Shown here: positions 1-41,251 of the stretch, piece after piece
How positions within the stretch are numbered: position 1 is the stretch's first letter
Layout of the letters: each line of letters begins with the position of its first letter
Virus record (IMG/VR): IMGVR_UViG_3300046787_000114
Location: 1 to 41,251 of that record
DNA length: 41,251 bases
Origin: a virus
Strand: one strand, 5' to 3'
Notes under the pieces: model-generated
Told to the model about the DNA's origin: nothing
Seen by the model: only the letters and a program-made list of their open reading frames with translations
Databases searched by the model: none
Translations under genes and position numbers: made by a program

Positions 1-127
1 TTGTTCTTGCCAGTAAAGTGTGGCTTAAGAGAGCAGCCATACTGGGCAAGCCATTGAATCAAGTCATCATCTAGGGCATAGCCCTTCTGATGAGCGTTAA
101 TCTCAACGCGAAACTCTTGAGGTCGGT
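1..127. repeat. terminal direct repeat, left copy (assembly overlap)
   Basis: These 127 bases are identical to the last 127 bases of the window, from TTGTTCTTGCC to CTTGAGGTCGGT. The repeat lies inside the terminase frame. Collapsing one copy gives one uninterrupted reading frame, so the sequence closes into a circle of 41,124 bp. The length equals a standard assembler k-mer, which favours an assembly overlap over a biological terminal repeat. Confidence 0.95.
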
Positions 128-1541
128 ACTTAGCAACCAACTCTTCAATCGTATTACGAATCTTCTGTGGCGTAGGTTCGCTCATGTTAATGCAATCAAG
201 CACGTAGATACGACCATCAAGGGCGTTGTAGTTAATTACCACAAAGGCTGAGTTACCAGTCATAGCAGGGTCAAAACCAATGATGGTATAACCACGTACT
301 TTTGCTGGATGCCCAGGTAGTTCTGGGTTTAGTACTCCACGCTTACGCGCTCCCTTGATACAACCTTGAACCAGCGGAGCGGGGAACGTTGAGTCCTCCG
401 CTATATCTTCCTGCTGGTACACCAGCGCCCAGGTAGAGGCGGTAACTTCACCGCGACGTTTATTTAGCGCTGGCCCGTCCCACTTAGGATACAAACCATC
501 TTCATCAACATCTTCCTCATCGTCGCCATCCCAAGGGATATTAGACTTAGGCCAGAGAGTCACCCAGTCTTTAGGCTTGTCTCCGTATTCAAGAACTGCA
601 GGCATAGCCATGTAGGTAAAGGGGCACTTGCCACTTGACCAGTACTTAGGCTCTCGTAGTTCTTTATAGAAATCTGTAGCGGCAATACGTGTGCCTACAA
701 TCAGCAACTTGCCGTTTTTACCCAGACGAGTGATAACTTCCTTCTGCAGCCAGTTAATCTGCTTCTCATACTCATGGGCGTTAGCCGTAGTAATGCAGTC
801 GTCTAGGATAATCAAGTCGGCGCGAGCGCCGTAAATCTGACCACCCATACCAAGGGCTTGGATAGTTGGGTCTTTCTCAGATGAATCACGCGCATCGCCA
901 CCAAGATAGACGGTGTCTACTTTCCAGGTATCTGCGTCATTTTTCCATCCGCCCTCAGGACCGAATGCATTCTGCATTTTCTGATAGCGCGGATGCGACA
1001 ACCTGTTTTTAATCGAATACACGAACTCGCGTGCTTTGTTCAACGTCTTAGAGACCACGATGATGCGGACGTTAGGGTTGATGGCGATACGGTAGGTTGA
1101 ATAGTTCACCGTTACTACGGTGGACTTAGCATGCTCAGGAGGGACGTTGACCAACATACGGGTCTCGTCTACCTTCTCATAGACCATGCTTGGGTGCAAC
1201 CAACTAGGGTCGCGCCCTTCAATCAAATCAATCCAGTCCTGATGGTGTGGGAACACCTTTGAGTCCAGGTACATCTCAGAGAACTGAGCAAATGAAATCT
1301 CTTCCTTGGGGATACCAAGGGCAACAAGGGAATTGGACTTAGAGTCTAACTTAGCCTGTTCAAGTTTACGGGCAAAGTCTGGGTCTCGGTAAATCCAGAT
1401 GCGGGCGGTATCGGGCTTAGAGCCAACCTTGGTCATGGCGTTTGCCAGACTCATACCCTCTGCAACCAGTAGGAGCACCTGCTCCTTAGCCTCGTTGCTC
1501 TTAGCCGTCTTGGGGTTAGTCGCCCCCTTTTCAAATGTCAT
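1..1541 (-). CDS. terL: terminase large subunit, N-terminal 513 codons (continues at 41124)
   Basis: ATPase and nuclease motor that packages DNA into the procapsid. The frame starts at ATG 1541-1539 and leaves the window at base 1. It continues in frame at 41124 and ends at 40776, giving 629 residues in total. Residues 1-70 are a helix-turn-helix of the kind found in small terminase subunits (SLANAMTKVGSKPDTARIWI, then DPDFARKL). The Walker A motif is VPPEHAKST near residues 133-141, Walker B is LIILDDC at 243-249, and the coupling motif VGTR is near 282-285. The nuclease domain begins with IIGFDPAM near residue 420, whose Asp is a likely metal ligand. No separate small terminase gene is visible, so the N-terminal segment may supply DNA recognition. 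It is the first protein gene of the minus-strand unit, 83 nt after the tRNA. Confidence 0.93.
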   Translation of the reverse strand, partial: MTFEKGATNPKTAKSNEAKEQVLLLVAEGMSLANAMTKVGSKPDTARIWIYRDPDFARKLEQAKLDSKSNSLVALGIPKEEISFAQFSEMYLDSKVFPHHQDWIDLIEGRDPSWLHPSMVYEKVDETRMLVNVPPEHAKSTVVTVNYSTYRIAINPNVRIIVVSKTLNKAREFVYSIKNRLSHPRYQKMQNAFGPEGGWKNDADTWKVDTVYLGGDARDSSEKDPTIQALGMGGQIYGARADLIILDDCITTANAHEYEKQINWLQKEVITRLGKNGKLLIVGTRIAATDFYKELREPKYWSSGKCPFTYMAMPAVLEYGDKPKDWVTLWPKSNIPWDGDDEEDVDEDGLYPKWDGPALNKRRGEVTASTWALVYQQEDIAEDSTFPAPLVQGCIKGARKRGVLNPELPGHPAKVRGYTIIGFDPAMTGNSAFVVINYNALDGRIYVLDCINMSEPTPQKIRNTIEELVAKYRPQEFRVEINAHQKGYALDDDLIQWLAQYGCSLKPHFTGKN

Positions 1542-1624
1542 CTAGCCCCCTAGAGTAAAGTTGTGGACAGTTGGTAAACAGGGTTGTCCAGCCCGCGGTC
1601 AGCCCCGAAGCGACTGAGGATGTG

Positions 1625-1695
1625 CAGACCCCCAAGGACTCGAACCTTGACAAACCGCTTTGGAGACGGTTGTGCTGCCATTACACTAGGGACCT
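1625..1695 (-). tRNA. tRNA-Trp (anticodon CCA)
   Basis: A 71-nt cloverleaf can be folded by hand on the minus strand. The acceptor stem is AGGTCCC with GGGGTCT (two G-T wobbles). The D-arm is GTGT/GCAC, the anticodon stem ACCGT/GCGGT encloses the loop CTCCAAA with anticodon CCA, the variable loop has 4 nt, and the T-arm is CAAGG-TTCGAGT-CCTTG. The discriminator base is G, and the 3' CCA is not encoded, so the host must add it. It lies between the putative late promoter and terL and is presumably co-transcribed with the late genes. It could raise decoding of UGG codons or replace a host tRNA damaged during infection; both are inference. Confidence 0.9.
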
Positions 1696-1863
1696 AAAAG
1701 ACCCAAGGCGAACCTTCCCATACCTTCTCATATGGGCCGCACACTAGGTACGTGGGTGAGCAAAAATAGACAGACTGCACCTGCCTTGTAGCAGTTTAGT
1801 ACAGACTATAGTAACAGATGTGAAGAAGGCTCTAAAAAGACTTCTGAACTATTTTAGTCTCTA

Positions 1864-1892
1864 TATATACTTAATCCGTTCAAACAGGTCAA
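1864..1892 (-). promoter_or_regulatory. probable sigma70-type promoter of the leftward late unit
   Basis: On the minus strand, TTGACC (1892-1887) is followed after exactly 17 nt by TATATA (1869-1864). The -35 box matches the consensus at five of six positions and the -10 box at four. Transcription would start near 1857 and run through the tRNA (1695) into terL (1541). No equally good candidate was found on the plus strand. The phage sigma-like factor could recognise other sequences, so this could be an early host-type promoter rather than the true late one. Confidence 0.5.
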
Positions 1893-2001
1893 ACGAACAT
1901 TTTCTGTAGATAAACTATAAAACTGCTGGTCAGACTGGGGGTATACTGTTGTACTAGAAATATTTTAGTAGAGATACTATACTATATTACAATCATATTT
2001 A

Positions 2002-2035
2002 ATAACTATGGGGTCATACTAGACCCAATAGTTAT
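2002..2035. promoter_or_regulatory. hairpin, 8+5 bp
   Basis: The arms ATAACTAT (2002-2009) and ATAGTTAT (2028-2035) pair over 8 bp. After a G-A mismatch they continue with GGGTC (2011-2015) and GACCC (2022-2026) around a 6-nt loop. The 3' arm is the start of a 19-nt sequence repeated after the hairpin at 2402-2450. Confidence 0.65.
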
Positions 2036-2045
2036 AGTCTGCGAC
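2027..2045 (+). repeat. 19-nt direct repeat, copy 1
   Basis: AATAGTTATAGTCTGCGAC recurs at 2442-2460 with one difference (A for G at the 11th base). Each copy contains the 3' arm of a hairpin plus a constant tail ATCTGCGAC or GTCTGCGAC outside the stem. Conservation of the unpaired tail suggests more than chance, for example a protein or RNA binding site. Confidence 0.75.
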
Positions 2046-2144
2046 TCTGTAGTACTGTTAGACTGAGTGCTAGACAGACAGCAGTCTAGACGCAGAGAAA
2101 AACCTATCTGCGCCCAGTTAGTTTAAACTGTATATACTGCGATT

Positions 2145-2281
2145 GCCTATGCTATAGGCTACCCCAATACAGTGGGGGATTGCATCCCCTAAACCCCTGC
2201 AGTCTGCCGATGAGTCATGCAGGCTGTCTTGCGAGCGACCACGCTATGCGGCGTGTCATAGCCACGCCCGCCGCGTTGCTC
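2145..2281. other. cluster of four inverted repeats
   Basis: Four hairpins follow each other. GCCTAT/ATAGGC at 2145-2159 has a 3-nt loop. GGGGAT/ATCCCC at 2175-2189 also has a 3-nt loop. CAGTCTGC/GCAGGCTG at 2200-2226 has one wobble. GAGCGAC/GTTGCTC (2233-2281) encloses GCTATG/CATAGC. The last has an outer and an inner helix with a long 3' bulge, loosely like the three elements further right. Confidence 0.55.
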
Positions 2282-2350
2282 AGTCAAGCCATCAGCATTT
2301 AGGTATATCTATCAGTCGCACCATCGTATCGAGGTTCCCAGCCTTGGCAA

Positions 2351-2393
2351 GTCAGACAAGAAGCCAAACCATTGGCTTCTAAGACTGTCTGAC
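2351..2393. ncRNA. structured element H1: two stacked helices with 3' AAG bulge
   Basis: The outer helix is GTCAGACA (2351-2358) with TGTCTGAC (2386-2393). It continues directly on the 5' side into the inner helix AGAAGCCAA (2359-2367) with TTGGCTTCT (2372-2380), closed by the 4-nt loop ACCA. The only unpaired internal bases are AAGAC (2381-2385) on the 3' side. H2 and H3 have the same plan with different bases. Whether it is a free RNA, a leader element or a DNA cruciform site is unknown. Confidence 0.6.
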
Positions 2394-2401
2394 GCTTGAT
2401 G

Positions 2402-2450
2402 ATAACGATTTGGATAACAATCATAAAGCCGATTGTTACCAAATAGTTAT
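2402..2450. promoter_or_regulatory. long hairpin, 19 paired positions
   Basis: ATAAC, ATTTGG and TAACAATC (2402-2422) pair with GATTGTTA, CCAAAT and GTTAT (2431-2450) around an 8-nt loop, interrupted by one mismatch and one single-base bulge. It does not share the AAG-bulge plan of H1-H3. Its 3' arm begins the second copy of the 19-nt repeat. Confidence 0.65.
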
Positions 2451-2460
2451 AATCTGCGAC
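2442..2460 (+). repeat. 19-nt direct repeat, copy 2
   Basis: AATAGTTATAATCTGCGAC is the second copy of the repeat at 2027-2045, with one mismatch. It again lies at the 3' edge of a hairpin. Confidence 0.75.
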
Positions 2461-2522
2461 CATTGCCAAGCCGATTACCCTGTTCTATAGTCAAGCGTTA
2501 CTATGGGAACACAGAAGGGGAA

Positions 2523-2563
2523 CGACAGCCTGAGCCTGCCAGCAGGCTCAAAGCGGGCTGTCG
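2523..2563. ncRNA. structured element H2: same plan as H1
   Basis: The outer helix is CGACAGCC (2523-2530) with GGCTGTCG (2556-2563). The inner helix is TGAGCCTG (2531-2538) with CAGGCTCA (2543-2550), around the 4-nt loop CCAG. A 3' bulge AAGCG lies at 2551-2555. The helix sequences differ from H1 and H3, but the lengths, the continuous 5' strand, the tetraloop size and the AAG start of the bulge are retained. Confidence 0.65.
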
Positions 2564-2566
2564 TAC

Positions 2567-2606
2567 GTTAGCCTGAATCCGTAATCGGATTCAAAGCATG
2601 GCTAAC
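2567..2606. ncRNA. structured element H3: same plan as H1
   Basis: The outer helix is GTTAGCC (2567-2573) with GGCTAAC (2600-2606). The inner helix is TGAATCCG (2574-2581) with CGGATTCA (2586-2593), around the loop TAAT. A 3' bulge AAGCAT lies at 2594-2599. It begins only three bases after H2, so the two form a tandem pair. Confidence 0.65.
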
Positions 2607-2614
2607 TTAGAATC

Positions 2615-2637
2615 CCTTTCCCAAAAACGGGGAAAGG
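2615..2637. terminator. GC hairpin before the first early gene
   Basis: CCTTTCCC (2615-2622) pairs with GGGAAAGG (2630-2637) around a 7-nt A-rich loop. No T-run follows on the plus strand (TCTAACCCCCCC comes next), so it is not a standard intrinsic terminator in that direction. It may be a pause or stability element. Confidence 0.4.
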
Positions 2638-2669
2638 TCTAACCCCCCCTTCTTCTCGATTCGATAATG

Positions 2670-2692
2670 CTATCTGATATCGCATCAGGTAG
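2670..2692 (+). promoter_or_regulatory. leader hairpin just upstream of the first early ribosome site
   Basis: CTATCTGAT (2670-2678) pairs with ATCAGGTAG (2684-2692), 9 bp with one wobble and a 5-nt loop. It ends about 8 bases before the AAAGGAGA ribosome site of the gene at 2714. It could protect the 5' end of the early mRNA or tune its translation. Confidence 0.5.
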
Positions 2693-2713
2693 TAACTACA
2701 AAGGAGAAAGACA

Positions 2714-3229
2714 ATGACCACTGTAACTGATTATGCACAGGACGGACTATCCCTCGCTAACATATGTCCAATGTGTATCGAGCAGGAGCAACTATGCGTA
2801 GACTGCGTAGACACAGCAGACGCACGACTAACAGATAAGGCTTACGCCTTAGTAGACGAAGGCAACACCCAGTACCGCAGAACTTGGTCACGCCAAGATG
2901 ACCAGCCTAGCGGTTCAGACTGGATTGGTTCCCAAACCTACGTCCGCCCACAGGGTTGGATAGTTAAGATGACAGAAATATGGAGCGATGAGTGCAAATT
3001 GGTGGAGTTGTCGGTCAAGTTCCTTGAGACCGACGAACCACTGGTACGTCATGAGTTTCTGCCACCTATCACCAACCTACAGGACGGTGGTGTGTATGAG
3101 GAACTATGGGAACTTGACGACCAGCGCCAAGCCTCACGCGAGCGTGAGTGTGGATACTGCCACCTCATGACACAGCGAATCTTTGCGACTTGCACATCAT
3201 GCGACAAACCAAGAAAGGTAGGTGAATAA
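2714..3229 (+). CDS. cysteine-rich zinc-binding protein, first early gene
   Basis: I do not recognise the family. The protein has 171 residues and two cysteine clusters that could each bind zinc. The N-terminal one is CPMCIEQEQLCVDC near residues 18-31. The C-terminal one is CGYCHLMTQRIFATCTSCDK near 146-165. The middle is acidic with several tryptophans. ATG 2714 is preceded by a strong AAAGGAGA site. It is the first gene after the structured region, so it may be among the first made. A role in taking over host transcription or metabolism is possible but not shown. Confidence 0.85.
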   Translation: MTTVTDYAQDGLSLANICPMCIEQEQLCVDCVDTADARLTDKAYALVDEGNTQYRRTWSRQDDQPSGSDWIGSQTYVRPQGWIVKMTEIWSDECKLVELSVKFLETDEPLVRHEFLPPITNLQDGGVYEELWELDDQRQASRERECGYCHLMTQRIFATCTSCDKPRKVGE

Positions 3230-3230
3230 C

Positions 3231-3311
3231 ATGACGGACATCCTCATCAACGAAGACGACTGCCCATGTACATATGGAAGTACATGCCCAACAGACGGCA
3301 AGCACAAGTAA
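3231..3311 (+). CDS. 26-residue Cys peptide
   Basis: A short frame starts one base after the stop of the preceding gene, with AGGTGA as a possible ribosome site inside that gene. The peptide contains CPCTYGSTCP, giving three cysteines in 26 residues. It ends just before the hairpin at 3322. Tight spacing and the cysteine pattern, shared with other tiny proteins of this phage, support it. No function is recognised. Confidence 0.5.
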   Translation: MTDILINEDDCPCTYGSTCPTDGKHK

Positions 3312-3321
3312 GAAACTGTTC

Positions 3322-3351
3322 GGTAGCCCTCTCCCCTACGGGAGGGCTACC
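3322..3351 (+). terminator. GC hairpin after the 26-residue gene
   Basis: GGTAGCCCT (3322-3330) pairs with AGGGCTACC (3343-3351). An inner CCC/GGG extends the stem after a 2-nt bulge. No T-run follows, so it may be an attenuator or RNA-stability element rather than a full terminator. Confidence 0.45.
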
Positions 3352-3397
3352 TGCCAGTAAGTAAGTATGTAATCAACCAACTAACAAGGAGAACAAA

Positions 3398-3748
3398 ATG
3401 CAGAACGTAATCACTATCACAGGTACTATCAAGAACATCCGTACATACACCAAAGAGGGCAAGGGAACAATGCTAACTGGCTGGTTTGACCAGCGTGACG
3501 TATCCCGTACCTCAGACGGAACCGCAGACCGAACAGTCTACGTAGTCGGTATGAACATCGTAGCCCTCGATGACTCCACAGTGGGTGAGATTCTCGGTGC
3601 ATCTAAGGCTGGCACAGAGGTTACCTTACCCGTCACTATCACAGGACGTATGGTCACACGCTTTGACCGCCGTCCAAACGTGCCTCAGGACAAGCAGTAC
3701 GCACCACAGTTGCAGTTGGAAGTACATGCAGTAGAAGTTAACGCTTAA
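3398..3748 (+). CDS. possible OB-fold single-stranded-DNA-binding-like protein
   Basis: The protein has 116 residues and looks all-beta. It starts NVITITGTIKNIRTYTKEGKG and later has VTLPVTITGRMVTRFDRR, then LQLEVHAVEV at the end. This alternation of strands with basic and aromatic residues resembles an OB fold, and an ssDNA-binding role would fit an early gene. There is no signature motif, so the call is tentative. ATG 3398 has the site AAGGAG eight bases upstream. A strong terminator follows seven bases after the stop and closes the first early block. Confidence 0.75.
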   Translation: MQNVITITGTIKNIRTYTKEGKGTMLTGWFDQRDVSRTSDGTADRTVYVVGMNIVALDDSTVGEILGASKAGTEVTLPVTITGRMVTRFDRRPNVPQDKQYAPQLQLEVHAVEVNA

Positions 3749-3754
3749 AGATTA

Positions 3755-3797
3755 GGGAGGGTGGGTGGCTAAGCAGTCACTCACTCTCCCTTTTTTT
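3755..3797 (+). terminator. strong intrinsic terminator of early block 1
   Basis: A 16-bp stem runs from GGGAGGGTGGGTGGCT (3755-3770) to AGTCACTCACTCTCCC (3775-3790) with a 4-nt AAGC loop, followed by seven T. Three of the pairs are G-U wobbles in the plus-strand RNA. In the minus-strand RNA these become A-C mismatches, so the hairpin is built to work in the plus direction. Confidence 0.92.
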
Positions 3798-3853
3798 ATA
3801 GTCAAGGCCCTTCGTATAAGTACAGACAACAGCGAGTCCACAAGGAGACAATC

Positions 3854-4033
3854 ATGTATCTATCAGCATCAGATTTCTACGCCATGTTCATAGCAGGTTC
3901 AATAGTCTGCTTCATTACTATCATGCTATTGATTGCTAACGTAACACTAAAAGCAAAAGTTAAGTTCTTACAAGACAGACTAAAGCATCAGCGCCGTGAG
4001 TGCATGCTAAATCATGCAAAGGTTCCCTTCTAA
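3854..4033 (+). CDS. small single-pass membrane protein
   Basis: This 59-residue protein has a hydrophobic segment at about residues 9-32 (YAMFIAGSIVCFITIMLLIA within it). A basic C-terminal tail, KAKVKFLQDRLKHQRRE, follows and would face the cytoplasm. The AAGGAG site is 7 bases before ATG 3854. The stop codon overlaps the start of the next frame (TAATG). It opens the second early block. The function is unknown; a superinfection-exclusion or membrane-remodelling role is only a guess. Confidence 0.75.
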   Translation: MYLSASDFYAMFIAGSIVCFITIMLLIANVTLKAKVKFLQDRLKHQRRECMLNHAKVPF

Positions 4034-4080
4034 TGTGCGGAGACCATCTAGTACCAGTAAAAGAATGTGGGTGTAGATAA
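4033..4080 (+). CDS. 15-residue Cys peptide, coupled on both sides
   Basis: MCGDHLVPVKECGCR is encoded between two TAATG junctions. Its ATG overlaps the stop of the membrane protein gene, and its own stop overlaps the ATG of the next gene. That exact coupling on both sides is the main reason to list it. It has three cysteines. It may encode a real micro-peptide or may only carry ribosomes to the next start. Confidence 0.4.
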   Translation: MCGDHLVPVKECGCR

Positions 4081-4217
4081 TGAGTGAGCCACAGTATTTA
4101 GAAGGAGATGACATCGCACTTAAAGACGAATGTGAATCATGCGGTTACTTTATATTTGAATGTGAGTGTGCACCCTACGACCCAGATACGTTACATGACC
4201 AGCGCTTTGAAGATTAA
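4080..4217 (+). CDS. 45-residue acidic zinc-ribbon-like protein
   Basis: The frame starts at ATG 4080, overlapping the preceding stop, and ends at 4217. It contains CESCGYFIFECEC, four cysteines spaced like a small zinc knuckle, in a very acidic background. It overlaps the next gene by 23 nt in another frame. No function is recognised; the motif resembles other tiny Cys-rich proteins of actinophages. Confidence 0.7.
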   Translation: MSEPQYLEGDDIALKDECESCGYFIFECECAPYDPDTLHDQRFED

Positions 4218-4359
4218 GTGCGAAAACTGTGGAGAACTAATCTACATTGACCAGTCATGGATAGCAGTACAAGAACGTATTCGTCAGGCGAGATACCATT
4301 CAGACTATACTGGATGCGTTGAATCAACGGATAGAAAGAGGCAAGTCCATGCAACATAA
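4195..4359 (+). CDS. 54-residue zinc-knuckle protein
   Basis: The reading frame extends upstream to 4108, but that part overlaps the whole preceding gene and lacks a ribosome site. ATG 4195 (MTSALKIKCENCGELIYI) is the likelier start. The protein has CENC plus a downstream Cys near GCVES. It overlaps the start of the transglycosylase gene by 11 nt, so translation is probably coupled. Function unknown. Confidence 0.65.
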   Translation: MTSALKIKCENCGELIYIDQSWIAVQERIRQARYHSDYTGCVESTDRKRQVHAT

Positions 4360-4780
4360 AAGATATGCAGCAATCATGTCTACCTTCTTACTAGCAATTG
4401 CTAGTCTGATTGGTATTCCCCTTAAGTCTACAGTCAAGCAATTGCATGATGTAGTAGACCCAACATGTGAACAGCCAAGTCCTAATTACTGGACACCTTA
4501 TATGTCTAAGACTTATGCACGTGGCTACATGGCTATTGAATACCCAACATGGGGTAGAGCAGAGTGGAGAGCACTGCTCAAACTATGGGGTAAGGAATCA
4601 GCATGGGACCACAATGCAGACAACCCTAACTCCACAGCATACGGAGTAGCACAAGTCCTAAAGACTAAGCCTGGAACCCCAGCCCCTCTCCAGATTGAGA
4701 AGGGGCTGGAGTATATCTCTCACAGATATGGAAAGCCTTCAATCGCTTGGTCTCATTGGCGAAAGCATGGGTGGTACTAA
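4349..4780 (+). CDS. secreted lytic transglycosylase-like protein
   Basis: The predicted product is a peptidoglycan-cleaving enzyme of about 143 residues. The N-terminus (HKRYAAIMSTFLLAIASLIG) is a signal peptide or membrane anchor. The C-terminal domain starts at WRALLKLWGKESAW, where the Glu is the likely catalytic acid. It continues with NPNSTAYGVAQVL and ends QIEKGLEYISHRYGKP...HGWY, a pattern I know from actinobacterial transglycosylases. The frame is open from 4319, but ATG 4349 has GAAAGAGG upstream and puts the signal peptide at the start. The location in an early, plus-strand unit is odd for a lysis enzyme. It could aid DNA entry, modify the wall early, or be packaged in virions. Confidence 0.85.
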   Translation: MQHKRYAAIMSTFLLAIASLIGIPLKSTVKQLHDVVDPTCEQPSPNYWTPYMSKTYARGYMAIEYPTWGRAEWRALLKLWGKESAWDHNADNPNSTAYGVAQVLKTKPGTPAPLQIEKGLEYISHRYGKPSIAWSHWRKHGWY

Positions 4781-4929
4781 TGAAGTATATAGTTCAAGTA
4801 GAAATTGAGGTTGAGGCAGATGATGACGACGCTGCTCTCTTCTGGGTGCGTGATGCAGTAACTATGTATGGCGTACCAATGTCAGTAAACAAATGGATAG
4901 CAACAACAATCAAAGGAGAAAACAAATGA
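4780..4929 (+). CDS. 49-residue acidic protein
   Basis: The ATG overlaps the stop of the transglycosylase gene (TAATG). The frame is open further upstream, but this start is the coupled one. The sequence begins KYIVQVEIEVEADDDDAA, a beta strand, acidic turn and helix pattern. That pattern resembles the C-terminal part of the protein at 6812-7225 (FDFEVEAEDEDDARTIIEE), so the two may be paralogues. Function unknown. Confidence 0.75.
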   Translation: MKYIVQVEIEVEADDDDAALFWVRDAVTMYGVPMSVNKWIATTIKGENK

Positions 4930-5450
4930 ACGCAGTAACAGTAGAGCAAGTCAAGCGTATCGCTGACGAAGGTAAGCAGGCAGCAGATGGTTCCTTTTCT
5001 GAAGGTAGCCTTCAGCATCAGTATGCTGCTCAGTATATTGAGAAGTTTTTAACTACATTCGATGACATATCACACCGAACAGACGAACCTGAGTACTCAG
5101 AGTTCTGTGCCGCAGCAATCAATGCTCTTCGTGATATACAGGTACGTGACTATGTACTTGGTATTATAAATGCAGATAATGTTTCAACAATCAAGCGTGC
5201 TCTTAGTAATCTTGCAGAGGTAACACCTGAGGAATACTCAGCACCAGTAGATACATTGCTTGCTCTTACATACTATGAGTTAGACAATACAGATACAGCA
5301 CTTGAGATTCTTGAAGGCGTTAAGGAGTATAGCCTAGCCACCCTGCTAACCCGCGTGTTCCAGGCTGGCTGGCCTAAGGAAGCATTCCAAAACATGCGTG
5401 AAGAACTACACCCTAAGGTAGTATCAACTATCTTTCCAGACAAGGAGTAA
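4926..5450 (+). CDS. DUF4192-like protein
   Basis: The 174-residue acidic protein is translated from ATG 4926, which overlaps the previous stop (ATGA) and has AAAGGAG 8 bases upstream; the open frame from 4893 is rejected. The C-terminal half reads VDTLLALTYYELDNTDTALE followed by LATLLTRVFQAGWPKEAF, a helical repeat pattern. It resembles the C-terminal part of actinobacterial DUF4192 proteins, where similar leucine and alanine positions and a final G-x-P occur. The function of that family is not known. The call rests on pattern memory. Confidence 0.85.
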   Translation: MNAVTVEQVKRIADEGKQAADGSFSEGSLQHQYAAQYIEKFLTTFDDISHRTDEPEYSEFCAAAINALRDIQVRDYVLGIINADNVSTIKRALSNLAEVTPEEYSAPVDTLLALTYYELDNTDTALEILEGVKEYSLATLLTRVFQAGWPKEAFQNMREELHPKVVSTIFPDKE

Positions 5451-5452
5451 TC

Positions 5453-5809
5453 ATGGGATTAGATATGTATTTATACCGCAAGACAGTTAATGAAGTTGCT
5501 TACTGGCGTAAGGCTAATGCTATTCATGGGTGGTTCATTAGAAATGCAGGAGTTGAAGACAACTGCATGACTATTCAGGTAAGCATGTCTGACCTATACA
5601 CATTGCGTGATGACATTCAGAAAGTACTAGATGAAGGAACAGAAGAAGCCATTATGGAACTACTTCCACCTACATCTGGATTCTTCTTCGGAGGTACAGA
5701 AGTAGACGAGTATTACTGGATGAATCTAAAGAGTACTCTTAGAAAACTAAATGAAATCATAGAGAACAATACAGAAGACCAAGAGTTTGAGTATCAAGCA
5801 TCATGGTAA
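5453..5809 (+). CDS. conserved phage protein of the MGLDMYL type
   Basis: This 118-residue protein starts MGLDMYLYRKTVNEVAYWRK, and the phrase KANAIHGWFIRN...EDNC follows. The same opening and the W-R-K-A-N-x-I-H-x-W-F block recur in many unrelated phages as an uncharacterised conserved protein. It starts two bases after the preceding stop, with ACAAGGAG just upstream. The biochemical role is unknown. Confidence 0.85.
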   Translation: MGLDMYLYRKTVNEVAYWRKANAIHGWFIRNAGVEDNCMTIQVSMSDLYTLRDDIQKVLDEGTEEAIMELLPPTSGFFFGGTEVDEYYWMNLKSTLRKLNEIIENNTEDQEFEYQASW

Positions 5810-5821
5810 AGGAGAGAGACA

Positions 5822-6799
5822 ATGGCTAGACTAAACACATCATCATGGACACGTGGTGGTACAGCAGTAAAAGCAGGCTCGGCTGCGGAAGCAGCGTCAC
5901 AAGCAGGTCTTAACTGGGAAGTATCTCCAGTACCTATCCAGGCATACCGCAATCGAAATGTAAATCCATATGAGATTGTAACTGATTACTATTCAGTACC
6001 CAAGAAGCAAGGTATCTTGCGACTAGATACTGAGCAGATTATCGGTGTAGTTGGTGACAAGTACAAGGTAGTGCAGAACATGGAAGTATTCAATGCACTA
6101 GATGCATTAGTAGATTCAGGTGAAGCACGCTATTCAGCAGCAGGTGAGTACAATAACGGCGCTAACATCTGGATGGTAATGGAATTACCTAACGGTGTGC
6201 AGGTAGCCAATGACCCACACGCTGCATTCCTACTAGTCCAGTCATCACATGATGGTTCAGGTGCAGTACGTATCCGTCCTATCATTGAGCGTATCTTCTG
6301 CGCTAATCAAATCAACCGATTGATTACAAAGAACAAGGCTAATGACTACACTTATACAATGAAGCACACGACTAATGCAAGTCTATCAGTGCAAGACATC
6401 CGTGCTATTACTCAGTTAACATATCAATCTATTGCTGAGTACGAGCACACAGCAGACGTGCTGCTTAATCGTGGAGCCAATCACATGCGTGCTAGAGAAA
6501 TCTTCCGCAAGGTATGGGCGCTACCATCTACAGTAGAGAGCAAGCCTTATGACCTACTCACACAAGGTGAGCGTCGTCAACAGACACTTGCATATGCAGC
6601 CCGTGATAAGGCATGGGAAATCTATCAGAACTCTGAGACTCAAGCCAACATCCGAGGTACTGACTTTGGTATCTGGCAGGCAGTAGTAGAGTATGCAGAC
6701 CATCATGCTTCGGGTGGCTCCGAACGGCTCGCCGTTGCCACCCTCAGTGGACGCAGTGACAAACTCAAAAGCAAAGCACTTGAACTAGTGCTTGCCTAA
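5822..6799 (+). CDS. DUF932 phage/plasmid-like protein
   Basis: The 325-residue protein matches the DUF932 (phage/plasmid-like, TIGR03299-type) family by pattern. It has YSVPKKQGILRLDTEQIIGVV, then YKVVQNMEVFNALDALVDSG, a sheet-rich core, and IIERIFCANQIN near the centre, where the family has a conserved Cys-x-N. The second half is helical. Proteins of this family are common early-region genes in phages and plasmids and are thought to act in DNA metabolism, but no activity is established. AAAGGAGAG precedes ATG 5822. Confidence 0.9.
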   Translation: MARLNTSSWTRGGTAVKAGSAAEAASQAGLNWEVSPVPIQAYRNRNVNPYEIVTDYYSVPKKQGILRLDTEQIIGVVGDKYKVVQNMEVFNALDALVDSGEARYSAAGEYNNGANIWMVMELPNGVQVANDPHAAFLLVQSSHDGSGAVRIRPIIERIFCANQINRLITKNKANDYTYTMKHTTNASLSVQDIRAITQLTYQSIAEYEHTADVLLNRGANHMRAREIFRKVWALPSTVESKPYDLLTQGERRQQTLAYAARDKAWEIYQNSETQANIRGTDFGIWQAVVEYADHHASGGSERLAVATLSGRSDKLKSKALELVLA

Positions 6800-6811
6800 C
6801 CAAGGAGAAAC

Positions 6812-7225
6812 ATGAACACAATCCAGATTACAAACGATGAAGGACAGACAGTTAACTATACAGAAGAGGAAGTTAAGAATGTCCTTAGACTTCGCAAGCA
6901 GCATCAAGAACTCGCAGACTCAGCCAACACAGAACTCCGTAAGATTCGTAATGAGGTACGTGACTTCTTCAGTGAAGGTGAATGGGATACTGGTGAGCAG
7001 ACAGTCAACAAGGGAGATGTCAATTTCCTTCTTGAACGTATCGGCTGCAACAAACTCACAACAGTATACCGAGGTGCAGCAACAATCTCATTTGACTTTG
7101 AAGTAGAAGCAGAAGATGAAGACGACGCACGTACTATCATTGAAGAGTATGCCAACGTTAGTTCTCATGGCTTTGACTACAGCAATGAGTCGGTAGTCGT
7201 AGACGAAATCGACGAGAACTACTAA
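6812..7225 (+). CDS. acidic protein with coiled-coil N-terminus
   Basis: The 137-residue protein has a helical, probably coiled-coil N-terminal half (EEEVKNVLRLRKQHQELADS and following). Its acidic C-terminal half contains FDFEVEAEDEDDARTIIEEY. That second part resembles the small protein at 4780-4929. AAGGAG lies just upstream of ATG 6812. The stop overlaps the next start (TAATG). No family is recognised; the acidity could suit a DNA-mimic or a protein-interaction role, which is speculative. Confidence 0.85.
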   Translation: MNTIQITNDEGQTVNYTEEEVKNVLRLRKQHQELADSANTELRKIRNEVRDFFSEGEWDTGEQTVNKGDVNFLLERIGCNKLTTVYRGAATISFDFEVEAEDEDDARTIIEEYANVSSHGFDYSNESVVVDEIDENY

Positions 7226-7350
7226 TGAGTTCAATTGTTTGGGTAGCATTTTGCGGTGAGTGCGACAATCAATTGTCAGACTCGGAAGCCCGTCGTGAAG
7301 AATGTCCTGAATGCGAATTCAATAGGAGTATGAACTCAGATGACTACTAA
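7225..7350 (+). CDS. 41-residue zinc-ribbon protein
   Basis: ATG 7225 overlaps the preceding stop. The peptide carries CGEC near residue 10 and CPEC near residue 28, the two knuckles of a complete small zinc ribbon. It overlaps the next gene by 11 nt. Its position directly before a winged-helix regulator suggests joint expression. Function unknown. Confidence 0.75.
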   Translation: MSSIVWVAFCGECDNQLSDSEARREECPECEFNRSMNSDDY

Positions 7351-7714
7351 TCAACCATATGTACCATATGCTGGTACTGCTGGCTGGTCAGGCACAGATA
7401 CTAGCCAAGAGAGGGCTATGATTAACCTGCGTACTGGCAAGGAATATAACAACCAGCAAAAAGCGTTAGCACTATTAAAACAAGCAGGTGGTCAGGGCTT
7501 AACTTGGAAAGAGTTAAGCGAACAGACAGGCATGCATCACGGCACGGCTAGTGGCGTGTTGTCAGTGCTACACAAATCAGGTGCTATAATTAGAACAAGA
7601 ACTATATCCGATAGATGCAAGGTCTATATGGATATATCATTTGCTGACCAAGTAAAGCACGAACCATATATAGAAAAGAAAAAGTCTTGTCCACAATGTG
7701 GACATCAGTTGTAG
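7340..7714 (+). CDS. winged-helix DNA-binding protein with C-terminal zinc tail
   Basis: Residues about 40-100 form a winged helix-turn-helix: helices around KALALLKQAG and LTWKELSEQTGMHHGTASG, then VLSVLHKSGAIIRTRTI and the wing ending CKVYMDI. This resembles MarR-type or replication-type winged helices in actinophages. The protein ends with CPQCGHQL, half a zinc knuckle. It could be a transcription regulator of the early or late units. It closes the second early block and is followed by a terminator-like hairpin. Confidence 0.85.
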   Translation: MTTNQPYVPYAGTAGWSGTDTSQERAMINLRTGKEYNNQQKALALLKQAGGQGLTWKELSEQTGMHHGTASGVLSVLHKSGAIIRTRTISDRCKVYMDISFADQVKHEPYIEKKKSCPQCGHQL

Positions 7715-7744
7715 TCTAGCCGTTCACTAGGCTACAATACTATG

Positions 7745-7796
7745 ACTAGGGTGGGTAGGTTTTTTATCTCTCTCCTTGTCCTACCTGCCCTAGTTT
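7745..7796 (+). terminator. hairpin with large loop between early blocks 2 and 3
   Basis: ACTAGGGTGGGTAGG (7745-7759) pairs with CCTACCTGCCCTAGT (7780-7794), 15 bp with two wobbles, around a 20-nt pyrimidine-rich loop that starts with six T. Only TT follows the stem, so termination could occur in the loop's T-run or be partial. The next gene begins only 16 bases further on. Confidence 0.6.
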
Positions 7797-7811
7797 AATC
7801 AAAGGAGAATC

Positions 7812-8585
7812 ATGGCAGAATTAGTTATACCAAGAGATAGATACGGCAGACCAATGGTTGTGCCACCTAAGGGTGGTAAGCCAGTGCCGTATACACGCAC
7901 TACTACAGTTGCTGGTTCATTAGATGATGGCACTGCGCTAGTTGCATGGAAGTTACGCATGGCAGCAGCAGGTCTTACTCTACGTCCTGACCTACTGCTA
8001 GCAGCATCAGCCCATCGAGACAATAAGTTAGAGATGGATAAGTTAATTGAAGATGCACTAGAAGCAGCAGGTGCTAGCCGTCAGGCTAACATTGGCACTG
8101 CAATCCACACACTAACTGAGAAGTTAGATAGGGGTGAAGACCTTGGTGTTATCCCTGATGACTATGTTGCAGACATACAAGCATATGCAGATGCAACAAA
8201 AGATTTCACTAATGTAAACATCGAACAGTTCTGTGTGCTAGATAAGTATAAGATTGCTGGCACACCTGACCGCATCGTTGAGTACAAGGGTGAGAAGTTC
8301 ATATCAGACCTCAAGACAGGTAGCATTTCTTATCCTAATAAGATTGCTATGCAGTTAGCAGTATATGCACACGGCTTGCCGTATGACCCTGCTACGGCAA
8401 CCCGTGGTTCTTGGGGAGACATCAACACAGAGAAAGGTATCATCGTTCACTTGCCTGCTGGCAGTGGTCAATGTACACTTCACTTCGTTGACCTCAAGCA
8501 TGGCTGGAAAGGAATCGAACTAGCCATGAAAGTACGTAAGCACAGAGAAGCAAAGAAAATATCAACCCCGTTTCAAGGAGAATAA
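7812..8585 (+). CDS. Cas4/RecB-like PD-(D/E)XK exonuclease
   Basis: This 257-residue nuclease would process DNA ends or aid recombination and replication. The catalytic core reads IAGTPDRIV (Asp of the PD motif, near residue 156), then KFISDLKTG (D-x-K motif near 172) and IAMQLAVYA (the QxxxY-type helix). That is the order in Cas4-like and RecB nucleases of actinophages. An upstream GTAIHTLTEKLDRGE supplies the usual His-containing helix. The cysteines of an iron-sulfur cluster are not evident. AAAGGAG precedes ATG 7812. Confidence 0.92.
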   Translation: MAELVIPRDRYGRPMVVPPKGGKPVPYTRTTTVAGSLDDGTALVAWKLRMAAAGLTLRPDLLLAASAHRDNKLEMDKLIEDALEAAGASRQANIGTAIHTLTEKLDRGEDLGVIPDDYVADIQAYADATKDFTNVNIEQFCVLDKYKIAGTPDRIVEYKGEKFISDLKTGSISYPNKIAMQLAVYAHGLPYDPATATRGSWGDINTEKGIIVHLPAGSGQCTLHFVDLKHGWKGIELAMKVRKHREAKKISTPFQGE

Positions 8586-9065
8586 ATGTCACACTCAGAA
8601 GCACCTATCAGCATCAACCTCAAGACAAAAGCAGGCACACAGTTAACACTTCGTGCTAACACACCTGATGAGTTCACATCAATTACTGCTGCTATTTATC
8701 CAATCGTAGAAGCAATTGAAGAAGTCGAAAAAGCAGTGCAGAGCACTGGTTTTAGCGCACCTGCGGCAACACCTACTAACCCAGCAGTAGGTTACCTAGC
8801 CAACTCAATGGGGGCAACAGTTGTATCTGAGTCATGGAACTCACCACAACCAACCAATCCACCAATCAGTGGACCAGCAGTCGGTGGTCAGCGCATGTGT
8901 CCTCACGGTGCAATGACTCGTATCCATGGCTTGCAAGGTAAGTTCGGTCCATACAAGGGACACTTCTGCCCAGCAAAGCAGGGCGACCCAACCAAGTGTG
9001 CTACTCAGTATGTCAAGGCGAACACACCAGAGTTCGCTACATTCGTAGCCGACCAGACAAAGTAG
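8586..9065 (+). CDS. protein with C-terminal zinc finger, partner of the nuclease
   Basis: ATG 8586 follows the nuclease stop without a gap. Residues 1-55 are a beta/helix domain (SINLKTKAGTQLTLRANTPD). A Pro/Asn/Thr-rich linker follows, then a likely zinc-binding domain with CPHGAM, GHFCPAKQ and TKCATQYV. The linker plus finger resembles phage proteins that bind single-stranded DNA, but I do not recognise the family. Tight linkage to nuclease and helicase genes suggests a DNA-replication role. Confidence 0.85.
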   Translation: MSHSEAPISINLKTKAGTQLTLRANTPDEFTSITAAIYPIVEAIEEVEKAVQSTGFSAPAATPTNPAVGYLANSMGATVVSESWNSPQPTNPPISGPAVGGQRMCPHGAMTRIHGLQGKFGPYKGHFCPAKQGDPTKCATQYVKANTPEFATFVADQTK

Positions 9066-9069
9066 GAAT

Positions 9070-9885
9070 ATGAAAACACTACGCCGTAGCGTAGGCAAGG
9101 CAGAGGTAGGCGGGGAACCATTACCGCCACCTTTCCAAGCCTTTGCTAGAGAGGGAATTATTCTACGGCGCTCAGAGATAACAGTAATTGCTGGCACTCC
9201 TGGTGCTGGTAAGTCTAGTATCGCATTGCATATCGCAGCAAGATTAAAACAACCAACACTATACTTCTCTGCTGATACCAATGCTCATACTATGGCTATG
9301 CGATTACTTGCACTTCGTGCGCGTATCCCACAGCAACAAGCAGAACATATGCTTAAGACACAACCAGATACAGCCGAGTCTATCTTGCGTGAGTTTGGAA
9401 ATATGTATTGGTCATTCGAACCAAGTCCAACACTGCGTGATTTAGATGAAGAAGTATCTGCATTCGAAACTATCTGGGGTAGGTCTCCTACACTTATAGT
9501 TGTAGATAACCTTATGGACATCGCAATCGATGGACATGAAGAGTTTGCTGGCATGCGTCAAGTCATGAAGGAACTTAAGTACCTAGCCCGTGACACTAAC
9601 GCAGCAGTTCTAGTTCTACACCATACGCAAGAAGGTGCACCAGGTTATCCGTGCCAGCCACGCTCAGCGTTGCAAGGCAAGGTTGCACAGATTCCTGCTA
9701 TGGTGTTAACTGTAGGTCAGATGATGGCAGGGCAGGACATGTATATGTGCGTAGCCCCTGTTAAGAATCGCTATGGCAAGGCTGATGCAACTGGTAACAC
9801 ATACATATCGTTATCATTTGACCCAGCATCTATGCATCTAGAAGATATTGTCCGTGACTACAGACAGGAACAAGTACTTATATGA
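9070..9885 (+). CDS. RecA/DnaB-type replicative ATPase (helicase-like)
   Basis: A 271-residue ATPase with a RecA fold. Walker A is GTPGAGKS at residues 42-49. Walker B is TLIVVDNLMDI with Asp 146. VLVLHHTQE near residue 181 is the sensor strand, and KNRYGK near 229 resembles the arginine-finger region of DnaB-like proteins. No N-terminal DnaB domain is present, so it is shorter than a full helicase (about 450 residues). It could be the replicative helicase or a recombination or loader ATPase. It overlaps the resolvase gene by 4 nt (ATGA). Confidence 0.9.
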   Translation: MKTLRRSVGKAEVGGEPLPPPFQAFAREGIILRRSEITVIAGTPGAGKSSIALHIAARLKQPTLYFSADTNAHTMAMRLLALRARIPQQQAEHMLKTQPDTAESILREFGNMYWSFEPSPTLRDLDEEVSAFETIWGRSPTLIVVDNLMDIAIDGHEEFAGMRQVMKELKYLARDTNAAVLVLHHTQEGAPGYPCQPRSALQGKVAQIPAMVLTVGQMMAGQDMYMCVAPVKNRYGKADATGNTYISLSFDPASMHLEDIVRDYRQEQVLI

Positions 9886-10235
9886 GTAACGCAGCCAAAG
9901 CCAAAGGCTCAGGAGCCGAACGCGATGTAGTTAAGTACCTCAAAGAGAACGGCTTTCAGTATGCTGATAGGCGTTTGGCTGGTGCTACTCTAGATAAGGG
10001 CGATGTTTCAGGTATACCTGGAGTTACAATCGAAGTAAAGAACCATGCCAAGATGAACCTTGGCGGATGGACAGAAGAATTGCTCACCGAAATGAGCAAT
10101 GACGGGGCATGGACAGGCGTGGTGTGGCACAAGAAGAGGGGACGGGGAAGCCCTGCAGATTGGTACTGCACCATGCCTGGCTATGTTTGGGTAGACCTAT
10201 TAAAGAGAGCACTCAATGGAGAAACCAAGCATTGA
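9882..10235 (+). CDS. Holliday-junction-resolvase-like nuclease
   Basis: This 117-residue protein follows the archaeal Hjc/VRR-NUC type of PD-(D/E)XK fold. It begins GSGAERDVVKYLKENGF, with the catalytic Glu in the first helix, then KGDVSGIPGVTIEVKNH, which contains the Asp and the E-x-K. A basic stretch (KKRGRGSP) follows. It would cut branched DNA made during replication or before packaging. It is coupled to the ATPase upstream and overlaps the primase fragment by 20 nt. Confidence 0.88.
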   Translation: MSNAAKAKGSGAERDVVKYLKENGFQYADRRLAGATLDKGDVSGIPGVTIEVKNHAKMNLGGWTEELLTEMSNDGAWTGVVWHKKRGRGSPADWYCTMPGYVWVDLLKRALNGETKH

Positions 10236-10593
10236 AGATTACCTGCACCATATAGGTGCAGAAGTACCAGCACGTGGTAGTGGCTGGCGCAAGATGAAGT
10301 GTTGCTTCCATCTTGACAGTCATGCAAGTGCAGCAGTAAATTATGATAAGAACGCTTTTGTCTGCCACGGTTGTGGCGTCAAGGGCGATACTTATTCGCT
10401 AATCATGGAGAGAGAAGGGATGAACTTTAGTGAGGCTAAACAATTCGCAGAGAAGTTTTCTACTACAGGCAACTCAGAGATACGGGGAAACAATCGACGT
10501 AGCGACAGACTATCTGTCAAACCGTCATCTCTCGGTAGAAGAGGCAAAGGTCTTTCACTTGGGGGTGGTCGTAGACCCGCTGCCAGGGCATGA
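10216..10593 (+). CDS. DNA primase, CHC2 zinc-finger part (frame 1 of a split primase)
   Basis: The first 80 residues match a primase zinc finger: KCCFHLDSHAS gives the Cys and His, AFVCHGCGVKGD the second Cys pair, and MNFSEAKQFAEKF ends the domain. After about residue 85 the frame turns arginine-rich and unlike a primase, while the neighbouring +1 frame takes up the primase sequence. The natural product is therefore likely a fusion with the TOPRIM frame, made by a +1 shift near the TTTT at 10456-10459, or by an uncorrected extra T in the assembly. Alternatively a short zinc protein is made on its own. Confidence 0.75.
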   Translation: MEKPSIEDYLHHIGAEVPARGSGWRKMKCCFHLDSHASAAVNYDKNAFVCHGCGVKGDTYSLIMEREGMNFSEAKQFAEKFSTTGNSEIRGNNRRSDRLSVKPSSLGRRGKGLSLGGGRRPAARA

Positions 10594-11065
10594 GCCATAC
10601 AAAGGTAGGCTTGCTATCCCATACATCACGCCATCAGGCGTGGTAGATATTAGATTTCGTGACCTAACAGGTACACATGACGCTAAGTATATGGGATTAG
10701 TTGGTGCTGAAACTACTATGTTCAACACTCAAGCAGTCTTTGCAGCAGATGATTACATCTGTGTCACCGAAGGTGAGTTCGACTGCATTATGATGAGTGT
10801 CAAGACTAATCACCCAACAGTTGGTATTCCAGGTGCTAATAACTGGAAGAAGCACTACTCTAAAATCTTAGATGATTTCGATACAGTAGTAGTACTAGCC
10901 GACGGTGATGCACCAGGGCTAGAGTTTGGGAAGAAGATAGCCCGTGAACTAGGTAATGTAAACATTATCAGTATGCCAGACGGAGAAGATGTTAACTCAA
11001 TGATGATTAAGAAAGGTAGTGACTGGCTTGACGAACGAATCAGAGAATGCGTTGCCGCTGGATGA
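10430..11065 (+). CDS. DNA primase, TOPRIM part (frame 2 of a split primase)
   Basis: The frame contains DVATDYLSNRHLS, then FHLGVVVDPLPGHEPYKGRL and IPYITPSGVVDIRFRDL, typical of phage primases between the zinc and catalytic domains. The TOPRIM motifs VTEGEFD (residues 112-118) and VVLADGDAPG (154-163) follow. It can start at GTG 10430, with GAAGGGA 9 bases upstream. It also joins neatly to the zinc-finger frame if one T is skipped at 10456-10459 (KF then LLQATQRYGE). It makes RNA primers for lagging-strand synthesis. Confidence 0.85.
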   Translation: MRLNNSQRSFLLQATQRYGETIDVATDYLSNRHLSVEEAKVFHLGVVVDPLPGHEPYKGRLAIPYITPSGVVDIRFRDLTGTHDAKYMGLVGAETTMFNTQAVFAADDYICVTEGEFDCIMMSVKTNHPTVGIPGANNWKKHYSKILDDFDTVVVLADGDAPGLEFGKKIARELGNVNIISMPDGEDVNSMMIKKGSDWLDERIRECVAAG

Positions 11066-11342
11066 TAAGTTTTGGGAGCATGCAGCCCATCTAGATTTTA
11101 AGATGGTAATTAATTTATCACCAACTAAATCTATAAATATCTTACAGGCTTTATATGATGTTTACTCAGCAATTGATAAAGACCCAGAAGGCGCTAAGTT
11201 CCTCATTACAGGACTGGCTGGTCTTATGTTATCAGCCAAGTATGGTAAGACCGATGAGGTCTACACCGATATGATAGTTAGTGCAGCACGTAAAGACATG
11301 GACGCAGGATTAGAGGAGTTACTTAATGAAGAATCCCAATGA
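11019..11342 (+). CDS. 107-residue helical protein of unknown function
   Basis: The frame opens at GTG 11019, overlapping the primase end by 47 nt, with GAAAGG close upstream. The protein is mostly helical: SINILQALYDVYSAIDKDPE and KFLITGLAGLMLSAKYGKTDE are clear. A Met at residue 29 is an alternative start. It overlaps the next gene by 17 nt. No family is recognised; small helical proteins here in other phages are sometimes helicase loaders, but nothing seen supports that directly. Confidence 0.75.
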   Translation: MTGLTNESENALPLDDKFWEHAAHLDFKMVINLSPTKSINILQALYDVYSAIDKDPEGAKFLITGLAGLMLSAKYGKTDEVYTDMIVSAARKDMDAGLEELLNEESQ

Positions 11343-11706
11343 TGCAGCACAGATTGCTAAAGAACTACTAGAGGTTCTTTACAAGAAGCATGCCGACTAT
11401 GGACCAATGAACATTGCAGGTGCGCCTGGTGGTGCAATGAATGGTCTACGTGTCCGTATGTATGACAAGTTAGCACGGCTTAACAACTTAGTAGATAGTG
11501 GCGACACGCCGAATTACGAATCAATTGAAGATACGTTCTTAGACCTAGCCAACTATGCAATAATTGGGCTACTAGTCCAGCGTGGACAGTGGGAAGGTTT
11601 ACCCGATTATGACGCAAAAAAGAGTAGTAGTACTCAGCGACCTACAGATACCGTATCAGAACAATACAGTGGTGCAGAGCACGCTGGATTTTATCCGATA
11701 CTATAA
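11326..11706 (+). CDS. Nmad1/DUF1599-like protein
   Basis: The 126-residue protein has the family pattern KKHADYGPMNIAG, then GLRVRMYDKLARLNNLVDSG and ESIEDTFLDLANYAIIGLL. These match my recollection of DUF1599, renamed nucleotide-modification-associated domain 1. The conserved H/D-Y-G, R-x-x-D-K-x-x-R and D-x-x-N-Y positions are all present. The family occurs in phages near base-modification genes and is thought to act on nucleotides, though no activity is proven. The last 33 residues overlap the phosphoesterase gene in another frame. GAGGAG precedes ATG 11326. Confidence 0.85.
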   Translation: MKNPNDAAQIAKELLEVLYKKHADYGPMNIAGAPGGAMNGLRVRMYDKLARLNNLVDSGDTPNYESIEDTFLDLANYAIIGLLVQRGQWEGLPDYDAKKSSSTQRPTDTVSEQYSGAEHAGFYPIL

Positions 11707-12355
11707 ACCAGATGAACTCTGGTGTGTAGGTGATGAACTAGATGCACCAGAACCTAGTCGTTGGAACCGAGGTATGGCTGGCGAGTACGCAGGTACCCTA
11801 CAAGCAGGCATCGATGAGACCAGAGAAATCATTACTGATTTCAAGAAAGCACTAGGTAAGAACAAACCGTTTTATATTCAACGCAGTAATCATACAGACC
11901 GCATTGATACTTACATCCGTAAGAATGCCCCAGCGTTCAACTCTCTACGTTCACTAGAGATTGAGGAATTGCTGGGGTATAATGCTTTAGGTGTGACTTA
12001 TCTTCATAAGATGAACGAGTTACTACCTGGCTGGGTAATGGCACACGGAGATGAAGGCAAGTTGTCTCAGACTCCAGGGGCTACAGCGCTAGGTCTAGCC
12101 AAGCGGCTAGGCAAGTCAGTAGTCTGCGGACACACGCATCGCGTGGGTTTGCAACATGAAACAGTTGGCATGTATGGCAAGACTAATACTCTCTTTGGAT
12201 TAGAGGTCGGGCATATGATGGATATGAAACAGGCTGATTACCTATCAGCAGGCACAGCCAATTGGCAGCATGGCATTGGAATCCTTGTGCAATCAGGTAC
12301 AAAAGTAACACCATACGCAGTGCCTATCATTAACGGGGAGATTAATCTACCGTGA
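11609..12355 (+). CDS. calcineurin-like metallophosphoesterase
   Basis: The 248-residue protein has the metal-binding series of this family: VVVLSDLQIPY (motif I, with Gln instead of the usual His), LWCVGDELDA (motif II), QRSNHTDRI (motif III, N-H), VMAHGDEG (motif IV) and VVCGHTHRV (motif V, G-H-x-H). It would hydrolyse phosphodiester or phosphomonoester bonds; the substrate may be a nucleic acid end or a nucleotide. The frame is open from GTG 11582, but ATG 11609, with GGGAAGG upstream, starts right at the domain. It overlaps the preceding gene by 98 nt. Confidence 0.9.
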   Translation: MTQKRVVVLSDLQIPYQNNTVVQSTLDFIRYYKPDELWCVGDELDAPEPSRWNRGMAGEYAGTLQAGIDETREIITDFKKALGKNKPFYIQRSNHTDRIDTYIRKNAPAFNSLRSLEIEELLGYNALGVTYLHKMNELLPGWVMAHGDEGKLSQTPGATALGLAKRLGKSVVCGHTHRVGLQHETVGMYGKTNTLFGLEVGHMMDMKQADYLSAGTANWQHGIGILVQSGTKVTPYAVPIINGEINLP

Positions 12356-13023
12356 ATTACATTCAAGATTATAACGACATGGTTCAGACACTAGCGAGTG
12401 AGTACTATCGCAAGTACTCTATGCTAGAGCGAGATGACATTGCACAGGAATTATGGGTGTGGTTCGTTGCCCATCCTCGCAAGTATAAAGAATGGTCAGA
12501 GTTAGAGGCTAAAGATAGGGACAAGTTAATTGCTAAATCGTTACGTAACGCGGCTCTTAAATATTGTGAGAAGGAAAAAGCCCGTAAGTCTGGGTACGAT
12601 GCCAGTGACCTTTACTACTACGATGCCAGCGTTGTTGAAGCATTCTTACCATCAATCATTGCAGGCACATATGCAATCCCAGTTAGTATCCAAGACCTCA
12701 ACGCTAAGTTCGGGAGCGGTAACGTTTCAGACGGCAACAACTGGCTCGCTTTACGAAGCGATATTGCAGCAGCATTTGAGAAGTTATCAGATGCAAAGCA
12801 AAACATACTCCGCTTACGGTTTAGTATAGATTCACCTGACTGGGCGTTGCTATCTAAGGATATGGATAGCACACCAGATGGTGCGCGTATGAAAGTTCAG
12901 CGTGCAATCAATTCACTCATTAAAAACTTAGGCGGATGGAGACCATACCATGACAGTGAAGAAGATGTTCAACAAGCATTGGCAAGTGAAACCCGAGAGG
13001 GAGATGACTCCTCAACCGATTGA
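12352..13023 (+). CDS. RNA polymerase sigma-like factor
   Basis: The start is GTG 12352, overlapping the phosphoesterase stop. Residues 10-85 look like sigma region 2: LASEYYRKYSMLERDDIAQE, then LWVWFVAHP and KSLRNAALKYCEKEKAR. Residues about 140-195 resemble region 4: AFEKLSDAKQNILRLRFSID, followed by DGARMKVQRAINSLIKNLGG as the recognition helix. The C-terminus is acidic. Similar sigma-like proteins are known from actinophages. It probably directs host RNA polymerase to some phage promoters, for example those of the minus-strand late unit. Confidence 0.82.
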   Translation: MNYIQDYNDMVQTLASEYYRKYSMLERDDIAQELWVWFVAHPRKYKEWSELEAKDRDKLIAKSLRNAALKYCEKEKARKSGYDASDLYYYDASVVEAFLPSIIAGTYAIPVSIQDLNAKFGSGNVSDGNNWLALRSDIAAAFEKLSDAKQNILRLRFSIDSPDWALLSKDMDSTPDGARMKVQRAINSLIKNLGGWRPYHDSEEDVQQALASETREGDDSSTD

Positions 13024-13162
13024 TGTAGAAACAATTGCTAAGGCAATTGAGACTGATGAGTTCTGGAAGTCGCCAGAGTTAAACGAACGACAAGTACATG
13101 CAGTGCTGGCTATGCGTTTACGCATGGCTAAGTTAGTCAGGAATTATCGTGAACGACCTTAG
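12950..13162 (+). CDS. 70-residue basic helical protein
   Basis: ATG 12950 lies inside the end of the sigma-like gene (74-nt overlap). The sequence runs QPIDVETIAKAIETDEFW, then ELNERQVHAVLAMRLRMAKLVRNYRERP, two helices with a basic end. It overlaps the next gene by 14 nt. I do not recognise it. Confidence 0.7.
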   Translation: MTVKKMFNKHWQVKPEREMTPQPIDVETIAKAIETDEFWKSPELNERQVHAVLAMRLRMAKLVRNYRERP

Positions 13163-13325
13163 AGGCGAGCCTACCTTCGCATGTATATGTGGTTGTATGG
13201 TATTCAAAGTTAATGTCATGTGGGACCAAGACACCAGAGCAGTAGGTTGGTATGACCTAGCACAAGAGTGCATAGAGTGCGGAACAATTACTACCGCGCC
13301 AACAGAGATAGATGGATGTGAATAA
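13149..13325 (+). CDS. 58-residue zinc-ribbon protein
   Basis: The frame starts at GTG 13149, overlapping the previous stop. CICGC near residues 12-16 and CIECGT near 41-46 make a two-knuckle zinc ribbon with a hydrophobic strand (MVFKVNVMW) between them, a layout seen in many actinophage small proteins. The stop overlaps the next ATG (TAATG). Function unknown. Confidence 0.75.
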   Translation: MNDLRGEPTFACICGCMVFKVNVMWDQDTRAVGWYDLAQECIECGTITTAPTEIDGCE

Positions 13326-13546
13326 TGACCCACGATGAATTAGTATCTGCCATCAAGAAGGGCGTTGTTATGGTTGGGCAAAGGATGGCAACACACGAGG
13401 AGGGTGCAAACCTATATCGTAGAACTGTTCTTGCAGTAGTGGAATTGCATCAACCACCAGCAGAGTATGACGATAACTTTTGTCATACTTGCGAAGACAC
13501 TTACCCCTGCAAAACCATTCAGGCTATCGAGAAGGAGTTGAAGTGA
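13325..13546 (+). CDS. 73-residue protein with C-x2-C and YPC motif
   Basis: The ATG overlaps the preceding stop. The N-terminal half is helical (DELVSAIKKGVVMVGQRMA). The C-terminal half has FCHTCEDTYPCKTIQAIEKE, a short cysteine cluster followed by a helix that is frequent in actinophage and actinobacterial small proteins. The cluster may bind zinc. Function unknown. Confidence 0.8.
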   Translation: MTHDELVSAIKKGVVMVGQRMATHEEGANLYRRTVLAVVELHQPPAEYDDNFCHTCEDTYPCKTIQAIEKELK

Positions 13547-13722
13547 TGGCTACATATGAATACAAATGCCCACAAGATGGGCAGGTAATGACTGTGCGTA
13601 GACCAATGGCAGAAGATGCACCTGATTATTATTGTGAACTTTGCAATAGTGTAATGCAGCAGGTATATTATCCTAACCATGTTAAGTTTAATGCTCCAGG
13701 ATTCTACTCAACAGGTGGCTAA
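13546..13722 (+). CDS. FmdB-like zinc ribbon protein
   Basis: The 58-residue protein begins MATYEYKCPQDGQVMTVRRP and contains YYCELCNSVMQQVYYP, the spacing of FmdB-type regulatory zinc ribbons (Y-E-Y-x-C, then C-x2-C). The frame is open from 13480, but ATG 13546 is the family start and overlaps the preceding stop. Such proteins are thought to bind zinc and act in regulation or as partners; no activity is established. The stop overlaps the next ATG. Confidence 0.82.
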   Translation: MATYEYKCPQDGQVMTVRRPMAEDAPDYYCELCNSVMQQVYYPNHVKFNAPGFYSTGG

Positions 13723-13814
13723 TGAGTGGAAAAGAAGAAGACCTACAAGAACGTAATGATATTGACTATTGGATTGATTACTGGAATGATTGGGCAGACA
13801 ACTTCATTGGATAG
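13722..13814 (+). CDS. 30-residue acidic Trp-rich peptide
   Basis: The ATG overlaps the FmdB-like stop (TAATG). The peptide contains DYWIDYWNDWADNF, four aromatic-acidic repeats in a row. It ends six bases before the whiB start, and its end holds the GATAGGA that precedes that gene. Coupling on the left and the odd composition support it as expressed. Function unknown. Confidence 0.55.
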   Translation: MSGKEEDLQERNDIDYWIDYWNDWADNFIG

Positions 13815-13820
13815 GAAATC

Positions 13821-14093
13821 ATGGAAGAACTAAAGTGGATGGACAAGGCGGGTTGTATCGGTCTAGATACCGAGCACTTCTTTGCAGGAGATGAAACAAA
13901 AGTATATGACAATAAGCCTTTGCTCCAGAGAATCTGTACTAACTGTGATGTACTAAAAGAATGCCAAGAGTATTCCTTGCGCTATGCAGTGCTAGGATGG
14001 TGGGGTAATACCTCAGAAAAACAACGTCGCGAGAAGCGACAACAACTTAATATCACACCGATTGCAATCGTATCAGAAAGAGTGTATGAATAA
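13821..14093 (+). CDS. whiB: WhiB-family iron-sulfur transcription regulator
   Basis: The 90-residue protein has the four cluster-binding cysteines at residues 12, 39, 42 and 48 (C-x26-C-x2-C-x5-C). The turn GWWGNTSEKQRRE follows at about 59-71, and then a basic segment. This is the complete WhiB signature. WhiB proteins are restricted to actinobacteria and their phages and act by binding the host primary sigma factor. It probably redirects host transcription, perhaps with the phage sigma-like factor. The stop overlaps the next ATG. Confidence 0.95.
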   Translation: MEELKWMDKAGCIGLDTEHFFAGDETKVYDNKPLLQRICTNCDVLKECQEYSLRYAVLGWWGNTSEKQRREKRQQLNITPIAIVSERVYE

Positions 14094-14440
14094 TGAGTTA
14101 TGAAATTGTATCAAGCGTAGTATTCGCTCTTATCCTTTTCCGTCTTATTGAAGATGGAGTTGAATATGTAGCAGAAAAACTCCTCCAGCGTAAGCGCGAC
14201 AAAGAGTTCAAGGATTTGATGGCTAAACTAGAGGCAAACTTTTCTTCTGGTCGGTTAACAAACTATGACGACAAGACCTGTGGCGATGAGTACTGTGACA
14301 TCTGTAATGATGACGAAGGCACTATTTCAATCCCAGTAGTCAAGCGTAAGCCAGCCAAGGCACAGCCAGTACGACGACCAGTCAAGAAAGCAGTAGCCAA
14401 GAAGAAGACGGTTAAGAAGGCTGCACCTAAGCGCAAGTAA
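14093..14440 (+). CDS. membrane-anchored protein with lysine-rich tail
   Basis: ATG 14093 overlaps the whiB stop. Residues 5-20 are hydrophobic (IVSSVVFALILFRLIED), a single membrane anchor. A charged helix follows, then CGDEYCDICND, a possible zinc site, and a tail of repeated KKAVAKKKTVKKAAPKRK. The lysine/alanine/proline tail is histone-H1-like and could bind DNA or an acidic surface. It is the last plus-strand gene before the convergent terminator. A membrane anchor with a DNA-binding tail might tether replication, but that is inference. Confidence 0.8.
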   Translation: MSYEIVSSVVFALILFRLIEDGVEYVAEKLLQRKRDKEFKDLMAKLEANFSSGRLTNYDDKTCGDEYCDICNDDEGTISIPVVKRKPAKAQPVRRPVKKAVAKKKTVKKAAPKRK

Positions 14441-14505
14441 TTGGTGGTGCTGGGCTTAACTGGGCTCACGCGTGGCTGGCAGAAGACAGCACCTTCCTTA
14501 TTAAA

Positions 14506-14556
14506 CAACAAAAAGACCCCCGCCTGGTAGGTTAAAGTACCAGAGCGGGGGCTTTC
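14506..14556. terminator. bidirectional terminator between convergent early and late units
   Basis: CCCCCGC (14517-14523) and CTGGTA (14524-14529) pair with TACCAG (14538-14543) and GCGGGGG (14545-14551) around an 8-nt loop, with one bulged A. On the minus strand the stem is followed by TCTTTTTGTTG, a good T-run, so it ends the late unit. On the plus strand only CTTTCG follows, which gives weaker termination of the early unit. Confidence 0.88.
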
Positions 14557-14593
14557 GTGTCTCTACGGGGCTGCTAGGCCCCTTAAATGGGTA

Positions 14594-14782
14594 TTACTTA
14601 CGTCCGAATTCAGGCGCTGACTTGTCAAGTGCCTTCATAATTGGACCTACTAGACCAGCAAGGAATGCTGTAGCCAATACTTTAGGGTCATGCTGACCTG
14701 CTGTGTATAGGGCAACTACTGATGCTGCTGCAGCACGGGCATATGATAGACCGATTTGCTTTGCCTTATTCTTATCAAACAT
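14594..14782 (-). CDS. small membrane protein, holin-like
   Basis: The 62-residue protein starts at ATG 14782 with a strong AAGGAGG site; the open frame from 14818 is rejected. The sequence contains SYARAAAASVVALYTAG and LATAFLAGLVGPIMKAL, two short hydrophobic segments separated by a polar turn. Similar short proteins with this YARAA...ALYxAG pattern occur in aquatic phages. It sits beside the endolysin, so it may be a holin or holin partner. It is the last gene of the minus-strand unit. Confidence 0.8.
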   Translation of the reverse strand: MFDKNKAKQIGLSYARAAAASVVALYTAGQHDPKVLATAFLAGLVGPIMKALDKSAPEFGRK

Positions 14783-14792
14783 AGTGTCCTCC

Positions 14793-15302
14793 TTAGGACT
14801 TGAATACTGGCTTGCCAAAGCCTACGATATAAACTGGCAGGGACTTTTTAATCTTTGAACCATTCTTAGGCTTGTATGCACGTATCTTCTGGCATACCTG
14901 ACCACCATTGCGCTGGTCGCCCTTCTTATCAGGGCTAGTGTTGCCCTCAATGCAGGTTACAGTTCCGTCTCCGTTGTCTTTAACCACGATTCCAACGTGA
15001 CTAATACGGTCAACGCCATCATTGGGAAAATCAAAGAACACAATATCCCCAGGAAGTGGAGTCGCTTCATCTACTTTCTCCCACTGCCCCTTCTTGATGA
15101 ATGCCGTGGCTCCAACAACTGTGCTAACGCAGTTAGGAATCTTAAGCCCAACTTCGTTCGCACACCAGTTAACAAACGAACCACACCACGGTAGGAAGTT
15201 TGCCTTAGTGAATGCACCATACTTAGTTTCATTGTCCTTCGGCCCCTCTACTACGCCGAGTTCTCCTCGGGCTGTCATTATAAATTGATTACGCTGTCCC
15301 AT
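14793..15302 (-). CDS. CHAP-domain endolysin
   Basis: The 169-residue protein is a one-domain cysteine amidase/peptidase. The catalytic Cys is residue 40 in PWCGSFVNW and the His is residue 102 in RISHVGIV. The third residue is near CIEGNTS at about 117-123. LPGDIVFFDF precedes the His, as is usual in CHAP domains. There is no signal peptide, so it needs a holin for release. No separate wall-binding domain is present; the C-terminal 40 residues are basic (KNGSKIKKS) and may bind the wall. Neighbours on both sides encode small membrane or basic proteins. Confidence 0.93.
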   Translation of the reverse strand: MGQRNQFIMTARGELGVVEGPKDNETKYGAFTKANFLPWCGSFVNWCANEVGLKIPNCVSTVVGATAFIKKGQWEKVDEATPLPGDIVFFDFPNDGVDRISHVGIVVKDNGDGTVTCIEGNTSPDKKGDQRNGGQVCQKIRAYKPKNGSKIKKSLPVYIVGFGKPVFKS

Positions 15303-15608
15303 TTACATACTCTTTCGCTTAGATGCTGCAGCCTTTTTAACAGCGCGAGCACGTGACTCAATAAGTTGTGCACGTCCAGCAGTTTTAGATAAATCATTCT
15401 TACGATTTACTTGGATTGCCTTAACCATCTTTGCTTCCTTAGGAGAGCGAGTTGCTACAAGTTGCGTCTTGTCTTTAATTACACCTTGCTTTTTTGCAAT
15501 TGAGAATGTCTTATCGCTATACTGACCACGCTTATAGTTCTCTTTTGGATAGGCATCTTTAGCCTTTTGAATCTTACCTGCTTCTTTGCTGCTGATTTTA
15601 CGTGCCAT
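15303..15608 (-). CDS. basic lysine-rich protein
   Basis: The 101-residue protein is rich in lysine and arginine throughout (ARKISSKEAGKIQKAKDAYP at the start, VKKAAASKRKSM at the end) and has no hydrophobic segment. It sits between the endolysin and a holin candidate, with start and stop abutting its neighbours. It resembles the other lysine-rich proteins of the late unit at 26283-27663 and may be a virion DNA-binding protein. Function unproven. Confidence 0.8.
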   Translation of the reverse strand: MARKISSKEAGKIQKAKDAYPKENYKRGQYSDKTFSIAKKQGVIKDKTQLVATRSPKEAKMVKAIQVNRKNDLSKTAGRAQLIESRARAVKKAAASKRKSM

Positions 15609-15850
15609 TATTCACTCGCTTTCTTGTCTACTTTTGCAAATGCTGCATTGATTTCTTCTGCAGATAGATTACCATCTGCAAGGAAGAACCGAGCCAGTGC
15701 TTCCAACACGCGTGCTGCGCCTAGCGCACCCGCTAGTACTGCTGCCTGCCATACTTCAATACCGACAAGTGAGCCAGCACCAATTACACCAAGCGCTTCT
15801 GCTGCAATGACGGCAAGGATGCGCATCATTACATTCTTAAATGTATCCAT
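15608..15850 (-). CDS. holin candidate, two hydrophobic segments
   Basis: The 80-residue protein has hydrophobic segments at about residues 9-30 (MRILAVIAAEALGVIGAGSL) and 34-57 (WQAAVLAGALGAARVLEALA), then a charged tail (EEINAAFAKVDKK). This is a common actinophage holin-like layout. It lies close to the CHAP gene, which supports a lysis role. The related candidates at 15853 and 17233 could instead be the holin, or act with it. Confidence 0.85.
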   Translation of the reverse strand: MDTFKNVMMRILAVIAAEALGVIGAGSLVGIEVWQAAVLAGALGAARVLEALARFFLADGNLSAEEINAAFAKVDKKASE

Positions 15851-15852
15851 AG

Positions 15853-16020
15853 TTATTCCTTTGGGTTACGTAGTCTGAATGTCACAACGTGTGCGATAAA
15901 GGTAATCACAATGAAGTAACCAACAACTGCTTTGGCTGACCCCTCAAGTACTACCCATGCAATGAACATTCCGAGGAATGTCCACAACTGATTGGCTAAA
16001 TCTGATAAGAAGTTCTTCAT
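15853..16020 (-). CDS. 55-residue two-helix membrane protein (second holin candidate)
   Basis: The frame starts at ATG 16020, overlapping the stop of the Pro-rich protein (ATGA), with AGGAGAAA upstream. Residues 11-28 (QLWTFLGMFIAWVVLE) and 31-48 (VVGYFIVITFIAHVVTF) are hydrophobic helices separated by a short polar turn. The C-terminus is charged (RLRNPKE). The size and topology fit a class II holin or antiholin paired with the gene next to it. Confidence 0.75.
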   Translation of the reverse strand: MKNFLSDLANQLWTFLGMFIAWVVLEGSAKAVVGYFIVITFIAHVVTFRLRNPKE

Positions 16021-17285
16021 GGTTTTCTCCTATAGGCGGCTGCTCCAGCGGCTGATGCCGCTGCTTGTGTTGCTATGCCCCCTGCGATAATGGCTGAGAC
16101 CACTACCTTTTCAGATTGTTCTCTTACTTCTGGTGACATGTCTGCACCAACTGAACCTAGCGCAGTTAAAACTGCGCCTGGGTCTGTAAATAGTTCTGAT
16201 AATAATTCTGTTGGACTCGACAGTAATGCTACTGCTGCCGCAACTTCTTGTGTTAAGATAACTCCATTGTCTAAAGTGACTGTTGGAGGTTGGTATGCAA
16301 TTTCAGGCTGAGATGTTGGTGCAGGTTCTACAATTGGCTGAGGCAAAGGCAGTGGAGTTGGTGCGGGCTGTTCCTCAGGAGCAGGGTCAGATGGAGTCTC
16401 ACTCGTATCTTCTACTACTGGAGGTTCAGAAGGTGCGTCGGCAGGCGGTTGCTCTGCAGGCGCTGGCGGAGCAGGCTCTGGTGCAACCTCCTCTAATGGA
16501 GACTCCTCTGGTATCGGCTCAGGCAAAGGCTCAGGCACTATCTCAGGCTGAGGCTCAGGTTGAGGTACTACCACCACAGGAACTGGTTGAGGTTCCACTA
16601 CAGGGACTGGAATAGGCAATGGAGTTTCTGTTGGGACTGTTGGCGTTTCTACTGGGATGGTTTGTGTGCTGGATTCAGATGTCTGCGTATCAACGACAGT
16701 TGCAGTCTCGAGAACCAAATCCTGAGGTGGTAAGACTACAGAACTTGTATCTTGAATTGAAGGAGATAAAGGAGTTTCTGCAGTCTGAGAATCAGAAGTT
16801 GTACTTTCGGAATCAAGAACTGGCAGAACAGTACCAGTCTCGGGAACACTTAATTGAGTCTCTGTTTCTTGAGGTGAAGAAGGGACAGTTGACGTTTCCT
16901 CAGAAGGAAGAACTTGTGCAGTATGAGTCTCAGTCGTGGCAGTCGGGCTATCCACAATCGGCAGCACACCCTGATAGTACCGAAGAGATAAGTCGCTAAC
17001 GCTAGTAGTAATAAAAGTTCTATACTCTCCAGCATATCCACCTTCGCAGTACAGACGGGCGATATCTCCCTTACCATTAAAGAAGATGTTACTGTTATCC
17101 CATCCGACTGTATTAGTACGCTGAGTTCCGTCGGACTTCGCACAGGTAATTGTCACTTGTCCAGTCTGCACAGCATTTGCTGTGCCTATGAATCCAAAGC
17201 CAACAAACAATCCTAAGACTATTGCTGCGTACTTACTTGCCTTTCTCCGATAGGAGAAGATAAATTTGGTCAACGCGTTGTTCAA
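16017..17285 (-). CDS. secreted Pro/Glu/Thr-rich envelope protein
   Basis: The 422-residue protein starts with a signal peptide: basic YRRKASKY, then AAIVLGLFVGFGFIG and the cleavage-like TANA at about residue 38. A small domain with two cysteines follows (TCAKSDG and LYCEGGY). Next come about 190 residues rich in Pro, Glu, Thr and Val (PVPVVEPQPVPVVVVPQPEP is typical). The end is a hydrophobic helix and short basic tail (SAAGAAAYRRKP). The Pro-rich arm is long enough to cross a cell wall. The start is uncertain, because only TTG 17285 is in frame. A role in lysis, wall spanning or superinfection exclusion is possible. Confidence 0.75.
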   Translation of the reverse strand: MNNALTKFIFSYRRKASKYAAIVLGLFVGFGFIGTANAVQTGQVTITCAKSDGTQRTNTVGWDNSNIFFNGKGDIARLYCEGGYAGEYRTFITTSVSDLSLRYYQGVLPIVDSPTATTETHTAQVLPSEETSTVPSSPQETETQLSVPETGTVLPVLDSESTTSDSQTAETPLSPSIQDTSSVVLPPQDLVLETATVVDTQTSESSTQTIPVETPTVPTETPLPIPVPVVEPQPVPVVVVPQPEPQPEIVPEPLPEPIPEESPLEEVAPEPAPPAPAEQPPADAPSEPPVVEDTSETPSDPAPEEQPAPTPLPLPQPIVEPAPTSQPEIAYQPPTVTLDNGVILTQEVAAAVALLSSPTELLSELFTDPGAVLTALGSVGADMSPEVREQSEKVVVSAIIAGGIATQAAASAAGAAAYRRKP

Positions 17286-17454
17286 CTCGGTCCAATCGTT
17301 CGGTGTTGATATTAACTGCGTCCCTCATGCTGCTACCTGAATTGGGTTTCAGTTCGCTTAAGTAATGTTGTACTAGCCAACGAATTGCTGCTGTAAATCC
17401 AACAATCAAAGTCATTACGGCTACGGCAAAGCCAGCCCATTCTGCTGCTGTCAT
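17233..17454 (-). CDS. one-helix membrane protein with coiled-coil tail
   Basis: The 73-residue protein has a hydrophobic helix at about residues 5-28 (WAGFAVAVMTLIVGFTAAIR). A polar linker and a coiled-coil tail follow (NTERLDRVEQRVDQIYLLLS). This layout is frequent in the lysis cassettes of actinophages. It starts one base from the stop of the tail protein and overlaps the Pro-rich gene by 53 nt. It may be a holin accessory or spanin-like partner. Confidence 0.85.
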   Translation of the reverse strand: MTAAEWAGFAVAVMTLIVGFTAAIRWLVQHYLSELKPNSGSSMRDAVNINTERLDRVEQRVDQIYLLLSEKGK

Positions 17455-19478
17455 TATACTGTCCTCACCACAATCTCAATGATGCCACCGTTACCAGTAA
17501 ACTTACCTGATGGCGGTGTCGCTCTTGTAAATCTAACTCGTTCAATCTGCACTTGACGTAACTCTTTTGTATTTAAGTCTTGCCATAGGATAATATCTCC
17601 TGGCTCTTCAAGTGCTTCTAACTGTAAGATTCTATCTTGTGCTCTATCTTCGTAACCAACTTGTACTCCGTTACGGTCTGTCTCTACGTCATAGCAGTAG
17701 ACAGGGAACTGAATAAGCCTCTGTCGAGGCGTAGCAATAGTAGCCTTAGCCTGATAGCCCTTAAATATTGGACCAGCAGATGTAGTTGTAGCATCACGAT
17801 TGAATAAAAACTTATAGGCTACATACTCGGCAGCCGTAGTCGGCTGGCTGGTTGCAACTTCAACTGAATCTACAACTGAGTCATACGTAATGTGGTCATA
17901 GACTGTGCCATTCTTATCGACAGTTGCAAGTGTAAGCATACCCTTGCTAAAGTCACCGCGTCCAACAAGACGTTTAAAGTTCTTAGGCTCAAGTGTTCCA
18001 AAGCGAATATTGCCTGTAGTTAAATAACCAGATTCACGTAGAGTAGATTCTGATTCAGTATAGATAGCACCATTAGTGATGTCATAGGCTGTGCAGAATG
18101 CAAGGCGATTAGTTGTACCAATAAATGCGACACCAGTTGTATAGTGTTCAGTAGTCTGAGTTACCTGCAAGTCATTGGCATATGCCATGCGTAGTGTGCT
18201 AATTTCGTTTTCTAAGTCAAGACGAATAAGGCCAGCATCAAGTGAGCCGATGCCAGATGCAACCCAGACAAATCGGTCACGACCAGCAAAGTCGTAGACT
18301 GGCTGGCTTGTCTCTACAATAAGTGGACCATAATCTAGTGAACCATCTTGGTCATTGACTAGCGCTACACGGATACCCTTGTTTGTACCAATGCACATGT
18401 ATCCAAGGTAATAGTAAATCTTTTCTACAATCTCACCTGCAGGTAATTCAGCAGCAACTACTGCTGCTGTAAGCGTAGGCATAGCACCTGCAGTAGTAAG
18501 GGTGTACTTCTGAATAGTTGAGTAGATACCTGAGTGACCTGCTGTATAAATAGCAGGACCTGATGCCGCCACAGATGTGTAGTGGTAGTTAGTATTAGGA
18601 TTTGTGTATACAGGTGAAGGCAAAGAACCTGTAGCGTTAGTTGGTATTTCATATACTGCGTTATTGACGCATAGAATAATGCGGTCTTTAATAAACTCCA
18701 TAGCAGCATATGTAATTGTAATGCTATTTGCAGTAAGCATAGGTGACGGAATAGTTGTAGTATTATCTGTAAGCAACTTCTTGTACATATGCAGGCGTGG
18801 AGTACCACTAATAGAAGCGTTAGTTACCCAGTATGCATATACACCATCATCACAGATAGCATAAACTGGCTCTGCTGAGCCAGCATTATAGTCAATAAAG
18901 TGAACAGGACTTGCGCCTGGAACAATCTTATCTACATCATAACCATCGTGCAATAGCACGGCATTAGTACCATTGTATTGAATAGAACGCACGTGCTGGT
19001 TAGCATGCTGATGGTCTGAGCCAGTTACAGCAGCAGTAGTAATATGGTTTTCAGTTACTTCTTTAAGTAACCTAACTTCACCCTTGGTCCAGACATCTAC
19101 GCCTTGGCTATCGTTAAAACGATAGTGGCCTGACTCATCATTAGTTAGTGGGTCATAGAAGTTAATACCTGAGCCACCATGAAATGACATCTGACTACGC
19201 AGCCACCAACCAGTGAGCGATTGCTCACCAGGCTCTTGACCGTTATCAAACTGGTCTTTCTTAAATGGTGCAGTCTCACGAACGTATTCGTTCTTGTCAG
19301 TAACTGCTGATATAAATGGCATGCCACCGATTGCAAAATCGTATGAGATATTAGTGTTCTGCCAGATAGCATCCGTAGATACAATACCAACATCTGCAAT
19401 ACCACGTGCAATAGGGAGACTATCGGGGGCTAATGCCCACTCATTGCCATCACCTTCGGTTATGTCGCGACCAGCCAC
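17454..19478 (-). CDS. large tail protein with beta-propeller-like repeats
   Basis: The 674-residue protein starts at GTG 19478 after AAGGAG. It consists mainly of beta strands: an N-terminal tail-like domain up to about residue 140, then repeated blocks such as VYAICDDGVYAYWV, IILCVNNAVYEIP, AIYTAGHSGIYSTI and YMCIGTNKGIRVALV. These recur about every 45-60 residues, which suggests a propeller. The C-terminus (about 560-674) is another beta domain (PVYCYDVETDRNG). It is probably the tail nozzle or tip protein, or the receptor-binding base. No family is certain. Confidence 0.82.
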   Translation of the reverse strand: MAGRDITEGDGNEWALAPDSLPIARGIADVGIVSTDAIWQNTNISYDFAIGGMPFISAVTDKNEYVRETAPFKKDQFDNGQEPGEQSLTGWWLRSQMSFHGGSGINFYDPLTNDESGHYRFNDSQGVDVWTKGEVRLLKEVTENHITTAAVTGSDHQHANQHVRSIQYNGTNAVLLHDGYDVDKIVPGASPVHFIDYNAGSAEPVYAICDDGVYAYWVTNASISGTPRLHMYKKLLTDNTTTIPSPMLTANSITITYAAMEFIKDRIILCVNNAVYEIPTNATGSLPSPVYTNPNTNYHYTSVAASGPAIYTAGHSGIYSTIQKYTLTTAGAMPTLTAAVVAAELPAGEIVEKIYYYLGYMCIGTNKGIRVALVNDQDGSLDYGPLIVETSQPVYDFAGRDRFVWVASGIGSLDAGLIRLDLENEISTLRMAYANDLQVTQTTEHYTTGVAFIGTTNRLAFCTAYDITNGAIYTESESTLRESGYLTTGNIRFGTLEPKNFKRLVGRGDFSKGMLTLATVDKNGTVYDHITYDSVVDSVEVATSQPTTAAEYVAYKFLFNRDATTTSAGPIFKGYQAKATIATPRQRLIQFPVYCYDVETDRNGVQVGYEDRAQDRILQLEALEEPGDIILWQDLNTKELRQVQIERVRFTRATPPSGKFTGNGGIIEIVVRTV

Positions 19479-19543
19479 GTTACTCCTTAGATAGAAAAAT
19501 TAGTTGAGCAGTTTAGACCCATGCTCAGGGGTATAACTATTTA

Positions 19544-19726
19544 TTATTCTGCTGCTGTAATAACTGGCTGTTCAAATGTTTCCCCATCATATTTAAAACC
19601 GATATGAGCAGGATTGGCATCAGTATATTCAACACAAGTAAGGCAAGTTGCTTCTTCTGCAACTGCTTTGCTATCTGCTGAAATTACATTAACAACAATT
19701 TCATTTTCAATAACTGCAAAGTTCAT
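19544..19726 (-). CDS. 60-residue tail-associated protein
   Basis: The sequence starts MNFAVIENEIVVNVISADSK and ends HIGFKYDGETFEQP. Short proteins of the form M-N-[FY]-A-V-I-x-N-x-I-V-V-N-V-I recur in the tail-fibre regions of cyanophages and other aquatic phages. The same N-terminal strand occurs in the protein at 21480-21875 (ALLDENNVVTNVI). It may be a fibre-end or adaptor domain. Confidence 0.75.
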   Translation of the reverse strand: MNFAVIENEIVVNVISADSKAVAEEATCLTCVEYTDANPAHIGFKYDGETFEQPVITAAE

Positions 19727-19748
19727 TTTTATCCTTTACTAATTTGTT

Positions 19749-20390
19749 TTACCAAAATACTGCTACGGCTCCTGCATTACCTACTGTGCCAGGTGTTGTT
19801 CCACCATTTCCGCCAACACCAATAGTTGGGTAAGAAGAAAAGTTAGAATTCAATCTAGCAAGAAATGATGCTAGAGAACCGCCAGGAGCGCTTCCAACAT
19901 TGTTACCACCGCTTCCTCCAGCAGTATTTGGATATGTTCCAATAAATTGACTGTAAGGTGTTGAATAATATGAATTTCCATTGCTTGCAAGAATGCCGCT
20001 AGCAGCGCCAGGTGTTCCATTTCCAGAGCCGCTTACTCCACCACCTGCTACTATTCCACCTGCGCCAGCATATGTGTAACCGCCTAATCCACCGTGGATT
20101 GTTCCACCAGCGCCAATAGTTACAGATGTAAAACTTGGCATCCAACCCATCCAAATATTTCCACAGCCGCCACCTGCACCACGAACTGTTCCATAGTCAC
20201 CAGTTGCGCCACCCGCGCCACCGCCTGACATAACAACAAAAACGAAGTCTGGCTGACCAGAAATTCCTGTTGTAGTAGTAGTATATATGTTGCGGAATGT
20301 TACATTTGCTGGAATTGTTCCAACGGCAACTCCTACTCCAAATGATGCAACAGCACCAGTTGAAGGTGCAGGGAATACTGATTGACCCAT
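19749..20390 (-). CDS. glycine-rich tail adhesin, copy B
   Basis: The 213-residue protein is dominated by glycine runs such as GGGAGGATGDYG and VGGNGGTTPG. After an N-terminal beta segment (MGQSVFPAPSTGAVASFGVG) it becomes a low-complexity Gly domain and ends AVAVFW. Gly-rich domains of this kind form polyglycine helices in phage receptor-binding proteins. It lies next to the small protein at 20392, as its longer counterpart at 21875 lies next to the one at 22793. It probably determines host-surface binding. Confidence 0.82.
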   Translation of the reverse strand: MGQSVFPAPSTGAVASFGVGVAVGTIPANVTFRNIYTTTTTGISGQPDFVFVVMSGGGAGGATGDYGTVRGAGGGCGNIWMGWMPSFTSVTIGAGGTIHGGLGGYTYAGAGGIVAGGGVSGSGNGTPGAASGILASNGNSYYSTPYSQFIGTYPNTAGGSGGNNVGSAPGGSLASFLARLNSNFSSYPTIGVGGNGGTTPGTVGNAGAVAVFW

Positions 20391-20391
20391 A

Positions 20392-20694
20392 TTATGCCAC
20401 CTCTACGCCAGAGATATGAAAGTTAACTGTAGTTGCTGATGCAAAACCAGCAATAATTTTTGTTGTTGCAAGTGTCTGCTTTAAGTCAAACATTGCTGTT
20501 GAATTGGCAGCAAGCGCAACTGTCTTAAATAAATCAACACCGTCAAGTGTGATTGTAAATGTTGCAGCAGATGCTGCTGAATTTGTTACTACAATATTAG
20601 TCACGATTGTAGTTGTGCTTGATGGCACTGTGTATAGAGTTGTGCTTGATGTTGCTGCTGCTGTTCTAGCCAGCGCCTTAGATGTTGTAGCCAT
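20392..20694 (-). CDS. small beta-sandwich fibre accessory protein, copy B
   Basis: The 100-residue protein begins MATTSKALARTAAATSSTTL and is all-beta (TNIVVTNSAASAATFTITLD). It is clearly related to the 110-residue protein at 22793-23125: both start MATT-x-K, both carry TTLYTV and a V-V-x-T-x-x-V-T-N strand, and both end NFHISG or SFHAYG. It abuts the Gly-rich gene. It may be the shaft or capping protein of that adhesin. Confidence 0.82.
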   Translation of the reverse strand: MATTSKALARTAAATSSTTLYTVPSSTTTIVTNIVVTNSAASAATFTITLDGVDLFKTVALAANSTAMFDLKQTLATTKIIAGFASATTVNFHISGVEVA

Positions 20695-20712
20695 TAATTA
20701 CTACCCTTTCGA

Positions 20713-21465
20713 TTAGATAAGTTGTTGCTTAATTTCTTTAAGAATCAAATCTTTCATCCTTGAATCATTAAATCTTTGATACCTTTTGGCAAGAGACTGC
20801 CCAGCACCCCAGGTTTTTTTGCTATTTGAACAAGAACGAAGATACGCTGCAATAGTTCCATTCATTTGATACCTTTGAACATTTACTTTTTTGTCTGTCT
20901 TAAACTCAACATAAAACAGAGGTTCTTGTTCTTTAATGTGAAACTCGCCTTTCATGTTCCACATCTGCATTTCCATTGGATATGGTCTAAACCATTGTCC
21001 AATATCAAATTGACCTGGAATGCAAGTTCCATACTTGGTATACTGCGGCTCATGCAACATAGGCGGGGTAAACACCGCCTCTAAAGGTTCATCAGCAAAT
21101 ACACTATAAAATAAATTAAAGTTAACTAATGGACCTTTAGCAATCGTTGGAGGTCGTTTGATTGAATAACTTAAAAATGTTTCTGATGTTGGCTGGAACC
21201 AATTGTCTTCTGGCTTTTCATTTGTATAGTCAAACTCATAAGACGAAGCCAAATCATTGCGAAACACATAAGTCTTCTTAAACTTATCCCTAGTTGCTGG
21301 ACATGAAAAAAATGTATCAACGCCAGCATTAGATGTTTTTTGTTTCTGTAATTCATTAAACAAAGATACTGGTTCTGGATATAGCATATTCCATTCGCCA
21401 ATATCTTCTAGTTCCCATGTACTTACAGGGGACCAGTAGACATTAATTGTGTCTTTATCTTCCAT
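20713..21465 (-). CDS. tail-region protein of unknown function
   Basis: The 250-residue protein starts at ATG 21465 (MEDKDTINVYWSP). The upstream ATG 21474 is too close to GAGGGA. The sequence has TFFSCPATRDKFKKTYVFRN, ISIL-poor polar stretches and many aromatic residues. It resembles uncharacterised cyanophage proteins beginning INVYWSP with a CPA...KTYVFR block, and is possibly virion-associated or metabolic. It interrupts the fibre gene series and has no signal peptide. Confidence 0.75.
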   Translation of the reverse strand: MEDKDTINVYWSPVSTWELEDIGEWNMLYPEPVSLFNELQKQKTSNAGVDTFFSCPATRDKFKKTYVFRNDLASSYEFDYTNEKPEDNWFQPTSETFLSYSIKRPPTIAKGPLVNFNLFYSVFADEPLEAVFTPPMLHEPQYTKYGTCIPGQFDIGQWFRPYPMEMQMWNMKGEFHIKEQEPLFYVEFKTDKKVNVQRYQMNGTIAAYLRSCSNSKKTWGAGQSLAKRYQRFNDSRMKDLILKEIKQQLI

Positions 21466-21479
21466 GATGCACATTCCCT

Positions 21480-21875
21480 CTACTTAGAGATGATTGTGTC
21501 AAGTACCCAATTCAGTTCTGATTCTACCCATCGATAATATGTTTTATCATCTTGAACTTCTGGCTTAGGAACTGGTGGTTGCCATACGCAATCATCATTT
21601 AATACCCAAGATGGGAATGGTTTCTGTGGAATAAACGCACCATCAGTTCCCCACGACTCATCAAAGGTGAAGCCAATATTAGCATAATTATATCTAAATG
21701 GGACTCCACCAGTTTTATGCTGATTCCCCCAAGTGTTGAAAGATGTGCGCTTACAAGTCTGTCCACTTTCTTGTGAGTAAACTTCTTCCCAGTTATGGGA
21801 TAAATCAGTCTCATCTTTACCATTGATTACATTTGTAACTACATTATTTTCGTCGAGTAGAGCATAGTGTCCCAT
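21480..21875 (-). CDS. tail-associated protein, cyanophage type
   Basis: ATG 21875 overlaps the stop of the Gly-rich gene (TAATG); an in-frame TTG two codons upstream is less likely. The 131-residue protein has HYALLDENNVVTNVI, then SFNTWGNQHKTGG, YNYANIGFTFDESW and FIPQKPFPSWVLNDDCVWQP. This is a pattern I know from structural or tail-fibre-linked proteins of cyanophages and other marine phages. Its exact function is unproven. Confidence 0.8.
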   Translation of the reverse strand: MGHYALLDENNVVTNVINGKDETDLSHNWEEVYSQESGQTCKRTSFNTWGNQHKTGGVPFRYNYANIGFTFDESWGTDGAFIPQKPFPSWVLNDDCVWQPPVPKPEVQDDKTYYRWVESELNWVLDTIISK

Positions 21876-22783
21876 TACCAATTCACCGACCCTGTTCCTC
21901 CTGTAAATGTGTAAACTTTATAACCTGAACGCGAAGTAGTATCAAGAGTGTACGTCAAGCCAATGCCAATAGAAGCAAGGTTTGAGTATGAGTTTGGGTA
22001 AGCAATAATGACAACACCTGAGCCACCATTACCACCATACTGAGGAGTAGTATTAAAGAACGTCATACCACTACCACCGCCACCAGAGCCTGTATTGACT
22101 GTTGCGTTGCCTCCAGCGGAGGCATAGCCACCACCACCGCCGCCACCGCTACCGCCGTTAGCGCCTGGGCTTCCGCCATCCCAGCCACCAGCACCACCAC
22201 CGCCGCCTGCGCGGGTTACAGAGGTTCCTGTAATGCTAGAAGCACCACCAGCACCGCCAGATTGACCCAAAGAGCCACCGCCGTTAATAGAACCACCACC
22301 ACCACCAGTTGAACTGGAGCCTCCATTAACGCCAACACCACCATTGCCACCTTCTGCTGGAGAATAACCACCTTCGTTACCTACTCCTCGTGTTTGCCCT
22401 GGTAGTACACCACCAGCGCTACCACCTGTAATTCCAGCGCCAACGTAAAATCTTCCACCACCACCACCAGTTGCTGTAATAGTTGCAAGAGAAGAGTTTC
22501 CACCCTTACCGCCACTAGCATTATTTGAACCAGCGCCTCCAGCGCCAATAGAAATAATAAATGGGCTACGTGGTGCAGTTAAAGTAGAAGTTCTATAACC
22601 ACCCGCTCCTCCACCTGAACCAGTCTCAAATCCAGTACCAGCGCTTCCAGCGCCACCGCCTGCAATAACAAGGTACTCAATTGTTTCTGGACCAGTCCAT
22701 GGAAATGTTGTTTGGTCCCATATTTTGCTAGACTTCTTTAAGCCTTGAGTTATTGTAGATGTTCCAAATCTAGTAACAGCCAT
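21875..22783 (-). CDS. glycine-rich tail adhesin, copy A
   Basis: The 302-residue protein has an N-terminal beta segment (YLVIAGGGAGSAG), about 200 residues of Gly/Ser/Asn runs such as GGSGGGGGGGYASAGG, and a C-terminal strand pair (YKVYTFTGGTGSVNW). It is a longer relative of the protein at 19749-20390. Gly-rich domains with this V-I-A-G-G-G-A-G opening are common in phage fibre tips. It probably binds the host surface; the Gly region may be hypervariable between related phages. Confidence 0.85.
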   Translation of the reverse strand: MAVTRFGTSTITQGLKKSSKIWDQTTFPWTGPETIEYLVIAGGGAGSAGTGFETGSGGGAGGYRTSTLTAPRSPFIISIGAGGAGSNNASGGKGGNSSLATITATGGGGGRFYVGAGITGGSAGGVLPGQTRGVGNEGGYSPAEGGNGGVGVNGGSSSTGGGGGSINGGGSLGQSGGAGGASSITGTSVTRAGGGGGAGGWDGGSPGANGGSGGGGGGGYASAGGNATVNTGSGGGGSGMTFFNTTPQYGGNGGSGVVIIAYPNSYSNLASIGIGLTYTLDTTSRSGYKVYTFTGGTGSVNW

Positions 22784-22792
22784 GTTTTACTC

Positions 22793-23125
22793 CTATTCAG
22801 AAATTTCTGAACCATATGCGTGAAACGACATAGTTGCAGAAGAAGCATAAACTGTGACAACATCAGTTGCCGATAATGTAATTCCAAGTGTTAGTGCTGT
22901 TGTATCGTTAGCAGCAATAATAATATCGTATGCTATATAGTGCTTTGCTTCAAGAGTAGCACCTGCTGGACGAACAGCAATACGGAAAGTAGCGGTGCTT
23001 GCTGCTTGATTAGTTACTGTAATTGTAGAAACAACTGTCGATTTCCCAGCACCTACTGTGTAGAGAGTTGTAGCCGTTGTTGCTGATGGGTTTACTTGAC
23101 CCAGTACTTTATATGTTGTTGCCAT
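22793..23125 (-). CDS. small beta-sandwich fibre accessory protein, copy A
   Basis: The 110-residue protein begins MATTYKVLGQVNPSATTATT and contains TTLYTV, STITVTNQAASTATFRIAV and a C-terminal SFHAYGSEISE. It is the paralogue of the protein at 20392-20694, and each precedes a Gly-rich adhesin. It is probably a trimerising or capping domain for the adhesin. Confidence 0.82.
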   Translation of the reverse strand: MATTYKVLGQVNPSATTATTLYTVGAGKSTVVSTITVTNQAASTATFRIAVRPAGATLEAKHYIAYDIIIAANDTTALTLGITLSATDVVTVYASSATMSFHAYGSEISE

Positions 23126-23128
23126 TGG

Positions 23129-23266
23129 TTATGCTCCCATTGTCATTAGTGCTGTTGGTGTTGAATCTTGTAGTGGTATAGCAGCAATCGCTGCTGCAAC
23201 CTCTGCATCTGTAGCCTGTGCTGTGGCTGTTGACGCCAAGTTTGCTAGGTCTCTTGCTTTAGTCAT
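23129..23266 (-). CDS. 45-residue KARDLANL fibre-motif protein
   Basis: The ATG overlaps the stop of the tail fibre (TAATG). The sequence starts MTKARDLANLASTATAQATD and ends TALMTMGA. K-A-R-D-L-A-[ND]-L is a motif otherwise found inside phage tail fibres. The end echoes the C-terminus of the preceding fibre (IMTIMGAY). It may be a detached fibre segment that works in trans, or a remnant of fibre exchange. Confidence 0.65.
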   Translation of the reverse strand: MTKARDLANLASTATAQATDAEVAAAIAAIPLQDSTPTALMTMGA

Positions 23267-25350
23267 TAGTATGCTCCCATAATTGTCATAATTTCTGTTG
23301 CGTATGGTGTTAAATCTGGGTTAGGAACATCCGCCCATTCAAGACCAGTAGAAGTACCAGAGTTGGCCTTAAGGAACTTTCCATTAGTGCCAACTGTTAA
23401 CTTTCCTGGTGTATCTGCAGATGTTCCTACAAGCAAATCACCCTTAGCGTCAAAGACTGAGCGAGCAATAGAATCTGCTAATTCAAATGCTGTAAATGTA
23501 ATAATTTCTACTATATCTCCAGCAGTAAGGGCAGCAAGAGATGAGATAGATGTTCCGTTGCTTGCTGTGTAGTCTGATGTACGGGCAAGAAGAACACCGT
23601 TGAGATATACCTGTTCCTTGCCAGGAATATAAGCAAGAGTCAAGCCATTCACATCTGCACCAGATACTGATGTTTCTCCACCTGACGCTGTGAAGCGGAA
23701 TCGGTAGATGTCAGCAGTAGATGAGATTGAACCCCACTCTGTGCCTGTCCAAGCGTACATAGCATTGGTTACTGAGTTCCAGTAGATAGCACCTTCAATA
23801 AGCGCGTTGCCATCATTGTCTACTGTTGGCGGTGTTGACTTAGCGCCTAGGTAGCGGTCATCAAATGAGTCGTAAGATGCAGCAGCGGCTGCAGCAGCAG
23901 CCTCAGCAGCGGCAGTAGAACCTGCAACAGTATCTACGTAAGCCTTTGTAGCAGCGTGCAGATTGCTTGTTGGCGCGCCAGATAGAGTGAGGGCACCAGT
24001 CATAGTTGAGCCAGCCTTGAGTACGAATGACTCGTAAACGGTTCCACCTGACTGGATTGCACTTGCAATCTCACCAAGAGTATCTAATGTCCCAGGTGCT
24101 GAGTTAACTAGGTCTGCAACCTTAGTATCTACATACAACTTAGTCGCAGCATCAGCATTAGATGCTGGAGTACCAAGGTTTGTAATCTTATATGTAGCCA
24201 TCGAAACATCAGCAGCAGGCGCAGCCATTTGATTTAACTTAGATGTACGTACCTGTGTGTCAAAGTCAGAGATAGTAGATGCAGCCTGTGTGCCTGTGTG
24301 GTTAGCGCGAGCGTATGGGTCGGAAACCATCTTCGCTGCAGTAATAGTTCCATTAGCAATATCTGATGCAACAATAGTTCCATCTACTAAGTCAGCAGAT
24401 GTAATGCTCCCACCAAGACTTAACTTAGTATAGGCAATACCAGCAGTACCAGATACGTCAGTATTTACAATGGTTCCATCCGCAATTTTTGCAGAGGTAA
24501 TTGCGCTGTCGGCAATATCTGCTGTAGCGATTGTGCCATCTAAAATCTTTGCGCTAGTAATAGCGCCATCTGCAATGTCTCCTGCAACAATTGTGCCATC
24601 AGCAATTTTAGCCGAAGTAATTGCTGAGTCTGCTACTTTGCCTGTTGTTATTGCCAGGTCTGCAATGTCAGCAGTGGCAATTCCACCATCTGCCAACTTA
24701 GCGGATGTAATGGAACCATCGGCTACCTTTGCTGTGGTAATTGCTGCATCTGCAATATCGCCAGTTGCAATAGTTCCGTCAGCAATCTTTGCTGATGTAA
24801 TAGCAGAGTCAGCAATCTTTGCTGTAGTTACATTTGCATCTGTAATCTTAGCAGTAGTAATAGCGCTATCAGCCAACTTAGCAGTTGTAATATTAGCATT
24901 AGTAATCTTGGCTGTAGTTACAGAGTTGTCTTGCAACATTGCTGTTGTAATCATATCTGTATCTGTAGTCTCAAGAACATTTGCAATAGTTAAGCCATGA
25001 GCAGATGTTACATTGTTAATGTGGTCATTGGCTTCTTGGTAGTCCTGACCAATAGCCATGTGACGAACCTCAGCGCCTGCCGAGTGAGCCTGTGGAATAG
25101 AACCATCAATACTGCGCTGAATTGCAATAGTATTACTTGAGACAGGGTTACCGTCTACCTTGTAAATATCTACAATTTCTTCAAGCGCTGTATCTGGGTC
25201 AATAACCACAGTAAAGCGCTGACCTGCAATAAGTGTTTTACCACCCATAAGGGCAGCAGCAGATACAACTGTAATAGATGCGCTAGATGAAGTAATCGCA
25301 GAAGCAAGTGTTGTTTTCTGTGAACGGGATGAGTATTTTCTGACTGCCAT
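23266..25350 (-). CDS. tail fibre with decapeptide repeats
   Basis: The 694-residue protein has an N-terminal domain (1-140) starting MAVRKYSSRSQKTTLASAIT that probably attaches to the tail. About 16 tandem ten-residue repeats of the type A-I-T-T-A-K-I-A-D-S/G follow (about 142-301). Next is a coiled segment around KLYVDTKVADLVN, a second fibre block with HAATKAYVDTVAG, and a C-terminal domain ending DLTPYATEIMTIMGAY. The KLYVD and TKAYVD phrases are standard in phage fibres. It would form an extended trimeric fibre. It is close to the adaptor gene upstream. Confidence 0.88.
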   Translation of the reverse strand: MAVRKYSSRSQKTTLASAITSSSASITVVSAAALMGGKTLIAGQRFTVVIDPDTALEEIVDIYKVDGNPVSSNTIAIQRSIDGSIPQAHSAGAEVRHMAIGQDYQEANDHINNVTSAHGLTIANVLETTDTDMITTAMLQDNSVTTAKITNANITTAKLADSAITTAKITDANVTTAKIADSAITSAKIADGTIATGDIADAAITTAKVADGSITSAKLADGGIATADIADLAITTGKVADSAITSAKIADGTIVAGDIADGAITSAKILDGTIATADIADSAITSAKIADGTIVNTDVSGTAGIAYTKLSLGGSITSADLVDGTIVASDIANGTITAAKMVSDPYARANHTGTQAASTISDFDTQVRTSKLNQMAAPAADVSMATYKITNLGTPASNADAATKLYVDTKVADLVNSAPGTLDTLGEIASAIQSGGTVYESFVLKAGSTMTGALTLSGAPTSNLHAATKAYVDTVAGSTAAAEAAAAAAAASYDSFDDRYLGAKSTPPTVDNDGNALIEGAIYWNSVTNAMYAWTGTEWGSISSTADIYRFRFTASGGETSVSGADVNGLTLAYIPGKEQVYLNGVLLARTSDYTASNGTSISSLAALTAGDIVEIITFTAFELADSIARSVFDAKGDLLVGTSADTPGKLTVGTNGKFLKANSGTSTGLEWADVPNPDLTPYATEIMTIMGAY
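24448..24927 (-). repeat. 30-nt tandem coding repeat of the tail fibre
   Basis: About sixteen 30-nt units encode the decapeptide series. The protein sequence is conserved (A-I-T-T-A-K-I-A-D-S/G) while third codon positions vary, so these are old protein repeats rather than recent DNA duplication. The repeats also leave an open frame on the opposite strand at 24470-25000, which is a shadow. Confidence 0.88.
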
Positions 25351-25359
25351 TGACGGTTC

Positions 25360-26283
25360 CTATCGGCTGTAGCGAGGTCGTAGTGGATATTGCTGTTGCT
25401 GTGCCTGAGTTTCCTCAGCCAAACGTGTAGCGTAAAGTTGATATAGAGCACGTGTTGCTGTGTTACCTGAACCGTATGTACGCTTTGCGTCAATCTCATC
25501 AGCCTGTGGGCTAGTAAGAGCATTACGTGCTGGGTCAAGGAATGAAAGCAAACGATAGGCAGCACCTAGAACTACTACATCTCGAACAGATTCAGGCAGC
25601 CCCGTCTGTGCTGAGAATGACTCTTCGGATGTTTCGCTAAGTGTTGATGGAGCAGTTGCATATGTAACATTAATCTTGCGACCTGAATGAATAGCACGGT
25701 CATTGATTGTTACTGTCTGTGATGTAGCACCCCAAGTAGTTGCATCTGGGGATGAGTCCCAAGTAAATCTAGCAATAGGAATCCAGCGCTTACTAGCGCC
25801 AATCTCCTGCCAAGACATACGTAGGATGTTCTGGATATTTAGACCAGTAAATGCATATGTATCTACAACTGGGTTGTAGTTAAATGATGTGTTCTTAGCA
25901 GCAAAGATAGATGAGCCAATGGCTCGAATAGTATCTTGAATTGCACGCTTAACAGAGTGACGTGGAAATGTAGGAGCAATAACTACTCGGTCTCCTGCTG
26001 CGTGTTCATCTGCAGTTGTACCCATAAATCCACGACCATACGGTGGAACCGTAGCAGTCTTAGAGATGCGGTCATAGTCATCAATCCAGATTAGTTCATC
26101 ACCAATCTGAACCATGCCTTTACCTACATTGTCCTCATTGAGTGAGAATGTAGTAGGGGCTGCAAGTGTAGATGTTGTAGTTGTAATAGCAGATGTAAGG
26201 TGAGTAGTTCTATCTTGCTGGAGTGTATAACCAGCAAGATTCATTGTCACCTCATCGACTAAATCGCTTAGGGTTACTGTCAT
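25360..26283 (-). CDS. probable head-tail adaptor / tail tubular protein
   Basis: The 307-residue protein starts at ATG 26283, overlapping the preceding stop (TAATG); the GTG at 26289 is an alternative. It begins MTVTLSDLVDEVTMNLAGYT, then has beta strands (GMVQIGDELIWIDDYD, VPPYGRGFMGTTADEH) and a helix-rich C-terminal part (VVLGAAYRLLSFLDPARNAL). The order capsid, adaptor, fibre fits a connector or upper-tail protein. I cannot assign a family precisely. Confidence 0.75.
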   Translation of the reverse strand: MTVTLSDLVDEVTMNLAGYTLQQDRTTHLTSAITTTTSTLAAPTTFSLNEDNVGKGMVQIGDELIWIDDYDRISKTATVPPYGRGFMGTTADEHAAGDRVVIAPTFPRHSVKRAIQDTIRAIGSSIFAAKNTSFNYNPVVDTYAFTGLNIQNILRMSWQEIGASKRWIPIARFTWDSSPDATTWGATSQTVTINDRAIHSGRKINVTYATAPSTLSETSEESFSAQTGLPESVRDVVVLGAAYRLLSFLDPARNALTSPQADEIDAKRTYGSGNTATRALYQLYATRLAEETQAQQQQYPLRPRYSR

Positions 26284-26567
26284 TACCACTTCACCTTATC
26301 TGCCCAGTATGCGGCGCTTAACTTGCCTTTAGAAATATTGGAAGCATGTCGTGCCTTAAACGACTTGCGACGTGCAGCATAGGCTGCTGACTCTCCAGCC
26401 TTCTTCGGAGAACCGCTAACACCTTGCTGACCAAAACGGATGGTCTTAACTGTGCTGCCCTCTTTAGCCACAACTACATGTGACTTTTTAGGATGGTTTG
26501 GTGTGCGCTTTGGCTTGTTATAGCCAGCCACACCTGCCCTTGTTAGGCGAGAGTCTTTTTTATTCAT
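26283..26567 (-). CDS. conserved basic protein, N-K-P-K-R-T-P-x-H-P type
   Basis: The 94-residue protein reads RLTRAGVAGYNKPKRTPNHP, then KKSHVVVAKEGSTVKTIRFG and KARHASNISKGKLSAAYWAD. It closely resembles a small basic protein conserved in many cyanophages and other aquatic phages, recalled by me as an unnamed DUF. It is very rich in Lys and Arg and could coat packaged DNA or join the capsid. It overlaps its neighbours by a few bases on both sides. Confidence 0.85.
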   Translation of the reverse strand: MNKKDSRLTRAGVAGYNKPKRTPNHPKKSHVVVAKEGSTVKTIRFGQQGVSGSPKKAGESAAYAARRKSFKARHASNISKGKLSAAYWADKVKW

Positions 26568-26959
26568 CTGAACTTAGCCGTCTTCTTTGCTATAGATTTT
26601 GGTTGTTTAACAAATTGCTTGCCTTTGGCTGCACCAGCCCGCTTTGCAGCGGTGGTTTTAGCGTACTCAGAGGCCGATAGAGCGGCTCTAGCCTTCTTGG
26701 GTAGGTAACGCTCACCAGTTGCCTTTGACCCCTGTGTGCTGGGCTTACCTGACTTTGTGCCCCAGTCCTCTTTAGTCCACTTGGACAGAGAAGATTGAGC
26801 CTTGGTCTTAGGACCCGAGTAGCCACCGCCTGCTTTCTTGTAAGCCTGACCTAGTAACTGTGCCTTACGAGCAGACCATTGACCAGGCTTACCGCCCTTA
26901 GAGCCAGACATAATCTGGTTCTTTAGGCGTTCACGTAATGCTGCTTTGGTATAAGCCAT
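26564..26959 (-). CDS. conserved basic protein, GSKGGKPGQWSARKAQL type
   Basis: The 131-residue protein begins MAYTKAALRERLKNQIMSGS, followed by GGKPGQWSARKAQLLGQAYK, LSKWTKEDWGTKSGKPSTQG and ERYLPKKARAALSASEYAKT. This is the pattern of a DUF5872-like family seen in phages and some giant-virus proteins. Lysine and arginine make up a large share of it. Its location between capsid and adaptor genes suggests a virion or packaging role. Confidence 0.85.
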   Translation of the reverse strand: MAYTKAALRERLKNQIMSGSKGGKPGQWSARKAQLLGQAYKKAGGGYSGPKTKAQSSLSKWTKEDWGTKSGKPSTQGSKATGERYLPKKARAALSASEYAKTTAAKRAGAAKGKQFVKQPKSIAKKTAKFR

Positions 26960-27139
26960 TTACTTCTTCTTGCCCATTTTCTTTGGAGCGGCTTTCTTTG
27001 CAGACTTTTTAACTACCTTCTTACCGAAAAGACCGCCAGTTGCAGAGCCATATTCTTTCTTGCGCATTGCTGGGCTTTCAGACTTTTCGTGCTTCATCAT
27101 TGCTTTCATTGAAGCATACTTTTCTTTCTTGGCTGACAT
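26960..27139 (-). CDS. 59-residue lysine-rich protein
   Basis: The frame starts at ATG 27139, overlapping the preceding stop (TAATG), and ends at 26960, one base from the next ATG. The sequence has MSAKKEKYASMKAMMKHEKS and ends KKSAKKAAPKKMGKKK. About two fifths of its residues are lysine. It fits the histone-H1-like character of its neighbours. It is probably a virion or DNA-binding protein. Confidence 0.75.
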   Translation of the reverse strand: MSAKKEKYASMKAMMKHEKSESPAMRKKEYGSATGGLFGKKVVKKSAKKAAPKKMGKKK

Positions 27140-27663
27140 TACATACCCTTCTTTGAGCGAAGAGGTCCACCACGATAAGATGAACGACCAGCGTTAGGTG
27201 AAACTGTTTTTGGCATTGGCTTCGCAGGACGGCGCTCTCTTCCTGCATTTGCTTCACTTGGAGAAATAGTCTTTGATGCAGGAGTTCCACGACGAGGTGG
27301 CTTTACTTCGTTCTTTTTAATAACTCCTGGAAGAGTCTTGGGACCAACCTTGGCTCCCTTGGGCTGAATAGCAGGAACTCCGCCACGTGTTGTGCGTGTA
27401 CGTGAAGTAGATGGTGCTGTTCGACGAGTAGGAGAACCCTTGCCAGCAACAATCTGCTTGCCTGATGCGTCGTAACGACGACCCTGCAATACAGCACCAG
27501 CGAGTTGTCCTGCTTCCTTCTTTACATTTGATGGACCAATCTTCATTCCCTTAGGAAGTGGTCGGTTACCATTTAAATACTTATCAACAGCATTGCTTGC
27601 GCTCTTTGCTGTCTGCTTTACTTCCTTAACAACATTGCCAAGGTAATTAACTTTCTTAGCCAT
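27139..27663 (-). CDS. basic Arg/Lys/Pro-rich protein
   Basis: The 174-residue protein is basic throughout, with an N-terminal helix (AKKVNYLGNVVKEVKQTAKS) and a long disordered region of the type TRRTAPSTSRTRTTRGGVPA. It ends PNAGRSSYRGGPLRSKKGM. No motif of a known enzyme is present. It is one of four consecutive basic proteins, so a shared DNA-binding role is plausible. Confidence 0.82.
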   Translation of the reverse strand: MAKKVNYLGNVVKEVKQTAKSASNAVDKYLNGNRPLPKGMKIGPSNVKKEAGQLAGAVLQGRRYDASGKQIVAGKGSPTRRTAPSTSRTRTTRGGVPAIQPKGAKVGPKTLPGVIKKNEVKPPRRGTPASKTISPSEANAGRERRPAKPMPKTVSPNAGRSSYRGGPLRSKKGM

Positions 27664-28112
27664 TAGATTGCTCCTACTTCTGTAAGTGGCTTGATTGATT
27701 CTTTGGTAATTGATTGTGCTGTAGTTCCAGTAGTATCTGCGTCAAAGGCTTTGCCCATAACATCGGATGCTTCTACTGCTGCCTTAATATGTGCCATAGA
27801 AGTACCAGCAGGCTGGATGCCCTGCGCACGTGCTGCGCGATAGGCATCTAATTCTCCATGCCATTTCTTATTGCTCATCTGCTTTTGTGAATTAGCATCA
27901 CCAGTATTTAGTTGTAGTCCTTTTGCCTTGCAAGGGAAACAAGGATTTGTATCGCACTCTGTGTGGTCTACATTTGTTACACTTTCTTCATGCGGAAATG
28001 GTGTAGGTGACTTCTCACCGCAAAGAACACAGTCATATGCAGTAGCAACAAAGTCATGGGCTTCTGTAAAGCCCCATTCTGTAACTCGGCTAATATGATG
28101 GCACTTAGTCAA
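27663..28112 (-). CDS. zinc-binding protein of the capsid region
   Basis: The 149-residue protein has a His/Cys-rich N-terminal half: TKCHHISRV, YDCVLCGEKSP, TECDTNPCFPCKAKG. That gives seven cysteines with C-x2-C spacing twice, a likely double zinc site. The second half is a helical tail (KKWHGELDAYRAARAQGI). The start is TTG 28112, overlapping the preceding stop, so it is uncertain. Similar zinc proteins sit beside capsid genes in actinophages. Confidence 0.75.
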   Translation of the reverse strand: MTKCHHISRVTEWGFTEAHDFVATAYDCVLCGEKSPTPFPHEESVTNVDHTECDTNPCFPCKAKGLQLNTGDANSQKQMSNKKWHGELDAYRAARAQGIQPAGTSMAHIKAAVEASDVMGKAFDADTTGTTAQSITKESIKPLTEVGAI

Positions 28113-28365
28113 TTGTTTCTACCTCATAGCCAGCAGCCTCTAAGTCCGCCTTTTCTTCTGCAGTTACTGTGTGAACAATACCGCCAAGATAGAAAGCCTC
28201 CGCTTCTTGAACTTCTTCGCTAGATGGATAACGTACTTCGTAGTACTCACCACCTGTTTTAATAACAGAGATACCTACTGGAATCTCAATACGAGAAAAT
28301 AGTGGATGATATTCTCCGCCTGGATTCTCACGAATCGTAGGTGTTGTGAATCTATATGTTGCCAT
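28105..28365 (-). CDS. 86-residue structural-region protein
   Basis: The protein starts MATYRFTTPTIRENPGGEYH and is beta-rich (IEIPVGISVIKTGGEYYEVR). An acidic helix follows (SSEEVQEAEAFYLGG). AAGGAGGAC precedes ATG 28365, an unusually strong ribosome site. It lies directly after the capsid gene and its hairpin. It may be a capsid decoration or connector protein. Confidence 0.8.
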   Translation of the reverse strand: MATYRFTTPTIRENPGGEYHPLFSRIEIPVGISVIKTGGEYYEVRYPSSEEVQEAEAFYLGGIVHTVTAEEKADLEAAGYEVETID

Positions 28366-28391
28366 TTGTCCTCCTTAATGGACTTACCCCA

Positions 28392-28415
28392 ATGCACCAG
28401 GCGAACCTGATGCAT
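28392..28415 (-). terminator. TTCG-loop hairpin after the capsid gene
   Basis: On the minus strand ATGCATCAGG (28415-28406) pairs with CCTGGTGCAT (28401-28392), 10 bp with one wobble, around the very stable loop TTCG. No T-run follows. It probably protects the 3' end of the capsid message or lowers expression of the next genes, rather than ending transcription. Confidence 0.6.
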
Positions 28416-28434
28416 CAGAGTCAATCAATTAAGA

Positions 28435-29442
28435 CTAAGCAGCAGGACGGCCTGATGCCGCTGTCTCGATACGAACCAATGCTGGTGTGCGGTAAAGCGC
28501 CCAGTTGATAATTCCGTACCAGCCGACTGGATTGAAACGGTTGAAGCGGTCTTCAATCTTTCCAATCTCCATGCCTGGCTCCTTCCACACAGCCTCAGCA
28601 AGTGCCTGAGCACCTGTGACGTATGTGTTGTAAACACGTGTCTGAGTTGTGGATGAACCAGAACCTGACTGTGTGTTTGTAGCGTTTGCTGTCTCAATGA
28701 AGCGAACGCCTTCCCATGAACCAAGTTCTCCACCAAAAAGTGGAGCAATGTTCTGGTAGTCGTGTGGTGTGCGCCATACGTTGTTACCTGTCTCTGTGCG
28801 GAGGTCAGCAGAAACTTCTGGGTGAATGTATGAAACAAACATTCCAGCAGCCTTTGTCTGAACACCAGCAGCACGCATCTTTGTAACAGCAGTACGAATA
28901 GCAGCAGACTTCATTGTATCTGCAGCAGTGATTGCTGTCTTAGCAGCAGCAGAACCAACACCCTCGTAAGCGTGTGTGATTGACTGTGTGCCAGATGTTG
29001 TTGAGACACGAACGACGTTTGAACCACCGTTCAACTTTGCAAGAACTGCATTGTCGAGTGTCTTTGTCATGTTAAAGCCAACTGCGTTAGCAACCCATGG
29101 GTCGATGTTGGCAATTGACATAAGGTTAATCTTCTTAACAGGAAGAACTGAGCGACCGAGTTCAAGTTGAGCAACATCAATGTATGTTGTTGCTGGGATT
29201 GATACTGAGTCTGTATCTACAGTCTCTTCAAGTGTTGCTGATGCAACATCTGTTTCCGCAATATCAGTGTTGAACTGGAAGCGAATAGAAGAACCATTGT
29301 GTGTAAGTGAGCCGACCTTCTTGTCAGCAATTTCACGGAACTTAGGCAATACACGGAGATTGGTTTCAATCAACTTGTCGTATGCTAAAGTTACGAGGTT
29401 AGTACCGTAACCACTACCTGTAGTGGTAAAAGCATCTGCCAT
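28435..29442 (-). CDS. major capsid protein, N4-gp56 family
   Basis: The 335-residue protein begins GSGYGTNLVTLAYDKLIETN, then has LRVLPKFREIADKKVGSLTH and ISVPATTYIDVAQLELGRSV-like strands, and ends GWYGIINWALYRTPALVRIE. This is the N4-gp56-type major capsid pattern with the HK97 fold: N-arm, long helix, then mixed sheet (FVSYIHPEVSADLRTETGNN and NVWRTPHDYQNIAPLFGGEL). It is expressed behind a scaffold-like gene with a 21-nt gap. It would be the most abundant virion protein. Confidence 0.93.
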   Translation of the reverse strand: MADAFTTTGSGYGTNLVTLAYDKLIETNLRVLPKFREIADKKVGSLTHNGSSIRFQFNTDIAETDVASATLEETVDTDSVSIPATTYIDVAQLELGRSVLPVKKINLMSIANIDPWVANAVGFNMTKTLDNAVLAKLNGGSNVVRVSTTSGTQSITHAYEGVGSAAAKTAITAADTMKSAAIRTAVTKMRAAGVQTKAAGMFVSYIHPEVSADLRTETGNNVWRTPHDYQNIAPLFGGELGSWEGVRFIETANATNTQSGSGSSTTQTRVYNTYVTGAQALAEAVWKEPGMEIGKIEDRFNRFNPVGWYGIINWALYRTPALVRIETAASGRPAA

Positions 29443-29463
29443 GTGGCAAACCTTCTTTCTGAA

Positions 29464-29952
29464 TTATTGCATCTTATTTGCGATGCCTTGGATTATGGAT
29501 AGTAATTCCTCTTCAGAGTGTCCGTCGTAGTTTTGCAACAAATCAACATATTCATCTGAAGCATCGGGAGTCGCGGCGAATTGAGTAGCGCTATCCTGAC
29601 GAGAAAACTCTCGTACATTAGGCTTAGCCTCTTGCTCTTCCTGCGCTGTATATCCGATTAGGTCTCCGTTATCTCGGAGCCAGTTATTAACTGCCTCTTC
29701 GTTAACTTCGTCTAAGTCCTTAAGGACTAAACGGGCAGCCTTGGAGTTGACTCCCTTAGATTCTAGAACTTTAGAGACAGTAGACTCTCGCTCTTGACGT
29801 TCGAACTTTTCAAGGCGTTCAGTCAATTCTTTGATACGCTTCTCTTGTTCTTTGGTAACTTTCCTAAGCGGATTTTTCCGATTATCAGTTTCCGTAGATT
29901 CATCGAATGTATCTAGTTCGTCTTCTTCGTTCCAGTTATCGTTGCTTCTCAT
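29464..29952 (-). CDS. capsid scaffolding protein
   Basis: The 162-residue protein is acidic and helical. The first 30 residues are acidic (NWNEEDELDTFDESTETDNR). Then comes a coiled coil with EQEKRIKELTERLEKFERQE, and later DLDEVNEEAVNNWLRDNGDL. It lies directly before the major capsid gene in transcription order, where scaffolds usually are. It would guide procapsid assembly and then leave or be cut. Confidence 0.82.
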   Translation of the reverse strand: MRSNDNWNEEDELDTFDESTETDNRKNPLRKVTKEQEKRIKELTERLEKFERQERESTVSKVLESKGVNSKAARLVLKDLDEVNEEAVNNWLRDNGDLIGYTAQEEQEAKPNVREFSRQDSATQFAATPDASDEYVDLLQNYDGHSEEELLSIIQGIANKMQ

Positions 29953-30071
29953 GCAACCTCACCCTTCTATTCGTTGTAGTTCGCAAGCCACAGTGACTAC
30001 TCGGGGAAGTAGGCTGGCTCTTGCTACCAGTCTTTTACGCCTGACGGGGCTGGTGTATCCGTCTAGGGATT
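29953..30071 (-). other. 119-nt intergenic leader before scaffold and capsid genes
   Basis: It is the longest gap inside the late unit. Read on the minus strand, it holds short inverted repeats (GACGG/CCGTC, CTGG/CCAG and CTACT/AGTAG around TCCCCG). It ends with AAGGGTGAGG before the scaffold ATG. It may carry a secondary late promoter or an RNA processing site for high capsid expression; no clear promoter boxes are visible. Confidence 0.4.
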
Positions 30072-31253
30072 TTAGAATGAGCCTGTATTACCGCTCTGTT
30101 GTCCAGTACGCAGGCGACCAGAGGAGCCGCTGAATGAGGCAACCTCTTGCTCTGCTAACTGCTGACGCTTACGCTTAGCACTTGCTGTGCCCTTAAATAC
30201 TTCTGCCTCTGCAGTTGCCTGGTCATACTTGTTACCGTAGATGTCACCCAACTTGGTGGCAGTAGGCATAATCTCGCCAATATTGGCGTATCCTTCTCTA
30301 GCCTGCGCTTGAGTTACACCAAACTGTGCAAGGGCTGTTGCTGCCTCAGCAGATGTAGCAAGGTTCTGACCCTTGGCTGCAGCGCCAATCTCAGCGGCTG
30401 TAACCTTCTCCTGCAACTTAGGCAGATTGTCCTTAGGATTGAGGAAGTAGGTAAGCAAATCTTCTTCCTTAATTCCAAAGAACGAAGTTAATGTTTCCTT
30501 GATTGCTGGGTCAGCATTCTTAACACGTGTGGCTACAGTATCTACACGGTCTTTAAACTCAGTTGGAGATACATCTCCACCAATAACGTCTGCCATTTTA
30601 GCCTGACGAGTCTTAGCATCTGCACCAAAGTATGATGCTAGACCAAATGACTTAAGAGTTTCAGAGTATGCATTCTCAAGGTTGAGATACTCAGCCTCAG
30701 ATAGAACGTTAAGTCCTGCCTTGCGGCGCTGTTCGTTACCATCAAAACGCTTTAGATATGCAGGCTCGCTCTTGAGAGCAAGTGATGCTTGCTCAGAACC
30801 AAGACCCTCATCCATATAGCGTTGTATAACTGGAACTAAATCATCTAGACCATAGTCTTTAAATGCTGCCTCAAGGATACCGTAGGCATCCATGTTAACT
30901 GTATCCTTATACTTGCGACCAGAACTAGCAAGAGTCTTCTTGCTTCCATCGCTATAGATACCAATAGTGTTTCCGTATGCATCTGTAATTGTATCAACAA
31001 GAGTAATCTCTACAGGAGGCTTTTCCTCTTTATCCTTAGGCTTGCCATCTCCACCTACTGGTGGTGTGCCACTACCCGTTGGAGCGCCTGTCGCTGCAGG
31101 TGCTACTGGAAGATTAAGATATTTCTTCTCTTCATCAGTTAGAGCCTGACCACCAGTAAGTTTTCTAAGAGTAGCCTGTCCATCTATCTTGGTAGGTAGC
31201 GGTTCGCCAAAGCCTGCGCCATCGCCTAGTCGTGATGTATCTATTCTCGCCAT
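30072..31253 (-). CDS. probable virion/ejection protein, 393 residues
   Basis: The protein starts MARIDTSRLGDGAGFGEPLP, followed by a Pro/Gly-rich linker and a long helical region (KTRQAKMADVIGGDVSPTEF, DNLPKLQEKVTAAEIGAAAK). It ends in a basic, Ser/Gly-rich tail. No enzyme motif is seen. It is the third of three abutting large genes between portal and scaffold, all starting M-A. Together they could be ejected core proteins as in short-tailed phages; that is positional inference. Confidence 0.8.
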   Translation of the reverse strand: MARIDTSRLGDGAGFGEPLPTKIDGQATLRKLTGGQALTDEEKKYLNLPVAPAATGAPTGSGTPPVGGDGKPKDKEEKPPVEITLVDTITDAYGNTIGIYSDGSKKTLASSGRKYKDTVNMDAYGILEAAFKDYGLDDLVPVIQRYMDEGLGSEQASLALKSEPAYLKRFDGNEQRRKAGLNVLSEAEYLNLENAYSETLKSFGLASYFGADAKTRQAKMADVIGGDVSPTEFKDRVDTVATRVKNADPAIKETLTSFFGIKEEDLLTYFLNPKDNLPKLQEKVTAAEIGAAAKGQNLATSAEAATALAQFGVTQAQAREGYANIGEIMPTATKLGDIYGNKYDQATAEAEVFKGTASAKRKRQQLAEQEVASFSGSSGRLRTGQQSGNTGSF

Positions 31254-32521
31254 TATGCCATCAATCCGAATGACTTAAGGATTGAGTTAGCAAAACCTGC
31301 TGCCTCTTCCTTAGCACCCTGTGTCTTTAACCACTGTGACTTTGTCTTAGGATTAGTGCGAAGCATCTTCTGATATTCAGAGATAGTCATAACACCTTCC
31401 TTACCTTCATTCTTAAGGGCTGCCTGAATATCTTCATCGAATACACTTACTGCTGTATCTGGAAGTTCAAGCATCTTGCCCTTGTAGTATGCAAACTGAT
31501 TTGATATATCTGAAATCTTTACGCCTTGGTCAATTAGTGGAGATAACTTGCCATAGAATGCCTTGGACATTTCAATGATTGACTTCTTCTCTGCATCTAA
31601 CTTGCCAGTTGTTAGGCTTCCGCCAGGAACTAAACCACCAGTTACTTTATTAAGAGCCTGCTGTGCATCCAACTGAATGCCGTAGTCAGCAGCATATGCA
31701 CGGAGTTCTGCAACATCCTGAGCAATCTTGCCGTTGCCCTTAGTAATCTCTTCAATTGCTGTGCCTTTAACTGCAGGCTTTAGGACATTCGCACGAATGC
31801 GGTAATAGTCTGTCTCTTCAAGATACTCGCCAGTAGTAGTCTGCTTACCACCAGAGGTGGTGCTCTTTTTAACAGCCTTCTTCTCTTCTTTGTTTACCTG
31901 GTTATAGTAATCAAGTTTTTCTTCTGGGCTAGCCTTGCGACCAAGGTAGTCCATAAAAAACTCATCAATATCCTGGTCTGTCTGTGTGCGGCTAGATACT
32001 GATGCACCTGCATTAATATTTGAACCAGCGCCAGCAGAAACACGCATGCCTAGCCATGAGTTATATGATGTAGATGACTCAACACCAGTATCAAGGAAGT
32101 TAGATACATACTCAACTGAGGAGTTACGAGCAGAACGGACTACAGCGCCATTAAGCGCTGTGGAATCCTTAGTCTTAAACTGCTGCTCATTCATGTAGCC
32201 AGCCTTGTATAGGCGCTCACGAAGAGATTCTAGTTGTCCACTTGCTACTGCGTTCTTAATATAGACATTACGAATAGCATCTGCACCTAGAACTGGTCGA
32301 TAGTTACCAGCATTGTCAATGTATAGAAAGACTTCGCCTTCTACTCCATCAATCTTACCGTTAAGAATCCACTCAGTACCATTATTGGTAGTGGTAACCT
32401 TAGCAATTGGGTTAGCACCACCAAAGTCTTGCTGCATATCCGAGATTGCTGCTGCGGCTCCAGACTGAACTTTGCCAGAATTGACAGCACTAACTTCTGG
32501 TGACTTACCTGTGCCTGCCAT
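31253..32521 (-). CDS. probable virion/ejection protein, 422 residues
   Basis: The protein abuts both neighbours. It has an N-terminal Ala/Ser region (VQSGAAAAISDMQQDFGGAN), a beta segment (ATTNNGTEWILNGKID-like) and a long helical C-terminal part (FFMDYLGRKASPEEKLDYYN, SKAFYGKLSPLIDQGVKISD). The middle is Lys/Thr-rich (KKAVKKSTTSGGKQTTTGEY). The family is not recognised. It probably works with the giant protein next to it. Confidence 0.8.
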   Translation of the reverse strand: MAGTGKSPEVSAVNSGKVQSGAAAAISDMQQDFGGANPIAKVTTTNNGTEWILNGKIDGVEGEVFLYIDNAGNYRPVLGADAIRNVYIKNAVASGQLESLRERLYKAGYMNEQQFKTKDSTALNGAVVRSARNSSVEYVSNFLDTGVESSTSYNSWLGMRVSAGAGSNINAGASVSSRTQTDQDIDEFFMDYLGRKASPEEKLDYYNQVNKEEKKAVKKSTTSGGKQTTTGEYLEETDYYRIRANVLKPAVKGTAIEEITKGNGKIAQDVAELRAYAADYGIQLDAQQALNKVTGGLVPGGSLTTGKLDAEKKSIIEMSKAFYGKLSPLIDQGVKISDISNQFAYYKGKMLELPDTAVSVFDEDIQAALKNEGKEGVMTISEYQKMLRTNPKTKSQWLKTQGAKEEAAGFANSILKSFGLMA

Positions 32522-35500
32522 TATCTGCCTCCTGCTGAATATGTGTCACGTGAATAGAATCCAAGGATTGGTGCAAATACTGCACGGTTAGCCTCTTTAA
32601 CTGATAGGTCTGATTGCATAAGGACGTTCAATTGCTCCTCAATAGCAGCACGCTTAGCACGCTTTGAATCAGAGAAGTTCCAGAGTAGTCGCATCTGTGG
32701 GTCATTAGAGAATGTAATAAACTCACGAACCATCTTAGTTGCGATACTCATCTTCTTTCGAGTATCTGAATTAATTGGTGTACCCTTATCGACAATAGCC
32801 TGTTCGATAGATGAGAGTAGACCTTCTTCGGTGGCTACTTCAAATCCACCTGTTTCAAGGGCTGCACGTAGTAATGGATTGCCAGTCTTAAGAGAGTTTC
32901 GTCGTGCGCTAGCACTATCAATAATAGCCTTACGCATAGGAATACTGAACTCACTGTCCAGTGCTTCCTTCTCTTGACGTTCAATATCAAAGTAAGCCTG
33001 CTTAGCGCGGGCTACTTCTACGTTCTTAAGATAGTCTTCCAACTTAGGGGACTTGATAAGGTCCTGTCCTTCTAACCATGCATATGCAGATGCAGTGTAA
33101 TCACCGACCTGTGGTGCAAAGATAAAGGCTGTCTCGCCATAGGCGTTGATAAAGCCCTTGTTGAAGGTAGACCAGTTCTTAACTTGGTCTGTCTTTTGAA
33201 TTAGAACCTTAGTAGTCTTCTCGTTACGAGATACTGTGTAGATAATCTTGCCTGGATTCTTGCCAACAAACATAGCAACTGCTAGTTCATATGGGTCAAA
33301 TACAGTATCTGATTCAGTCTTAGCAATACCAGATAGGATGTCAAAGAACTCAGCACGTAGGTTTACAATACCTGTATTCTTAATGTAGTCTGGTACTCCC
33401 TTGCTTTCGCGCAAGGTAGGAGATACTGGTGAAATCATACCAAGGATTGCACGCATAGCAATTACGTTGTGTGATGCAATCTTAATGTCACGGATAAACT
33501 TATCGCGTTGAACATCTGTTGGGTTCTCAGGAAGCCTAGATTCAGGACCACCGAATGCCTGTGTATATGCAATAGCCTGGAATGCGGCCGTAGTTTCCTG
33601 ACGGCTTAACTCTGACTTAGGCATAATGTCATATAAGTTCTGTAAGAACAATGGCATTAACGCCTTCTTGAATGTCATATTGTCACCAAGATTACCTAGT
33701 GCATATGTATCAAACTCATCTGCAAAGAACTCACCTGCATCACCAATCTTGCCTGGCATATAGCCAAGAAAAGACCTAAAGCCAATAAATGATAGTGCAG
33801 CAACTGGACCGCTGAGTCCAGGCTGTCCTGCTTCTGGTGAAAATGATGGGTTAATCAAACGCAACTTAAGAGTTACATCATTAAACTGTGGAACCTTAAA
33901 TGAACCACCAGTAAACTTACGCATTACTGGTTCAACTGCACCATTGATAATGCTATCTGTAGGTAGCACTACATACGGTTCGCCCTTTTCATCATAGTGA
34001 ACCTCACCGCGAGCAGACAATCCTTGATGCGCTAGGCGCATACGATAGATAACCTGCAATGGCTTCTCACGCATAAGACGGTAGTAACGTCGCCAGAAGT
34101 CTTCTGTTGCACGATAGAAGCGTGCTACAGTTCTAGTAGATAGTGCAAAATTAGAACGAATGTTTGGGTTATCAACATACTTTAGAACTGAATCGGCAGC
34201 CTCTTGCATAGCAATTTCTGTATATCGCTTACGCGCTAAGTCTTCCATCTGGTCTTTAGTACGTGCATACAACTTATCATCTGAGAGAATACGAGGATTA
34301 GCCTCTTCTGCTCCACGCATTAACTGATTAACAAACTCATCTTGAAAACCAGTGTAGCCTTCACGAAGGCGACCATATGTTGTGAGGATTGCTGGCTGAC
34401 GGAATAGACCATTTACCTGACGGTCCATGCTCTCCATGATTGCGTCGCCAAACTTGCTCCACATATTAGGCAGTTCATTACCATCGATAAGTTCTACAAA
34501 CTCAAGGGCTGTGTTGATTTCGCCAGTTGGCTGCTTGCCTACTGTTGCTCTCTCAAAGTCTGCAAACTCAATATTTGCTGCAGCCTTAGACCACTTGCCC
34601 TTAACGGTCTTGCCAGTTTCCATCTCATAGGCAACAAGTCGGTTATGACGCTCAACCATTAGATTGAATAGGTCATCATTGAATGACTCAGGACCACCAT
34701 GGAATGTATTGCGCATGTCAAGAAGCATGTTCTCAATATGAATACGAGCAATCTCTGCATCCCCTACCTTGCGCTGACGCAAGAAGGCTGAATCAGCAAA
34801 CTCATTGATGAATGCATCAGCAGTTTCTTTGCGCTTAGGGTCAATATTAAACTGCTTTGTCTCCCAATCGTACTTAACACCAATGCTCTCAAGCATTTCT
34901 GTGCGAGCAATAGCAAAGTCCTTAGGAGTACGGAGTCCATTGTTTCTAAAGAACGATGTAGTTGGGTCTACAACTGTGTCGTTAAAGGTTTTAACGTTAG
35001 GAACCATCTGGCGATACCATGCATCAAAGTGTGCAAGTGTTAGATACTTGTCATTTACTCGACGAAGTTCTTCTGTTGAGAAGATTCTAAACTTTTGACC
35101 TACCTTGATAGCGGCATCATTAAGAGCCTGTGTCAAAGTACTAGGAGTAAAGACTGCATCCATAACATTCTTATCAAAGCGTCCTCCAAGGGAGGTACGT
35201 GCTGCGATAGAAGAAGCCATTGAGTTCAATGTGTCTGGATGATATACAAATGCTTCCTTGATGTACTTGTAGTTACCCATTGAGGCATCTACTCCATACA
35301 TTGCATAGACTCTTGCTACAGTTTCTTCACGAATCTGCATGTGAGTAATCTCTTCAACTGGAACACCCAGGTCATCTGCTAACTGACGTGCAATAGTTGC
35401 ACGCTCTGCAGGAGATAAAGCATTCTCTGGTCCGCCAGAACGAAATGCTTTGTTAATTCCACGCTTAATTGGACCGACTGCATTCATAGAACCAGTAAGT

Positions 35501-37656
35501 GCTGTAAGTACATTCTTCTGTTTGCGAATATCAGCACTAGCAAAACGGAACAAGTCCTGTGCTGGTGCGCTAAAAGCATACATAAAGGCTTCATCAATAG
35601 CAGAACGAATACCTAGACGTGGGAAAAGAGTCAGAATAGTCCAGAAGTTTACGAACTCGCTGACATACTTGTTACGTGTAGCGCCATCAAAGATGGCAGG
35701 AATGGAATCTTTGCGTGCAGTTTTTGCAGCAACCTGCATAATCTGCTCATATGGCAATGTTCCAATAGCCTTAGCCAACTGACCTGGCTGAACACCACCA
35801 CGTGCATTAAGAAATGGCACGTCGTTTTCAATTCGAAGCGTATGCTCGCTTACTTGCTCAGCAAAATTCTTTGGAACAGGTGTCTTTGGTGTGGTTGTCA
35901 TGTTGGCAAATGTCTTACCAAGGACTTCCTTCATCAAACGCTTGCCTTCTACTGTCCCATGCAAGCCATAACGGTACATAACAGCACCATAAAGATTACG
36001 AAGGATAACAATCTGTTCATCTACGTTAGCCTTGCCCCATTCAAATGCTACATAATCAGCAATATCGCGTGTAAATACCTGACGTGCTACAAGGCGCACC
36101 GTGTTAAGTGACTTGTCTGCATCCTTACCAAGGTAGATAAGGTCAGAGCCAGGGTTACGAGCCATCAACTTACCAGTAATTTCAGCAAGTCTACGTGCTT
36201 TCTTAATATCCTTATCAATATCTAAGAATGTCTCAACACCAGCACGGTTGACTCCAAGGTCAATCTCTTCGCCAACTACGCGAAGGATATCTAACTTAGA
36301 CTTTCCTTCTGCTTCTAGTTTAGCCATTCTATCTGCTACGCCCTTATTAACAGCGCTTGGATTAAAAATAGAATCAGCAACGCTAGCCATACCAGCAGAA
36401 ACATGACGCTGATTGCGTGCAGTAATAACACCATTACGCATGTAGGTAATACCATCTACAGTATCACTAAGGAGAAGTTTGGCATTCTGAACATCACCAG
36501 CAAAGAAGTCTCTAGCAGAATCTGCATCAAAGATTTTATTATCTGAGAACAGATTAAGAGTTGTATCGCTATTTACGCCAGGATAATCCTGACCAATCTG
36601 ACGGCGAATTGCAGTCTTCTCTGCAGTAGTAGGAGCATCAGAGAACTTTTTAATCTGTTCTCCAAGTCCATCCCATACCTGACGAATATCTGGCTCGTCA
36701 AATAGGTTTTTAACTGAACCTTTGTAGTTACCCTTTTTTGCTTCGTTAGCAATGATGGCTGCTTTTTCAGCACCCTTAGTGGCAGCCTTAGTTGTGCCAC
36801 CAGTTACATATGTAAGTGGGTCAACTACAACTTGATAGACAGCATCAATAGCACCAGATGAGCGCTTAGCAATTCTTTTATAGGCATCAATCTGCTCTTG
36901 AGTTGGCTTGTCGCCAAAGAAGAATCGGTTAATCCAATTGTTTTCAATTACTGGTTTCTCTTCAAAAACACCATCACGGATGAAGTCACGTCCTGGAGAG
37001 GTACGTGCATATCCGACATCTTTCATAATAAGTTTAAACTTATCTTCTTCATCAAATGCAGTTACAATTGCTTGAGTAATCTTTTCGTCGACCTTGCCGT
37101 ACTCTTCAATTACTTCACCAGGAGTCTTACCTGCAAGTAGTCCCTTTGCAACGAGCACCATTTCCTTGCCATACTTTTCTTCAAGGATAGCAACTGAACC
37201 CTTATCGTAGAGTTCCTTGCCATTATAAGCATCTGACCAAGTCTTCTTAGCAAAAGGATTTGCACCTTGCTGAATCTGGCGTGCAGCAGAGTAACCAGTA
37301 TTAATTGCCTTACCGTACTCTTCTGCAACCTTAAAGGTTGAGATGATAGGAGAAGCAAGACCTTTAGCAACAGTTCCAATAACACCTAAGCCACGCTGTA
37401 AAAGACTAGGGTCTTCTTTTGTAAACTCAGCATCTGGATAGATAGCACGAATAGACTGCTGTGCATCTTCTGTTAGGGAACGAAACTCTTTTTTGGCAGC
37501 ATCAGCATTCATGTTGCGAAGTTTCTTAGCAGCCTTTACGGTGTAAGAAAACTGCTCAATCATTTGCTGGCTTTGTGGGTCAAGGTTTGCTTGATTGACA
37601 GCCTTGTAAATGTTAGGACTTAGTTCCCCAATGACAGGATTAGTTATGCGAGCCAT
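32521..37656 (-). CDS. giant virion protein, 1711 residues
   Basis: This one gene takes 12% of the genome. It begins MARITNPVIGELSPNIYKAV and is mostly helical, with hydrophobic patches (FWTILTLFPRLGIRSAIDEA, ALSFIGFRSFLGYMP) and no catalytic motif I recognise. A C-terminal part (ISPVSPTLRESKG, KIIYTVSRNEKTTKV) looks globular. Its size, its location between portal and scaffold, and its two partner genes suggest an ejection-type internal virion protein comparable in role, not in sequence, to T7 gp16. A tape measure is less likely because tail-tube genes are absent. Confidence 0.88.
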   Translation of the reverse strand: MARITNPVIGELSPNIYKAVNQANLDPQSQQMIEQFSYTVKAAKKLRNMNADAAKKEFRSLTEDAQQSIRAIYPDAEFTKEDPSLLQRGLGVIGTVAKGLASPIISTFKVAEEYGKAINTGYSAARQIQQGANPFAKKTWSDAYNGKELYDKGSVAILEEKYGKEMVLVAKGLLAGKTPGEVIEEYGKVDEKITQAIVTAFDEEDKFKLIMKDVGYARTSPGRDFIRDGVFEEKPVIENNWINRFFFGDKPTQEQIDAYKRIAKRSSGAIDAVYQVVVDPLTYVTGGTTKAATKGAEKAAIIANEAKKGNYKGSVKNLFDEPDIRQVWDGLGEQIKKFSDAPTTAEKTAIRRQIGQDYPGVNSDTTLNLFSDNKIFDADSARDFFAGDVQNAKLLLSDTVDGITYMRNGVITARNQRHVSAGMASVADSIFNPSAVNKGVADRMAKLEAEGKSKLDILRVVGEEIDLGVNRAGVETFLDIDKDIKKARRLAEITGKLMARNPGSDLIYLGKDADKSLNTVRLVARQVFTRDIADYVAFEWGKANVDEQIVILRNLYGAVMYRYGLHGTVEGKRLMKEVLGKTFANMTTTPKTPVPKNFAEQVSEHTLRIENDVPFLNARGGVQPGQLAKAIGTLPYEQIMQVAAKTARKDSIPAIFDGATRNKYVSEFVNFWTILTLFPRLGIRSAIDEAFMYAFSAPAQDLFRFASADIRKQKNVLTALTGSMNAVGPIKRGINKAFRSGGPENALSPAERATIARQLADDLGVPVEEITHMQIREETVARVYAMYGVDASMGNYKYIKEAFVYHPDTLNSMASSIAARTSLGGRFDKNVMDAVFTPSTLTQALNDAAIKVGQKFRIFSTEELRRVNDKYLTLAHFDAWYRQMVPNVKTFNDTVVDPTTSFFRNNGLRTPKDFAIARTEMLESIGVKYDWETKQFNIDPKRKETADAFINEFADSAFLRQRKVGDAEIARIHIENMLLDMRNTFHGGPESFNDDLFNLMVERHNRLVAYEMETGKTVKGKWSKAAANIEFADFERATVGKQPTGEINTALEFVELIDGNELPNMWSKFGDAIMESMDRQVNGLFRQPAILTTYGRLREGYTGFQDEFVNQLMRGAEEANPRILSDDKLYARTKDQMEDLARKRYTEIAMQEAADSVLKYVDNPNIRSNFALSTRTVARFYRATEDFWRRYYRLMREKPLQVIYRMRLAHQGLSARGEVHYDEKGEPYVVLPTDSIINGAVEPVMRKFTGGSFKVPQFNDVTLKLRLINPSFSPEAGQPGLSGPVAALSFIGFRSFLGYMPGKIGDAGEFFADEFDTYALGNLGDNMTFKKALMPLFLQNLYDIMPKSELSRQETTAAFQAIAYTQAFGGPESRLPENPTDVQRDKFIRDIKIASHNVIAMRAILGMISPVSPTLRESKGVPDYIKNTGIVNLRAEFFDILSGIAKTESDTVFDPYELAVAMFVGKNPGKIIYTVSRNEKTTKVLIQKTDQVKNWSTFNKGFINAYGETAFIFAPQVGDYTASAYAWLEGQDLIKSPKLEDYLKNVEVARAKQAYFDIERQEKEALDSEFSIPMRKAIIDSASARRNSLKTGNPLLRAALETGGFEVATEEGLLSSIEQAIVDKGTPINSDTRKKMSIATKMVREFITFSNDPQMRLLWNFSDSKRAKRAAIEEQLNVLMQSDLSVKEANRAVFAPILGFYSRDTYSAGGR

Positions 37657-38057
37657 TAGTACCCGTATTCAGAAATGATAGCGTAAAGCATCTCTGCTTC
37701 GCCGCTATTGTCGTACTGCGCAATCTTGCGAATAGTCTCAGAAAGAGTTGGTTCCTGTGTAGGCAATCCTAGTGCTTCACTTCCAGCACCTGGTCCCATA
37801 TCAATACCATTTGTAATAGGTTCATTAGGGCGCATGCTTGGCGCTCCTAGTGGTGTAGGCATCTCCATTGGCGCAGGCTCTGCCTTACCAGCCATAGGAG
37901 CAGCAGTCTGCTGTGCCATTGTGTTTTCGCCATAAGGCATGCCTGGCATGTACTTAGCGCCTTGTGTTGGTCCACCGTCTGTGCGCTGTGAAAGTGCTCC
38001 TGGTCCCGATACTGGTGCAGGATTTGCTGGCTTGCGGTATCCGCCTTGTTCTGCCAT
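37656..38057 (-). CDS. Pro/Met/Gly-rich protein, 133 residues
   Basis: The protein is low-complexity (GGPTQGAKYMPGMPYGENTM, APMEMPTPLGAPSMRPNEPI) with a helical end (LSETIRKIAQYDNSGEAEML). Such disordered proteins with a short helical tail may be adaptors or core components. It lies between the portal-side gene and the giant virion gene, abutting both. No family is recognised. Confidence 0.8.
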   Translation of the reverse strand: MAEQGGYRKPANPAPVSGPGALSQRTDGGPTQGAKYMPGMPYGENTMAQQTAAPMAGKAEPAPMEMPTPLGAPSMRPNEPITNGIDMGPGAGSEALGLPTQEPTLSETIRKIAQYDNSGEAEMLYAIISEYGY

Positions 38058-38302
38058 TATTCTTCATCCTCATCATCATACGGAATAGGGTCAATTTTAT
38101 TTGGTAGTTCTGGGATAATCCAGTCAGGATATGAATCCTTATCTGTAATCATTGCGATACAAATATCAATTGGAAATCCTGCAACGCGTAGCGCCTTGTA
38201 ATACTCATTGAGACCAATGCAGTATTTTTCTAGCGGTGTGTAATCATCTGATAGAACAGTACGTACTTTTGCTTGACGTACTGGCTTCTTACGTGCTGCC
38301 AT
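38057..38302 (-). CDS. 81-residue portal-linked protein
   Basis: The sequence begins with a basic stretch (AARKKPVRQAKVRTV), then a helical core (YTPLEKYCIGLNEYYKALRV), and ends with an acidic tail (PYDDEDEE). It follows the portal gene by 8 nt. It may bind portal or packaging proteins; no family is recognised. Confidence 0.78.
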   Translation of the reverse strand: MAARKKPVRQAKVRTVLSDDYTPLEKYCIGLNEYYKALRVAGFPIDICIAMITDKDSYPDWIIPELPNKIDPIPYDDEDEE

Positions 38303-38310
38303 GATTCCCC

Positions 38311-40059
38311 CTAGATAATTCGCTGTTGCTGTGTCTGAACTGAACCTGATGCCTCTCCACTTGTATTCAAGCGGCTAAGCAGCATCTGTAAATCTGGTCG
38401 CCCTGGTTGTACTGGAGCGCCTCCTGCTGGAGCGCCAGGAGCAGAGGGGACGGGTTGCTCAACTGGTTCACCAGCAGGAGGATTCTCTGGTGTAAACACT
38501 TCCTCAATGACATCCTCAATTGAGCGACCAGCCTTACGTCCCTTGATTGCCAAAGCAATCTTTTGAATAACTGGTAGAGGGTCTTGACCCTGTGATGCCA
38601 TCTGCGGAATTGTTTGCGTATATGCCTGCAGTGAACCAATGAGAGCCTTGCGAAGTTTTTCAACTTCTATCTTCTCTTGTTCCTGTGTGACGTTGATTCC
38701 GAATGGCATTTCTCGCTGTGCCAAGTCTACGGAAATCAAATCGCCGCCCAATGCCTGCAGCATAAAGATAAGGCCCTGTGCAGGGTTAAGCCCTGCCAGC
38801 ATGCCGTAACGGACATCGGCTGAATAGTCACCCTTAATGTCCTTAGATGGTGTGTACTCAAGAGCATAAGGTGCGCCAGCATCTACACCACGAATTGTCT
38901 TCTTAACATCAAATACTGTTTCGTCAACTTCAAAGCAAATAGAAATAACATTCTTAAGTGCTGATGCAAAGATTGCTTGTGCTGACTTAATCTGGGTATC
39001 GAATCCACCCATGAGGGCTTGAACGCCCTGTCCTGTAATAATTGATGCGTCTACGTTACCAGTTCGTGATTCTGGATAACGTGTTCCCGTACGCAGTTCT
39101 GCTTGTAGAACCTGCTGCTCGCTAAATGCACCAGCAGGGATAGGTAGTTCGACACGGCGAACACCTGCAGGATTGTTTGTGCGGATGACTCCATCGCCAC
39201 CAAACTCAAACTCCTGCACATCCGAAGGCAAGACGATAGGTGACTGCACTGACTTCTCTGCTGCTTCCATCGCAAGTAATGCGAAACGATTTCGAAGCAA
39301 CTGAATACCAAGCACGTCATCAAACTGTCCACGCATTTCGCCATCAATAGATGGCTTACGTGCAATGTGGACTAGCATCTTCTTGACTGGATTCTCAGCC
39401 ACCGATACAGGATAGTTACCACGCTCTGGAATATAAATTACAGATTGTTCTTTATCATAATATCGAATAACTGTAAGATACGCATTTGTGTCTTGGTCAT
39501 AACCATCCTTACCAAGAATGCCATCCTCATGCTCAGGAAACTGAGCAACGAGTTCTGCAATTGTCATGCGATACTTTTTAGCAAAGGCTACACAGCGCCC
39601 ATAGCGGTCATACTCAGGGTAAGCACCTACTGGGTTTTCTATGCGAATGCGTGGTAGTCCTGCTTCTTCGTCGAACTCAATAATGAATGGGACGAAACCA
39701 AATGTGATATACCAGTCCGCGCCTGTATACATCTGTACTTGCAAATCAGAATTGATGAAGTAGTTCGCAGCAATCTGCGTGCGACGGTCTGCGAACTTAC
39801 GTGACTTATCTTCAATCTTGTTGATTGCAGAGCAGTTAATGGCAGGAAGCGGAGCCATAACTTCCGAAAGGTCACGTGCAACAATGTCGATAAAGTTAGC
39901 GACAACGTTTGCATCTACTCCATCAGGAAAAAAGTCAGGATAAACACTAGCAATATCGCCACGACGGACGGCAAGAACATCTTCCTGGCGTGAGTCGCGC
40001 TCACGTGCGCGGTGCTTGAGTGACTCAACACGCGCCGCAATCTGCTTTACTGTTAACAT
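38311..40059 (-). CDS. portal protein
   Basis: The 582-residue protein has the layout of a phage portal: an N-terminal helical region (MLTVKQIAARVESLKHRARE), FPDGVDANVVANFIDIVARD, a sheet with YITFGFVPFIIEFDEE, and VGAYPEYDRYGRCVAFAKKY. The clip/stem and crown follow (QLLRNRFALLAMEAAEKSVQ, GVQALMGGFDTQIKSAQAIF). A Pro/Ala-rich C-terminal tail (PGAPAGGAPVQPGRPDLQML) is probably flexible. It forms the dodecameric DNA gate and binds the terminase, whose gene is two genes upstream. Confidence 0.88.
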   Translation of the reverse strand: MLTVKQIAARVESLKHRARERDSRQEDVLAVRRGDIASVYPDFFPDGVDANVVANFIDIVARDLSEVMAPLPAINCSAINKIEDKSRKFADRRTQIAANYFINSDLQVQMYTGADWYITFGFVPFIIEFDEEAGLPRIRIENPVGAYPEYDRYGRCVAFAKKYRMTIAELVAQFPEHEDGILGKDGYDQDTNAYLTVIRYYDKEQSVIYIPERGNYPVSVAENPVKKMLVHIARKPSIDGEMRGQFDDVLGIQLLRNRFALLAMEAAEKSVQSPIVLPSDVQEFEFGGDGVIRTNNPAGVRRVELPIPAGAFSEQQVLQAELRTGTRYPESRTGNVDASIITGQGVQALMGGFDTQIKSAQAIFASALKNVISICFEVDETVFDVKKTIRGVDAGAPYALEYTPSKDIKGDYSADVRYGMLAGLNPAQGLIFMLQALGGDLISVDLAQREMPFGINVTQEQEKIEVEKLRKALIGSLQAYTQTIPQMASQGQDPLPVIQKIALAIKGRKAGRSIEDVIEEVFTPENPPAGEPVEQPVPSAPGAPAGGAPVQPGRPDLQMLLSRLNTSGEASGSVQTQQQRII

Positions 40060-40087
40060 TAAAATCCTAACGGTTGATTAAAAACTA

Positions 40088-40765
40088 TTACTTCTTCTTC
40101 TTTTTATTGTTATACTTACGGAGTTCATTTGCAAGGCCTGCCACAGAACCTGCACCAGTAAGTCCAGCAGCGGCAAGAATCTTCTTAATAGTCGAATCAG
40201 ACATAGGCTCTTTGTATTGGGCCTTCATGAACTTAGTATCTTTAATTGATTGCTTTGTTCTTACTCCATCAGGTCCATAATCCATTGACCTGCGCAGTGC
40301 AAACTTTTGCTCTGCTGTTGATTTCTTTGGAGCCTTATCTCCAGGCTTCATGTTTTCAAAAGCCTTTTTGCGGTCTGCGTAGTACTTTGATACGCGGGCA
40401 TTTGATTCAGCCTGTGCATTAGCGCGTGATGAACCTGGCTTAGACTTTAAATTCTTGTTAGCAGACTTAAGCGCACGCTTCTCGACCTTTGCAGTTGCAG
40501 GATTTGTACGGCTACGTGCAGCGCTTAGTGCCTTGTTTGCTTTAATTGCTTCATCTGGGCCAAAGATATTATACTTTCCGCCCTTAACTGTTACAGAACT
40601 TGGCTCTGGCTTAAGTTCTACCTTAGGTTTTGGTGCAGGCTTTGTGCCGTTACCTGGGCGAACGCTAATGCGTGCTGCTCCACCAGTTCCCATTGAACCA
40701 CCCTTTGCCCCACCGCCAGGTGTTGCAAGAGGATTTTGCATTTTCTTCTTTGGCTTAATTGCCAT
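40088..40765 (-). CDS. basic lysine-rich protein after terminase
   Basis: The 225-residue protein starts at ATG 40765 (MAIKPKKKMQNPLATPGGGA), with AAGGAAAC upstream; the open frame to 40852 overlaps terminase and is rejected. The first 90 residues are Gly/Pro/Lys-rich, then Arg/Lys-rich helices follow (SKYYADRKKAFENMKPGDKA). A hydrophobic helix (KKILAAAGLTGAGSVAGLAN) and a polylysine end (NNKKKKK) finish it. It sits between terminase and portal and may bind DNA at the packaging motor or in the capsid. Confidence 0.8.
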   Translation of the reverse strand: MAIKPKKKMQNPLATPGGGAKGGSMGTGGAARISVRPGNGTKPAPKPKVELKPEPSSVTVKGGKYNIFGPDEAIKANKALSAARSRTNPATAKVEKRALKSANKNLKSKPGSSRANAQAESNARVSKYYADRKKAFENMKPGDKAPKKSTAEQKFALRRSMDYGPDGVRTKQSIKDTKFMKAQYKEPMSDSTIKKILAAAGLTGAGSVAGLANELRKYNNKKKKK

Positions 40766-40775
40766 AATAGTTTCC

Positions 40776-41251
40776 TTATCCAAATTGCTCGTTCCACTGC
40801 TCTTGATATGCAGCGTCGAGGTTGACTGATTGACGTTTTGATAGTTGAGCACGTGTAGCCCAACGATTATCTTTATATCGGCTTGTGAAAGAAGCCGCTT
40901 GCATTAGTTCCTTAGCACGCAAAACGCCAAACCAGAGTGCCATAACGCAGTCGGTTTTGCCCTTAGTGTTTGGCTTCCAGGTCATCAACTGTTGGAGCAA
41001 GGCTTTCATGCCTTCAGAGCCTTCAGTAGATGGGAATTCGATAATGTTGTTATTCTGGAACTTATCATCACGCATAGTTCCGAATAGGCTTGACATAGAT
41101 GCTACGCCAAGGTTTGTGTCCCACTTGTTCTTGCCAGTAAAGTGTGGCTTAAGAGAGCAGCCATACTGGGCAAGCCATTGAATCAAGTCATCATCTAGGG
41201 CATAGCCCTTCTGATGAGCGTTAATCTCAACGCGAAACTCTTGAGGTCGGT
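40776..41251 (-). CDS. terL: terminase large subunit, C-terminal part (continues from position 1)
   Basis: This is the 3' end of the gene that starts at 1541. Reading from 41251 leftward, bases 41251-41125 are the second copy of the terminal repeat and 41124-40776 add the last 116 codons. The reading frame matches exactly (base 41186 equals base 62). The segment completes the nuclease domain (FRVEINAHQKGYALDDD, then MRDDKFQNNNIIEFPSTEGS and KGKTDCVMALWFGVLR). It ends with TAA 40778-40776, about 10 bases before the next gene. Confidence 0.93.
   Translation of the reverse strand, partial: RPQEFRVEINAHQKGYALDDDLIQWLAQYGCSLKPHFTGKNKWDTNLGVASMSSLFGTMRDDKFQNNNIIEFPSTEGSEGMKALLQQLMTWKPNTKGKTDCVMALWFGVLRAKELMQAASFTSRYKDNRWATRAQLSKRQSVNLDAAYQEQWNEQFG
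41125..41251. repeat. terminal direct repeat, right copy (assembly overlap)
   Basis: Identical to 1-127 over all 127 bases. See the left copy. Trimming one copy leaves a circle of 41,124 bp. Confidence 0.95.

Follow-up and report, generated by a model that had tools for sequence, protein, structure and literature searches.

Three hairpins sharing an AAG-type bulge belong to a larger conserved fold in front of the early operon of an environmental phage

We analyzed the virus record IMGVR_UViG_3300046787_000114 over its whole length of 41,251 bp (the window). Three hairpins of one plan, H1, H2 and H3, were found to belong to a larger folded leader of ~330 nt, spanning about 2330-2652, in front of the early operon of this freshwater, probably actinobacterial virus. 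Comparison with related sequences suggests that this leader is probably a previously unrecognised RNA control element that is read by a protein. We tentatively favor, with somewhat less than even confidence, a cis-acting leader of the early transcript, of which H1-H3 would be a part and whose AAGC hairpins would bind a trans factor, antitermination or early-transcript control being the likeliest role.

Hairpins and the fold of the leader

The left end of the record contains terL (3-1541, minus strand) and a tRNA gene (1625-1695, minus strand), which are divergent from the early operon starting with g1 (2714-3229, plus strand). The divergent interval between terL and g1 is 1.17 kb long and noncoding except for the tRNA, and H1, H2 and H3 are located in its second half. 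Downstream of g1, the operon encodes a RecB-like exonuclease, a DnaB-like helicase and a primase; a possible O-like initiator is likewise encoded in the early region. The g1 product (171 aa) has CxxC motifs at both ends, possibly zinc ribbons, and matched no family by sequence in Pfam, PHROGs or PDB; its predicted structure (mean pLDDT 62, pTM 0.25) was of a quality below that of use for a fold search. Among the relatives g1 is a conserved early protein, and it is a candidate partner of the leader. The tRNA between terL and the leader is probably tRNA-Trp, since it resembles phage genes annotated as such. The left end of the record truncates terL, and a startless open frame (40776-41249, minus strand) enters across the right end. 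This may mean that the genome is complete and circularly permuted, with the cut lying within terL.

H1 (2351-2393, plus strand) is composed of an outer helix of 8 bp, an inner helix of 9 bp, the loop ACCA and the 3' bulge AAGAC (2381-2385). The corresponding parts of H2 (2522-2564, plus strand) are 9 bp, 8 bp, CCAG and AAGCG (2551-2555), and those of H3 (2567-2606, plus strand) are 7 bp, 8 bp, TAAT and AAGCAT (2594-2599). Folding and a mechanical scan thus reproduced the common plan, architecture and coordinates given in the original prediction, except that H2 proved to be one pair longer on each side. The numbers of non-wobble pairs were 17, 17 and 15 for H1, H2 and H3, all within 256 bases, and these were the best three 3'-bulged hairpins of the window when both strands were scanned. 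When the whole 41-kb window was dinucleotide-shuffled 200 times, 21 hairpins in total reached 15 pairs and one reached 17 on both strands, and when the leader was shuffled 2000 times, 2 of the 2000 shuffles held even one hairpin of at least 15. The folding z-score of 2318-2665 was -9.7 on the plus strand, while 19 other sites of the window gave -4.0 or weaker. Both strands of the leader folded equally well; therefore, folding cannot tell RNA from DNA.

The helix sequences had been described as unrelated between the copies, but they are not wholly so. The 5' side of the bulge junction reads AG-C..GA and the 3' side UC-AAG in every copy, and H2 and H3 have in common, exactly or nearly so, CAGCCTGA...TCAAAGC.GGCTG. 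Relatives possess a single hairpin at this site, which suggests that H2 and H3 arose by an old tandem duplication, followed by divergence via compensatory changes.

The larger fold consists of two domains. The first is closed by a putative helix, P0, whose 5' strand GTTCCCA (2334-2340) pairs with TGGGAAC (2504-2510). The letters of P0 differ among three lineages and are complementary in each: GTTCCCA/TGGGAAC, GTTTCCA/TGGAAAC and GATTCTCA/TGAGAATC, the last being that of the contigs L184 and L187, in which Hb is kept and H1 is absent. The conserved TCTATAG..CTATG motif can pair in another way that partly overlaps P0, and this second pairing was the one chosen by RNAalifold. Inside P0, the helix P1, formed by CTTGGCAA (2343-2350) and TTGCCAAG (2463-2470), encloses H1 and a long hairpin, Hb (2398-2454), which has the loop ATAAAGCC (2423-2430) and whose lower part is that kept in L184 and L187. 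Between Hb and the 3' strand of P0, comparison of the relatives revealed the conserved motif TCTATAGTC..CTATG (2484-2504). The second domain is closed by AAGGGG (2515-2520) pairing with 2646-2651, and it encloses H2, H3 and H4; the hairpin H4 (CCTTTCCC-AAAAAC-GGGGAAAGG, 2615-2637) is conserved in the relatives and lacks a U-run after it. All of these elements are given on the plus strand.

An intrinsic terminator on the plus strand, i.e., a hairpin followed by a U-run, was found nowhere between the hairpins and g1 in the present clade. This, and the inclusion of the hairpins in one larger fold, speaks against the earlier suggestion of a tandem of discrete small RNAs. A separate branch (L180, L181, L183, L185, L189, L190 and L195) has a plus-strand intrinsic terminator, AAAACCCCCTAGAAATAGGGGGTTTTTTT, 140-720 nt before g1.

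Several other features were observed in the intergenic region. The block 1796-1936 is its most widely conserved part among the relatives; a minus-strand TTGACC-17-TATATA was seen there by eye, and in several relatives the block contains bulged hairpins with GAACTATT. A 23-nt direct repeat (91%) occurs at 2023-2045 and 2438-2460, and an upstream hairpin (2002-2036) and Hb have the 3' flank ATAGTTATARTCTGCGAC in common.

Covariation, relatives and the exposed AAAGC motif

The relatives were ~70 related IMG/VR contigs collected by g1 protein searches and DNA patterns. Five contigs carry H1 and one H3-like hairpin (L028, which is the same contig as L011; L029; L066; L137, which is nearly identical to L066 in the leader region; and L103). 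At the site of H2 and H3, these five have one AAGC hairpin, whose inner helix is longer and which is followed by H4, whereas H2 and H3 of the window are 2 nt apart. The first leader domain showed 87-92% nucleotide identity to relatives, compared with 71-80% for terL of the same relatives and 47-61% for its third codon positions. Exchange between phages may partly contribute to this high identity.

For the covariation analysis, the window and three other contigs supplied eight distinct sequences of H1 and H3, which were aligned. Two-sided compensatory changes were observed at 8 of 16 pairs and one-sided changes at none, and 99.2% of the cells were paired. None of 500 shuffles reached the observed score; the structure was drawn from the same eight sequences and was therefore favored in the sliding control, and the compensatory changes themselves are direct. 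A covariance model trained without H2 recovered H2 (E = 8e-4) and detected a distant copy in L176/L177 (E = 0.015). This copy, AATCGGTCA-AGGAATGCC-TACGT-GGCATTCCT-AAGAC-TGCCCGATT, has new helices and the same AAGAC bulge, and is located 177 nt before g1. The compensatory changes and the further copies bear out the proposal of selection on the shape, and they refute chance or an assembly artefact, which we regard as practically excluded given that the changes occur in independent contigs and that the shuffle controls agree. In the rest of the window, the stretch before the leftward operon included, the model gave no other significant copy.

A strict descriptor (outer helix, inner helix and an AAG[AC] bulge) added L017 (bulge AAGC, -320) and L022 (bulge AAGCGC, -155), and gave 0 matches in 156 shuffled leaders at a score of at least 13. 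At a score of at least 16, all matches were in plus-strand leaders 150-360 nt before g1, except for one related pair of matches in L009/L010, ~5 kb downstream of g1.

A second hairpin type, HU, with the loop GUC(N)AAAGCC and a stem whose letters vary, lies between terL and g1. In leaders selected by their protein, this sequence occurred 12 times on the plus strand and 0 times on the minus strand, and 11 of the 12 loops were flanked by at least 4 pairs, although pairing was not demanded by the search. A pattern scan found the hairpin in ~35 contigs that also have terL or g1 relatives; wherever both flanking genes were seen, it was between terL and g1 and on the strand of g1. The member in the window is degenerate (GGCGTG, loop TCATAGC, CACGCC; 2250-2268, plus strand).

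The motif is presented by the H2 and H3 bulges as UCAAAGC, by the H1 bulge of L103 as UUCAAAGCC, by the Hb loop as AUAAAGCC, and by HU as UC(U)AAAGC. AAAGC was present in the leaders 68 times on the plus strand versus 13 times on the minus strand, making it the most strand-biased among its common anagrams, and its unpaired fraction was 0.66 against a leader average of 0.38. Common to all of these is a single-stranded AAAGC of one orientation, displayed on a helix.

The prediction that no named family has this plan agreed with the Rfam 15 search of the window and 27 relatives, where nothing but tRNA exceeded the gathering thresholds. With relaxed thresholds, the best match below threshold was the freshwater-2 RNA, matching 2652-2716 (plus strand), over the ribosome-binding site of g1, with 19.6 bits versus a threshold of 49.9. 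A scan of viral sequences with the TCTATAG motif yielded no new members. Matches to the Hb pattern in genome collections were spread over unrelated bacteria, and the best of them, in an Actinomycetota MAG (L249), looks like chance and has no leader-like surroundings. Reading the bulge as a kink-turn was rejected by inspection, as tandem G-A is absent beside it, and palindromes of the IS200/IS605 REP type were set aside, as inspection of the flanks showed no conserved tetranucleotide.

Possible roles of the leader

The orientation of the leader and the lack of a plus-strand terminator before g1 in the clade lead us to infer that it is transcribed into early mRNA. The structured ~330 nt would thus form the 5' end of the rightward early transcript, where each AAGC hairpin would present single-stranded AAGC or AAGAC on the 3' side of its helix. 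HU, H1, Hb, H2 and H3 together could then offer several docking sites to a trans-acting factor, which may be host RNA polymerase with Nus-type machinery or a phage RNA-binding protein. The likeliest outcome would be cis control of the early operon via put-like processive antitermination, in which RNA polymerase reads through; alternatively, the early mRNA may be protected or regulated.

The nearest precedent for such a working is putL/putR of phage HK022, an early-transcript leader RNA of adjacent bulged stem-loops whose cis action on RNA polymerase reaches over long distances (PMC9378689). However, put has ~70 nt and two stem-loops and the present fold ~330 nt and up to five AAGC presenters; put sits in both early operons, whereas the present element has one location and the window search found no second-operon copy; and the host phyla are different. 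We therefore do not claim membership in the put class, in which antitermination goes through the zinc-binding domain of RNA polymerase beta'. Against the leader reading are the equal folding of both strands, the lack of a second copy before the leftward operon, and the absence of one-sided (G-U) changes in H1 and H3, which is unusual for RNA, here among eight sequences. The asymmetry of G-U versus A-C as a discriminator of RNA and DNA was given no weight, because the events are few and are biased by the derivation of the structure.

A single RNA that exposes one short single-stranded motif several times would also suit a trans-acting decoy or sponge, in which a host RNA-binding protein or nuclease would be titrated by the AAGC hairpins regardless of the downstream gene. 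CsrB/RsmZ RNAs, which titrate CsrA, likewise have many hairpins presenting one short single-stranded motif. Consistent with titration, the motif stays while the stem letters vary freely, and copy number and architecture differ between relatives. However, CsrB/RsmZ RNAs show GGA in their loops and are separate transcripts ending in an intrinsic terminator, while the recurrent exposed motif here is AAAGC; a terminator that would release a separate RNA is absent in the clade, and the gene that follows the element is always the same. Furthermore, when the hairpin model was searched against 201 genomes of one actinobacterial order, which may not be that of the host, only weak palindrome-like matches were obtained, and a terL search of the same genomes gave none. 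We consider titration unlikely, though a serious rival.

A DNA element is another serious rival, though rather unlikely in our judgement. Here, hairpins extruded on one strand would serve replication (an origin or single-strand priming) or packaging, and AAGC would be read in single-stranded DNA. Strictly Watson-Crick compensatory changes and the equal folding of both strands fit this reading, as do the primase, the DnaB-like helicase and the possible O-like initiator of the early region. If the record is circular, the leader also lies at a divergence point near the GC skew minimum, but the skew follows the coding strand and so cannot separate the two. Primosome assembly sites of the phiX174/pBR322 type are strand-specific hairpins with an exposed AAGC-containing motif. 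The core of PriA-type sites, AAGCGG, is found in H2 and some relatives; however, it is absent from H1 (AAGACT), H3 (AAGCAT) and HU. Moreover, the present hairpins are tied to an early-gene leader and its sense strand rather than to a known origin, and no iteron array was found within the intergenic region.

The leader sits directly upstream of the ribosome-binding site, so a plain structured 5' UTR, shielding the early mRNA or adjusting g1 translation while AAGC has no dedicated reader, was also weighed. It leaves the invariant AAG core and the strand-biased AAAGC amid changing helices unexplained, and we judge it improbable. Regarding the cis-acting leader that we favor, it is conceivable, though doubtful, that it represents a new class of phage leader RNA, widespread in phages of streamlined freshwater Actinobacteria, where a variable number of AAGC hairpins would serve as a docking platform on the nascent early transcript. 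If this class existed and worked without a phage protein, it would be, to our knowledge, the first put-like RNA antiterminator in actinophages.

Host and meaning for the phage family

By TerL, the nearest cultured phages are the Planktophila phages E7 and F5 (59% identity), which makes a 'Ca. Nanopelagicales' host likely. In the corresponding region of E7, neither the model nor the descriptor found an AAG-bulge hairpin. The phage family is probably abundant in lakes, and the broader family also contains culturable 'Ca. Planktophila' phages (PMC10202952). The motif and the covariation, together with these culturable phages, make it testable what reads the element. The leader, with its clear recognition motif, is a structured element not described before, and it illustrates that in environmental phages a noncoding leader can exceed terL in conservation.
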